Below, in pieces: positions 1 through 41,013 of a stretch of 41,013 bases of DNA (the first letter of the stretch is position 1; each line of letters begins with the position of its first letter). The stretch comes from Phycisphaerales bacterium (GTDB lineage: Bacteria; Planctomycetota; Phycisphaerae; UBA1845): positions 1 through 41,013 of the forward strand of contig JABFSN010000142.1 of NCBI GenBank assembly GCA_013140575.1, given 5' to 3'. The translations under genes were made by a program, and so were the position numbers. The notes under the pieces are model-generated. The model was given only the letters and a program-made list of their open reading frames with translations. It searched no databases and was not told where the DNA came from.

Positions 1-573
1 GTGCTGGCGCGGCTGGCGGCGGCCGACGCGTTGCGATCGATGGGGTTGGATCGCCGTCGGGCGGTGTGGGAGGTGTTGGCGCATGTGGAGGACGATTTGC
101 CGTTGTTCGCGGGATGGGAAGTGGAGGAGAAGCCGGTCGATTTGCCGCGGATGTCGCTGGAGGAGCAGGTGATCGAGGATTACGACATGGTGGGGTTGTC
201 GTTGAAGGCGCATCCGATGGAATTGTTGCGGGCGGAATTGGACGGGATGGGGGCGGTTCGGGCGACGCGATTGAAACGGATGCGGCATGGAGAGGCGGTG
301 CGGGTGGCGGGTCTGGTGCTGGTGCGGCAGCGGCCGCCGACGGCGTCGGGGATTACGTTTTACACGCTGGAGGACGAGACGGGGGTGGCGAATCTGATCG
401 TCCGGCCGCGGGTGTATGAACGGTGCCGGAGATTGGCACGAGGCGCGGCGGCGTTGATCGTGGACGGCCGGGTGGAACGTCAGGGGGAGGTGGTCCACGT
501 GCAGGCGTCGGATTTGCGGGAATTGGGGGAGGCGCTGGGGAGGGTGCGAGTGAGGACGAGGGAGTTTCGTTGA
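1..573 (+). CDS. dnaE2: Error-prone DNA polymerase DnaE2, C-terminal part (5' end outside window)
   Basis: The reading frame is open from the first base and ends at TGA 571-573, so only the last ~190 residues are seen. The end carries the OB-fold that closes DnaE-type polymerases: residues ~100-155 read VRVAGLVLVRQRPPTASG, then FYTLEDETGVANLIV. That wording is typical of DnaE2, the translesion alpha-subunit paralogue, rather than replicative DnaE1. Known role: DnaE2 acts with ImuA/ImuB in SOS-induced mutagenic repair. ImuA/ImuB would be expected upstream, outside the window, so this context is not verified. The GTG at position 1 is only the window edge and is not proposed as the start. Confidence 0.88.
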   Translation: MLARLAAADALRSMGLDRRRAVWEVLAHVEDDLPLFAGWEVEEKPVDLPRMSLEEQVIEDYDMVGLSLKAHPMELLRAELDGMGAVRATRLKRMRHGEAVRVAGLVLVRQRPPTASGITFYTLEDETGVANLIVRPRVYERCRRLARGAAALIVDGRVERQGEVVHVQASDLRELGEALGRVRVRTREFR

Positions 574-898
574 AGAAGGGAGGAAGGGACACGGGGACGA
601 AGGGACGGGGGGAAAAGGCGAAACGTCGAAAGGCGAAGGGCGAAATGGGGGAAGGGATGGAGGGACGGGGAGACACAGGGCCGAAGGGGAAAGGCGAAAC
701 GTCGAAACGGCGAAAAAATAGAGGGCAAAGAGGGCAAAAGGAGATGCCACAGATTGGGGGAGCTGGACCAATCCAGACGAACCAGCGGAAAACCACGACC
801 CGCGTCCGAATAATGGGCGACCGGCGTGGCCGGGTTATCGGGTGCCGGGTTCTGCGACGACGTAAAGTCGGCGCGGGGGGCATCCGACCATAATCGGG
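571..898 (+). other. Purine-rich non-coding spacer with short direct repeats
   Basis: From 571 to about 754 the plus strand is almost entirely G and A. The 17-mer AAGGCGAAACGTCGAAA occurs twice (615-631 and 691-707), and GAAGGGACGGGG-like words recur. No reading frame here looks like protein. The tract separates dnaE2 from the PilZ genes. From 760 to 898 the composition returns to normal, and I see no clear promoter. Confidence 0.6.
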
Positions 899-1648
899 AT
901 GCCGAATCAACGACCCAACCCGATGGCCCAACCGTCGTCCGACCCCATGGCCGACCCGATGGCCGAACCACTGTCCGGCCGGACGCTGCTGGAGCTCGAC
1001 GAAAACGAGTCGGGGCAGGTGTTGCGGAGGGCGTGCGCGGCGCGAAGCGCGGCGGTGGTGTGCTGCGGTGAACCGGCGGTGCAGATCGCGGCGCGGTGCA
1101 TGATTCTGACGGAGCGGACCATCGACCTGTCGTCCGGCGCCGCGTCTCCGGAACTGTCGGGCGTCCCGTGCACGGTGCGTTTCTCGCCGGAACGGGATCG
1201 GTTTCTGTTCGATTCCAGCATTACGAAGGTCGAACCAGCCGACGGCGGTTATACGCTGCGTCTGCTGCGGCCGGAAAACGTGTTCGTGAGCCAGCGGCGG
1301 CGGTTCTGGCGGGCGGCGACGGTGGAATCGAGCGTGGTGCGGCTGGCGGATCGCGCGGGCACGTATCAGATCGACGCGGCCGTGTTGAACGTCAGCCCGG
1401 ACGGATTCGCATGCCGGGTGGAGCGAGCGGACGCGGAACGGTTTTCGGTCGGCGACCGTCTGGACGCGGGGCTGGCGCTGGCCGGCGACGGGACGCCGAT
1501 CGGCGCGGTGGTGACCGTTCGGGCGATCACCGAGGGAGGGGATCCGGGGCGGTTCATCGTGGGCGTGCAGTTCCACGCGGCCACGCTGGCCACGGAGGAG
1601 CGCGACCGACTGGCCCGGCACACACAAGCGACACGGGAGGCCGTATGA
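899..1648 (+). CDS. PilZ-domain protein (c-di-GMP receptor type)
   Basis: This 249-aa protein has the two PilZ signatures that contact cyclic di-GMP: RRRFWR at residues 133-138 (the RxxxR motif) and NVSPDG at 164-169 (the (D/N)xSxxG motif), followed by the late beta strand FIVGVQFH. About 110 residues precede the PilZ domain and resemble the YcgR N-terminal beta-barrel arrangement. The first ~25 residues are built from a repeated MA(D/Q/E)P word and may not be translated; later ATG codons exist and no strong ribosome site marks 899. Its stop overlaps the next PilZ gene by ATGA, so the two are almost certainly co-translated. Likely role (inference): c-di-GMP-dependent control of motility, adhesion or secretion. 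Confidence 0.78.
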   Translation: MPNQRPNPMAQPSSDPMADPMAEPLSGRTLLELDENESGQVLRRACAARSAAVVCCGEPAVQIAARCMILTERTIDLSSGAASPELSGVPCTVRFSPERDRFLFDSSITKVEPADGGYTLRLLRPENVFVSQRRRFWRAATVESSVVRLADRAGTYQIDAAVLNVSPDGFACRVERADAERFSVGDRLDAGLALAGDGTPIGAVVTVRAITEGGDPGRFIVGVQFHAATLATEERDRLARHTQATREAV

Positions 1649-2496
1649 CCCCGACGCAAACGCCAACACCTGTGCTTTTCGAACCGGTCGGTCAGTTGTG
1701 GGTGGACCACGCCCGCCGCGACGAGATCATCCGCGATGCCGCGGTGCGGCACACGGACGTGCAACTGACGCGTTACGGCGGCAGCGGATGGAAGACGTAC
1801 GTGAGCCGGTTCGTGGGCGCGAATAAAGACGGAACGGTGGTCTGGATCGACGCGCCGATGAACGACGCCGCGGGCGGATCGCCGACGTTGCGCGTGGGGG
1901 AACAGGTGGGCATATCGTTCCGCCGGGGGCGGTGCAAATGCCTGTTCACGACGACGGTGACGGACGCGGACGGGCTGCAACCGCAGGATGGCAGTGCCGC
2001 GGTGCCCGGCGGAACAGACGGGGCGGATGGCCGTGACGCGGAGGCGGTGGCGATTCGGTGGCCGGAAAACCTGCAGGAGATGCAGCGGCGGGTTTATCAG
2101 CGGGTGACGCCGCCGCACGGGCACGTCGTTAATGTGACGGTCTATCCGCATTGCCTGACGGACGGACCGGTGCAGGCGGCGGGCGTCGTGCCGCGCGGGG
2201 GTGTATTGTCCGAGGGTCGATTGGCGAATCTTTCAGCGGGCGGATTGTGCACCTCGGCGACGGAGAAACCGCCGTTCCGCGACGGCGACCTGGTGATTAT
2301 ACGATTCAGTCCGCGTCCGGGCGGTGAACCGCTGCAACTCGACAGCCGCGTGCGACACGTGATGGCGGCGCCGGGGAACCGCTGGTCGGTCGGATTTCAA
2401 TTCGTGGGTTTGGAAACGACGACGACGGGTCAATGCCGATTGGCGGAACTGGCGACGATCGTCAGTGCGTTCCGAAGGGCGGCGGCGCGGGGGTGA
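1645..2496 (+). CDS. YcgR-like PilZ-domain protein
   Basis: This 283-aa protein starts at the ATG inside the ATGA overlap with the upstream PilZ gene. Residues ~30-110 form a YcgR-type N-terminal domain (LTRYGGSGWKTYVSRF). After a Gly/Asp-rich linker (~110-135) comes a PilZ domain with RRVYQR at 148-153 and NLSAGG at 195-200, then SVGFQFVGL near the end. Both c-di-GMP contact motifs are intact. Together with the upstream gene it forms a two-gene unit of unequal PilZ proteins. The family is known to bind c-di-GMP; the downstream target is not shown here. Confidence 0.8.
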   Translation: MTPTQTPTPVLFEPVGQLWVDHARRDEIIRDAAVRHTDVQLTRYGGSGWKTYVSRFVGANKDGTVVWIDAPMNDAAGGSPTLRVGEQVGISFRRGRCKCLFTTTVTDADGLQPQDGSAAVPGGTDGADGRDAEAVAIRWPENLQEMQRRVYQRVTPPHGHVVNVTVYPHCLTDGPVQAAGVVPRGGVLSEGRLANLSAGGLCTSATEKPPFRDGDLVIIRFSPRPGGEPLQLDSRVRHVMAAPGNRWSVGFQFVGLETTTTGQCRLAELATIVSAFRRAAARG

Positions 2497-2562
2497 AGGG
2501 ATCGTTGCACGAACGAGGTCGCGATGTGCCCTGACATCCGACGGTCGCCAGCGCAAATCAAA

Positions 2563-2949
2563 TCAGTCGTCCAATCCAAGACCGGCACGGGCGGACTCGC
2601 GGAATCGGCGGCAGCACCGGCGCGCTTCGTGTGCCGACTGCTTGTCAGCCGATTCACCGGGATATCGAAACGTCACCGCGAAATCCGAAAGGAAGGCAAG
2701 TTCTTCGTGGAACAGTTCCCATGTCGGCTCCAATTTCAATACGAGCCTCAACAACGCGACCAGATCGTGTATTCTCTTGAACGGCAATTGCGCTTCGCAC
2801 AGGCGGGCCTTCAGGTACTTCTCGGCGCATTGTTGGGCATGAAAACAAGCACCGTCGTAGTTTGGGTTCTTGCGTGCGCGACACTCTCGTTCGAGAATTG
2901 CGAAGTCGCCCTCGGCCTTCGAGACCCACTCAGCAGTGATCGGCTTCAT
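2563..2949 (-). CDS. HEPN-domain protein (partner of MNT nucleotidyltransferase)
   Basis: A 128-aa all-helical protein. It has the HEPN core CFHAQQCAEKYLKARL (residues ~35-50), then FKRIHDLVALL and FAVTFRYPGES, the usual layout of small HEPN proteins encoded beside minimal nucleotidyltransferases. It overlaps the upstream MNT gene by 20 nt (2930-2949), indicating translational coupling. Known biology: HEPN/MNT pairs can act as toxin-antitoxin modules, the MNT adding nucleotides to the HEPN RNase. The RNase motif Rx4-6H is not apparent in this copy, so it may be a non-nuclease version. GGCAGGG lies upstream of the ATG. Confidence 0.82.
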   Translation of the reverse strand: MKPITAEWVSKAEGDFAILERECRARKNPNYDGACFHAQQCAEKYLKARLCEAQLPFKRIHDLVALLRLVLKLEPTWELFHEELAFLSDFAVTFRYPGESADKQSAHEARRCCRRFRESARAGLGLDD

Positions 2950-3250
2950 AAAGAACCCTGCCCTCGCGTAACACCTCCTTCATAAACGGATCGCCCATCT
3001 CCAGACGTTGTTGGACGTGTTCGGGCGTGCGAACGAGAATGTCCACCGGAAACGCGGGCTCCAGTTGCATGCGGATTTTCACGGACTGATAGACGCTTTT
3101 TCCCGTGAACGGCAGCACGACGAGCAAATCGACGTCCGAATCTTCGGTCACGTCGCCCCGCGCGTAGGAGCCGAACAGAATGACGCGAAGCGGACGGAAA
3201 TGGCGTCCGATCCTGCGACCGAAGTCCTGAATCTCGTTCATCGTGACCAT
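2930..3250 (-). CDS. Minimal nucleotidyltransferase (MNT) domain protein
   Basis: The DNA-polymerase-beta-fold signature GSYARGDVTEDSDVDLLVV gives the metal-binding DxD pair after GS. The protein is about 106 aa from the ATG at 3250 (MVTMNEIQDFGRRI). An upstream ATG at 3301 would add 17 poorly conserved residues, and neither start has a clear Shine-Dalgarno. It is the first gene of a two-gene unit with the HEPN protein, overlapping by 20 nt. Probable function (family knowledge): nucleotidylation of the HEPN partner as an antitoxin. Confidence 0.82.
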   Translation of the reverse strand: MVTMNEIQDFGRRIGRHFRPLRVILFGSYARGDVTEDSDVDLLVVLPFTGKSVYQSVKIRMQLEPAFPVDILVRTPEHVQQRLEMGDPFMKEVLREGRVLYEADHC

Positions 3251-3362
3251 GGGCCCGCCAGTTGCCGACGCCAAACTGCAATCATCTCGCGACCCCCGCA
3301 TTCGGCGTTCGGCGGCCTCGAACGGCGTCCACCGAATTGCCGAGTGCGAACACCGTACTCGG

Positions 3363-6209
3363 TCATTTCGTTTCCAGCCAGTTTTTGCCCCAGGCGATGT
3401 CGACGGCGATGGGGACGTCGAGGGGGATGGCGCGGGTCATTTTGTCGCGAATCATTTCGGATTCGGATTCAACGGCGCCGGCGGGCGTTTCGAACACCAG
3501 TTCATCGTGGACCTGGATCAGCATTTGCGACGGGTGCTTGCCGGTCGATAGCGCCGCGTGGATGTCGATCATGGCGCGTTTGATGAGGTCGGCCGCGCTG
3601 CCTTGAATGACGGTGTTGACGGCGATGCGTTCGCCGAATGCGATCTGCTGGCGATTGCGGGATTGCAATTCGGGCAGCGGCCGGCGGCGGCCCAGAATGG
3701 TCTGGACGAAACCGTTGCGGCGGGCGTCGGCGATGCACTGGTCGATGAACAAGCGGATGCCGGGATAACGCATGAAATACATGTCGATGAACGATTCCGC
3801 TTGCGTGCGCGAAATGCCCAGCCCCCGGGCGAGACCAAACGCGGTCTGGCCGTAGATGATTCCGAAATTGACGGCCTTGGCGGCGCTGCGTTTTTCGCGG
3901 GTGACCTCGTCGATGGGGACGCCGTTGACCTGGGCGGCGACGAACGCGTGGATGTCCTGGTTTTGGTCGAATGCGCGGAGGAGGGCGTCGTCGCGGCTGA
4001 AATGAGCCAGCACGCGGAGTTCAATCTGCGAATAGTCGGCGGACAGCAACACGTGGTCGCGTTTTCCGGGGACGAATGCGCGGCGGATTTCGCGGCCGGC
4101 TTGGGTGCGGATGGGGATGTTCTGGAGGTTGGGGTCACTGGACGACAGACGACCGGTGACGGCGCCGGTCTGATGGAACGACGCGTGGATGCGGCCGGTG
4201 CGGGGGTTGACCATTGTCGGCAGCGTATCGACGTAGGTGCCCTTCAGTTTGGACAGTTCGCGGTATTCGAGGACGAGGCGGGGAACGGGGTTTTCGGTGG
4301 TTTCGGCCAGTTCGGTCAATGATTCGGCGTCGGTGCTGCGTCCGGTTTTCGTACGGCGCACCACCTTCAGACCGATTTCGTCGAACAAGACCGTCGCCAG
4401 TTGTTTGGTGGAATCGACGTTGAACGGATGGCCGGCTTCGCGGTGGATGTCTTTCGTCAGCGCGATCATGCGGTCGGCCATGGCGCTGCCCATTTTCGCG
4501 AGCGCGTCGGCGTCGATGGCCACGCCGTTGGATTCCATTTGAACCAACACGTCGACCAGCGGTATCTCCGTTTCGTGGAACAGCGATTCGTACGGCGACC
4601 CGCGGATCAGCGGCTCGAAATGATCGGTCAGGCGCAGCGTCTGGTCGGCATCGGCGGCCGCGTAGGCGCCGACGACGGCCGTGTCGAGTTGGTCGATGGT
4701 GATCTGCTGCTTGCCGCGGCCGATCAGTTCCTGAATGGTGGTCATCTCGGCGCCGGTGACGTCACGGGCGAGGGCTTTCAATCCGTGCGACGAACGCAAC
4801 GGTTCGACCAGAAACGCGGCAATCATGGGATCGAAAAATACGCCGCGGACGTCGATGCCGTGCTGCCGCAGGACGAGCATGTCGAACTTGACGTTGTGGC
4901 CGGTCTTGCGAATGGCCGGGTTTTCGAAAATGGGTTTCAGTAACTTGACGACCGATTCGAGCGGCAACGTATCGCCCATGGCCGCCCGAATGGGGATGTA
5001 ACTGCCGGTATGCGGGGCCCAGGACACGGATATTCCGACCAGTGCATCGGCCATGGCGTTCAAGCCGGTGGTTTCGGTGTCGAACGCGAACCGTTTTTGT
5101 TTGGCCAATTGTGTGGCCAGCGATTTCAGCTTGTCGGGCGTGTCAATCAGTTGGTAGTCGTTATCCGACGTGTCCGGGGCGGGCCGGGAGGATGGCGACG
5201 GACCGGGTGCGGGAACGGCGGGATCCGTCGTGTCCGGCTCGTCGTCGAACAGGCCCGCGGTCGGTTTCGGCCGGCGATTTGCGGATGCGGTTTTGACCGC
5301 GGTTGGCGCCGGGCTGCCGGGGCGATTGCCCGCGGGTGAAACTTCCGATGCGCCGAACGATTCGAGCTGATCGCGCAGGCGGTTGAAACCCAGTTCGTTG
5401 AAAATGGGCCGCAGCCGATCGACCGGAACGCCGTTGAAGCGCATCGCGTCCAGTTCAATGTCGACTGGCACGTCGTCGCGCAACGTCACCAGCTGCCGGG
5501 TGACGATCAGTTGATCGGCGAAGGCGCGCACCCGCTCCTGCATTTTCGGAGTCAGTTCGCCGGCGTGTTCGATGACCGCGCGGGCCGTTCCGTATTGGGC
5601 GATCAGTTTGGCGGCCGTCTTGATGCCCACGCCGTGAATGCCGGGGATGTTGTCGACGTTGTCGCCGACCAGCGATTGTATTTCGACCGCCTGCGACGGT
5701 GTATAGCCCTTGCGCTCCAGCACACCGGCCGCGTCGACGACCAGGTCCTTGGCCACGTCGTACATGCGGACGCGGTCGGTGATCAGTTGTTCGAGGTCCT
5801 TGTCGACGCTGACCAGGTAGACGTCGACGGGTTCGTTCGCCAGCCGGCGGGCGATGGTGGCCATGATGTCGTCCGCCTCGAACCTAGGCACGCGCAGGAT
5901 GGGCACGTTCATGGCCTGCACAATGGACACGATGCGGTCGCGTTGCGGACCGAAATCGTCGGGGGGCGGATCGCGGTTGGCTTTGTAATTGGGATCGATG
6001 TCGCGGCGGAAGACGGTTTCGTCGCTGGTGTCCATGACCATGGCCAGATAATCGGGGCGGCGGTTGCGGATCAGGTTGAACAACGTGGCGCAGAAGACGT
6101 GGACGGCCTTGGTCGGCTCGCCGGACGGCGACGTCAGCGGCGCGAAGGGCGCGAAATAAGCCCGGTAAATCTGGTAGTGTCCGTCAAGCAGGTAAACTGA
6201 GCGGGCCAT
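3363..6209 (-). CDS. polA: DNA polymerase I
   Basis: This 948-aa protein has all three PolA domains. Residues 1-~290 are the 5'-3' exonuclease/FEN domain (EADDIMATIARR; VGDNVDNIPGIHGVGIKTA). A Pro/Ala/Ser-rich linker spans ~295-345. The 3'-5' proofreading domain is ~350-540 with FDTET at 376-380, NVKFD at 439-443 and YAAAD at 516-520, so its acidic residues are intact. The polymerase domain runs from ~545 to the end: motif A SADYSQIELR (D725), motif B with K778 and F782 in KAVNFGIIYG, motif C QVHDELVFE (D902). It fills Okazaki gaps and acts in repair. It is transcribed as a single gene, away from the kinase gene on the other side. Confidence 0.97.
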   Translation of the reverse strand: MARSVYLLDGHYQIYRAYFAPFAPLTSPSGEPTKAVHVFCATLFNLIRNRRPDYLAMVMDTSDETVFRRDIDPNYKANRDPPPDDFGPQRDRIVSIVQAMNVPILRVPRFEADDIMATIARRLANEPVDVYLVSVDKDLEQLITDRVRMYDVAKDLVVDAAGVLERKGYTPSQAVEIQSLVGDNVDNIPGIHGVGIKTAAKLIAQYGTARAVIEHAGELTPKMQERVRAFADQLIVTRQLVTLRDDVPVDIELDAMRFNGVPVDRLRPIFNELGFNRLRDQLESFGASEVSPAGNRPGSPAPTAVKTASANRRPKPTAGLFDDEPDTTDPAVPAPGPSPSSRPAPDTSDNDYQLIDTPDKLKSLATQLAKQKRFAFDTETTGLNAMADALVGISVSWAPHTGSYIPIRAAMGDTLPLESVVKLLKPIFENPAIRKTGHNVKFDMLVLRQHGIDVRGVFFDPMIAAFLVEPLRSSHGLKALARDVTGAEMTTIQELIGRGKQQITIDQLDTAVVGAYAAADADQTLRLTDHFEPLIRGSPYESLFHETEIPLVDVLVQMESNGVAIDADALAKMGSAMADRMIALTKDIHREAGHPFNVDSTKQLATVLFDEIGLKVVRRTKTGRSTDAESLTELAETTENPVPRLVLEYRELSKLKGTYVDTLPTMVNPRTGRIHASFHQTGAVTGRLSSSDPNLQNIPIRTQAGREIRRAFVPGKRDHVLLSADYSQIELRVLAHFSRDDALLRAFDQNQDIHAFVAAQVNGVPIDEVTREKRSAAKAVNFGIIYGQTAFGLARGLGISRTQAESFIDMYFMRYPGIRLFIDQCIADARRNGFVQTILGRRRPLPELQSRNRQQIAFGERIAVNTVIQGSAADLIKRAMIDIHAALSTGKHPSQMLIQVHDELVFETPAGAVESESEMIRDKMTRAIPLDVPIAVDIAWGKNWLETK

Positions 6210-6427
6210 GACGGGCGGATTTTAGCGGCGGCGGCGCGGATGGAACAGCGGGGCGTCATCATTGCGGTTGGATTTTTCAATCTATGTAGATGGGGCAATG
6301 TGTGGCGCATCGGGCGGCGCGATAGGGATGGCAAGATGGGGTAGTATCGGATCGAGAATCCGAGAATTCAACTTTCATATTTCGAGCATCAAAACGCGGA
6401 ATTCGAGTTTCAGGTTTCATTTTCCTA

Positions 6428-6455
6428 TTGCCGCGCGGCCAACGGACGCTACAGT
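6428..6455 (+). promoter_or_regulatory. Putative sigma-70 type promoter upstream of the kinase gene
   Basis: TTGCCG (6428-6433), a 16-bp spacer and TACAGT (6450-6455). It would start transcription about 180 nt before the preferred GTG start of the kinase. Moderate match to consensus only. Confidence 0.35.
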
Positions 6456-6644
6456 AGATGGTCCGCGCGGCTGACCATCACATCGGCGGCGCGATTCGAT
6501 CCAACCGGATTGACGGACGCGAGCGACGTCCGGCGCGCCGGCGGCGCGCCGGCGGCGAACCGGCGCAACGGGGAACGATGTTCGGGCCACGATCGGGCGT
6601 TGCGTCCGCGCCGGGCCTGCGCGTTTCCCGCCGGAGCGTTTTGC

Positions 6645-9149
6645 GTGATCAGCGCGTTGGAACACACCACTTGGACCTGCCCGAACTGTCAGTCGGCGTC
6701 GCCGCCGGACGAATTCGTGGCGGGTCGATTGATCCGCTGTTCGCGTTGCCAGTTCATCTATCCTGTGACGCATTCGGCCGCATCGGCCGACGGAAGCGTC
6801 GCCCCGCTGACGGATGAAACATGGACGGACAAGTGGGGCCCGATCCACGCCGACCGATATCGGGTGATCCGCGCGCTGGCCACCGGGGCGCAAGGCAAGA
6901 TTCTGCTGGCCCACCACCGGCATCTGAACCAGACATGCGTCATCAAGCTGGTTGCGGCCGGCGACGATGAATGGACCGATCTGGCCAACCAGCGCTTGCG
7001 AATCGAGGCCCAGGCCGGGGTCCGGGTCAATCACCCGCACGTGGCGAGGGTGTTCGATTGCGATTGCGTCAATCGGGCGTGGTATTTCGCGATGGAATAC
7101 ATCGCGGGCGAAAACCTGCGCGACGTATTGAAATCGGCGCCCGGTCTCGACTGGCGGCAGGCGGTGCAGATCGGTCGCCAGGTGTCCGACGGTCTGACGG
7201 CGATCCATCGCAGCGGGTTGATTCACCGCGACGTCAAGCCGGGCAACATCATGTTGATGCGCGACGGGAAGGTCAAAATCACCGATCTGGGGCTGGTCAA
7301 GACGCACCCCGACGGCGACACCATGGGCGTCACCTGGGACGGCCAGGTGTTGGGAACGCCGCTGTACATGCCGCCCGAGCAATTCGACGCGAACGCCACC
7401 CTCGACGCCCGGGCCGACGTCTACGCATTCGGCGCGACCCTGTTCCATCTGCTGACCGGGCGGGCGCCGTTCACGGGCAAGGGGCTGGACGACATCGCCC
7501 AGAAGCACCGCACCGCCGCTGTGGAATGGCCGACCGACGTAGCGGATCGTGTGCCCGGGTGGCTGCGGGCCACCGTCGAAACGTGCCTGGCCAAACGGCC
7601 TGAACATCGTTTTGCGTCGACCGACGCGCTGTCGGACGCGCTGTCCCATGCCGATTCGCGCCGACCGTTGCCGGTCGCGCCCGCGACATCGGACCGCAAC
7701 GGCGTGGTGGTCACCTCGTTTCAAAACCTGTCGCGTCAGACCGTGGACGAGTGGATCGGCGATGCGATTGCGGAGCTCTTGTCCAGTCGGTTGATGGAAT
7801 GCGACGGTTTGCACGTCGTCGATCGCAACCTGTTCAGCGACCTGGTGCGGAAGGGCGCGGCCGGAAACGGAACGGAGTCCGCCGCCGGCCGGTCGCAGAT
7901 GTTTCAGGCGGCGCGTCTGGTGGGCGTGACGCGAATCATCATGGGCAGTTTTCATCGCCAGGGCGACGAGATTCGCATTGTCGCCCATTCGTTGAGCCGC
8001 GACGACGGCGACACGCGTTGCACGGGATCGGTCAGCGGCCCCATCGCGGCGTTGTTTGAACTGGAAGATACGCTGGCCGGAAAAATCGTGCAGTCCCTGC
8101 CGCCGGAATGGCGCACGCGCCGCCGGCCGGGAGCCGCATCCGCCGGAACGACCAATCTCGACGCCCACCAACAGTACGTGCGCGGCCAACGGGCGTTTTC
8201 CGACGGCGACTATCGTGAAGCCATTCGGTTCGCCCAACTGGCATGCACCTCGGATTCCGAATACGGCGATCCGTCAAGCCTGATGGGCGCGGCCCACGCG
8301 CGGCTGGGTGAATATCAGAATGCCGTTGCCTGTCACGAACGTCAGGAACGGCTGGCCCGCGAACGAGGGCACACGTCCGATCTGGCGGCCGCGCTGGGCA
8401 ATCTGGGCGCGATGTATCACTATCAGGGCGAATACGGTGTGGCCTACGAGTTTCTGGACCGGGCGTCGGCGTTGGTGACCGACGCGCCGCCCTCGTCGAA
8501 CACGGCCAAACTGTTCGGCAATCTGGGCATGGTCTGCAACCGTCTGGGCCGCTGTCCGGACGCCGAACGGGCATTCGAACGGTCCATCGCCATTTGCAAA
8601 GAACTGAACGACCTGGTGTCGATGGTCTGGCCGTACAACGGCATGGGATCGGTTCTGTTGGAGCAGTCACGTTTTGCCGAGGCCCGCGAATATCATCAAC
8701 GGGCGTTGGCGCTGGCCGGGGAGATTCGCGACCGCGTGATGGTCGGCGTGTCGCAGATGAACATCGGGCGGTGCGCGTCGGCCGCGGGTGATGTCGCCGA
8801 AGCGGAAATCTGGTTCAATGCCGCGCTGGGCACGCTGGAAGGAACCGATTTCTGGAACGGGTTGACGCTGGTCTACGAACACCTGGCCGACATGTATTTG
8901 CGGGGTGACCGGCCGGACGACGCACTGGGCAGCATCGACAAGCGCATCGACCTGGCCCGGCGTCACGGCAACCGCCGCATGGAAGCCCATGCGTGGTCGC
9001 AGAAGGCACGCGCGTTTGAACAGCTGAACCGCAAGGACGACGCGTTGGACGCGCTCAGGAAGTCCATCGACATATCGCAACAGCCGGCGCTCTACGACAG
9101 CCTGCACCGCTATCTCAACGAGGCCACCAGCCGCACGGATGTGCGGTAG
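6645..9149 (+). CDS. Ser/Thr protein kinase with zinc-ribbon, TolB/FlgO-like and TPR domains
   Basis: This is an 834-aa protein from the GTG at 6645, which has GGAG nine bases upstream; an in-frame TTG at 6510 would add 45 odd residues. Residues 12-35 form a zinc ribbon (CPNC ... CSRC). The kinase domain is ~72-345: K101 in CVIKL, HRDVKPGN with D196, DLG in place of the usual DFG, and GTPLYMPPEQ. Residues ~375-500 match the curli/FlgO/TolB-like domain (VVVTSFQNLSRQTVDEWIGD). The rest is a run of TPR repeats. There is no transmembrane segment, so it is probably cytoplasmic. Such Hanks-type kinases phosphorylate Ser/Thr; substrates cannot be read from the context, as the neighbours are unrelated. 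Confidence 0.88.
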   Translation: MISALEHTTWTCPNCQSASPPDEFVAGRLIRCSRCQFIYPVTHSAASADGSVAPLTDETWTDKWGPIHADRYRVIRALATGAQGKILLAHHRHLNQTCVIKLVAAGDDEWTDLANQRLRIEAQAGVRVNHPHVARVFDCDCVNRAWYFAMEYIAGENLRDVLKSAPGLDWRQAVQIGRQVSDGLTAIHRSGLIHRDVKPGNIMLMRDGKVKITDLGLVKTHPDGDTMGVTWDGQVLGTPLYMPPEQFDANATLDARADVYAFGATLFHLLTGRAPFTGKGLDDIAQKHRTAAVEWPTDVADRVPGWLRATVETCLAKRPEHRFASTDALSDALSHADSRRPLPVAPATSDRNGVVVTSFQNLSRQTVDEWIGDAIAELLSSRLMECDGLHVVDRNLFSDLVRKGAAGNGTESAAGRSQMFQAARLVGVTRIIMGSFHRQGDEIRIVAHSLSRDDGDTRCTGSVSGPIAALFELEDTLAGKIVQSLPPEWRTRRRPGAASAGTTNLDAHQQYVRGQRAFSDGDYREAIRFAQLACTSDSEYGDPSSLMGAAHARLGEYQNAVACHERQERLARERGHTSDLAAALGNLGAMYHYQGEYGVAYEFLDRASALVTDAPPSSNTAKLFGNLGMVCNRLGRCPDAERAFERSIAICKELNDLVSMVWPYNGMGSVLLEQSRFAEAREYHQRALALAGEIRDRVMVGVSQMNIGRCASAAGDVAEAEIWFNAALGTLEGTDFWNGLTLVYEHLADMYLRGDRPDDALGSIDKRIDLARRHGNRRMEAHAWSQKARAFEQLNRKDDALDALRKSIDISQQPALYDSLHRYLNEATSRTDVR

Positions 9150-9176
9150 GAATTGACGTTCATGGGCGGTGTATTT

Positions 9177-9213
9177 CCCCTCTCGCTTCCAGCGAGCGGG
9201 GCAGGGGCGGGGG
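9177..9213. repeat. Short GC-rich palindromic repeat
   Basis: Between the kinase and arfB lies CCCCTCTC, then a CTCGC/GCGAG hairpin, then GGGGCAGGGG. The same outline (CCCCTCTCC ... GGGGCAG) occurs at 16239-16284 upstream of ubiE, so this looks like a dispersed repeat rather than a gene-specific terminator. Confidence 0.45.
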
Positions 9214-9293
9214 TTTCAACCGCGGTGAACGCATCCACGATCAGCCCGACGCGGTTGGTTACTTCGTCGCCGGATCGATCGCCCGTCTGTAAT

Positions 9294-9713
9294 TCAATCT
9301 TCCGCCGCGATTTGACGCTGACTCTTGCGCTGCCCCCGGCGGCGCTTGCTCTCCAGCCGGCGCTTCCCGGACGAAATGGTGGGCCTCGTCGACTTCCGCG
9401 TCTTGTCCTGGCGCAACGCCTCGGAAACCAGTTCGACGACGCGCGATTCGGCCGCCTTACGGTTTCGGCCCTGCGTCCGTTCACCATGCCGAACGACCCG
9501 CAGCCGTCCGTCGTGCGACAACCGGGTGCGGAGACGCTCCCGCAATTTCGCCTTTTGAATTTCGGAAAACGCCGCACACGATTCGAAATCGAGCAAAAGC
9601 GTGACGCGCGTGTTCACTTTGTTGACGTTCTGGCCGCCCGGACCGGGTGACCGCGAAAAACGCATCTCGATCCACCGTTGAAAATCACTGATGTCCATTG
9701 TATTCGCGGCCAT
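9294..9713 (-). CDS. arfB: Ribosome-rescue peptidyl-tRNA hydrolase ArfB
   Basis: A 139-aa protein with the release-factor GGQ motif in SPGPGGQNVNK (residues 26-28) and a basic tail of the form RPTISSGKRRLESKRRRGQ, which in ArfB (YaeJ) threads into the empty mRNA channel of stalled ribosomes. Length and layout match ArfB rather than RF1/RF2, since no codon-recognition domains are present. It releases peptide from non-stop ribosomes. The ATG at 9713 has GGAG eight bases upstream; a second ATG at 9698 is possible. Confidence 0.92.
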   Translation of the reverse strand: MAANTMDISDFQRWIEMRFSRSPGPGGQNVNKVNTRVTLLLDFESCAAFSEIQKAKLRERLRTRLSHDGRLRVVRHGERTQGRNRKAAESRVVELVSEALRQDKTRKSTRPTISSGKRRLESKRRRGQRKSQRQIAAED

Positions 9714-9804
9714 TTGGTTTGCTCCGCGACGACATTACCGGCGATGTCGCGGCTGGTCCAGTTGGCGCGAACGTCGCATGGGCGCCGCCGACCGGCGACC
9801 GAGA

Positions 9805-9833
9805 TTGCACCGCGACCTGCCAGTGCGTAGATT
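9805..9833 (+). promoter_or_regulatory. Putative promoter of the phosphatase-fold gene
   Basis: TTGCAC (9805-9810), 17-bp spacer, TAGATT (9828-9833). The predicted start of transcription near 9840 leaves a leader of about 40 nt before the ATG at 9880. Confidence 0.5.
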
Positions 9834-9879
9834 ATTCGTGCGTCCGCGATGACTGCGCGGCGTTTGGAGCGTCTTCACA

Positions 9880-11211
9880 ATGGCCGGCAATCTCATCTAC
9901 CTGTCCATCCCCGGGCTGCGACTCGTGGACGTCGCCGATGCCGGGAATGCACCCACCCTGCACCGCTGGGCGAGCGGCGGTGTCCTCGCGGAATTGGCGC
10001 CCTCATTTCCGTGCGTCACCTCCACCGTGCAGGCTTCCACCTGGACCGGAGTCGGTCCCCACGACCACGGCGTCATTGCCAACGGATTCTATCATCGCGA
10101 TCGCCGGCAGGTCGAATTCTGGGTCGGCAGGAACGACATCATTCAGGCGCCGCAAATCTGGGACGCCGTCGCCCGTGCCGGTCTGACGTCCGCGGTCTGG
10201 CATGCGCAGAACATCAAGGACGCGGCCGCGGACTTCATCGTCACCCCTGAACCAATTCACCAACCCGACGGCACGACGAAACTCTGGTGCTACTCGAAGC
10301 CCGACGGTCTCTACCAGCGTCTGCTCGATGAACTGGGCCACTTTCCACTGCAGCATTATTGGGGTCCGCTGGCCAATATCGAATCGTCGCGCTGGATATT
10401 AAACGCCGCCCAATGGCTGATCCGCGAGCACCGGCCCAACTTCCAATACATCTATTTGCCCCATCTGGACTATGCGGCGCAGAAGCACGGCCCCGACAGC
10501 GTTCAGGCCCATCAGGCCGTGAAGGACCTGGACGCGCTCTTGGCCGCATTTGATGCATTCATTCAGACGACCCCTGCCGGGCAAGACACGGTTGTTCTCG
10601 CCGTCTCCGAATACGCCCTGACGCCCGTTAATGGTTGCATCTTCCCCAACCGTCTATTGGCCGCCGACGGTCTCTTGAAGACACACGAAACGTCTGACGG
10701 AATCGTCATCGATTTTGGGCGCAGCGCCGCGTTTGCCATGGTCGATCATCAGTGCGCGCACATCTACGCGGACCCGGATCAGATTCGGCGCGTTGTGGAT
10801 TTATTCGCCGGTCTGGACGGTATCGACGCCGTCCATGCCGGTCGCGAGCGCGGCCGCGTGGGTCTTGACCATCCGCGCTCGGGCGAGGTGATCGTCGTCG
10901 CTCGCCCCGACCACTGGTTCGCCTATTACTGGTGGGAAAAGGATGGCGACGCCCCGCCGTTCGCCCGCACCGTCGACATTCACCGCAAGCCGGGATACGA
11001 CCCCGTCGAACTGTTTTTCGATCCCGCGACGCGGTCTATTCCGCTCGATGCGTCGCTGGTCCGCGGATCTCATGGCGCGCCGCCCGGCAGCGCCGCCCAA
11101 CGCGGCGCGCTCATCTGCTCCATTGCGACGCCCTATGTCGTCCCCGGCCGTATTTATTCCGATACCGACGTCTTCGGTCTGGTTTCAGGCCTGCTCGGCA
11201 TACCGATCTGA
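9880..11211 (+). CDS. Alkaline-phosphatase-superfamily protein (type I phosphodiesterase/nucleotide pyrophosphatase-like), divergent
   Basis: A 443-aa protein of the fold shared by nucleotide pyrophosphatases and alkaline phosphatases. The nucleophile region is recognisable (SFPCVTSTVQASTWTG, Thr/Ser near 46-49, followed by GPHDHGVIANGF). Other conserved pieces are YLPHLDYAAQKHGPDS, DHQCAHIY, and SIPLDASLVRGSHGAP near the end. Oddities: the first metal Asp (usually DG near the N-terminus) is Pro-Gly here (LSIPGLR), and the usual SDHG is SEYALTP, so the metal site must differ from classical enzymes. GGAG lies ten bases before the ATG. Convergent with the quinone block; related proteins are known from Ebo-type clusters that also carry UbiA and TIM-barrel genes. 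Substrate unknown. Confidence 0.75.
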   Translation: MAGNLIYLSIPGLRLVDVADAGNAPTLHRWASGGVLAELAPSFPCVTSTVQASTWTGVGPHDHGVIANGFYHRDRRQVEFWVGRNDIIQAPQIWDAVARAGLTSAVWHAQNIKDAAADFIVTPEPIHQPDGTTKLWCYSKPDGLYQRLLDELGHFPLQHYWGPLANIESSRWILNAAQWLIREHRPNFQYIYLPHLDYAAQKHGPDSVQAHQAVKDLDALLAAFDAFIQTTPAGQDTVVLAVSEYALTPVNGCIFPNRLLAADGLLKTHETSDGIVIDFGRSAAFAMVDHQCAHIYADPDQIRRVVDLFAGLDGIDAVHAGRERGRVGLDHPRSGEVIVVARPDHWFAYYWWEKDGDAPPFARTVDIHRKPGYDPVELFFDPATRSIPLDASLVRGSHGAPPGSAAQRGALICSIATPYVVPGRIYSDTDVFGLVSGLLGIPI

Positions 11212-11219
11212 TCCGCCGG

Positions 11220-11987
11220 TCAGGACACCAGTCCTGCGCCGCGGACCCATTGCGCGTCGTGGAGGATCCGCGGAAGGTCATCCGCGCACCGGTCGGCGTT
11301 TAGAAGAACTGTGTCGATGCCCACGACATCTCGCAACGCGGCGATCAATGCGACGGATTCCGCCGAACTCGTTGCGATGGGCGACAGTTGCCCGTTCGCA
11401 TGGTGATACGCCCGAACCGCAAGGATGCGCGACCCGAATGCCCGAACGGCGTCGACTGGGTTGACGCATGCGTCGTGAAATGCGACCGGGTCGAAATCAA
11501 CGCACAAGACCTTGGATGGCACGCGGGCGAACAACCGCACGAAATCGCCGATTTGTTCCAATGCCGACCCGATGCGATTCCGCAGGGCAATGCTCAGGTC
11601 CATCCGTTCAGCCAGTGCGCACAGACGCGTCAGACCGTCGATCAGACAGTCGCGCGATGCGGCGTCTGTCCCGCCCGCGGACAGACTGACCGCCGACAAA
11701 TGTAATCGACCGGCAATTGCCATCTGCATGTAGACGTCGTCCGTCCACGAATCCATCGCCGATCCCGACTCGGCCGCGGGCCGGGATGCCTCCAGGCCTG
11801 CGACGTGCATGCCTCCGACGAATCCGCGGGCGTCCAGCGGACTGATCGGATCGACCCGGGCGTCTTGAAATAGGTGCGACAGTTGCGACCACGACAGATG
11901 GCACGACTCAATCGCGGCGCGCCGTCCGGCCGCCGCCAATTCGGCGGCGCCTACCGCATGATCCGAGTAAACGGCCAGTCGCGCCAT
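11220..11987 (-). CDS. Xylose-isomerase-like TIM-barrel protein
   Basis: A 255-aa protein resembling the xylose isomerase/AP-endonuclease-2 TIM-barrel superfamily: alternating strands and helices, MQMAIAGRLHLSAVSLSAGG in the middle, FARVPSKVLCVDFDPVAF, and ILAVRAYHHANG. The usual Glu/His/Asp metal ligands are not all obvious, so catalysis is uncertain. It is the last gene of the minus-strand quinone block, 31 bp downstream of the prenyltransferase gene, and converges on the phosphatase-fold gene with only 8 bp between stops. The context suggests a metabolite-handling role near quinone biosynthesis, but this is inference. Confidence 0.55.
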   Translation of the reverse strand: MARLAVYSDHAVGAAELAAAGRRAAIESCHLSWSQLSHLFQDARVDPISPLDARGFVGGMHVAGLEASRPAAESGSAMDSWTDDVYMQMAIAGRLHLSAVSLSAGGTDAASRDCLIDGLTRLCALAERMDLSIALRNRIGSALEQIGDFVRLFARVPSKVLCVDFDPVAFHDACVNPVDAVRAFGSRILAVRAYHHANGQLSPIATSSAESVALIAALRDVVGIDTVLLNADRCADDLPRILHDAQWVRGAGLVS

Positions 11988-12018
11988 CGCAGCCCAATCG
12001 TACCGTCGCCCCGTCCAT

Positions 12019-12945
12019 TCAGCGCGACGATGATGCGTTTCGCAGCAAGACGTCCGTGACTGTCAGGACACCCAGCACGACGCCCACTACCCCGTTAATG
12101 GTGAAGAAGGCCAGATTCACTCTTGAAAAGTCGGTCGTGCGCACCAGCAGATTCTCCACCAGAAGCAGCACCGCGACAATCGCCACGCCGATGTAATAGA
12201 TGTTGCCCAACTCCGCCGTCCGTCCCAGCACGACCAGCAGCGCGACGACGGACGCGTGACTGGCTCGCGCCATCCACAATGCCGCGCCGGGGCCAATCGT
12301 CGCGGGCAGGCTGTGCAGCCCGTCGCGGCGATCGACCGGCATGTCCTGGCACGCGTAAATGATGTCAAAACCCGCGATCCACAACGCCACGGTCGCCGAC
12401 AACAGCACCGCCGGCCATCCGATGCTGTCGGGATGAATCGCCAGCCACGCCGCCGACGGCGAGATCGCAATCGCCGTTCCCAGATAATAATGGGACCAGC
12501 GGGTGAACCGCTTCGTATACGAATATCCGCACAGATAAATCAGAACCGGCGCCGCCAGCCGCACCGGCCAGTCATTGCCGTACCCGGCGCGAAACCCCCA
12601 GCAGCCCGCCAGAAACACGCCGCAACAGACCGCAAAAAACATCCACGCGTCCGGTGTGGACAACCGTCCCGCGGGCAGCGGGCGACCGGCCGTGCGCGGA
12701 TTGCGGGCGTCAATTCCCGCGTCGACAATCCGGTTAAACGTCATGGCCGCGCTGCGCGCCGCCACCATGCAGACGACGATCAGCGCCAGTTGGCCGGCGA
12801 GTGGACGATGTGCGTCGGGCAGATGTCTCCCCGCAAGAAAAGTCGCAATGAATGCAAACGGCAATGCGAACACGGAATGTTCGAGCTTGACCATCTGCGC
12901 CCAGACGTGCAACGACGACAGTGTGCGGTTCATGTCAGTTGCCAT
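12019..12945 (-). CDS. mqnP: UbiA-family polyprenyltransferase (MqnP-like, menaquinone pathway)
   Basis: A 308-aa integral membrane protein with about eight hydrophobic segments. The UbiA Asp-rich motifs are visible: NRIVDAGIDARNPRTAGRP (first) and DIIYACQDMPVDRRDGLHS (second), which bind prenyl diphosphate through Mg2+. The N-terminal KLEHSVFALPFAF is typical of the MqnP/UbiA-like branch that prenylates the aromatic acid of the futalosine menaquinone route. The start is either ATG 12945, overlapping ubiX by 11 nt, or ATG 12933, one base after the ubiX stop. Pairing with UbiX and UbiE supports the pathway. No mqnA-E or ubiD is in the window, so the symbol is provisional. Confidence 0.8.
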   Translation of the reverse strand: MATDMNRTLSSLHVWAQMVKLEHSVFALPFAFIATFLAGRHLPDAHRPLAGQLALIVVCMVAARSAAMTFNRIVDAGIDARNPRTAGRPLPAGRLSTPDAWMFFAVCCGVFLAGCWGFRAGYGNDWPVRLAAPVLIYLCGYSYTKRFTRWSHYYLGTAIAISPSAAWLAIHPDSIGWPAVLLSATVALWIAGFDIIYACQDMPVDRRDGLHSLPATIGPGAALWMARASHASVVALLVVLGRTAELGNIYYIGVAIVAVLLLVENLLVRTTDFSRVNLAFFTINGVVGVVLGVLTVTDVLLRNASSSR

Positions 12946-13555
12946 CGTCCGTGTCGGCCGGCGGCGATTCCATCCATCGCGTGTTCAGTCGATGCGGCAC
13001 CGTTAGAAGATCGAGGATTTTGCCGACCACGAAATCGACGAGGTCTTCCACCCGCTTCGGCAACATGTAAAAACCCGGACTGGCCGGACATACGATGGCG
13101 CCGGCCTCATTGACGCGGAGCATGTTCAACAGGTCGATCCGGCTCAGCGGCATTTCCCGGTGCACCAGGATCAGACGCCGCGCCTCTTTCAAGGTCACCG
13201 CCGCAGCCCGCGTCAATAACGAATCCCCCCCTCCCGCCGCAATCGAACCCAACGTATGACTGCTGCACGGGCAAATCACCATCCCGTCGGTCAGAAACGA
13301 TCCGCTCGCTAATCGACTGTTCAACGATTGATTGGAATGAACGTGCAATTGGTCGCTGGGTCCGCCCAGTAGTGACTCCACGTCCAGCCGCGTGGTTCCC
13401 AGTTCGTCCCCCGCCACCCGGCGCCCCCACGTCGACGCGATCAGATGAACCTCGACCCCGCCTTCAACCAGGCATTGGATCAAACGCCTGGCGTACGCCG
13501 CCCCGCTCGCCCCCGTGACCCCGACAACGATCCTTCCGCCTCCCGGGTGATTCAT
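12935..13555 (-). CDS. ubiX: Flavin prenyltransferase UbiX
   Basis: A 206-aa protein. IVVGVTGASGAAYARRL at the N-terminus is the FMN-binding loop. CPCSSHTLGSIAAG and REMPLSRIDLLNML are the other UbiX hallmarks, and the length fits the family. UbiX makes prenylated FMN for UbiD-type decarboxylases, here presumably the decarboxylase of the menaquinone route (encoded elsewhere). The ATG at 13555 sits in an ATGA overlap with the upstream membrane-TPR gene. The frame stays open further upstream but that part is a shadow of the neighbouring gene. It overlaps or abuts the prenyltransferase gene. Confidence 0.92.
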   Translation of the reverse strand: MNHPGGGRIVVGVTGASGAAYARRLIQCLVEGGVEVHLIASTWGRRVAGDELGTTRLDVESLLGGPSDQLHVHSNQSLNSRLASGSFLTDGMVICPCSSHTLGSIAAGGGDSLLTRAAAVTLKEARRLILVHREMPLSRIDLLNMLRVNEAGAIVCPASPGFYMLPKRVEDLVDFVVGKILDLLTVPHRLNTRWMESPPADTDDGN

Positions 13556-15393
13556 GGCTCCGCTCCGGCAGTCACCGTCTCGATCCGCCGCAATTGGTTC
13601 TCCGCCGGTCCGCGCCAGATCGACTCGGCGTGTTCCCGCAGCACCCGCTCGAACGCCCCCCGCGCCTCCGCGAACCGCTTTTCCTCCGCGTACGCGATGC
13701 CCAACTGGTACACCGCATCCGCCAGCGCATCCCCGGACGACGGCCGCGTCGCGCACCGCTCCAGCAACTCGGTTTTCGACGCGGCGTCGGGCGCGGCCAT
13801 CGCAATCGCCAATTCAAGTTGATCATCGAGACGGCTCTCGGGAAATCGTTCCCGCAATCGCTCCACGCGCCGCGTGTACTGTGGATCGTGTGCGTCGAGC
13901 GCCAGGAATTGCCGTAGCGGTTCGTCCTTCAAGGCCGGGTCGCGGTTGTTCTCGAATAGACCCCTCAATCGTGACCCGTCCGACGACAGCTTGGCCCGCG
14001 GAATCGCCAGTCCCGCGTACGCCGGCCGCCGGGCCGTGGAACTCCCGGGACCGGCCGACGCCCATCCCCCCTCCGCATCCGGCGCTGACGCCCCGGGCAA
14101 CTGTTCCAGCCGTTCCAGTCTCCCGATGGCGCGATCGATCGCCCCCTCCCGTGCGTCCAGTTGGGCCAGCCGCAACAGGGCCGCCGCGGCCATCGGCGAT
14201 CCCGGTCCATTGGCTTCGATGCGTTCCCATTCGTGCCGCGACGCGTCGCTCGGGAAATCGTCATAAAACTCCAGCACCTGATCCCGCCGAAACGAAGCCA
14301 TATCCGCTCGCAGATCCATCGCTCGCGCCTTCACGTACAGGGCGTGGCACGCATAGCGGCTGTCCGGAAAATACTTCACGAATTCGTCGGCCGCCGCCGC
14401 CGCTTTCTTCCGATATTCCGCCAGCACCGATGCCACGTCCGCATCCAGCGCCCCCGACTCCTGCGTCAAAACCTGCCCCCGGGTCTGCTCGTACGACAAC
14501 CCTTCACCTTGCCTGCTCGCCCACAACTGCTGAACCGTCTGTTCGTAAATACGGTCGAACTCCTGTTGAACGAAATACTCCGAAGACGGACCGAACCCAC
14601 GTTCCAGCAAGCGGTAATGCAGTTCGTCCCGCCCGACCTTGAACTCGAACAACGCCACCGGCGTCAGGAACAGAATGGCCAGCAATGGCGAAATCGCCCC
14701 CGGCCGGTAACGCACGATGTGCGCCGTCAACAGCACGATTCCCATCACCACGGCCGACGCCACCACCGCCAGCGTCAACGGCGCGATGATCTTCACCCGG
14801 TCCGCCGGGTTCGCCAAAACATCCACCGTCCGTTCGATTTGCCGCGATGCCATGAAAAAATAGATGATCACCGGCACCAGACCCATCAACGCCGACGCGA
14901 ATCGCGACCGCATCCTGAACGGCCGAACCGACGCCAGCAGGCACGACCCCAATAGTGCGATCGCCAGCCACGGCATCACCGCCACAAACGCCACCACCAG
15001 CAGAAACGGAACCGAACACGGAAACCGGTACAGAATGGCCGTCAACACCGGGATCGAAATCAACGCGGCCAGGACCAGTCCCAGCACCGGAATCATCATC
15101 GGAACCTGCTCGACGCTGATCGGCCCCAGCGACAACCCCGTCGGCGTGTGCTGCGTGTCCGGCATCGGATGAAACGTGGCCACCAGTTTGTCCCAATAGT
15201 CCGGCGACATCGGCGCGCTCGCCACCCCCTCGCGCAACCAGTACGCCACGCTCGCCATACCCGCGAACAGCAACACGTTGATGATCAGCAGCACCGTCGC
15301 CCGCCGACGGTACTTCGGTTCCGTCCGCGACCACACATCGGCGATCACCACGGCCGGCGCAATCCCATCGGTTGTCGTGGGTTTATTCGCCAT
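13552..15393 (-). CDS. Membrane protein with six TM segments and C-terminal TPR-like repeats, function unknown
   Basis: A 613-aa protein. Hydrophobic segments lie at about residues 33-52, 98-120, 128-152, 165-182, 200-226 and 232-250. The remaining ~360 residues are soluble helical repeats of TPR/tol-pal type (ASRHEWERIEANGPGSPMAAAALLRLAQ; AYAEEKRFAEARGAFERVL). I do not recognise a catalytic motif. The gene is locked in the quinone operon: its ATG overlaps the ubiE stop by 11 nt and its stop overlaps the ubiX start (ATGA). That suggests either a membrane scaffold for quinone enzymes or simply a conserved planctomycete operon member; neither is shown. Confidence 0.72.
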   Translation of the reverse strand: MANKPTTTDGIAPAVVIADVWSRTEPKYRRRATVLLIINVLLFAGMASVAYWLREGVASAPMSPDYWDKLVATFHPMPDTQHTPTGLSLGPISVEQVPMMIPVLGLVLAALISIPVLTAILYRFPCSVPFLLVVAFVAVMPWLAIALLGSCLLASVRPFRMRSRFASALMGLVPVIIYFFMASRQIERTVDVLANPADRVKIIAPLTLAVVASAVVMGIVLLTAHIVRYRPGAISPLLAILFLTPVALFEFKVGRDELHYRLLERGFGPSSEYFVQQEFDRIYEQTVQQLWASRQGEGLSYEQTRGQVLTQESGALDADVASVLAEYRKKAAAAADEFVKYFPDSRYACHALYVKARAMDLRADMASFRRDQVLEFYDDFPSDASRHEWERIEANGPGSPMAAAALLRLAQLDAREGAIDRAIGRLERLEQLPGASAPDAEGGWASAGPGSSTARRPAYAGLAIPRAKLSSDGSRLRGLFENNRDPALKDEPLRQFLALDAHDPQYTRRVERLRERFPESRLDDQLELAIAMAAPDAASKTELLERCATRPSSGDALADAVYQLGIAYAEEKRFAEARGAFERVLREHAESIWRGPAENQLRRIETVTAGAEP

Positions 15394-16105
15394 CGTTCGA
15401 TTTGACCGCGTGGTAAATGGTGACGATCCCCATCGTCATCGGCCTCGCCCACACCGACGCGAATCCCGCTCGTTTCAACCGCTCGCCGGGATCCCGATCG
15501 TCGACGAAGGCCTCAATCGAACGCGGCAGGTATCGATACGCCCCGGTGCGATCGCGGCTGACCAACGTCGCTCCCCACGGCATCAACACACGGCAGTACG
15601 CCAGATACAACATCCGCATCAGCCGCCCGCGCGGCAGCGTGAATTCCAACACCACCGCCCGACCGCCCGGCCGCAACACCCGGTGCATTTCCCGCAAACC
15701 CGCCTCCGCGTCCTGGAAATTCCGAACGCCGAACGCACAACTTACCACGGTGAAACACCCCCGCGGAAACGGCAGGTGCAACGCGTCGCCCTGCACCCAG
15801 CCGATGCGTCCATCCGACCGGGCCGCCGCCAGCGTCAACATCCCCCGCGCGAAGTCGCCGCCCACCACCTGCTGTGGCTTAACCTGCCCTTCAAAAAACG
15901 CCCGCGACAGATCGCCGGTCCCGCAGGCAACGTCCAACACAGTGTCCTCCGGCCCGACATTTGCCGCCGCGACTGCGGCCCGCCGCCACGCGCGGTCGCG
16001 ACCCGCGCTAAACAGCGTATTGACTCGTTCGTACGTCGGCGCGATGGCTTCGAACATCCGCCGCACCCGTGCCGCCTTGTCGGCCTGCGCATGCGGCGCC
16101 CGCAA
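15383..16105 (-). CDS. ubiE: UbiE/MenG-type C-methyltransferase (demethylmenaquinone methyltransferase)
   Basis: A SAM-dependent methyltransferase. It has AIAPTYERVNTLFSAGRDRAW, SAM motif I VLDVACGTGDLSRAF, and the UbiE signatures CAFGVRNFQD and YRYLPRSI. It performs the last methylation of menaquinone synthesis. Start choice: the TTG at 16105 has a perfect GGAGG eight bases upstream and gives 240 aa, the family's normal size, beginning RAPHAQADKAARVRRMF. An ATG at 16303 (or TTG 16309) in the same frame would add a ~66-residue, low-complexity head partly encoded by a repeat (16239-16284) and lacks a good ribosome site. Its stop overlaps the next gene by 11 nt. Confidence 0.88.
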   Translation of the reverse strand: MRAPHAQADKAARVRRMFEAIAPTYERVNTLFSAGRDRAWRRAAVAAANVGPEDTVLDVACGTGDLSRAFFEGQVKPQQVVGGDFARGMLTLAAARSDGRIGWVQGDALHLPFPRGCFTVVSCAFGVRNFQDAEAGLREMHRVLRPGGRAVVLEFTLPRGRLMRMLYLAYCRVLMPWGATLVSRDRTGAYRYLPRSIEAFVDDRDPGERLKRAGFASVWARPMTMGIVTIYHAVKSNDGE

Positions 16106-16238
16106 CGTTGCTTCCTCCCATAGGACGCCGCCGCCCGACGACTCGTTAGGCGGAACATCACCTGCAGACCTGTCGTTTTGACCCGATCCGCGCGGATAGC
16201 CGACCGGAGACCTGATTCCGCTGGCGCTGTCCTGACTT

Positions 16239-16284
16239 CCCCTCTCCCCGGTGGTCGGGGCAGCCGGCAGGGTGACGGGGTCTC
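16239..16284. repeat. Dispersed repeat upstream of ubiE
   Basis: CCCCTCTCCCCGG followed by GGGGCAGCCGGCAGGGTGACGG. It shares the CCCCTCTC/GGGGCAG outline with 9177-9213. It falls inside the extended, probably untranslated, 5' frame of ubiE. Confidence 0.4.
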
Positions 16285-16338
16285 CGGAGGAACCGTTGGT
16301 CATGCGCAAATCCCGCTTTCGTTTCTTCCGCCGTCACG

Positions 16339-16373
16339 AAAAACGGCACGGCGGGATCGCCCCCACCGTGCCG
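16339..16373 (-). terminator. Rho-independent terminator of sodB
   Basis: Read on the minus strand, CGGCACGG (16373-16366) and CCGTGCCG (16351-16344) form an 8-bp perfect stem, followed directly by TTTTT (16343-16339). It lies 35 bp past the superoxide dismutase stop and so separates that gene from ubiE. Confidence 0.72.
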
Positions 16374-16407
16374 CCACTTGTCACTCGTTCATTCGCGCCC
16401 CGCCGCC

Positions 16408-17004
16408 CTACCGCTTGGCCTTGTCAAATCGTGTCTCCACGTCCTTCCAGTTCACCACGTTCCAGAACGCCTTGATGTAATCGGGCCGGGCGTTTTGATA
16501 TTTCAAATAGTAGGCGTGCTCCCAAACATCGAGCATCAGCAACGGCACCGACCCGGTCACGCCCAGATTCTGATGGTTCATCATCCCCAGCGTGTACAAC
16601 TTGCCCAAAAACGGGTTCCACGCCAGCACGCCCCATCCGTTCCCCTCGACCGACGCCGAGGCCGCGGTGAACTGATCCCGGAATTTCCCGAAATCGCCGA
16701 AATCCTTCCGCAATTGCTCGGCCAGCGCCCCGCCCGCCTCGCCGCCGCCTTTCGGCGCCATGTTGTTCCAGAACACGCAATGGTTGACGTGACCCGATCC
16801 GTGAAACGCGATCGCCCGCTCCAATGCCCCGATCGCGCCGAAATCGCCACTGGCCCGCGCGGCCGCCAGCTTCTCCTCGGCCGTGTTCAACCCCGTCACG
16901 TAGGCCTGATGGTGCTTGCCGTGATGCAGCCGCATGGTCTTCTCGTCGATATGCGGCTCCAACGCCGCGAAATCGTACGGCAGCGGGGGTAGTTCATGGG
17001 GCAT
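16408..17004 (-). CDS. sodB: Superoxide dismutase (Fe/Mn family)
   Basis: A 198-aa protein of usual length. Metal ligands are visible: His in MRLHHGKHHQAYV, His in HGSGHVNHCVFWNNM, and Asp/His in LDVWEHAYYLKYQ. It converts superoxide to hydrogen peroxide and oxygen and has no signal peptide, so it is cytosolic. The start is ATG 17004 with AGGAG seven bases before it; the in-frame start at 17031 would precede that ribosome site. The position that usually holds Gln in Mn-type enzymes (NQD) reads NHQN, so Mn versus Fe use cannot be called and the symbol is provisional. Followed by its own terminator; divergent from the formyltransferase gene. Confidence 0.94.
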   Translation of the reverse strand: MPHELPPLPYDFAALEPHIDEKTMRLHHGKHHQAYVTGLNTAEEKLAAARASGDFGAIGALERAIAFHGSGHVNHCVFWNNMAPKGGGEAGGALAEQLRKDFGDFGKFRDQFTAASASVEGNGWGVLAWNPFLGKLYTLGMMNHQNLGVTGSVPLLMLDVWEHAYYLKYQNARPDYIKAFWNVVNWKDVETRFDKAKR

Positions 17005-17224
17005 GACGATACTCCTTGCTCGTTCATTCACATCCGCCCCGCGGCGCGATACGCCCGAACGACTGATCGGTCCCTGTTGCCCGCGGGAATCGTCGTCAGG
17101 CTAATCCTCGCCCCGATTCCCGTCAAGGCGACGCGCGAACACCGTCGATATCAGCCTTTACACGACCGCGGAGCGCATTCGCGTCGGCACCGCGTCCCGG
17201 TCCGATCCCATGGCGGTGGAAACC

Positions 17225-18034
17225 ATGAATGTTGCGATCCTCACCAGCACCGACACCCGTCACCGTTTCTTCGTGAACGCCATCGCCGGCGAATTCAACG
17301 TCGTGGCCATCGGGTATCAGGAAACGGGGTATCACCCCGCCCGTCCGAATTCCGACCGCATCGACGAACGCACGGCCGAAATCGTCCGCCGGCATTTCGA
17401 CGAACGCGTCCGCCAGGAATCGATCTGGTTTGGCCACGACGCCCAGTCCCGATGCGACGGACCGGAATCCCCCGGGCGCGCCCTCGACATTCAGTCGCTG
17501 AACACCAGCGAAACGGTCGACTGGCTTAACCGTGCCGCCACCGACGTGGTCGTCGTTTACGGCACCAGCCTGATCAAGCCGCCGCTGCTCGACGGCTATG
17601 CCAAACGCATGATCAACCTGCACCTCGGCTTGTCGCCCTACTATCGCGGCACGGCCACCAACTTTTACCCCCTGGTCAACGACGAGCCGGAATACGTCGG
17701 GGCCACGGTCCAGCGCATCGACGCGGGCATCGACTCCGGCCCCATCATTCACCACGCCCGGCCGGACATCACCGCCGACGACATGCCCCACACCGTCGGC
17801 TGCAAGGCCATTCTCGCGGGCATCGAAATCGTCAAGCGCGCCCTCCGCGAATTCGAATCCGGCACGTTGACCGGCGTCCCGCAATGGCCCGTCGAAAACC
17901 CCCGTCTCTATCTCCGACGCGACTACCGCCCCGGACACGTCGTGCGCCTTTACGAATTGATCGACCGCGGCCTATTCCCCCGTTACGCCGCCCGCCAACG
18001 CCTCGTCGCCCCCCGCGTCCACTTGATCCCCTGA
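17225..18034 (+). CDS. Formyltransferase-fold protein (methionyl-tRNA formyltransferase-like)
   Basis: A 269-aa protein with the N-terminal Rossmann-like half (MNVAILTSTDTRHRFFVNAI) and the formyl-THF pocket INLHLGLSPYYRG, equivalent to the Asn/His of the N-H-D triad, then GATVQRIDAGIDSGPIIH carrying the Asp. It is unlikely to be the housekeeping Fmt, because the C-terminal tRNA-binding domain is missing and the gene is not beside def. It more resembles small-molecule or sugar-amine N-formyltransferases. ATG 17225 has GGTGG five bases before; ATG 17210 in the same frame would add five residues. A hairpin terminator follows at 18072. Confidence 0.75.
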   Translation: MNVAILTSTDTRHRFFVNAIAGEFNVVAIGYQETGYHPARPNSDRIDERTAEIVRRHFDERVRQESIWFGHDAQSRCDGPESPGRALDIQSLNTSETVDWLNRAATDVVVVYGTSLIKPPLLDGYAKRMINLHLGLSPYYRGTATNFYPLVNDEPEYVGATVQRIDAGIDSGPIIHHARPDITADDMPHTVGCKAILAGIEIVKRALREFESGTLTGVPQWPVENPRLYLRRDYRPGHVVRLYELIDRGLFPRYAARQRLVAPRVHLIP

Positions 18035-18071
18035 CCCCGTTGCGGGGGCCGGCTTTCAGCGGACCCGTAGG

Positions 18072-18107
18072 GTGGGCGCCGCCCACAAGCTTCTTCTTTT
18101 TGTTCTT
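18072..18107 (+). terminator. Rho-independent terminator after the formyltransferase gene
   Basis: GTGGGC (18072-18077), loop GCC, GCCCAC (18081-18086), then a T-rich run TTCTTCTTTTTGTTCTT (18091-18107). It is about 38 bp past the stop codon. The GTAGGGTGGGC start also resembles a common dispersed repeat. Confidence 0.6.
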
Positions 18108-18411
18108 CGCGCCCTTGACTTGGCGTCAGCTCTTGACGGGTTTGAGCGGGGCACGCGCGGGGTAATCCGACGTCCGAATACGATGCGGAGCGCGAATCGG
18201 CACCGTCCACCGCACGACGGACGAAAACCTGGCCTGCTCGCGGATTCGCAGACGGCAGCCCATCGCCGCGACGGATTCATATGGAATCGCAGCGCCGCGA
18301 CCCGGCGCACCGCGACGAATTTCGTGCGGCCATGTCAAGTCGGCCTTCCGATTGTCCGAAGCCAGAGACGTCCGGCGAAGAGGCGCCGGTCAGCCTCGAG
18401 CGAGTGGCGAA
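18108..18411 (+). other. Intergenic stretch before the CBS gene
   Basis: About 300 bp after the terminator. The frame of the CBS gene stays open to 18352, but the extra codons show no conservation-like pattern. I see no convincing promoter; TTGACG at about 18133 has no matching -10 at proper spacing. Confidence 0.4.
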
Positions 18412-18870
18412 ATGCAGCAGACCATCACCAGCCGATCCGGACTGTGTGTCGGCGACATCATGAATTCGCCCGTGCACACCGTCGACATGGACGACTGGCT
18501 GTCGACGGTCAAAACGATTTTTGATCGCGCGCGATGCCACCACGTCGTCGTGCTGGATCGGTCGCGCGTCTTCGGAGTGGTCTCGGACCGCGACATCCTG
18601 AGGGTGGTCAGCCCATTCGTCGGCAACCCCCTGATGGAACGGCCCCAGGACGTCGGCACCACCAGGAGACGCGTTCACCAGATCATGTCCCGCAAGCCCA
18701 CCACCATCACCCCGGACCAGCCGGTCGCCGTAGCGGCCGCGAGAATGCTCGGCGAGCGCGTCTCCAGCCTCCCCGTCGTGGATGATGACGATGCGCTCGT
18801 CGGTATCGTCACCACGCGGGACATACTCACGTGGGCGGTCAATAACAACCCCGCCCCTCCCGCGGGATAG
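18412..18870 (+). CDS. Two-CBS-domain protein
   Basis: A 152-aa protein made of two CBS domains: VGDIMNSPVHTVDMDD ... HHVVVLDRSRVFGVVSDRDIL (~12-62) and VHQIMSRKPTTITPDQ ... SSLPVVDDDDALVGIVTTRDIL (~84-142). CBS pairs (Bateman modules) bind adenosine ligands such as AMP, ATP or SAM and act as energy sensors. Here the module stands alone without an effector domain, so it probably regulates another protein in trans; the partner is unknown. The ATG at 18412 is preferred because the first CBS begins soon after. Confidence 0.88.
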   Translation: MQQTITSRSGLCVGDIMNSPVHTVDMDDWLSTVKTIFDRARCHHVVVLDRSRVFGVVSDRDILRVVSPFVGNPLMERPQDVGTTRRRVHQIMSRKPTTITPDQPVAVAAARMLGERVSSLPVVDDDDALVGIVTTRDILTWAVNNNPAPPAG

Positions 18871-19184
18871 ATTCCCGGCGCCCTCGTACCCCCTGCGCCT
18901 GCCTGCACCCGCGTTCTCGGAGCCCCACCGACACCATCCCCGTCATCGGGCCACGCACGGGGCCCACGACCACGCCACCAGCCACCCCGGCGAGCGTAGG
19001 GCGAGCAACTCCCACTCTTTCCGCGATACGTACCTCACCCGCGGATTTCACAGATTACGCAGATGGGAATGAGAAACCGGCGGGCGAAAGCAAAACTACC
19101 GAATCGGCGTGCATTCGTGGCCTTGACCGCGAGATTCGTCGCTCGTGGATCCGTGAAATGATCGAGACATTGGCGCGAATGGGA
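18871..19184. other. Intergenic stretch between CBS gene and tRNA-Ile
   Basis: About 314 bp with no credible reading frame. I see no strong hairpin plus T-run terminator for either flanking transcript. Confidence 0.4.
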
Positions 19185-19258
19185 TGGGCCCACGAGGACT
19201 CGAACCTCGGACCTCGTCGTTATCAGCGACGCGCTCTAGCCAACTGAGCTATGAGCCC
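19185..19258 (-). tRNA. tRNA-Ile (anticodon GAT)
   Basis: On the minus strand the 74-nt gene begins GGGCTCATAGCTCAGTTGG and ends GTGGGCCCA. The acceptor stem GGGCTCA pairs with TGGGCCC, with one T-G wobble. The D-arm has AGCTCAGTTGGCTAGAGC, the anticodon loop is CTGATAA (GAT), and the T-arm carries GGTTCGAGTCC. CCA is not encoded (TCCC follows), so the end must be added enzymatically. It is a stand-alone isoleucine tRNA, not within an rRNA spacer. Confidence 0.95.
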
Positions 19259-19322
19259 CACCTGCCGAACCGCGGCCGGTTGCGTTGATGAATCAAAGCG
19301 CCCGGCGGTCGGCGAACACGGG

Positions 19323-19350
19323 AATGTAGCCCGCGTGCGTTTCGTGTCAA
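19323..19350 (-). promoter_or_regulatory. Promoter of tRNA-Ile
   Basis: On the minus strand, TTGACA (19350-19345), a 16-bp spacer and TACATT (19328-19323). It has a perfect -35 and would start about 58 nt ahead of the tRNA. Confidence 0.65.
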
Positions 19351-19789
19351 CCGATCCGATACGGAGTCACTCCCCCCCGGGCGTAGTTCGAGGGTCTCAG
19401 CGGGCGTGGCCGACACGAGACGCGGTTGATTCCGTGTACCCGCCCGGCGACTTCCAAAATAGCGCAGGCGCCGGCCGTGTGATCGGAGTAGCCGGGGTGC
19501 CCTGTTGACCACCGGGTTCCTTGCTCGCCACGGACGGGGACGTCAAGGGCCCGGTGCTTCAACTCACACGACGCCCGCCCGAACGGAAATGCACTGAATT
19601 GACTCGTGGGCCCGGGGCGTCCCGGCGATAGCCTCCCCACCAGGCCGGTTCGCATCGACCGCGTCGCGAGAGCCGTATCGGATGATCCCAATTTCACAGC
19701 GATTCGCGACACGCGAACCCATTGAGGTCCGACGCGATTTGGGTTCCCCGTGAATCACGTGGCCGCTCGGCGGTCGGTCGGCAGCGCAC
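19351..19789. other. Intergenic stretch upstream of the beta-propeller gene
   Basis: About 440 bp between the tRNA promoter and the next gene's promoter. A 121-codon frame is open on the minus strand (19347-19712), but it has no ribosome site or recognisable family, so I do not call it a gene. Confidence 0.4.
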
Positions 19790-19817
19790 TTGCCATCACG
19801 GCCAAGTACCCGATAAT
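19790..19817 (+). promoter_or_regulatory. Promoter of the PQQ-like beta-propeller gene
   Basis: TTGCCA (19790-19795), 16-bp spacer, GATAAT (19812-19817). It would give a leader of about 90 nt to the ATG at 19915. Confidence 0.55.
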
Positions 19818-19914
19818 CGACGAAATACCGGGGGGTGAGCGGGCGCTCGTGCGGTCGGGATTATTTTTCGATTACCACCGAATACAGCAGATGTTCCGGA
19901 AGGGGATGGGATTG

Positions 19915-21351
19915 ATGAGGAAGCACGTGTTTCCATTGACCGTCGCGATCTGTTTTTCGTTTAGCGCTTTGGCTCTTGAACCGTCAACGACGCCGCGGTC
20001 CGATTGGCCGCAATGGCGCGGGCCGCTGTCCAACGGCGAGTCGCCGCAAGGCCGCCCGCCGACTGATTGGAGCGAAACGAAAAACGTCAAATGGAAAGTC
20101 GAGGTTCCGGGGAACGGCTTGTCGACGCCGATTGTCTGGGGCGATCGCGTGTTCCTACAGACCGCGATCCCCACCGATCGCAAAAGCGAGAATGCCGACG
20201 CGCCTGCCGCGGACAAGCCGCAGGAAAAGGAAAACGCGGAGGAACGCCCGGCCCGCGGGGAGGGTGAACGCCGGGGCGACGGCGAGCGGCGCGGTGAAGG
20301 CGCCCGGCGCGAGGGTCGCCGCCGCGGCGGGAGCGAAAAGCCCACCAACATTTACCAGTTCGTGGTTCTGGCGATTGACCGCAACACGGGAAGCCGGTTG
20401 TGGGAGCAGATCGTCCGCGAGGAAGTTCCCCACGAAGGCAGCCACGAAGACGGCAGCCTCGCGCCGAGTTCGCCGATTACCGATGGAGAGCATCTGTACG
20501 CCTATTTCGGATCCCGCGGCCTGTATTGCCTGGACATGAACGGCAAGAAAATTTGGGAAAAGGATTTCGGGGACATGACCACGCGCAACGGATTCGGCGA
20601 AGGCAGTTCGCCGGCGCTGCACGGCGACACCCTGGTCATCAACTGGGATCACGAAGCCGGTTCGTTTATCGTCGCGCTCGACAAGAAGACGGGGGACGAG
20701 AAATGGCGCGTCGCACGAGATGAAACCACATCGTGGTCCACGCCGGTGATCGTCGATGCCGGCGGCAAGGCGCAAGTCGCCGCCAATGGCGCCAATCGCA
20801 TCCGCGGTTACGATTTGTCGGACGGCAGGCTGATCTGGGAATGCGCCGGGATGACACAAGGCATCATCCCTTCGCCGTTGATCGGCGATGACCTGCTCTT
20901 TTTCACCAGCGACGGTCGAGGCAGCGCCCTATTGGCCGTCCGTTACAAAGAGGCGTCCGGCGACATCACCGGCACCAAGGCGGTAGCCTGGGTCTACGAC
21001 GGCACAGGCACGCCCTACGTAGCGTCGCCGCTGCTGTACAAGGATGCCATCTATTTTCCCGACAACAGCAAAGCCATTCTGTCCTGCGTTGACGCAAAGA
21101 CCGGCAAGGCCCACTATGTCGATCAACGCCTGGAAGAGTTCCAGGGCGTCTACGCATCGCCCGTCGCGGCCGACGGCCGCGTCTATGTCGCATCGCGTGA
21201 CGGAAAGACCGCGGTAATTCAGGCCGGCCCGGAATTCAAGCTGTTGACCGTCAACACGTTGGACGACAGCTTCTCCGCCTCGCCGGCCATTGCCGGTGCC
21301 CAGCTATTCCTGCGCGGACAGAAGCATCTTTATTGCCTTCAAGGGGGCTGA
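19915..21351 (+). CDS. Exported PQQ-like beta-propeller repeat protein
   Basis: A 478-aa protein. The ATG at 19915 is preferred: it starts a signal peptide (MRKHVFPLTVAICFSFSALA) and AAGGGG lies about ten bases upstream. Further in-frame codons back to 19750 would bury that signal. The mature part opens WPQWRGPLSNGESP, the hallmark of planctomycete PQQ-like propellers. It continues with repeated blade motifs (LWEQIV, GLYCLDMNGKKIWEKDFG, LIWECAGM) and closes with HLYCLQGG. Residues ~90-142 are a charged Glu/Arg/Gly-rich insert between blades 1 and 2, probably disordered. These proteins are mostly periplasmic; whether a cofactor is bound is unknown. Confidence 0.85.
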   Translation: MRKHVFPLTVAICFSFSALALEPSTTPRSDWPQWRGPLSNGESPQGRPPTDWSETKNVKWKVEVPGNGLSTPIVWGDRVFLQTAIPTDRKSENADAPAADKPQEKENAEERPARGEGERRGDGERRGEGARREGRRRGGSEKPTNIYQFVVLAIDRNTGSRLWEQIVREEVPHEGSHEDGSLAPSSPITDGEHLYAYFGSRGLYCLDMNGKKIWEKDFGDMTTRNGFGEGSSPALHGDTLVINWDHEAGSFIVALDKKTGDEKWRVARDETTSWSTPVIVDAGGKAQVAANGANRIRGYDLSDGRLIWECAGMTQGIIPSPLIGDDLLFFTSDGRGSALLAVRYKEASGDITGTKAVAWVYDGTGTPYVASPLLYKDAIYFPDNSKAILSCVDAKTGKAHYVDQRLEEFQGVYASPVAADGRVYVASRDGKTAVIQAGPEFKLLTVNTLDDSFSASPAIAGAQLFLRGQKHLYCLQGG

Positions 21352-21383
21352 CGGTTGCGCGATCGCGGCGACCGATACGTCGC

Positions 21384-21632
21384 CGGGTCACGATGATTCG
21401 ACGCGCTGGATGCCCCGTTCAGCGTGCAGCGATGCGGCGACGTATATGTTATCGGGTCACGATGATTCGACGCCGCGACGACGGGGCCCGGCAGTGGTCG
21501 TCGATCCACGTGACCAATCCAAAACTCCTCGCAACGAATGCAATCGAACGCGTTGCGCGCGTGGACGCCACCCGCTCCGTCCGATCATCGCGACCCTTCC
21601 CGTTGCAATCGCGAAGAATGGGCCACCCCGGC
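21384..21632. repeat. REPIN-like dispersed repeat, degenerate copy
   Basis: The right end (21582-21632) contains CGATCATCGCGACCC and GAAGAATGGGCCACCCC, as in the intact copy at 24601-24650. Toward the left the 18-mer CGGGTCACGATGATTCGA occurs twice (21384-21401 and 21453-21470), matching the inner edge of the left arm of that copy. The middle (21493-21580) shares a body with 23347-23435. Confidence 0.6.
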
Positions 21633-21661
21633 TTGAATTCCGTATGGGGGCATCGCGGCAC

Positions 21662-21690
21662 TTCTCAGTGCGGCCCAAATTTGGTAGAAT
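21662..21690 (+). promoter_or_regulatory. Putative promoter of the VapBC-like pair
   Basis: TTCTCA (21662-21667), 17-bp spacer, TAGAAT (21685-21690). AGGAG follows just before the GTG at 21711, so the leader would be very short (~15 nt). Confidence 0.45.
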
Positions 21691-21710
21691 CCCGGCAAAG
21701 GAGACCGGTA

Positions 21711-21953
21711 GTGACCTATCGTGGACGCGTCCGAAACGGCGTAATCGTTCTGGACCAGCCGGGCATATTGCCGGAGGGCGCTGAGGTCGAAGTGCTGCGC
21801 AAAGCCGTGCATTCGCCGGAGGAGTCGTCGGAGAACGGTTCGGGACCCACCTGGGCGGAAGTGTTCGCGGATATCACCGGCAAGGCCGAGGGCCTGCCCC
21901 CGGACCTTTCCCGCAATCACGATCACTACGTCCACGGCGCCCCTCGGCAATGA
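21711..21953 (+). CDS. Antitoxin-like small protein (partner of PIN toxin)
   Basis: An 80-aa protein from GTG 21711, with AGGAG about eight bases upstream. It begins VTYRGRVRNGVIVLDQPG, followed by LPEGAEVEVL. This short beta-rich opening is typical of the DUF104/AF2212-like class of VapB antitoxins. The helical rest (PTWAEVFADITGKAEGLPPD) would wrap the toxin. It overlaps the PIN gene by ATGA, the standard arrangement for a toxin-antitoxin pair. Antitoxins of this kind neutralise the toxin and repress their own promoter, here probably at 21662-21690. Confidence 0.75.
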   Translation: MTYRGRVRNGVIVLDQPGILPEGAEVEVLRKAVHSPEESSENGSGPTWAEVFADITGKAEGLPPDLSRNHDHYVHGAPRQ

Positions 21954-22363
21954 CCCCCTGTTTCGCCGACGCCTATTACTTCCTCGCATTGCTCAATCCG
22001 CGCGACGAAGCCCACGCGGCGGCCGTCGCGATCAACCGCGGACTGCGTCGCCCGCTGGTGACCAGCGCGTTCATTCTCATGGAAGTCGCGGACGGATTGG
22101 CAGGGACGCCCGGCCGCGCCCTCTTTCGCCGACTGCACGAGAGACTGACGAACGACGACCGCGTCACCCTTGTTCCGCCGACCGCGGCTATTTTCGACCG
22201 CGCCGCGACCCTCTACGCATCACGCGCCGACAAAGCCTGGTCGCTCACCGACTGCACGTCATTTGTGATTATGGAAGACCGCGGCATCCGCGAAGCCCTC
22301 ACCGGCGACCACTATTTCGAGCAGGCCGGCCTCGTCGCCCTGCTGAAACCCCGGACTCCATAG
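21950..22363 (+). CDS. vapC: PIN-domain ribonuclease toxin, VapC-like
   Basis: A 137-aa PIN protein. The four acidic residues of the Mg2+ site are present: D7 (CFADAYYFLALLN), E45 (FILMEVADG), D101 (WSLTDCTSFVIME) and D120 (EALTGDHYFEQAG). VapC toxins cleave tRNA or rRNA and arrest growth when unopposed. Its ATG overlaps the antitoxin stop (ATGA). The pair sits between repeat copies, so the module may have moved as a unit, though there are no clear borders. Confidence 0.88.
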   Translation: MTPCFADAYYFLALLNPRDEAHAAAVAINRGLRRPLVTSAFILMEVADGLAGTPGRALFRRLHERLTNDDRVTLVPPTAAIFDRAATLYASRADKAWSLTDCTSFVIMEDRGIREALTGDHYFEQAGLVALLKPRTP

Positions 22364-22378
22364 AGTCGCCGGTTGACG

Positions 22379-22472
22379 GACGCAATCGTACGCGTATCGC
22401 GCGTGAACATCGCCTGCATCGTTCGATCGTCGCAACCCCGCCCTTTGCGATCGCAAAGAATGGGCCACCCAG
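22379..22472. repeat. REPIN-like dispersed repeat, right half only
   Basis: Begins CGCAATCGTACGCG and ends with the hairpin CCCTTTGCGATCGCAAAG then AATGGGCCACCC. It matches the right arm of 24400-24650 and the body of 21493-21632. It lies directly after vapC and could serve as its transcript end. Confidence 0.55.
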
Positions 22473-22640
22473 CCGGTACCGCGCCCGCACTCCGTACAAG
22501 AACTTCTCCCGCGTGAACCCCTCCTCTCTGCTCTCCGTCAGCGACGTGAACTCCACCGGCTCGCGATCCTGGAAAATGACCCCCTGGCGGGGGGCGGTTT
22601 GGGGAATGGTGGTTGCGGAAGCGGGAATCGGTCGCGGTGG

Positions 22641-22730
22641 CATGGCCGCGGCTTGGGGCGTGCAAGACGGGCGCGCCTGCGTTTTCTAGTTTCCAATCTC
22701 TAGTTTCAAGTTTCTAGCGTGTGGGGTCCG
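22641..22730. repeat. 90-bp repeat, copy 1
   Basis: Starts CATGGCCGCGGCTTGGGGCG and includes TTTCTAGTTTCCAATCTC and TCAAGTTTCTAG, ending GGTCCG. A second copy of the same length and order is at 23248-23337. Confidence 0.65.
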
Positions 22731-22732
22731 GG

Positions 22733-22820
22733 GCCGAACGCTCATTTCACGGAGGCCGATCGCTCTTTTCATTGAGACCGAACGCTCATTTCACTGAGGC
22801 CGAGCGCTCTTTTCTTTGAG
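22733..22820. repeat. Four 22-bp tandem repeats
   Basis: The units at 22733, 22755, 22777 and 22799 each read (G/A)CCGANCGCTC(A/T)TTTCANNGAG with small changes, the last with TTTCTTTGAG. A partial fifth unit (GCCGAAGGCC) leads into a palindromic block. The repeats are contiguous with no spacers, so this is not a CRISPR. Confidence 0.75.
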
Positions 22821-23030
22821 GCCGAAGGCCTCCACGTTCGTAGCCGGGGGTCAAGCGCAGCGCGACCCCCGGATGGGGAACGTGAAAACAGATTCCACGC
22901 CGAAGGCGTGATCGTCATTACGACGACCCCGTCGGGGTCGGATTCCCCGCGGGCGACGTTTCGGGGGTGTCGGTCGCTCCCGCGACCTCCACCCCCGGCT
23001 ACGGACGAACAGGCCTTCGGCCTGAAGGAT
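22820..23030. repeat. Nested palindromic repeat block
   Basis: GTAGCCGGGGGT (22840-22851) is mirrored by ACCCCCGGCTAC (22991-23002). Inside are further hairpins: GGGGGTC/GACCCCC, ACGCC/GGCGT around GAA, and GACCCCGTCGGGGTC. Outside, AGGCCGAAGGCCT and AGGCCTTCGGCCT flank both sides. The block could fold into one large branched hairpin. No gene. Confidence 0.65.
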
Positions 23031-23040
23031 CGCACGGGCG

Positions 23041-23110
23041 ACTCGCGGGTGCCCCACCCCGTCCCAGGGGTGGGGCACCGATCTTTAAGCGACCGGGTCA
23101 CGCCGATTCG
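23041..23110. repeat. Palindrome resembling the REPIN left arm
   Basis: GGTGCCCCACCCC and GGGGTGGGGCACC form a 13-bp hairpin, followed by CGGGTCACGCCGATTCGA. This is the same order of parts as the left arm at 24400-24448. A related hairpin (CCCCCACCCC ... GGGGTGGGGCACC) follows at 23216-23248. Confidence 0.5.
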
Positions 23111-23247
23111 AAGCCTCTCCGAACGGGGAGCTGAATCATCTCGGCACTGACGAATACGATTCCCGCGGCCGAGTCCGTGAATCGCGTCGTGGCGACCACG
23201 CCGGCACGTCGGCGTCCCCCACCCCAGGAATGGGGTGGGGCACCCGC

Positions 23248-23337
23248 CATGGCCGCGGGTTGGGGCGTACAGGATGGGCGCGCTTGCGATTTCTAGTTTC
23301 GAGTTTCCAGTCTCAAGTTTCTGGAGGGTGCGGTCCG
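23248..23337. repeat. 90-bp repeat, copy 2
   Basis: CATGGCCGCGGGTTGGGGCG to GGTCCG, collinear with 22641-22730 and of equal length; differences are scattered single bases. Confidence 0.65.
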
Positions 23338-23346
23338 CGGCGGGGC

Positions 23347-23484
23347 GTGGTATTCGATCGGTGCTGCCAATCCACGACGCCTCGTGACGAATGCAATCGT
23401 ACCCGTTGCGCGTGTGGACGTTGCTGGCATCGTTCGGTCATCGTGCCCCCACCATTGCTATCGCAAAAGATGGGCCACCCGGCC
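23347..23484. repeat. REPIN-like dispersed repeat, body plus right arm
   Basis: GTGGTATTCGATCGGTG ... ACGAATGCAATCGTACC ... then TTGCTATCGCAAAAGATGGG and CCACCC. It is collinear with 21493-21632 over about 140 bp. No gene between vapC (22363) and the next gene (23515). Confidence 0.6.
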
Positions 23485-23514
23485 ACGTAATCAGGAGCCA
23501 CCGGTCCGGTTCAC

Positions 23515-24369
23515 CTACGGGGGCGGAGTGGCGTTCAATTTGCCGATGGGATCGGCTTTCGCCAAGTGATCAATAGACTCACGTACGGCTGCGGACACAC
23601 ACATGCGTTCATTCTCGACCATGAAACCGGAAAGCCGACCCACAAGTGTTGCGGCTAACAGGCAATGCTGACTTGGAGTCATCGGCGGTCCACACTGGAT
23701 TGCCCACGGACCCGCATGAATGGAACCATTGAACCTCTTTACATAGATGATGTATTCATCTTCCCAGCCGATGACCCGTGCCAATTCGCGCAGTGTGCCC
23801 TCGTACCACTTGTCGCGAACTTTAATCGGCTTGGTCAATTTTCCCGCATTGCGGACGCGTCTCGGGTAATTGACCTTTACCCGGTCGAATTCGGCGATAA
23901 TGCGTTTTTCTCCCTCCGGCCGCATGGGCGAATCAGCGATCCACCTCGATACTTGGTTGTCCCTGCCAATGACTGCATTTGCCTGGTCGAAACGTTCAAC
24001 ATGTTCGAATTCGAGATAGAGCTTGGCACGTACTTCGCGCTCGTTCGGATCATGAAAAAGGTACGCCGCCTGAACGTGCCCATCCATCAGGCAGCGAAGA
24101 ATGCCCACGCTGTCATGCGCGACAAATCGCCATTGGTTGCCAGGCACTGCGGCCCAGTCGCAAAGTATGTTGAGACTTCTCCAAGAAAAGTAGCCGCGGG
24201 TTAGGAAATACCCCAGCGCGCGAGTTGAATTACGGGCACCCGCAACTGTGCCATACAACTTGATTACTTCGAGGAGCATTTCTTCGACGCGGGGTCTGAT
24301 CAAATTGACGTAGATCGATTCGAGCACAACGGCGTCGGGCGATTCGGAGGTATTCTCGTGCAAGTCCAT
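23515..24369 (-). CDS. DUF5677-like protein
   Basis: A 284-aa helical protein from ATG 24369 (MDLHENTSESPDAVVLE). Upstream in-frame codons to 24477 are encoded by a repeat and are unlikely to be translated. Conserved-looking blocks: ILRCLMDGHVQAAYLFHDP, REVRAKLYLEFEHVERF, WYEGTLRELARVIGWED and FNGSIHAGPWAI. They match the pattern of DUF5677, a family of unknown function often found in accessory regions. It lies head-to-tail with the unknown 492-aa gene upstream, separated by the REPIN-like element. Base composition is lower in GC than the core genes, which suggests acquisition. Confidence 0.68.
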   Translation of the reverse strand: MDLHENTSESPDAVVLESIYVNLIRPRVEEMLLEVIKLYGTVAGARNSTRALGYFLTRGYFSWRSLNILCDWAAVPGNQWRFVAHDSVGILRCLMDGHVQAAYLFHDPNEREVRAKLYLEFEHVERFDQANAVIGRDNQVSRWIADSPMRPEGEKRIIAEFDRVKVNYPRRVRNAGKLTKPIKVRDKWYEGTLRELARVIGWEDEYIIYVKRFNGSIHAGPWAIQCGPPMTPSQHCLLAATLVGRLSGFMVENERMCVSAAVRESIDHLAKADPIGKLNATPPP

Positions 24370-24399
24370 CGCTCCTGTCACGTTGGCTTGGTGGGCACG

Positions 24400-24650
24400 C
24401 GGGTGCCCCATCCGTCGCGCAGCGATGGGTGGGGGCACGATGATTCGATCATGGAGAATCGCCGCAGTGCATCGCAACCGACGCTTCGCCCCCGAGCGCC
24501 GTCAGCGGCGACCCTTGTCCCCTGTCCGTCGTGGAAAGCGGCGTCTGCGGCGGTCTGTCGGCGCATTCCGGTCACCGCCCGACAGAAGCATTTCGCCCAC
24601 TCGATCATCGCGACCCCACCCTTTGCTATCGCAAAGAATGGGCCACCCGG
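24400..24650. repeat. REPIN/MITE-like element with ~49-bp inverted arms
   Basis: The left arm (24400-24448) reads CGGGTGCCCCATCC ... GGGTGGGGGCACGATGATTCGA. The right arm (24601-24650), read on the minus strand, is CGGGTGGCCCATTC ... GGGTGGGGTCGCGATGATCGA. Each arm is itself a hairpin (GGATGGG-type and CTTTGC/GCAAAG-type). So two REP-like palindromes sit in inverted orientation around a ~150-bp core, the layout of a REPIN. It fills the gap between two minus-strand genes. No transposase in the window. Confidence 0.65.
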
Positions 24651-24666
24651 CTATCCGCGAACTCAA

Positions 24667-26145
24667 TCAGAATGTCCCGCCTTCAATCCAAAGCTTGGCA
24701 CCTTTAATATCCCCCGTCCATTTTTTCTCCTCCAAATAATCCGGCAATCCAGTCATAAGTGCCTGGACGCAACTCTCTGGAACCACGACGCCCATCGTGC
24801 ACCCAAACGATTTTGTCCCGTCTTCCTCGTTCCGACACTGGCCGTCCACGAGATAAAAGCTTGGATATTTATCTAGCGCCGCGGATTGCCTACAAATGTG
24901 GTCAATTTGATTGCACAGGCCAAAGAGCAAGCCTGCTTTATCTTCGAAGTGCCTAACCCGCAGACACACATACCCGTGCCCGCTGTTTCGCTTCACGGAT
25001 GGCGGCTGTTCTGAATTCGAGACGCGCGCCTCATGGACTCGAAATCTGGCGTCTCCAGGGCGCCACGAATACGCGGCAACGCCGTTTCCCCGTCCTTCCA
25101 ACCAGTTGTCCAATCTACGGTTAATTTCCTCTGCGGGCTGTTCCGGGGCGAGTGCTGCGAGCATGACTACGCTCTGCGCACCCATACCTCGGAAAGCAGC
25201 CTGAACTATGGGTAGTCGTTGCGGGTTCATCGCGTCAAATTCCAAGAAATGCGACAAGTCAGAGAATAGCTTTTGATCTTCGCTACAATGTGCGAGCAGG
25301 TACAGGTACTTGTACCCTTGCTCGATTTTGCTCTCGGGAACCCACTGTCCCAGGTCCACGAGTTGCTGAAGAAACAATTCTGTTTGTTGCGGTTCCCACG
25401 AATCCAGCGAGAAGGGATAGGTTTTGTATCTGTTTTCACTGCGGTTACTCAAATCCGCTCCTTCTTGGTCGGGGCCACGATGATGCGTTGTCATTGCGTG
25501 CTTGACGCAATCCTCGAGCCAATAAGGCCCTCGCCTAAAGTGATCGAGGATCGCGAATCGCTGTACGAGCTGGGGGCTGGCCGCTCGATCAACCTGTCTG
25601 TTCACTCTGACGCTATCGTATTGTGAGAGCTCTAATCCGGGAACTGCGGCGAGGATCGCTGCGAATCGCTGGAGGCGACGATCCGGTCCCTCCCCGGCGC
25701 TCGCGCTTCCGGCGCGCGTGTCAATGGATGACCGCCCGCTCCAGAATTGCTTAGTGACAGAAGGATCAAGCACGGAAGGGGGCGGCGCTTCGTTAACGAC
25801 GATGAGCGGGGCTGGCTCTTCCAAAGGATGAGGTCGCGTTCCGTATTTTTTTGGGTTAAAGGTTCGAAGTTCCTGGAGGGCACGCGCGCTTGCCTTACGG
25901 CTACAGAGGTACCGAAACGCCTCGTCGTTGGCATTAAACCGTACTTGGACGACACCCAACGGACCAAACTTGCGAACCCATGCCTGATCGACGCTTGGCG
26001 CGTCCAAGCGGTCTGCCTCGGCGCGGCCTGCGTTGGAATCCTTGCCCGCCTCATCCAGCAACTTCAACGCAGTCCAAAATTGGCGATCATGATCGTCACC
26101 TTGCACAGTCATGACGCCATACTTGCGGGAAGATTCTCTGGTCAT
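24667..26145 (-). CDS. Hypothetical protein, 492 aa, low-GC, family not recognised
   Basis: ATG 26145 has a strong AAAGGAG six bases upstream, so it is a genuine gene. I do not recognise a family. It has no signal peptide or transmembrane segment. A charged N-terminal part (~1-110, GDDHDRQFWTALKLLDEAGK) is followed by a Pro-rich linker (~108-150), a helical middle (~155-340) and a C-terminal alpha/beta part (~385-492) with several Cys (VCLRVRHFEDKAGLLFGLCN; FGCTMGVVVPESCVQALMTG). GC is visibly lower and codon use less biased than in neighbours, suggesting horizontal acquisition. The next gene downstream is the DUF5677 protein. A link to defence is possible but unsupported by any motif. Confidence 0.8.
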   Translation of the reverse strand: MTRESSRKYGVMTVQGDDHDRQFWTALKLLDEAGKDSNAGRAEADRLDAPSVDQAWVRKFGPLGVVQVRFNANDEAFRYLCSRKASARALQELRTFNPKKYGTRPHPLEEPAPLIVVNEAPPPSVLDPSVTKQFWSGRSSIDTRAGSASAGEGPDRRLQRFAAILAAVPGLELSQYDSVRVNRQVDRAASPQLVQRFAILDHFRRGPYWLEDCVKHAMTTHHRGPDQEGADLSNRSENRYKTYPFSLDSWEPQQTELFLQQLVDLGQWVPESKIEQGYKYLYLLAHCSEDQKLFSDLSHFLEFDAMNPQRLPIVQAAFRGMGAQSVVMLAALAPEQPAEEINRRLDNWLEGRGNGVAAYSWRPGDARFRVHEARVSNSEQPPSVKRNSGHGYVCLRVRHFEDKAGLLFGLCNQIDHICRQSAALDKYPSFYLVDGQCRNEEDGTKSFGCTMGVVVPESCVQALMTGLPDYLEEKKWTGDIKGAKLWIEGGTF

Positions 26146-26242
26146 GTGCGACTCCTTTCACCTCGCAAGAATTCGTCGCCGGCCGGACACTGCGAACCAC
26201 GCCCAAGAGGGACGACGAATTAGAGTCAAAAAATCAGTGCCC

Positions 26243-26692
26243 TCACGCCCCAATCGTCGCGCTGGCCGTTTCCGACCACCCGTGACACCCCGCCAAGACG
26301 CGTCGCTGCGCGACGGCGAGCTTCGCTCGCGACGGGTCGTCAAGGGCAGGCGGGCCTTTGTCGCCGCGGGTGGAGACCCAGCGGAGCATGTAGTGAGCGG
26401 TCTTGTTGCCGTCGGCACCGGCGTACTCGGCGGTGTAGGGGGTGCGGCTGTCCAGCGCCAGGAACGTACACTGGTTGGGATCGGTGGGGGCGGGGTCGCC
26501 GATCTTGACCCAGATTTCCGCGCCCATGACGCCCGTCCCGACCAGAAGCGGAGATTCCCGTCCGCCGATGACGTCCGACTCGACCATGGCGGAAGAGCCT
26601 ACAGGCGACGGGGCCGTAAGGCAATGGTGACGCGCACGAATTCCACCCCGGCTTTTAGGGTGTTTACCCCCATCCGAGAGCCCCGTCGCCAT
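26243..26692 (-). pseudogene. Remnant of a planctomycete surface-protein gene (C-terminal end) with in-frame palindromic insert
   Basis: The frame ends with a recognisable C-terminal module: GAEIWVKIGDPAPTDPNQ, FLALDSRTPYTAEYAG, HYMLRWVSTRGDKGP, and finally WSETASATIGA. As I know the family, GP and WSETASATIG are adjacent. Here about 24 residues (PALDDPSRAKLAVAQRR...) separate them, encoded by ~72 bp with palindromes (GCGAGCGAAGCTCGC and CGTCGCGCAGCGACG, read on the minus strand). The N-terminal portion of the normal protein is missing and the first ~35 codons are unlike it. I regard it as a decayed fragment; a short expressed protein is not excluded. Confidence 0.55.
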
Positions 26693-26766
26693 CGTCCCGG
26701 ACCGTGCCGACCGGGTTCAAATCGCCGAAAACCGTGTTTGTTATCCCAAAACACGGTTTCCCCATT

Positions 26767-26934
26767 GGAGTGGACCGTCCCCGCCTGGGAGTGGAGGTTC
26801 CACCCCTCGGAGCGGAGCGGCTACGCCGCGGAGTGGATGACCCACCCCTCGGAGTGGAACCGTCACTCCCGGGAGTGGAAGCGCCACCCCTCGGAGTGGA
26901 CCAGCCACCCCCCGGAGTGGACCATCCCCGCCGA
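26767..26934. repeat. Eight 21-bp tandem repeats (GGAGTGGA-type)
   Basis: Units at 26767, 26788, 26809, 26830, 26851, 26872, 26893 and 26914 each begin GGAG(T/C)GGA followed by a variable C-rich 13-mer, often ending CACCCCTC. Because the unit is seven codons, several frames stay open. One gives a GV(D/E)xPPL heptapeptide repeat on the plus strand, another gives GVxxPLR on the minus strand. No start with a ribosome site supports any frame, so I list it as a repeat and not a gene. Confidence 0.75.
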
Positions 26935-26989
26935 GCAACGGACCACCCACTCCCACCGGTGGTCGACCCAATCCGAGCCGCGGACGGCC

Positions 26990-27092
26990 CGCTCAAGCGG
27001 CGGCGTGCCGTCGGCATGGCCACGCGAGCGTGGACCATGCCACCCCCCATGCTCAAGCGGCGAATCAGAACCCACCACGGGAGTGGTGGGCC
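26990..27092. repeat. Palindromic repeat block upstream of nfo
   Basis: GCTCAAGCGGCG occurs twice about 60 bp apart. Between the copies is the hairpin GGCATGGCCACGC/GCGTGGACCATGCC (27013-27041). After them comes the perfect hairpin CCCACCAC-GGGA-GTGGTGGG (27071-27090). The rest of 26935-27228 holds no credible gene. Confidence 0.55.
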
Positions 27093-27228
27093 GCAGGGGC
27101 GCGATGTTTGTCAGCGGCGGAGACCGGGCGTCCACGCGATTCGGCCCCGGACTTGCGTCCGGGGTTCTGAAACCGTTCGGCGAACCGACGGAATCGGCCG
27201 ACAGTTTCCAAATCGTAGCGCTGTCATG

Positions 27229-28140
27229 CTATTCCAACAACGCGCGGAGGCGCTTGAGGTTAAGGCGGTCGAAATCGGCGCCGCGGCCGTCCTTGCCTTT
27301 GGGGGTTTCGAGGATGCGCGGGACGTGGGCCAATCGTGGATCGCGGATGATGGGTGCGAAGCCGTTTTTGCCGATCCGTCCTTTGCCGATGTGATCGTGG
27401 CGGTCGAGACGGCTGCCGCAGACGCCTTTCGAATCGTTGACGTGCAGGCATCCGACGAGTTCCAGGAGAGCCAATGATGTCAGTTCGTCCATGAACGACG
27501 CATACGCCTTTTCATCGGAGATGTCATAACCGGCCGCGAAGACGTGGCATGTGTCGATGCACACGCCGATCCGACGCGGTGCGTCAACTCCGTCGATGAT
27601 CCGCGACAAGTGCCCTAGTTCGTGACCGATTGAGCTGCCCTGCCCGGCCGTCGTTTCCAGCAGCACCCGTGTCGTGAATCCGGGCGTTTTGCGGTGAGCT
27701 TGATTCAGCCCATCCGCGATCCGGCCAATGCCCGCGTCGACCCCCTCGCCCATGTGCGCGCCCGGATGCAACACCAGGCCGTCGATGCCCAATCGTTCGC
27801 ATCGTTTCAACTCGTCCACGACGGCCGCGATGCCCCGCGACCGGTTGGCCTCGTCCGGTGACGCCAGATTGATCAGGTAACTGGCGTGGGCGACAACAGG
27901 TGAAAGCCCGGTGCGTTCGGCCGCTTCACGATAGGCAGCGACCTGGTCGTCTTTTAACGCGGGCGCCGACCATTGCCGCTGGTTTTTGACGAACACCTGC
28001 AGGCATTCACAGCCGACGTCCGCGCCGGCGGCGAACGCATTTTCCAGTCCGCCGGCGACGGACATGTGCGCCCCGAATCGTTGTTTGAGTTCGATCGCTG
28101 AACCCGATGGGCGTATCGCGACCGCTCCTTTCCGAATCAT
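27229..28140 (-). CDS. nfo: Endonuclease IV (AP endonuclease)
   Basis: A 303-aa TIM-barrel enzyme of usual length. Zn-ligand regions are visible: GAHMSVAGGLENAF, VVAHASYLINLASP, LVLHPGAHMGEG, LLETTAGQGSSIGH, GVCIDTCHVFAAGYD, LHVNDSKGVCGSRLDRHDHIGKG and ILETPKGKDG. It cleaves the backbone 5' of abasic sites in base-excision repair. The ATG at 28140 has GGGAGGA immediately upstream. It stands alone, divergent from citrate synthase and downstream of the repeat-rich region. Confidence 0.96.
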   Translation of the reverse strand: MIRKGAVAIRPSGSAIELKQRFGAHMSVAGGLENAFAAGADVGCECLQVFVKNQRQWSAPALKDDQVAAYREAAERTGLSPVVAHASYLINLASPDEANRSRGIAAVVDELKRCERLGIDGLVLHPGAHMGEGVDAGIGRIADGLNQAHRKTPGFTTRVLLETTAGQGSSIGHELGHLSRIIDGVDAPRRIGVCIDTCHVFAAGYDISDEKAYASFMDELTSLALLELVGCLHVNDSKGVCGSRLDRHDHIGKGRIGKNGFAPIIRDPRLAHVPRILETPKGKDGRGADFDRLNLKRLRALLE

Positions 28141-28504
28141 CGCGTCCTCCCGAAATCGAAACAGTTACCAGACCTTGCAATCCTCCCAGTCGTTCTGCCG
28201 GACGGCCCGCCCCGACGCCTGCCAAACTCGTACTGGAAAACACCCGACCTATATAGGAACTCCCAAAAGGAGAACCGACGACAGGCTGTCATTCCGAGGT
28301 CGCCGAAGGCGGCCGGAGGGTTTCGCCGGATCGAGATGCTTCGCTTAAGGGGATCCTTCGCTCCGCCCATGATGACACATCCTGTTCGGTTTCCCGAGTC
28401 TGTGGGCCTACATAGTTCAATGGAGATCAACTTTAACGCGCCGCAACCTATCCCGCCCGTTGCCGGGCATGGGCCTTGTTATTTGCGACCGGAAAGGTAA
28501 CGTG
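28141..28504. other. Divergent intergenic region nfo / gltA
   Basis: About 364 bp. It holds a dispersed repeat at 28287-28377 and presumably promoters for both genes. I found no clean -35/-10 pair for either; TATATA near 28243 may be part of one for nfo. Confidence 0.4.
28287..28377. repeat. TGTCATTCCGAG-type dispersed repeat
   Basis: TGTCAT (28287-28292) and ATGACA (28372-28377) bound a 91-bp block with GCCGAAGGCGGCCGGAGGGT and GGATCCTTCGCTCCGCC. This resembles the widespread TGTCATTCCGAGCGAAGC-like intergenic repeat of bacterial genomes. Confidence 0.5.
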
Positions 28505-29836
28505 ATGACCGCACTGAAAGCCCCCACGCGAAAAGTGGAGCGTTCGAGAATGGCCAATAAAGCTACGCTGCATTACGACGGTCGCGATTACGAACTCCCG
28601 GTCATCATCGGAACCGAGGGCGAGAAGGCCTTGGACATCCGTGGTCTTCGTGACCAGACCGGGCTGATCACCCTGGACAGCGGTTACGGCAACACCGGGG
28701 CCTGCGCTAGCGAGATCACGTTCCTGGACGGCGAGGTGGGCATTCTTCGGCACCGGGGATACGCCATCGAGGACCTGGCCGAGCACGGTACGTTCATGGA
28801 GACGGCGTACCTGTTGATCTACGGAGATTTGCCGACGCGGGCCCAATACGACGCGTGGATCGTTGACGTCACCCGTCACACGCTGATTCACGAGAATCTG
28901 CGACACGTGTACCAGGGGTTCCCGCTGAAGGCCCACCCCATGGCCATTTTGTCGAGCATGTTGGTGAGCATGTCCGCGTTTTACCAGGACCAGTACAACG
29001 CCATGGACCGGGCCCATTCCGACATCACCATCCGCCGATTGCTGGCCAAGATTCCGACCATCGCGGCGTTTTCGTACAAGAAGTCGATCGGGCAACCGTT
29101 CATCTATCCCGAGAATCACCGCAGCTACGCCGAAAACCTGCTGCACATGTTGTTCGCCGTTCCGTGCGAGGAATCCAACGTGGACCCGGTGATGGCGAGG
29201 GCGCTCGACCAGTTGTTGATTCTCCATGCCGATCACGAACAGAACTGTTCAACGTCCACGGTCCGGCTCGTCGGGAGCAGCCAGGCCAATCTGTACGCCG
29301 CGGTGTCGGCGGCGTGTTGCGCGCTGTGGGGCCCGTTGCACGGCGGCGCCAACCAGGCCGTGGTGGACATGCTGGGCCGCATTCAGCAGGACGGCGGCGA
29401 CGTCAAGAAATACGTCGAACTGGCCAAGAAGAAGGATTCCAATTTCCGGCTGATGGGGTTCGGCCACCGCGTGTACAAGATTTTTGACCCGCGCGCGAAG
29501 ATCATCCGCGACGCCTGCGACCGGGTGCTGAAAAAGCTGGGGATCAAGGATCCCATGTTGGACATCGCCACCGAATTGGCCGAGGCGGCCCGCAGCGACG
29601 ACTATTTCATCGAGCGCAACCTGTACCCCAACGTCGATTTCTACAGCGGCGTGCTGTATCGCGCCCTGGGCATTCCCACGGACATGTTCACGGTCATGTT
29701 CGCCATCGGCCGGATGCCGGGCTGGATCGCGCAGTGGAAGGAGATGATCACGTCGCCGGACACGCGCATCGGACGCCCGCGGCAGGTGTACACCGGTCCG
29801 CCGGCGCGACCGTACGTGCCGATCGACAAGCGCTAG
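28505..29836 (+). CDS. gltA: Citrate synthase
   Basis: A 443-aa enzyme condensing acetyl-CoA and oxaloacetate at the entry of the TCA cycle. The active-site regions are intact: LHADHEQNCSTSTVRL, GPLHGGANQAVVDML, FGHRVYKIFDPRAKI and NVDFYSGVLYRALG. The size and N-terminal beta domain (ATLHYDGRDYELPVIIGTEG) fit the type I hexameric class. ATG 28505 has GGAAAGG upstream; ATG 28550 (MANKATLHYDG) is a possible later start. Monocistronic: a palindromic repeat follows the stop. Confidence 0.96.
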   Translation: MTALKAPTRKVERSRMANKATLHYDGRDYELPVIIGTEGEKALDIRGLRDQTGLITLDSGYGNTGACASEITFLDGEVGILRHRGYAIEDLAEHGTFMETAYLLIYGDLPTRAQYDAWIVDVTRHTLIHENLRHVYQGFPLKAHPMAILSSMLVSMSAFYQDQYNAMDRAHSDITIRRLLAKIPTIAAFSYKKSIGQPFIYPENHRSYAENLLHMLFAVPCEESNVDPVMARALDQLLILHADHEQNCSTSTVRLVGSSQANLYAAVSAACCALWGPLHGGANQAVVDMLGRIQQDGGDVKKYVELAKKKDSNFRLMGFGHRVYKIFDPRAKIIRDACDRVLKKLGIKDPMLDIATELAEAARSDDYFIERNLYPNVDFYSGVLYRALGIPTDMFTVMFAIGRMPGWIAQWKEMITSPDTRIGRPRQVYTGPPARPYVPIDKR

Positions 29837-29859
29837 CGGGTTGACGCGAGTGGTTTTTC

Positions 29860-29976
29860 GGGTGGCACGGGCAAGCGTACTCGCTTGCCCGTAGTTGCAT
29901 TCGCGGGGCTTTGCTTCGGTTTCAACCCGCAGGCACGCCGCACACGGTCAACGGTATACCGTTGTCCGTGCCACCC
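29860..29976. repeat. 117-bp palindrome-bounded element after gltA
   Basis: GGTGGCACGG (29861-29870) is mirrored by CCGTGCCACC (29966-29975). Inside are an 11-bp perfect stem ACGGGCAAGCG/CGCTTGCCCGT (29867-29892) and the palindrome CAACGGTATACCGTTG (29949-29964). It may end gltA transcription, although no T-run follows. The rest of 29977-30158 shows no gene. Confidence 0.55.
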
Positions 29977-30158
29977 GATCCGAGACTCGCGTACGAGCGA
30001 TGCACCACAGCGACGTGGCGGGTAAACGTAGCTTTCAGAATCCGGCGTGCAATCGGCACAACCGTGATTGCTTCCGTAATTGGGCTCCGGCAGCGCCACC
30101 GGAGTTTTGATTCGGCGACGTCTCGGTTTCACATCGCGAAGGATCGGCGAATCGTTGT

Positions 30159-30186
30159 TTGACACCCCGATGACTCGCGCTATACT
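30159..30186 (+). promoter_or_regulatory. Promoter of the lptD-like gene
   Basis: TTGACA (30159-30164), 16-bp spacer, TATACT (30181-30186): the best sigma-70 match in the window. Transcription would begin near 30193, about 80 nt before the first candidate start. Confidence 0.72.
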
Positions 30187-30274
30187 GCGCTCGGCGCGGA
30201 TGCCGACGGCGCGGCGGCGCGATGCCAATTGACCGATCAATCGGATTCCTGCATCCGAACCGGAACCGGCGGAG

Positions 30275-33223
30275 ATGTCGATCAGCCTGTGGCGACAGTC
30301 GTGGCATGGGCTTGCGGTGCGGATGGACACGGGTAAGACGCCCGTGCCACGGGGCGGCACGCCAACCGGGATGGTCTGTTTGATCGCCGGGCTGGCATTC
30401 TCGGCCGTGGCGTCGGCGCAGCCGCCGGTGCCGCTGTCCGATCCGGTGTCGACGCCGCTCCTTCCGCCGGACATTCTCCCGCATGACGTGGCGATCGACG
30501 CACAACTGGCGTACGCATGGGCGGCCGACGACGGCGAGCAAATCGTTCACGGCGTCGGCGATTTCAAGATGCGCGTCGGGGGCCGGTTGATCAGCGCCGA
30601 GCAGGCCGTCGTCTGGATTTCAAACGCACAGCACGAAAACCGGCCCTATCGGCATTATGAGTTGTTCCTGTTTCACGATGCGCGGATCGTGGAGTCGGGC
30701 GGCACCGTGACCGAAGGTCCGGTGCTGTTCGTGACGGTCAACGGAACGGGGGAACTGTCCCTGTCGGCCGATCGGAAGGCGTTTGCGTCGTCCGCCGACA
30801 CCACGGTCTATCAGGACGCTATCCGCGTTCGACAGGCCATGCGGGCCGGCGTGGCCGGCGCCCCGGGTGAGCCGCGTACGGTCATCGCGTTGCCGCGGGA
30901 AGATCGCGGGGCGCTGCCGCCGCCGGAACTGGTCTATTCCGGCCAGGACGCGAAGTTGTCCACATTGGACGACGGTCGGCGAGTGGTCACGATTCTGGGG
31001 CAGGTGCATTTGTTCCGCGGCGAAAGCGGCACGGGCGATGCCGTAGCGGGGACGTTGGAACTGCGCGCCGACAGCGCGGTCCTGTTTCTGGCGCCGACCG
31101 ATCAGGACGCCGACGCATGGATGCCGCTCCTGCGACCGGGGGACGAAACCGCATTTGACCCGGCCGCCGCGGGCGGTTCGGTCGAGGGCGTCTATCTGGA
31201 GGGTGATGTGCGGATGACGTTCGGCGAGCGGAACGTGCGCGCCGACCGGCTGTATTACGATCTGGCGAACGAACGGGCGATCCTACTGGACGCGGTGATG
31301 TTCGCCATGCTGCCGGATCGGAACCTGCCCATTTACATTCGCGCGGCGGAAATCCGGCAGTTGTCGTCGCGCGCTTATTCCGCCGACCACGCCCGTTTGT
31401 CGACCAGCGAATTCTACACGCCACACTACCACGTCGGCGCCGGGCGAATCGAAATCGTCGATCGCACGCCGCGGGCGTTGACCGGCGAGCGCGTGGGATT
31501 GAGCCGGGCGGCGTTCGACATCCGTGACGCGGCGTTTCACCTATACAACACGCCGTTGCTGTATTGGCCACGGGCGCGGGGAAACGTCAGCCGGGGCGAT
31601 TCGGCGATCCGCGGAGTCAGCGTGGGCGCCGACGGCGATTTCGGCGCGTCGGTGGAAACCGAATGGGATCTGTTCAATCTGTTGAGCCTGGAAGCGCCGG
31701 TGGGATACACCGCCGACCTGCTGCTGGACTATTTCTCGAAACGCGGACCGGCCGCCGGCCTGAACATGGACTGGGAGACCGACAATTCGTTCGGGCTGTT
31801 CCGCGGCTATCTGATTGACGATCACGGCGACGATAACCTGGGCGATTTCCGCGACAACCGGCGCGACGACGACGTCCGCGGCCGGGGGACGCTGCGTCAC
31901 CGGCAATACCTGCCGGACGACTGGCAGTTGACCGTCGAGGCGTCCTACTTCAGCGATCGGACGTTTCTCGAGGAATACGACGAACGGGAATTCGACGAGG
32001 AAAAGGAACAGGAAACGCTCTTTTCGCTGAAGCGGCAGCAAGACAACTGGGCGTTTTCGGCTGTCGCGCAGGCGCGATGGAACGATTTTTACACGCAGAC
32101 GGAGCGGATGCCGGATTTCAGTTTCCACCTGGTGGGCGAGCCGCTGGGCGACGTGGCCACCTGGTACAGCGAGAATCGCGCCGGGGTGGTTCGACGGCGG
32201 GCGGCGGAAAAAGAGTTTTTCATATGGCTGCGGGAGGGTTCGGACGGGCCGTCGTCGGGGGCAACCGCGCGCGTCGACAGCCGGCAGGAGATTACGCTTC
32301 CGTTGCATTGGGGCGACGTCAACGTGGTGCCGTTCGTGGCCCTGCGGGGGACGGCGTGGGACGATTCGCCGACCGGCGGCGGATTGTCTCGAGGATTCGC
32401 CATTTACGGCCTGCGGAGTGCCATGTACCTGTCACGCGTCTACCCGGACGTCGAAAGCGAAATGTGGGACATTCACGGTCTGCGGCACGTCATCAAGCCG
32501 GAAGTAGTCGCGTGGGGATCGCACGCGAACCGCGAAGCGGACGATGTGTACGCGTTCGATTCGTCCGTGGAGGGCATTGACGATTTCGACGGGCTGAAAG
32601 TGGGCGTCGAGCAGCGCTGGCAGACCAAACGCGGCCCGGCTGACGCCCGCCGGATCGCGGACTGGATCACCTGGGACGTGGAAATGGGATTGTTCAACGA
32701 TCCGTCGGGCGACGCCATCACCAACGGTTTCGTTTCGTATTCGCGCCCGGAAAACAGCATCGCCCGCAATTTCGTCAACTCGTCGCTGATCTGGCGGGTC
32801 AACGACGCCACCGCATTGGGCAGCGAAGTCAATTACGACATGAACGACGGCAACGTGGATATTTTCAATCTGTCGCTGGCCGTCGAACGCTCGCCGCGAT
32901 TCAGCTACCTGCTGGCGTACCGGTTCATCGAAGAGCAGGATTCCAACCTGCTGGAATTCGGCGTGAATTACAAGATCGACGAGAAGCACACCATCGCCGT
33001 CCGCGAGGATTTCGACCTTGACCGCGGCGACACGCTCGATTTCACCATCGCCTACATCCGCAAATACCCGCGCTGGTTCGTGGCGGTGATGTTCGAACTG
33101 GACGAGGCCGAGGACAACGCCGGCGTTTCCATCGCCATCTGGCCCGAAGGTCTGCCCCGCGCGGCGCTGGGCTCGCGGCGCTTCACCGGCGTCGCCAATT
33201 CAGTGGCCATGGGTCGGGATTAG
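30275..33223 (+). CDS. lptD: LPS-assembly protein LptD-like outer-membrane protein
   Basis: A 982-aa protein. A hydrophobic signal (VCLIAGLAFSAVASAQ) is followed by an OstA/LptA-like periplasmic part with LEGDVRMTFGERNVRADRLYYD (~308-330) and a long C-terminal half of short amphipathic strands with many Asp, Trp and Tyr, as in LptD beta-barrels. LptD inserts lipopolysaccharide in the outer leaflet. Start: ATG 30275 gives a 32-residue n-region, part of which (residues ~17-28, MDTGKTPVPRGG) is encoded by a dispersed repeat; ATG 30323 or 30371 are alternatives. The stop TAG overlaps the convergent esterase stop. Overall similarity to LptD is at domain level, so the symbol is provisional. Confidence 0.72.
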   Translation: MSISLWRQSWHGLAVRMDTGKTPVPRGGTPTGMVCLIAGLAFSAVASAQPPVPLSDPVSTPLLPPDILPHDVAIDAQLAYAWAADDGEQIVHGVGDFKMRVGGRLISAEQAVVWISNAQHENRPYRHYELFLFHDARIVESGGTVTEGPVLFVTVNGTGELSLSADRKAFASSADTTVYQDAIRVRQAMRAGVAGAPGEPRTVIALPREDRGALPPPELVYSGQDAKLSTLDDGRRVVTILGQVHLFRGESGTGDAVAGTLELRADSAVLFLAPTDQDADAWMPLLRPGDETAFDPAAAGGSVEGVYLEGDVRMTFGERNVRADRLYYDLANERAILLDAVMFAMLPDRNLPIYIRAAEIRQLSSRAYSADHARLSTSEFYTPHYHVGAGRIEIVDRTPRALTGERVGLSRAAFDIRDAAFHLYNTPLLYWPRARGNVSRGDSAIRGVSVGADGDFGASVETEWDLFNLLSLEAPVGYTADLLLDYFSKRGPAAGLNMDWETDNSFGLFRGYLIDDHGDDNLGDFRDNRRDDDVRGRGTLRHRQYLPDDWQLTVEASYFSDRTFLEEYDEREFDEEKEQETLFSLKRQQDNWAFSAVAQARWNDFYTQTERMPDFSFHLVGEPLGDVATWYSENRAGVVRRRAAEKEFFIWLREGSDGPSSGATARVDSRQEITLPLHWGDVNVVPFVALRGTAWDDSPTGGGLSRGFAIYGLRSAMYLSRVYPDVESEMWDIHGLRHVIKPEVVAWGSHANREADDVYAFDSSVEGIDDFDGLKVGVEQRWQTKRGPADARRIADWITWDVEMGLFNDPSGDAITNGFVSYSRPENSIARNFVNSSLIWRVNDATALGSEVNYDMNDGNVDIFNLSLAVERSPRFSYLLAYRFIEEQDSNLLEFGVNYKIDEKHTIAVREDFDLDRGDTLDFTIAYIRKYPRWFVAVMFELDEAEDNAGVSIAIWPEGLPRAALGSRRFTGVANSVAMGRD
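30318..30361. repeat. Dispersed CACGGG-type repeat inside the 5' end of the lptD-like gene
   Basis: GGACACGGGTAAGACGCCCG followed by TGCCACGGGG. The CACGGG/CCCGTG halves form an imperfect hairpin, and CCCGTGCCAC is shared with the element at 29860-29976. It adds codons near the signal peptide without breaking the frame. Confidence 0.5.
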
Positions 33224-35538
33224 CATTCGCGCGGGAAGGAGTTCCTACCCCGTTCGCGTCGCGCCGAAACCACCACCACCCATAGAATCACCAGCACCCC
33301 GAACGCGGCCAGGCCCCCGTTGGCGATGGCGGGAACGCTTGCCGTTGACGTAATGGTAATGAACCCGTCCTCGACGGCGGCGGCCGGTTGCCCGTTTACC
33401 GACGCGGCATCGACGGCGATGCGATACACCCCCGGCGGTGCGCCCGGTGGAATCGCGAACGAATCCTGTGCGACGATTCCATTGATCACCGGGTCGTCCG
33501 GCTGGACGAATTCGCTTCCCGCCAGCACTTGAAGCCCGGTCCCCGGCACCTCGGCGCTGAACTCCCACCACGCAGGCCCGGGTAGGTCGAGCCCTCGAAC
33601 GGCGGAGGGATCCACCAACACCGTTCCGTCAAAGCTCAAGGAGACGGAAAACGTGCCGACCGGCGCAGCGTCGGAATTGACCAGCGTCACGGGCGCCGAA
33701 ATCGTGTTTCCCGCGGCGCTCACCACGTCGCCGACCATGACCACGAACTCCGCATCGTCATCGCGCTCCCGGGCATTCACGTTGACCGTCGTCATCATCG
33801 GGGCGCTCACGGAAAAGACGGCCGAGTTGGACGTCCTGTCGGCGTCCGGCGTCGCGGTCAACGTGACGATCTGGAACGCGTTCCAGTTTCCCGGAGTAAA
33901 GACCAGACCCGCCCCGCCGCTCACCGACAGACTCGCGTCGCCCCCCGTGCGATCCGCCAACACGGTCACGTTGCCTTCGGGATGCTCCGTGAGTCGAACG
34001 AGAAACGAGTTGATCTGGCCCTCCGGGACCACCTCCGGGTTGTCCGCAACCACCTGCAGCTGTGCATTGCTCCCCGACCCCTGGGTGACAGTGACCGGCA
34101 CGGAAGCGCCATCGCAAACGCCCGCTCCATCCGTAATCGTCAAACTCGCCACGTAATTGCCCGCGAGGGCGTAGGTGTGCGAAACGCCCGGCCCCCAGTT
34201 CATGGTCGTCCCATCACCGAAGTCATAATCCCAGGAAACGATGTTGTCGTTGTTGGTGGTCATTCCCCCGCCGCTGTAGTTCCAGTCGTACTCCCAGACC
34301 TGGTTGCCCGCCGAGGAAAAGCCCACGCTCGCGCCGTTGATCGAAGTTACGGAAAGTGCCGCGACGGGCGGGTTTCCGACTACGCCGGGATAGTGTCCGG
34401 CCACCCAGGCTTGGGTGCGATTCCACGACTCCGGACCGCCATGTCCCCCGGTGGGGCTCCAGTGAAACGCCTTCAATTCGGGGCTGGAAGGGTCCGCCAG
34501 TTCGAAGTTCGCGGCCACATCCCACGGGGGAATCGCGGTGTCGGCCTGGCCCCCATAAAAGAAAATCGCCGTTTCATTCACACCCCAGGCCGCGTTCCAT
34601 GCTGACAGGAAGGGATTGTCGATCACGTGGTACATGCTGACGAAGGTGAGCGATCGTTCGACCAGCGACCGGGCGTAGGCGGGGTCCGGCTGGCCGTTGA
34701 CCCAGGTCTGAATGCTCAAGAAACCCCCGTTGCCCCAGACATAGTCCAACCAGGCGCCGGAATCAGGCCAGGCGGCGGCCGGCGCGGAGGCGCAGATGAT
34801 CTTGAAGCGGTCCGAAAAAACGCCGCCTGCCAACGCCGCGAATCCTCCTCCACTGTGGCCGACAATGGTGAGGCGGTCGGGATCCCAGACTTCCGGCTGC
34901 GCCGCGACGAACTCGCCCGCCTGGAAATTGTCGACAGCCATCCCGGTGAATCGATAGTCCAGCGGTTGGCCGTTTTCGTCGGCCAGATAGTCGGTGAACA
35001 GATCGGCCGTCACCGACATGGGGCTGGTGCCCCAGCCGCGCATGTAGAAGGCCAGCGCCGCAAAGCCTTTCAGGGCGAACCACGTGGACATGCTTGCGAC
35101 GTCGTCGGGACCGGGACCGGCCGGCGGCACGGTCCCCACGCTGTGCGTCACTACCAGACCCGGAAAAGTGCCTCCCGGACCGGGCGGCGGCACGCTGTTG
35201 GGCACGGCGAAAATGCCGCCCAGACGAACGGGAAGGCCGGTCTCCGGGTCTTTATACGAATCAAAACGCACATCCCAAATGGTGCAGTTGTTCAGCGTTC
35301 GCTGGTTGAACCGGATGGCATTCAAAGGCGGAACGCCGTACGGGTCCGGCCCGTCAAAAACCACATTCCAGAAGTCCGCGATTTCCTGCGTCGTCGGGGT
35401 GCCGGCCCCGGCCGAACGAGCCTCGCGTCCGCCAGGAGTGGGCTCGTCGCGCGCCTGAGCCCGGGCGACGATTCCGCCGTGGACGAAATGGACCCCGACC
35501 GCGATCACTATTGCCGTCCCAGGCGTTCGCCATCGCAT
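33220..35538 (-). CDS. Secreted alpha/beta-hydrolase (acetylxylan-esterase-like) with PKD, Calx-beta-like and cohesin-like domains
   Basis: A 772-aa protein. The N-terminal hydrophobic segment (TAIVIAVGVHFVHGGIVA) is an export signal. Residues ~55-400 form an esterase with nucleophile GHSGGG (Ser ~230) and a late PTGGHGGP His. ~405-490 is a PKD domain (VSWDYDFGDGTTMNWGPG). ~495-590 is a Calx-beta-like repeat (VVPEGQINSFLVRLTEHP; LVFTPGNWNAFQIVTLTA). ~600-725 resembles a cohesin (GDVVSAAGNTISAPVTLVNS; FSVSLSFDGTVLVDPSAV). The end, VPAIANGGLAAFG plus a TM plus SARRERGR, looks like an IPTL/PEP-CTERM-type sorting signal. ATG 35538 (preceded by GTG 35541) is the start. Likely a surface polysaccharide esterase; substrate unknown. 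Confidence 0.78.
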   Translation of the reverse strand: MRWRTPGTAIVIAVGVHFVHGGIVARAQARDEPTPGGREARSAGAGTPTTQEIADFWNVVFDGPDPYGVPPLNAIRFNQRTLNNCTIWDVRFDSYKDPETGLPVRLGGIFAVPNSVPPPGPGGTFPGLVVTHSVGTVPPAGPGPDDVASMSTWFALKGFAALAFYMRGWGTSPMSVTADLFTDYLADENGQPLDYRFTGMAVDNFQAGEFVAAQPEVWDPDRLTIVGHSGGGFAALAGGVFSDRFKIICASAPAAAWPDSGAWLDYVWGNGGFLSIQTWVNGQPDPAYARSLVERSLTFVSMYHVIDNPFLSAWNAAWGVNETAIFFYGGQADTAIPPWDVAANFELADPSSPELKAFHWSPTGGHGGPESWNRTQAWVAGHYPGVVGNPPVAALSVTSINGASVGFSSAGNQVWEYDWNYSGGGMTTNNDNIVSWDYDFGDGTTMNWGPGVSHTYALAGNYVASLTITDGAGVCDGASVPVTVTQGSGSNAQLQVVADNPEVVPEGQINSFLVRLTEHPEGNVTVLADRTGGDASLSVSGGAGLVFTPGNWNAFQIVTLTATPDADRTSNSAVFSVSAPMMTTVNVNARERDDDAEFVVMVGDVVSAAGNTISAPVTLVNSDAAPVGTFSVSLSFDGTVLVDPSAVRGLDLPGPAWWEFSAEVPGTGLQVLAGSEFVQPDDPVINGIVAQDSFAIPPGAPPGVYRIAVDAASVNGQPAAAVEDGFITITSTASVPAIANGGLAAFGVLVILWVVVVSARRERGRNSFPREC

Positions 35539-35788
35539 CACAGCACTCTTTTCCGCTACATGTCGCCGGTTTCATGCCCGCGGCAGTATTACGCGCCGCA
35601 CGCGCGTATTGCCCGGGCCAATCCCGGTCGCCCTTTTCCCGGGCCGCACCGGCGATGAAGTTTCGGCAACAAGTATTCTACCACGATCGACGTGCTTGAG
35701 GCATCGGAAAAGCACCGAGTTCCTGTTTTGCGGCAGATTCCGAAGCGCCCTGACCCATGATTCCGTTATCTTGGCGTTTCAATCTTGA

Positions 35789-36817
35789 TCAGGGATCGTC
35801 CCACGTCGTGCGCTCCGCGGCCAATGCCTGTGGTTGCGGAACGTCCAGATCGATCGACCGTTCGATGGTCTTGCCACGGCGGATACCGGCCGTCAGGGTG
35901 ACGCGATAGGTGCCCGGCGACGGGAAGACGTGGACCGGTTCGGCCACCGGCGATTCCTCGCCGTCCCCGAATTGCCAGCGGTACGATACTGGCTCGAACG
36001 AACCGCGAGTCTTGAACCGCACGGCCAACGCATCGCCCCCCTCGACGCCGAACGCCCGAACGTGCAACCACGGGAATTCCCGCAACACGCGTTCGAAAAA
36101 TGAGACGGCCGTCACCGGGTGGCCGCGGTGGCCGCCCGGCAAGCGCAGTTCGGTGACGAACGCGCGGTGCGCCTCGAGCCAGCCGACGCAACGCTGGGCG
36201 TCGGCCCCGGTCAGGAAGTCGGCCGATCCCGCGATCACGCTGACCGCCTGGTACGGATCGATGCGGTCGGCCACGTCGCCCAGCAGGACGGGATCGAAAT
36301 TCCCCTGTTGCACGGTGATGGCCCGGAAGACGTCGGGGTTTCGCAGCCCGGTATACAGGATGGCGAAGCTGCCGGCCGACCAGCCGGTCAGAAAAACCCG
36401 GTCGGGTGAAATCGAATACGCCCCGCGGACGTGGCGGACGGCGCTCAGAATGCGCTCCTCGTCATCCGCCTGCCGGGCAATCTGTTCGTCCGCCGGGGGC
36501 GCCGGAAACGCGGACGTGCCGGTCAATTCCGGGGCGATGACGATAAACCCCCGCTCCTCCGCCAACTTGACCCAGTCGAGCATCTGACGGAGCGCCGTGT
36601 CCCACGGAACGGTGCCGTGGCACAGCACGATCAACGGCCACTGCCGATCGCGGTCGTACGACGACGGCACGTACAGCAGGTAGTCGTTGCGCGTGTCCGG
36701 ATCGGTCTGCCGGGTGATGTCGTTGGGAACGCGCGTATCGCGATACGGCGGACAACCGAACGGCATCGTCGCGACGAAAACCGACAAAACGGCGACCAGA
36801 CGAGGTCTATTCAACAA
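35789..36817 (-). CDS. Lipoprotein alpha/beta-hydrolase (PHB-depolymerase/feruloyl-esterase-like) with C-terminal PKD domain
   Basis: A 342-aa protein. The first 22 residues form a lipoprotein signal with lipobox MPFGC. The start codon is TTG (36817), with GGAG twelve bases before; no ATG fits the signal better. The hydrolase part has LIVLCHGTVPWD, nucleophile GWSAGSFAIL, acid region IAGSADFLTG and His in LPGGHRGHP. Residues ~255-325 form a PKD domain (YRWQFGDGEESPVAEP; PSPGTYRVTLTAG). Known relatives cleave ester bonds in plant polymers or PHB. It probably sits on a periplasm- or surface-facing membrane. Same strand as the multidomain esterase downstream, but 250 bp apart with its own promoter. 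Confidence 0.8.
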   Translation of the reverse strand: MLNRPRLVAVLSVFVATMPFGCPPYRDTRVPNDITRQTDPDTRNDYLLYVPSSYDRDRQWPLIVLCHGTVPWDTALRQMLDWVKLAEERGFIVIAPELTGTSAFPAPPADEQIARQADDEERILSAVRHVRGAYSISPDRVFLTGWSAGSFAILYTGLRNPDVFRAITVQQGNFDPVLLGDVADRIDPYQAVSVIAGSADFLTGADAQRCVGWLEAHRAFVTELRLPGGHRGHPVTAVSFFERVLREFPWLHVRAFGVEGGDALAVRFKTRGSFEPVSYRWQFGDGEESPVAEPVHVFPSPGTYRVTLTAGIRRGKTIERSIDLDVPQPQALAAERTTWDDP

Positions 36818-36861
36818 ATCGATACGCTCCGAATCGGATTCACGGGCACCGCACCGCGGTC

Positions 36862-36890
36862 ACTATAGCGGCCGACATCCGCCGGGCCAA
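36862..36890 (-). promoter_or_regulatory. Putative promoter of the lipoprotein hydrolase
   Basis: On the minus strand TTGGCC (36890-36885), 17-bp spacer, TATAGT (36867-36862). The -10 is good and the -35 weak; the leader would be about 38 nt. Confidence 0.45.
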
Positions 36891-37166
36891 CCGGTGTTGA
36901 TCGCCTCCTCCTGCAGTCAATCCAGCGTCACGAACGGCGCGGCCGGGCGCGGGCATCGTTGGGGGTGAATCAGGTGGACCGGCAATTCGAGGCTGTCGAC
37001 GATGCGCGGTCCGGATCGGATCCATCAGCAAACGCACGCCCACGTTTCATCGTCCACGCGGCGGCTGACGCTTGCACCACGTCGCCGTTCCACGCTGATC
37101 GAATGGACGCCCGGTGACATCGCGGACGCATGAATCACAATCATTGGGGCGGTTGGCGAGTCGACC
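36891..37166. other. Intergenic region between divergent genes
   Basis: About 276 bp without a supported gene. A minus-strand frame reads VDSLELPVHLIHP ... PFVTLD before a stop, which looks protein-like but is cut by a stop 100 bp upstream; it may be a gene remnant. Confidence 0.3.
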
Positions 37167-37195
37167 TTGATTGGATGGACGAAGCAGGGTAGACT
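37167..37195 (+). promoter_or_regulatory. Promoter of the M43 protease gene
   Basis: TTGATT (37167-37172), 17-bp spacer, TAGACT (37190-37195). About 53 nt of leader follow before ATG 37256, which is preceded by AAGGA. Confidence 0.58.
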
Positions 37196-37255
37196 GGCTC
37201 CCGCGCGAGCCGCGAACGTAAACTGGGGACTTCTTAAACCGAAAAGGACCAAACC

Positions 37256-38383
37256 ATGCGGATTCAGTCGATGACCGGGTACGCCGCCGCCTGCTGTGCC
37301 GCGGCGATGTCGGTTTCCCCCGCCCGGGGTCAGGTGTCGGATTGCGGCACCGAAATAACCCCGGTCGAGGCCGCCGAATTGGCCAGGCTCGAACCCCTGT
37401 ACCAGGCCGCTCCACAGGTCGCCCGTGGCGAGCCGTTTTGGGTCGCGGTCACCATGCACATCATCCGCCGGACCGACGGCACCGGCGGGCTGCCGGCCGA
37501 CAGCATCTGCGAAGGCATGGGCGACATGGATGAAATGTTCTCCGTCGCTGGAATCCAATTTTTCATGTCCCAGCCCATCGACTACATCGACAGCGACGCA
37601 TTCTATTTTGATGTCGATACACTGTCCGAAATCAACGTCATGCGCACAATGAACTGGGTACCCAATACCATAAACATCTATTTCACCCCCAATCTGGCCT
37701 ACGAAAACGGCTCGCTGTGCGGCATCTCCGCGTTCACGTCGAGTTCCGTGCAGTCCATCGCCATGCGTAACAGTTGCATGCCCCCGACCAACCATTCGAC
37801 GCTGTCCCACGAAGTCGGGCACTATTTCAACCTGTACCACACGCACGAGTCCGCGTTCGGCGATGAACTCGTGAATGGATCGAATTGCAGCGTCGCCGGC
37901 GACGTGGTGTGCGACACCCCGGCCGATCCCACGCTGGGCACCGGCAACGTCGGTTCGTTTCCGGGTTGCATCTACGTCGGCGGCGAGACCGATCCCAATG
38001 GCGACCCTTATGCGCCCAACACAAAAAACCTGATGTCCTACTCCCGCAAGGAATGCCGCGACCATTTTTCCGCCAGCCAGCAGGTTCGGTCTAACACCAC
38101 GCTCGTCAACCTGCGCTCCTCGTACATGCACGAAGTTCCCAACGGCCCGCCCACGGAATGTTCCGCGTGCGCGGACATCATCGACGGCGACGTGAACAAT
38201 GACGGCCAGATTGACATTTTCGACATCTTGTGCGAACTGGACGGCTTCATCGGCGTATTTACAACCTGTCCGCTGGCCGCGCTCGATGTCGCCTGTCCGC
38301 CCGACGCCGTCATCGACGTTTTTGACATACTCGCCGTTCTGGACGCCTTCGCGGGCGAGGCGCCCTGCGCCTGCGGCGGCTAG
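37256..38383 (+). CDS. Secreted M43-type zinc metalloprotease with C-terminal dockerin-like domain
   Basis: A 375-aa protein. A signal peptide (to ~VSPARGQ, residue ~26) is followed by a zincin domain: HEVGHYFNLYH at 184-194 gives the three Zn ligands and catalytic Glu185, and NLMSY (~257-261) is the Met-turn. Paired Cys are as in pappalysin/cytophagalysin proteins of family M43. Residues ~305-372 are two EF-hand-like dockerin repeats (DGDVNNDGQIDIFDIL and PPDAVIDVFDILAVLDAF) ending APCACGG, the 'GC-type' dockerin tail of planctomycetes. AAGGA lies seven bases before the ATG. It probably acts outside the cell, with the dockerin anchoring it. Confidence 0.88.
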   Translation: MRIQSMTGYAAACCAAAMSVSPARGQVSDCGTEITPVEAAELARLEPLYQAAPQVARGEPFWVAVTMHIIRRTDGTGGLPADSICEGMGDMDEMFSVAGIQFFMSQPIDYIDSDAFYFDVDTLSEINVMRTMNWVPNTINIYFTPNLAYENGSLCGISAFTSSSVQSIAMRNSCMPPTNHSTLSHEVGHYFNLYHTHESAFGDELVNGSNCSVAGDVVCDTPADPTLGTGNVGSFPGCIYVGGETDPNGDPYAPNTKNLMSYSRKECRDHFSASQQVRSNTTLVNLRSSYMHEVPNGPPTECSACADIIDGDVNNDGQIDIFDILCELDGFIGVFTTCPLAALDVACPPDAVIDVFDILAVLDAFAGEAPCACGG

Positions 38384-38718
38384 TTCCAGCGTGCGACGGT
38401 GAATTCCTGCGGATCCTGGACTGGTCCCGCCCCACGACCGGAAGATGGTGTCGCACTCCGGGTTTCGTTTGACCGACGGACCGCGCTGGTGTGCGCCTTC
38501 CGATCGACGCGCAACGTGGGCGATCTGCGTCGGGCCAAGCGCCGGTGACCGTGACGCCGTTCAACCGTCCAATAAAACTCGCGGGATGGGCGGAATCTCT
38601 ACCGGCGATGCGACCCCCCGCCTGCGTTCACCGATCGGTCCGCTTGTTTATCGGCCCGGGGAATCGAACCATGCGGTTCGCATCCGCACGCACCAGCTCG
38701 ACACGTCTTTATTCACGC
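38384..38718. other. Intergenic stretch upstream of the calcium-repeat lipoprotein
   Basis: About 335 bp; the lipoprotein frame stays open back to 38491 but lacks protein-like sequence. A GGGGAATCGAACC word at 38658-38670 resembles a tRNA T-arm in reverse, but no tRNA folds around it. Confidence 0.4.
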
Positions 38719-38747
38719 TTGTTTACACCCTTGGTGCGGCCTAGACT
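38719..38747 (+). promoter_or_regulatory. Promoter of the lipoprotein gene
   Basis: TTGTTT (38719-38724), 17-bp spacer, TAGACT (38742-38747). It has the same -10 and spacing as 37190 and 40642. Leader about 75 nt to ATG 38830. Confidence 0.5.
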
Positions 38748-38829
38748 TGGCTGTGACGGCGTCCGGCGGGCGTTCTACCGTCCGATCCGCGCGTTTCATG
38801 TGCCGGCTCGATCCGGGGAGGGTGATTCG

Positions 38830-40431
38830 ATGCAAACGGGGTACTTTCGTTTCGTTCGCGGCCGCTTACTTTCATTTCTGACGGCCGTCGCCCTTGTGAT
38901 GACGGGGTGCACCCCGCCCCCCGGCGACGGAAACGATAACGATCCGCCGCCCGATGAAACCCCGATCATGGTCACGATCGAGGGTCAAGGCATGGTCAAC
39001 CAATCCGTTGACGGAAGCCAGGTGACGCTCACCGCCAACCCGGACACCGATTGGTCGTTCGAATCGTGGTCGGGAGACGTCGATTCCACCGACAATCCGC
39101 TCGTCGTGGATATCACGGAAGTCAACGCCGTGACGGCCACCTTCATTCTGGAAGAAGGCCCGCCCCGTCCGGTGACGGATATTGACGGCGACGGCGTGGC
39201 CAACGATGGCGATGCCTGTCCGGACACGTCCGCAGGCGCGGCCGTCGATGCCGCGGGCTGCGCCGCCGACCAGCGCGATTCCGACGGCGACGGCGTCATG
39301 GACGCCGGCGACGACTGCGCCGACACGCCGGACGGCGCCGACGTGGATGCCAACGGCTGCCCGGACGCGACGGCCGACGCCGATGGCGACGGGGTCAATG
39401 ACGCCGCGGACCAGTGCCCCGACACGGCCGCTGACAACCAGGTCGACGACGACGGCTGCGCCCCGGATCAACTCGACGCCGACGGCGACAAGGTGCCCGA
39501 CAACACCGACCGTTGTGCGAACACGCCGGCCGGAACGCCCGTCGATCGTAGCGGCTGTCCGGTCACCGACCCGCCGCCTCCGCCGCCTCCACCCGGCGGA
39601 AACGTCCCCGTATGCGGGAACGGAACGACCGAAACCGGCGAACAGTGCGACCCACCGACGCCCGGAACGTGCGATGCCAACTGTCAGATGGTGGTGGTTG
39701 AAATGAACAATGACGAATGCGCCGGCGCTGAAATCGCCAGCGACGCGTTGAACTCGTTCAACAACAGCGCCGCGACCAACAGCGGGCCGGCCCTGACCGG
39801 CGCCTGCGGCACTTCCAATCTCGGCGCCGATATCTGGTTCCGGCACGCGGCCTCCTGCACCGGCATTCTCACCGTCAGCACCTGCGCGAGCACCTTTGAC
39901 ACCGCGCTCGCCGTCTATGCGGGTGACGCATGCCCCACCGGCCAGCCGACGGCGTGCAGCGACGACGACTGCGAATTCGGGACCGGATCGCTCGTCACCG
40001 TGAACGTAACAACCGGCCAGGCTTTCATCATTCGCGTCGGCGGCTTCAGCGGCGCGAACGGCGACGGCACGTTGATCATCACGTGCGGCGACGAACCGGG
40101 CGGCGCGGTTTGCGGCGTCGACTCGAGCAGTTGCACGGCCGAGCACGCCACGCCCGGCTGCGGCGACGGCGACTGCTGCCGCGCAGTCTGCGATTTCGAC
40201 CGCTTCTGCTGCGAATCGGAATGGGACGACCTCTGCGTCGAGGACGCGGTGGCCATCTGCCAGGGTACTTTTAACGCCTGCCTGAACAACACCGAAAGCT
40301 GCACGACCGAACGCTTGACCCCGGGCTGCAGCAATCAATCCTGCTGCGAAACGGTGTGTGCCGCGGATCCCTTCTGTTGTCTCGAACGATGGGACGTCAT
40401 GTGCGTCGATGCTGCGGCTGCTTGCCGATAG
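38830..40431 (+). CDS. Lipoprotein with InlB-B-type repeat, thrombospondin-3 calcium repeats and Cys-rich repeats
   Basis: A 533-aa protein from ATG 38830, preceded by GGAGGG. The lipobox is ALVMTGC (Cys27). Residues ~47-112 form a divergent InlB B-repeat (VTLTANPDTDWSFESWSGD). ~117-245 carry thrombospondin type-3 repeats (DIDGDGVANDGDACPD; DSDGDGVMDAGDDCAD; DADGDGVNDAADQCPD), each a Ca2+ site. A Pro-rich linker follows, then CGNGTTETGEQCDPP (Myxo-type Cys repeat), and a beta domain ~295-425 (GADIWFRHAASCTG). The last ~105 residues are two copies of a Cys-rich unit (PGCGDGDCCRAVCDFDRFCC / PGCSNQSCCETVCAADPFCC). A surface structural or adhesion role is likely; no catalytic motif. Confidence 0.85.
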   Translation: MQTGYFRFVRGRLLSFLTAVALVMTGCTPPPGDGNDNDPPPDETPIMVTIEGQGMVNQSVDGSQVTLTANPDTDWSFESWSGDVDSTDNPLVVDITEVNAVTATFILEEGPPRPVTDIDGDGVANDGDACPDTSAGAAVDAAGCAADQRDSDGDGVMDAGDDCADTPDGADVDANGCPDATADADGDGVNDAADQCPDTAADNQVDDDGCAPDQLDADGDKVPDNTDRCANTPAGTPVDRSGCPVTDPPPPPPPPGGNVPVCGNGTTETGEQCDPPTPGTCDANCQMVVVEMNNDECAGAEIASDALNSFNNSAATNSGPALTGACGTSNLGADIWFRHAASCTGILTVSTCASTFDTALAVYAGDACPTGQPTACSDDDCEFGTGSLVTVNVTTGQAFIIRVGGFSGANGDGTLIITCGDEPGGAVCGVDSSSCTAEHATPGCGDGDCCRAVCDFDRFCCESEWDDLCVEDAVAICQGTFNACLNNTESCTTERLTPGCSNQSCCETVCAADPFCCLERWDVMCVDAAAACR

Positions 40432-40618
40432 AATCCGTCTCGTCGGCAACTCGGCCGGCTCCCTGGTGCTCGTCTCAATTGACAAACGGCGACACCCGCC
40501 GTCGGTGGGCTTCGCCGCGCTGCCCTCAACGGCACGGCCGTTCACACCGGTAACGGGTGTTTATTCGTCGCCCCACCACCGCTCCATGTCCCATGTCTCC
40601 ATGTCCGACGCAGTTTCT

Positions 40619-40647
40619 TTGCTTCACCCCACGTCATCGGCTAGACT
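40619..40647 (+). promoter_or_regulatory. Promoter of the last gene
   Basis: TTGCTT (40619-40624), 17-bp spacer, TAGACT (40642-40647). Leader about 56 nt to ATG 40710. Confidence 0.52.
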
Positions 40648-40709
40648 ATTCGGACCGACCGATTTCCGTTCCTGGCCGTCGCGAGCCCGGCCACTGGGGT
40701 TGATCGTCA

Positions 40710-41013
40710 ATGCCATTCCTGTTTGCCGATGACGGCGTTTCCCGCCGCGGGGCACGCGCTCGCGTTGCATTCGTCGTAGGCCTGTCGGCCTTCAGTGCGA
40801 ATTCGATCGCCGGGGGGATTCGCTGGCGGTCGGCGGACGCGCGCTCACGGACCGTCGCGGCCACGATGCCGGACGGTCGTGACCCCGCCGCGTGGCGGGG
40901 GCTCTTGAACGATTTGACGATGGATTCGCTCCCCCGCGCGGGCGACGGCTCTGCGGATAATTCATCGCGTCGCGACGGTCCGCGGGTTGATTCGTCGCCC
41001 GGCCCGGCGCTTC
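40710..41013 (+). CDS. Probable exported protein, 5' part only (runs off window)
   Basis: From ATG 40710 the frame is open for 101 codons to the window edge with strongly GC-rich third positions. The N-terminus (MPFLFADDGVSRRGARARVA, then FVVGLSAFSANSIAGG) has basic residues followed by a modest hydrophobic stretch, a possible signal or membrane segment. The rest is Asp/Arg/Ser-rich, and I recognise no domain. A good promoter lies at 40619-40647. There is no clear ribosome site, so the exact start is uncertain. Confidence 0.5.
   Translation, partial: MPFLFADDGVSRRGARARVAFVVGLSAFSANSIAGGIRWRSADARSRTVAATMPDGRDPAAWRGLLNDLTMDSLPRAGDGSADNSSRRDGPRVDSSPGPAL

Follow-up and report, generated by a model that had tools for sequence, protein, structure and literature searches.

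Insertion sequences of the IS200/IS605 type combine an HUH-Y1 transposase with hairpin ends. The described systems closest to the element reported here are the REPIN with its RAYT (REP-associated tyrosine transposase, HUH-Y1) and the TIRtron. In the parts of PMC8049555 used here, RAYTs are described as genes that are inherited vertically, occur in a single copy and are not self-copying. According to the consulted sections of PMC6006769, most TIRYTs belong to subclass 2.1, and all of these carry C-terminal HTH domains. The same sections describe TnpA-Y1 class 3, found mainly in Planctomycetes, Acidobacteria and Proteobacteria, as resembling both insertion sequences and REPtrons and as possible evolutionary intermediates. 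Three closely related class 3 genes are reported there from Solibacter usitatus, and flanking hairpins are abundant.

The window, meaning the whole 41,013-nucleotide stretch analysed here, contains at 24400-24650 an inverted doublet that is very probably a non-autonomous REPIN/MITE-type element of a RAYT transposon family in Planctomycetota. The layout of a REPIN or small MITE had been proposed for this segment from the letters alone. It is supported by recurrence of the arms in the genome and by their inward-facing pairs. The following features make up the element:

24400-24650, no strand: REPIN-like inverted doublet (alpha arm, spacer of about 152 bp, beta arm), based on BLASTN, covariance model R1 and arm alignment
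24400-24448, plus strand: alpha arm with CGGGTG, a long hairpin, an apical stem of the CCATCGC/GCGATGG type and the inner motif GATGATTCGA; R1 69.4 bits
24449-24600, no strand: spacer, common to the copy on contig C223, with no convincing similarity to a RAYT gene
24601-24650, minus strand: beta arm, inverted, with CGGGTGG, a hairpin, the apical stem CTTTGC/GCAAAG and the inner motif GATGATCGA; R1 75.9 bits

As predicted, the two ends are inverted and can be aligned over about 49 bp. Positions 24400-24449 and the reverse complement of 24601-24650 are identical in 39 of 50 aligned columns, and this arm-versus-arm score is reached by none of 2000 dinucleotide shuffles and none of 500 random 251-bp segments of the window. 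Each arm also folds alone as ssDNA, at -14.3 kcal/mol (z -2.58) and -8.9 kcal/mol (z -2.88), with 1 of 200 shuffles equally good in each case. The two hairpin arms do form an inverted pair, but they are not equivalent, one being of the alpha and the other of the beta type. As a single ssDNA, the whole element is predicted to fold into a cruciform with two side hairpins. Contig C223 carries another copy of this spacer type (79% over 229 bp, BLASTN).

The original prediction depended on the arms recurring in the genome, and they do. The whole element has at least 24 BLASTN places at E≤0.001, a lower bound from the best 40 of 88 candidates, and R1 has at least 43 places at E≤0.1, a lower bound from 150 of 4252 candidates scored. 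The copies are diverged (77-98%, BLASTN). An exact-gap pattern for the left arm matched just 3 places and was discarded as too narrow. Singlets and inverted doublets were counted from 28 seed arms among the 43 R1 rows; two more rows are partners of seeds, the 13 weakest were not seeds, and one seed (C229) is close to a contig end. An inward-facing partner within 350 bp accompanies 10 of the 28 arms, with scores of 36-120, and 18 have no partner above threshold. Across all 28 seed arms, scores do not exceed 29 for outward partners and 32 for direct repeats. Simple arithmetic gives about 0.05 such pairs expected from 28 arms in 5.05 Mb.

In the relative G032, 43 arms are present among the matches listed, and 20 of them make ten inward-facing pairs. 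By that count 23 arms are single; one of these (C234:6431) is matched as a whole doublet by BLASTN, and a contig end truncates another (C261:64). Such numbers of single arms in both genomes (18 of 28 and 23 of 43) would suit a local origin of the doublets, by inverted duplication or by recombination between single arms, without movement of the doublet. This explanation is nevertheless highly improbable, because the outer length of the G032 doublets is nearly constant (133-139 bp, 10 of 10), all ten are of alpha-beta composition, and copies on different contigs of the window's genome have spacer sequence in common. The ten G032 doublets also have common ends, GGTG to CACC, and their flanks are unrelated, since none of the 170 inter-copy matches lies entirely outside the element. 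By their ends, length and flanks in G032, and by the spacers in the window's genome, the doublets were dispersed as a unit. We infer that the element moved here as well. The only empty-site search, of G032 against its congener G002, gave no listed row that spans an element.

The terminal inverted arms, small size and dispersed copies are also what a MITE moved by a DDE transposase would display, with the arms as its terminal inverted repeats. This is extremely improbable, since no target-site duplication was detected among 11 copies (summed best match 30, null mean 28.3, 140 of 300 permutations as high; the left boundary lies some bases too far out in two copies), and the arms fold as hairpins and bound an HUH-Y1 gene. 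We retain the RAYT-family assignment.

Arms were typed by their apical stem, CCATCGC/GCGATGG for alpha and CTTTGC/GCAAAG for beta. All 20 doublets typed in the two genomes join alpha with beta, ten of ten in the window's genome (by best-scoring consensus, with a weak partner on C106) and ten of ten in G032, from which 20 places (10 doublets and 10 single-arm stretches) were fetched apart. Nine single G032 arms were typed, 7 as alpha and 2 as beta. Three units of the relative G016 are also alpha plus beta. Since the doublet copies are related, these counts are not independent. The alpha/beta rule is not absolute, because a RAYT unit of the relative G021 has alpha at both ends and several other RAYTs, read from their flanks, have an identical stem on both flanking arms.

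The alignment of 21 arms from the window's genome fits one long hairpin, with 89.7% of cells paired against a shuffle mean of 85.3% (0 of 500 as high), and 38-58% when the alignment is slid. Measures counting pairs or types were not above shuffles in this alignment (421 and 465 of 500 as high). The positions that change on both sides belong to two pairs. Most of these changes trace back to the one alpha/beta difference and cannot be counted as separate events. Columns 4-7 of alignment A1, inspected for the GT[AG]G foot, read GTGG in 9 of 11 beta rows (GGGG and CTGC in the others) and in 3 of 10 alpha rows (five GTGC, one GTGT and one ATGA in the others). When 15 natural elements were folded whole as ssDNA, 0-38 of the 48 left-arm positions paired with the other arm, with some such pairing in 13 of 15, versus all 48 positions in 30 of 30 homodimer controls. 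Local hairpin pairs are retained by both arms in 12 of 15 elements and by neither arm in three G032 copies. The alpha/beta difference may be kept so that side hairpins remain, a model weakened by these three exceptions. The consistent pairing offers a concrete rule for testing arm recognition.

Arms or halves of the same element had been proposed at four further sites in the window. Three of them, 21384-21632, 22379-22472 and 23347-23484, do contain such copies, whereas 23041-23110 belongs to a different REP family. The repeats at these sites are as follows:

21407-21629, no strand: full copy of a second spacer type, its alpha arm with an extra palindrome; further copies on C157, C192, C17 and C67
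22376-22471, minus strand: partial copy of the second spacer type, comprising its right side with the beta arm and some of the spacer; no inward partner
23046-23247, no strand: REPIN belonging to a distinct REP family (GGGTGCCCCACCCC...GGGGTGGGG); arms of this type also flank an intact RAYT on C159
23387-23481, minus strand: another partial copy of the second spacer type, again its right side with the beta arm and some of the spacer; no inward partner

Besides the element itself, R1 finds arms at 21581-21629 (56.4 bits), 22423-22471 (60.7) and 23434-23481 (63.9), and weak arms at 21407-21469 (20.0), 26250-26282 (17.1) and 23046-23110 (16.6). The segment 23041-23110 is the left arm of the second REP family, whose own inverted pair, 23046-23247, has about 25 bp of spacer in common with the second spacer type. 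A strict pattern for the GGGTGCCCCACCCC family yields 23 matches in the window's genome (two being one hairpin on both strands) and none with the reversed control. These include five inverted pairs of 196-209 bp, and the loops differ between arms in four of the five.

Other features were observed in this part of the window. An ORF at 21950-22363 encodes a PIN domain (Pfam, E 3.5e-9) and overlaps a small upstream ORF; the two lie between repeat copies and look like a VapBC-type toxin-antitoxin pair. A tandem 22-bp repeat (CCGAACGCTCATTTCAC...) occupies 22734-22821, and a 94-bp direct repeat lies near it, at 22641-22734 and 23248-23341. A further inverted pair of 39 nt, 85% complementary, at 22813-22851 and 22991-23029, is possibly a third REPIN-like family. 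A tRNA gene at 19185-19258 (minus strand) is the sole Rfam match at gathering score, and no other known RNA family was found in the window by Rfam.

The window itself was predicted to lack a transposase, and the searches agree with this. All eight Y1_Tnp places in the genome at E≤0.001 are on other contigs, and Pfam gave no transposase family in 18 of the 137 listed window ORFs. In G021 (JADFMZ010000192.1, a Planctomycetota MAG), a 193-aa RAYT lies between two inverted A-type arms (R1 75.2 and 68.3 bits, separated from the gene by about 32 and 59 bp), the whole unit measuring 769 bp. In the window's genome, C152:4994-5149 encodes the last 52 residues of a G021-type RAYT (58% over 52 aa, E 3.6e-13), and an A-type arm at C152:4924-4974 adjoins its C-terminus, 19 bp away. 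A second arm was not found near this remnant, and an intact RAYT with A-type arms was not found in the genome. The expected RAYT flanked by the same arms is thus intact in G021, while the window's genome keeps only the C-terminal remnant with one arm. Weaker RAYT-like places on C113, C192 and C108 (27-35%) have no R1 arm near them among the matches listed. Because the copies in this genome are diverged and the cognate RAYT is a remnant, the family is read as inactive here; without an intact RAYT between A-type arms, it is probably a relic. The RAYT on C159 of the same genome is intact, and its flanking hairpins are of the GGGTGCCCCACCCC type seen in the pair 23046-23247. Another RAYT, on C164 (G000; L031, L172), is flanked by the hairpins GGGTGGCACGGACAACGG...CCGTTGTCCGTG of another REP family, which begins GGGTGG.

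The RAYTs of this group have the expected family features. The motifs E-H-x-H and D-Y-x-H-x-N-P are conserved in 10 of 10, and the six RAYTs given to NCBIfam NF047646 (REP_Tyr_transpos) all score above its cut-off. The best solved relative is 4er8, TnpArep (E 1.1e-14). In vitro cleavage by TnpA-REP has been assayed in PMC8266576. The G021 RAYT falls under the IS200 model cut-off, at 22.7 bits versus 55.

In 30 of 32 loci of the clade (the two others being L214 and L245), an inverted repeat across the RAYT gene outscores every one of 100 shuffles, and in 25 of 32 it does so strongly, at 36 or more. These 32 loci were drawn from 80 of 168, leaving out fragments and most rows below about 30% identity, and 9 of them are the same records as loci of the RAYT search that found the C152 remnant. 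In 20 of the 25 strong loci, GGGTG occurs among the first ten letters of the upstream arm; L229 is not counted here, as its aligned stretch starts inside the arm. These arms bear on the idea that the repeats are a host regulatory or structural DNA or RNA element, such as a terminator or processing site, spread by recombination next to RAYTs that are incidental. Intergenic hairpins can indeed act in RNA, as REPs are reported to do in the cited part of PMC8049555. A host element is still very improbable, because the inverted repeats bound the RAYT genes of the clade, RAYT fragments sit between such arms, and Rfam gives tRNA only in the window. A RAYT-family element remains our reading.

Full-length RAYT rows at 46% identity or more come from Planctomycetota or Phycisphaerae MAGs, except L215, whose Alphaproteobacteria label may be a binning error. 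In the 80 RAYT loci, R1 has 48 matches at E≤0.1, mostly weak. Among 60 near genomes, the window's own included, 32 have an R1 match at E≤1e-3, with the best 100 candidates scored per genome, and part of these matches are probably related arm types. Among 294 genomes drawn evenly from the phylum, the window's genome alone has R1 matches at E≤1e-6. As 20 candidates were scored per genome, a depth at which the window's genome itself yields only 20 matches, a restriction of the arms to the family and its neighbours is weakly supported. The contig L252, labelled Candidatus Dadabacteria, holds at 5-235 a RAYT C-terminal fragment (61% over 54 aa) beside an R1 arm of 36.6 bits, reflecting either transfer or mis-binning.

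Internal-deletion derivatives of RAYT units are present in the relatives G016 and CSMAG_2921. In G016, a 529-bp unit on C65 retains RAYT codons 118-188 (77%, one stop), a 197-bp unit on C13 retains codons 118-135 (83%), and a 264-bp unit on C75 retains about 100 bp from each end of the G021 unit (ends 75% and 79%). The units on C75 and C13 have flanking sequence in common (66% over 779 bp), so these two may descend from one insertion; the flanks of the C65 unit are common to neither. The MAG CSMAG_2921 contains three RAYT units with a related arm type, 84-90% identical, whose flanks resemble each other no more than controls do (68-74%, against a control mean of 71% and a maximum of 84%). Two of the units have an open RAYT gene, and a partial tandem precedes one of these; in the third unit the central part of the gene is missing. 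Because these units are similar with unrelated flanks, and one is internally deleted, the RAYT unit of CSMAG_2921, judged from MAG data only, seems to copy itself. Two units in M_MetaBat.71 are 89% identical, with the gene disrupted in both, and the unit pair of OFTM174, at 79%, is within the control range. In CSMAG_2921, another RAYT-like piece occurs about 300 bp beyond the third unit. At L223 1380-2360, the left arm and N-terminus of a RAYT unit are duplicated in front of the unit, forming a partial tandem.

For the window copy itself, a deletion origin is inferred from these relatives, since RAYT sequence could not be convincingly recognised in its spacer (in 8 comparisons, the score was reached by 45-175 of 200 shuffles). 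Eight spacers from the window's genome compared with eight references gave lowest shuffle counts of 4, 7 and 10 of 200 among 64 comparisons, about as expected by chance. A weak RAYT-protein match that spans the entire 24400-24650 (29.3 bits; 0 of 300 shuffles as high) was set aside, as it passes through both arms with a stop and gaps. We take it as chance, yet without explanation.

On the proposed mechanism, the cognate RAYT would cut ssDNA at the CGGGTG foot of the hairpins and move the arm-to-arm unit as ssDNA. RAYT-bearing units would have lost their middle by internal deletion, giving short units still open to mobilisation by the enzyme. In the window's genome the cognate RAYT has decayed to the remnant on C152, so that the A-type copies, the window's included, are probably immobile relics, and the family of the C159 RAYT, exemplified by 23046-23247, may still be served. 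A broader and more tentative reading, to which we give somewhat less than an even chance, is that this RAYT lineage of Planctomycetota (Phycisphaerae-like MAGs) is a working insertion-sequence-like transposon that copies itself arm to arm, and not a domesticated single-copy gene. Its REPINs would then be internal-deletion derivatives, in which the alpha/beta mismatch of the apical stems would be retained because it prevents the arms from annealing as a single long perfect hairpin, leaving side hairpins for the enzyme. Our estimate is no higher because three of the 15 elements folded in silico lack side hairpins, which are predicted for the other 12. This lineage bears on two general questions: how REPINs arise out of RAYTs, and whether domestication is universal among RAYTs. 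Because a RAYT-bearing unit, shorter intermediate forms and the small inverted doublet occur with matching arms across a few related genomes, comparative genomics can be used to test how REPINs originate.

Searches of open-licence PMC articles, including the accessible parts of PMC3116915, PMC3733652, PMC6006769, PMC8049555 and PMC8266576, found no report of RAYT internal-deletion derivatives. Within the same searches, neither the intermediates, nor the multi-copy RAYT units of this clade, nor alpha/beta pairing were found in print. The HUH-Y1 transposase and hairpin ends are shared with IS200/IS605 elements; the inverted orientation of the arms is different. Compared with TnpA-Y1 class 3, whose Y motif ends in Q and whose foot is CnGA in the cited sections of PMC6006769, the RAYTs here have DYxHKNP-type motifs and GGGTG arms. 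The E. coli REPtron with Y and Z2 REPs, as outlined in those sections, also has inverted pairs of two REP variants, with different REP sequences.

The TIRtron, in the portion of Di Nocera et al. (2013; PMC3733652) compared here, similarly has a tyrosine transposase gene (TIRYT) within long terminal inverted repeats. Its repeats are likewise dispersed as singles, dimers and groups, and some TIRs are self-complementary. The G021 arms carry GGGGTCAC, matching the TIRtron consensus GGGGWSAS given there, whereas the arms of several relatives, e.g., GGGGGACGGA, do not fit it. Most beta arms here, though few alpha arms, have a GTGG-like foot, as in REPs and different from the TIRtron. The RAYT of 193 aa is set beside TIRYT subclass 2.1 by the description of that subclass in PMC6006769 only.

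With the REPIN and its RAYT, as presented in the cited parts of Bertels and Rainey (2011; PMC3116915) and PMC8049555, the element shares inverted palindromic REP arms around a spacer, dispersal, association with a RAYT and singlets that are read as decayed remnants. The arms here differ in being about 48 nt long, with a conserved inner motif like CGATGATCGA and apical stems that differ between arms. One MAG contains several related RAYT-bearing units, and in this the lineage differs from the single-copy description of RAYTs in the consulted text of PMC8049555. Overall, the window element works like a REPIN: except for an unambiguous GT[AG]G foot, the REPIN features that were tested are present.
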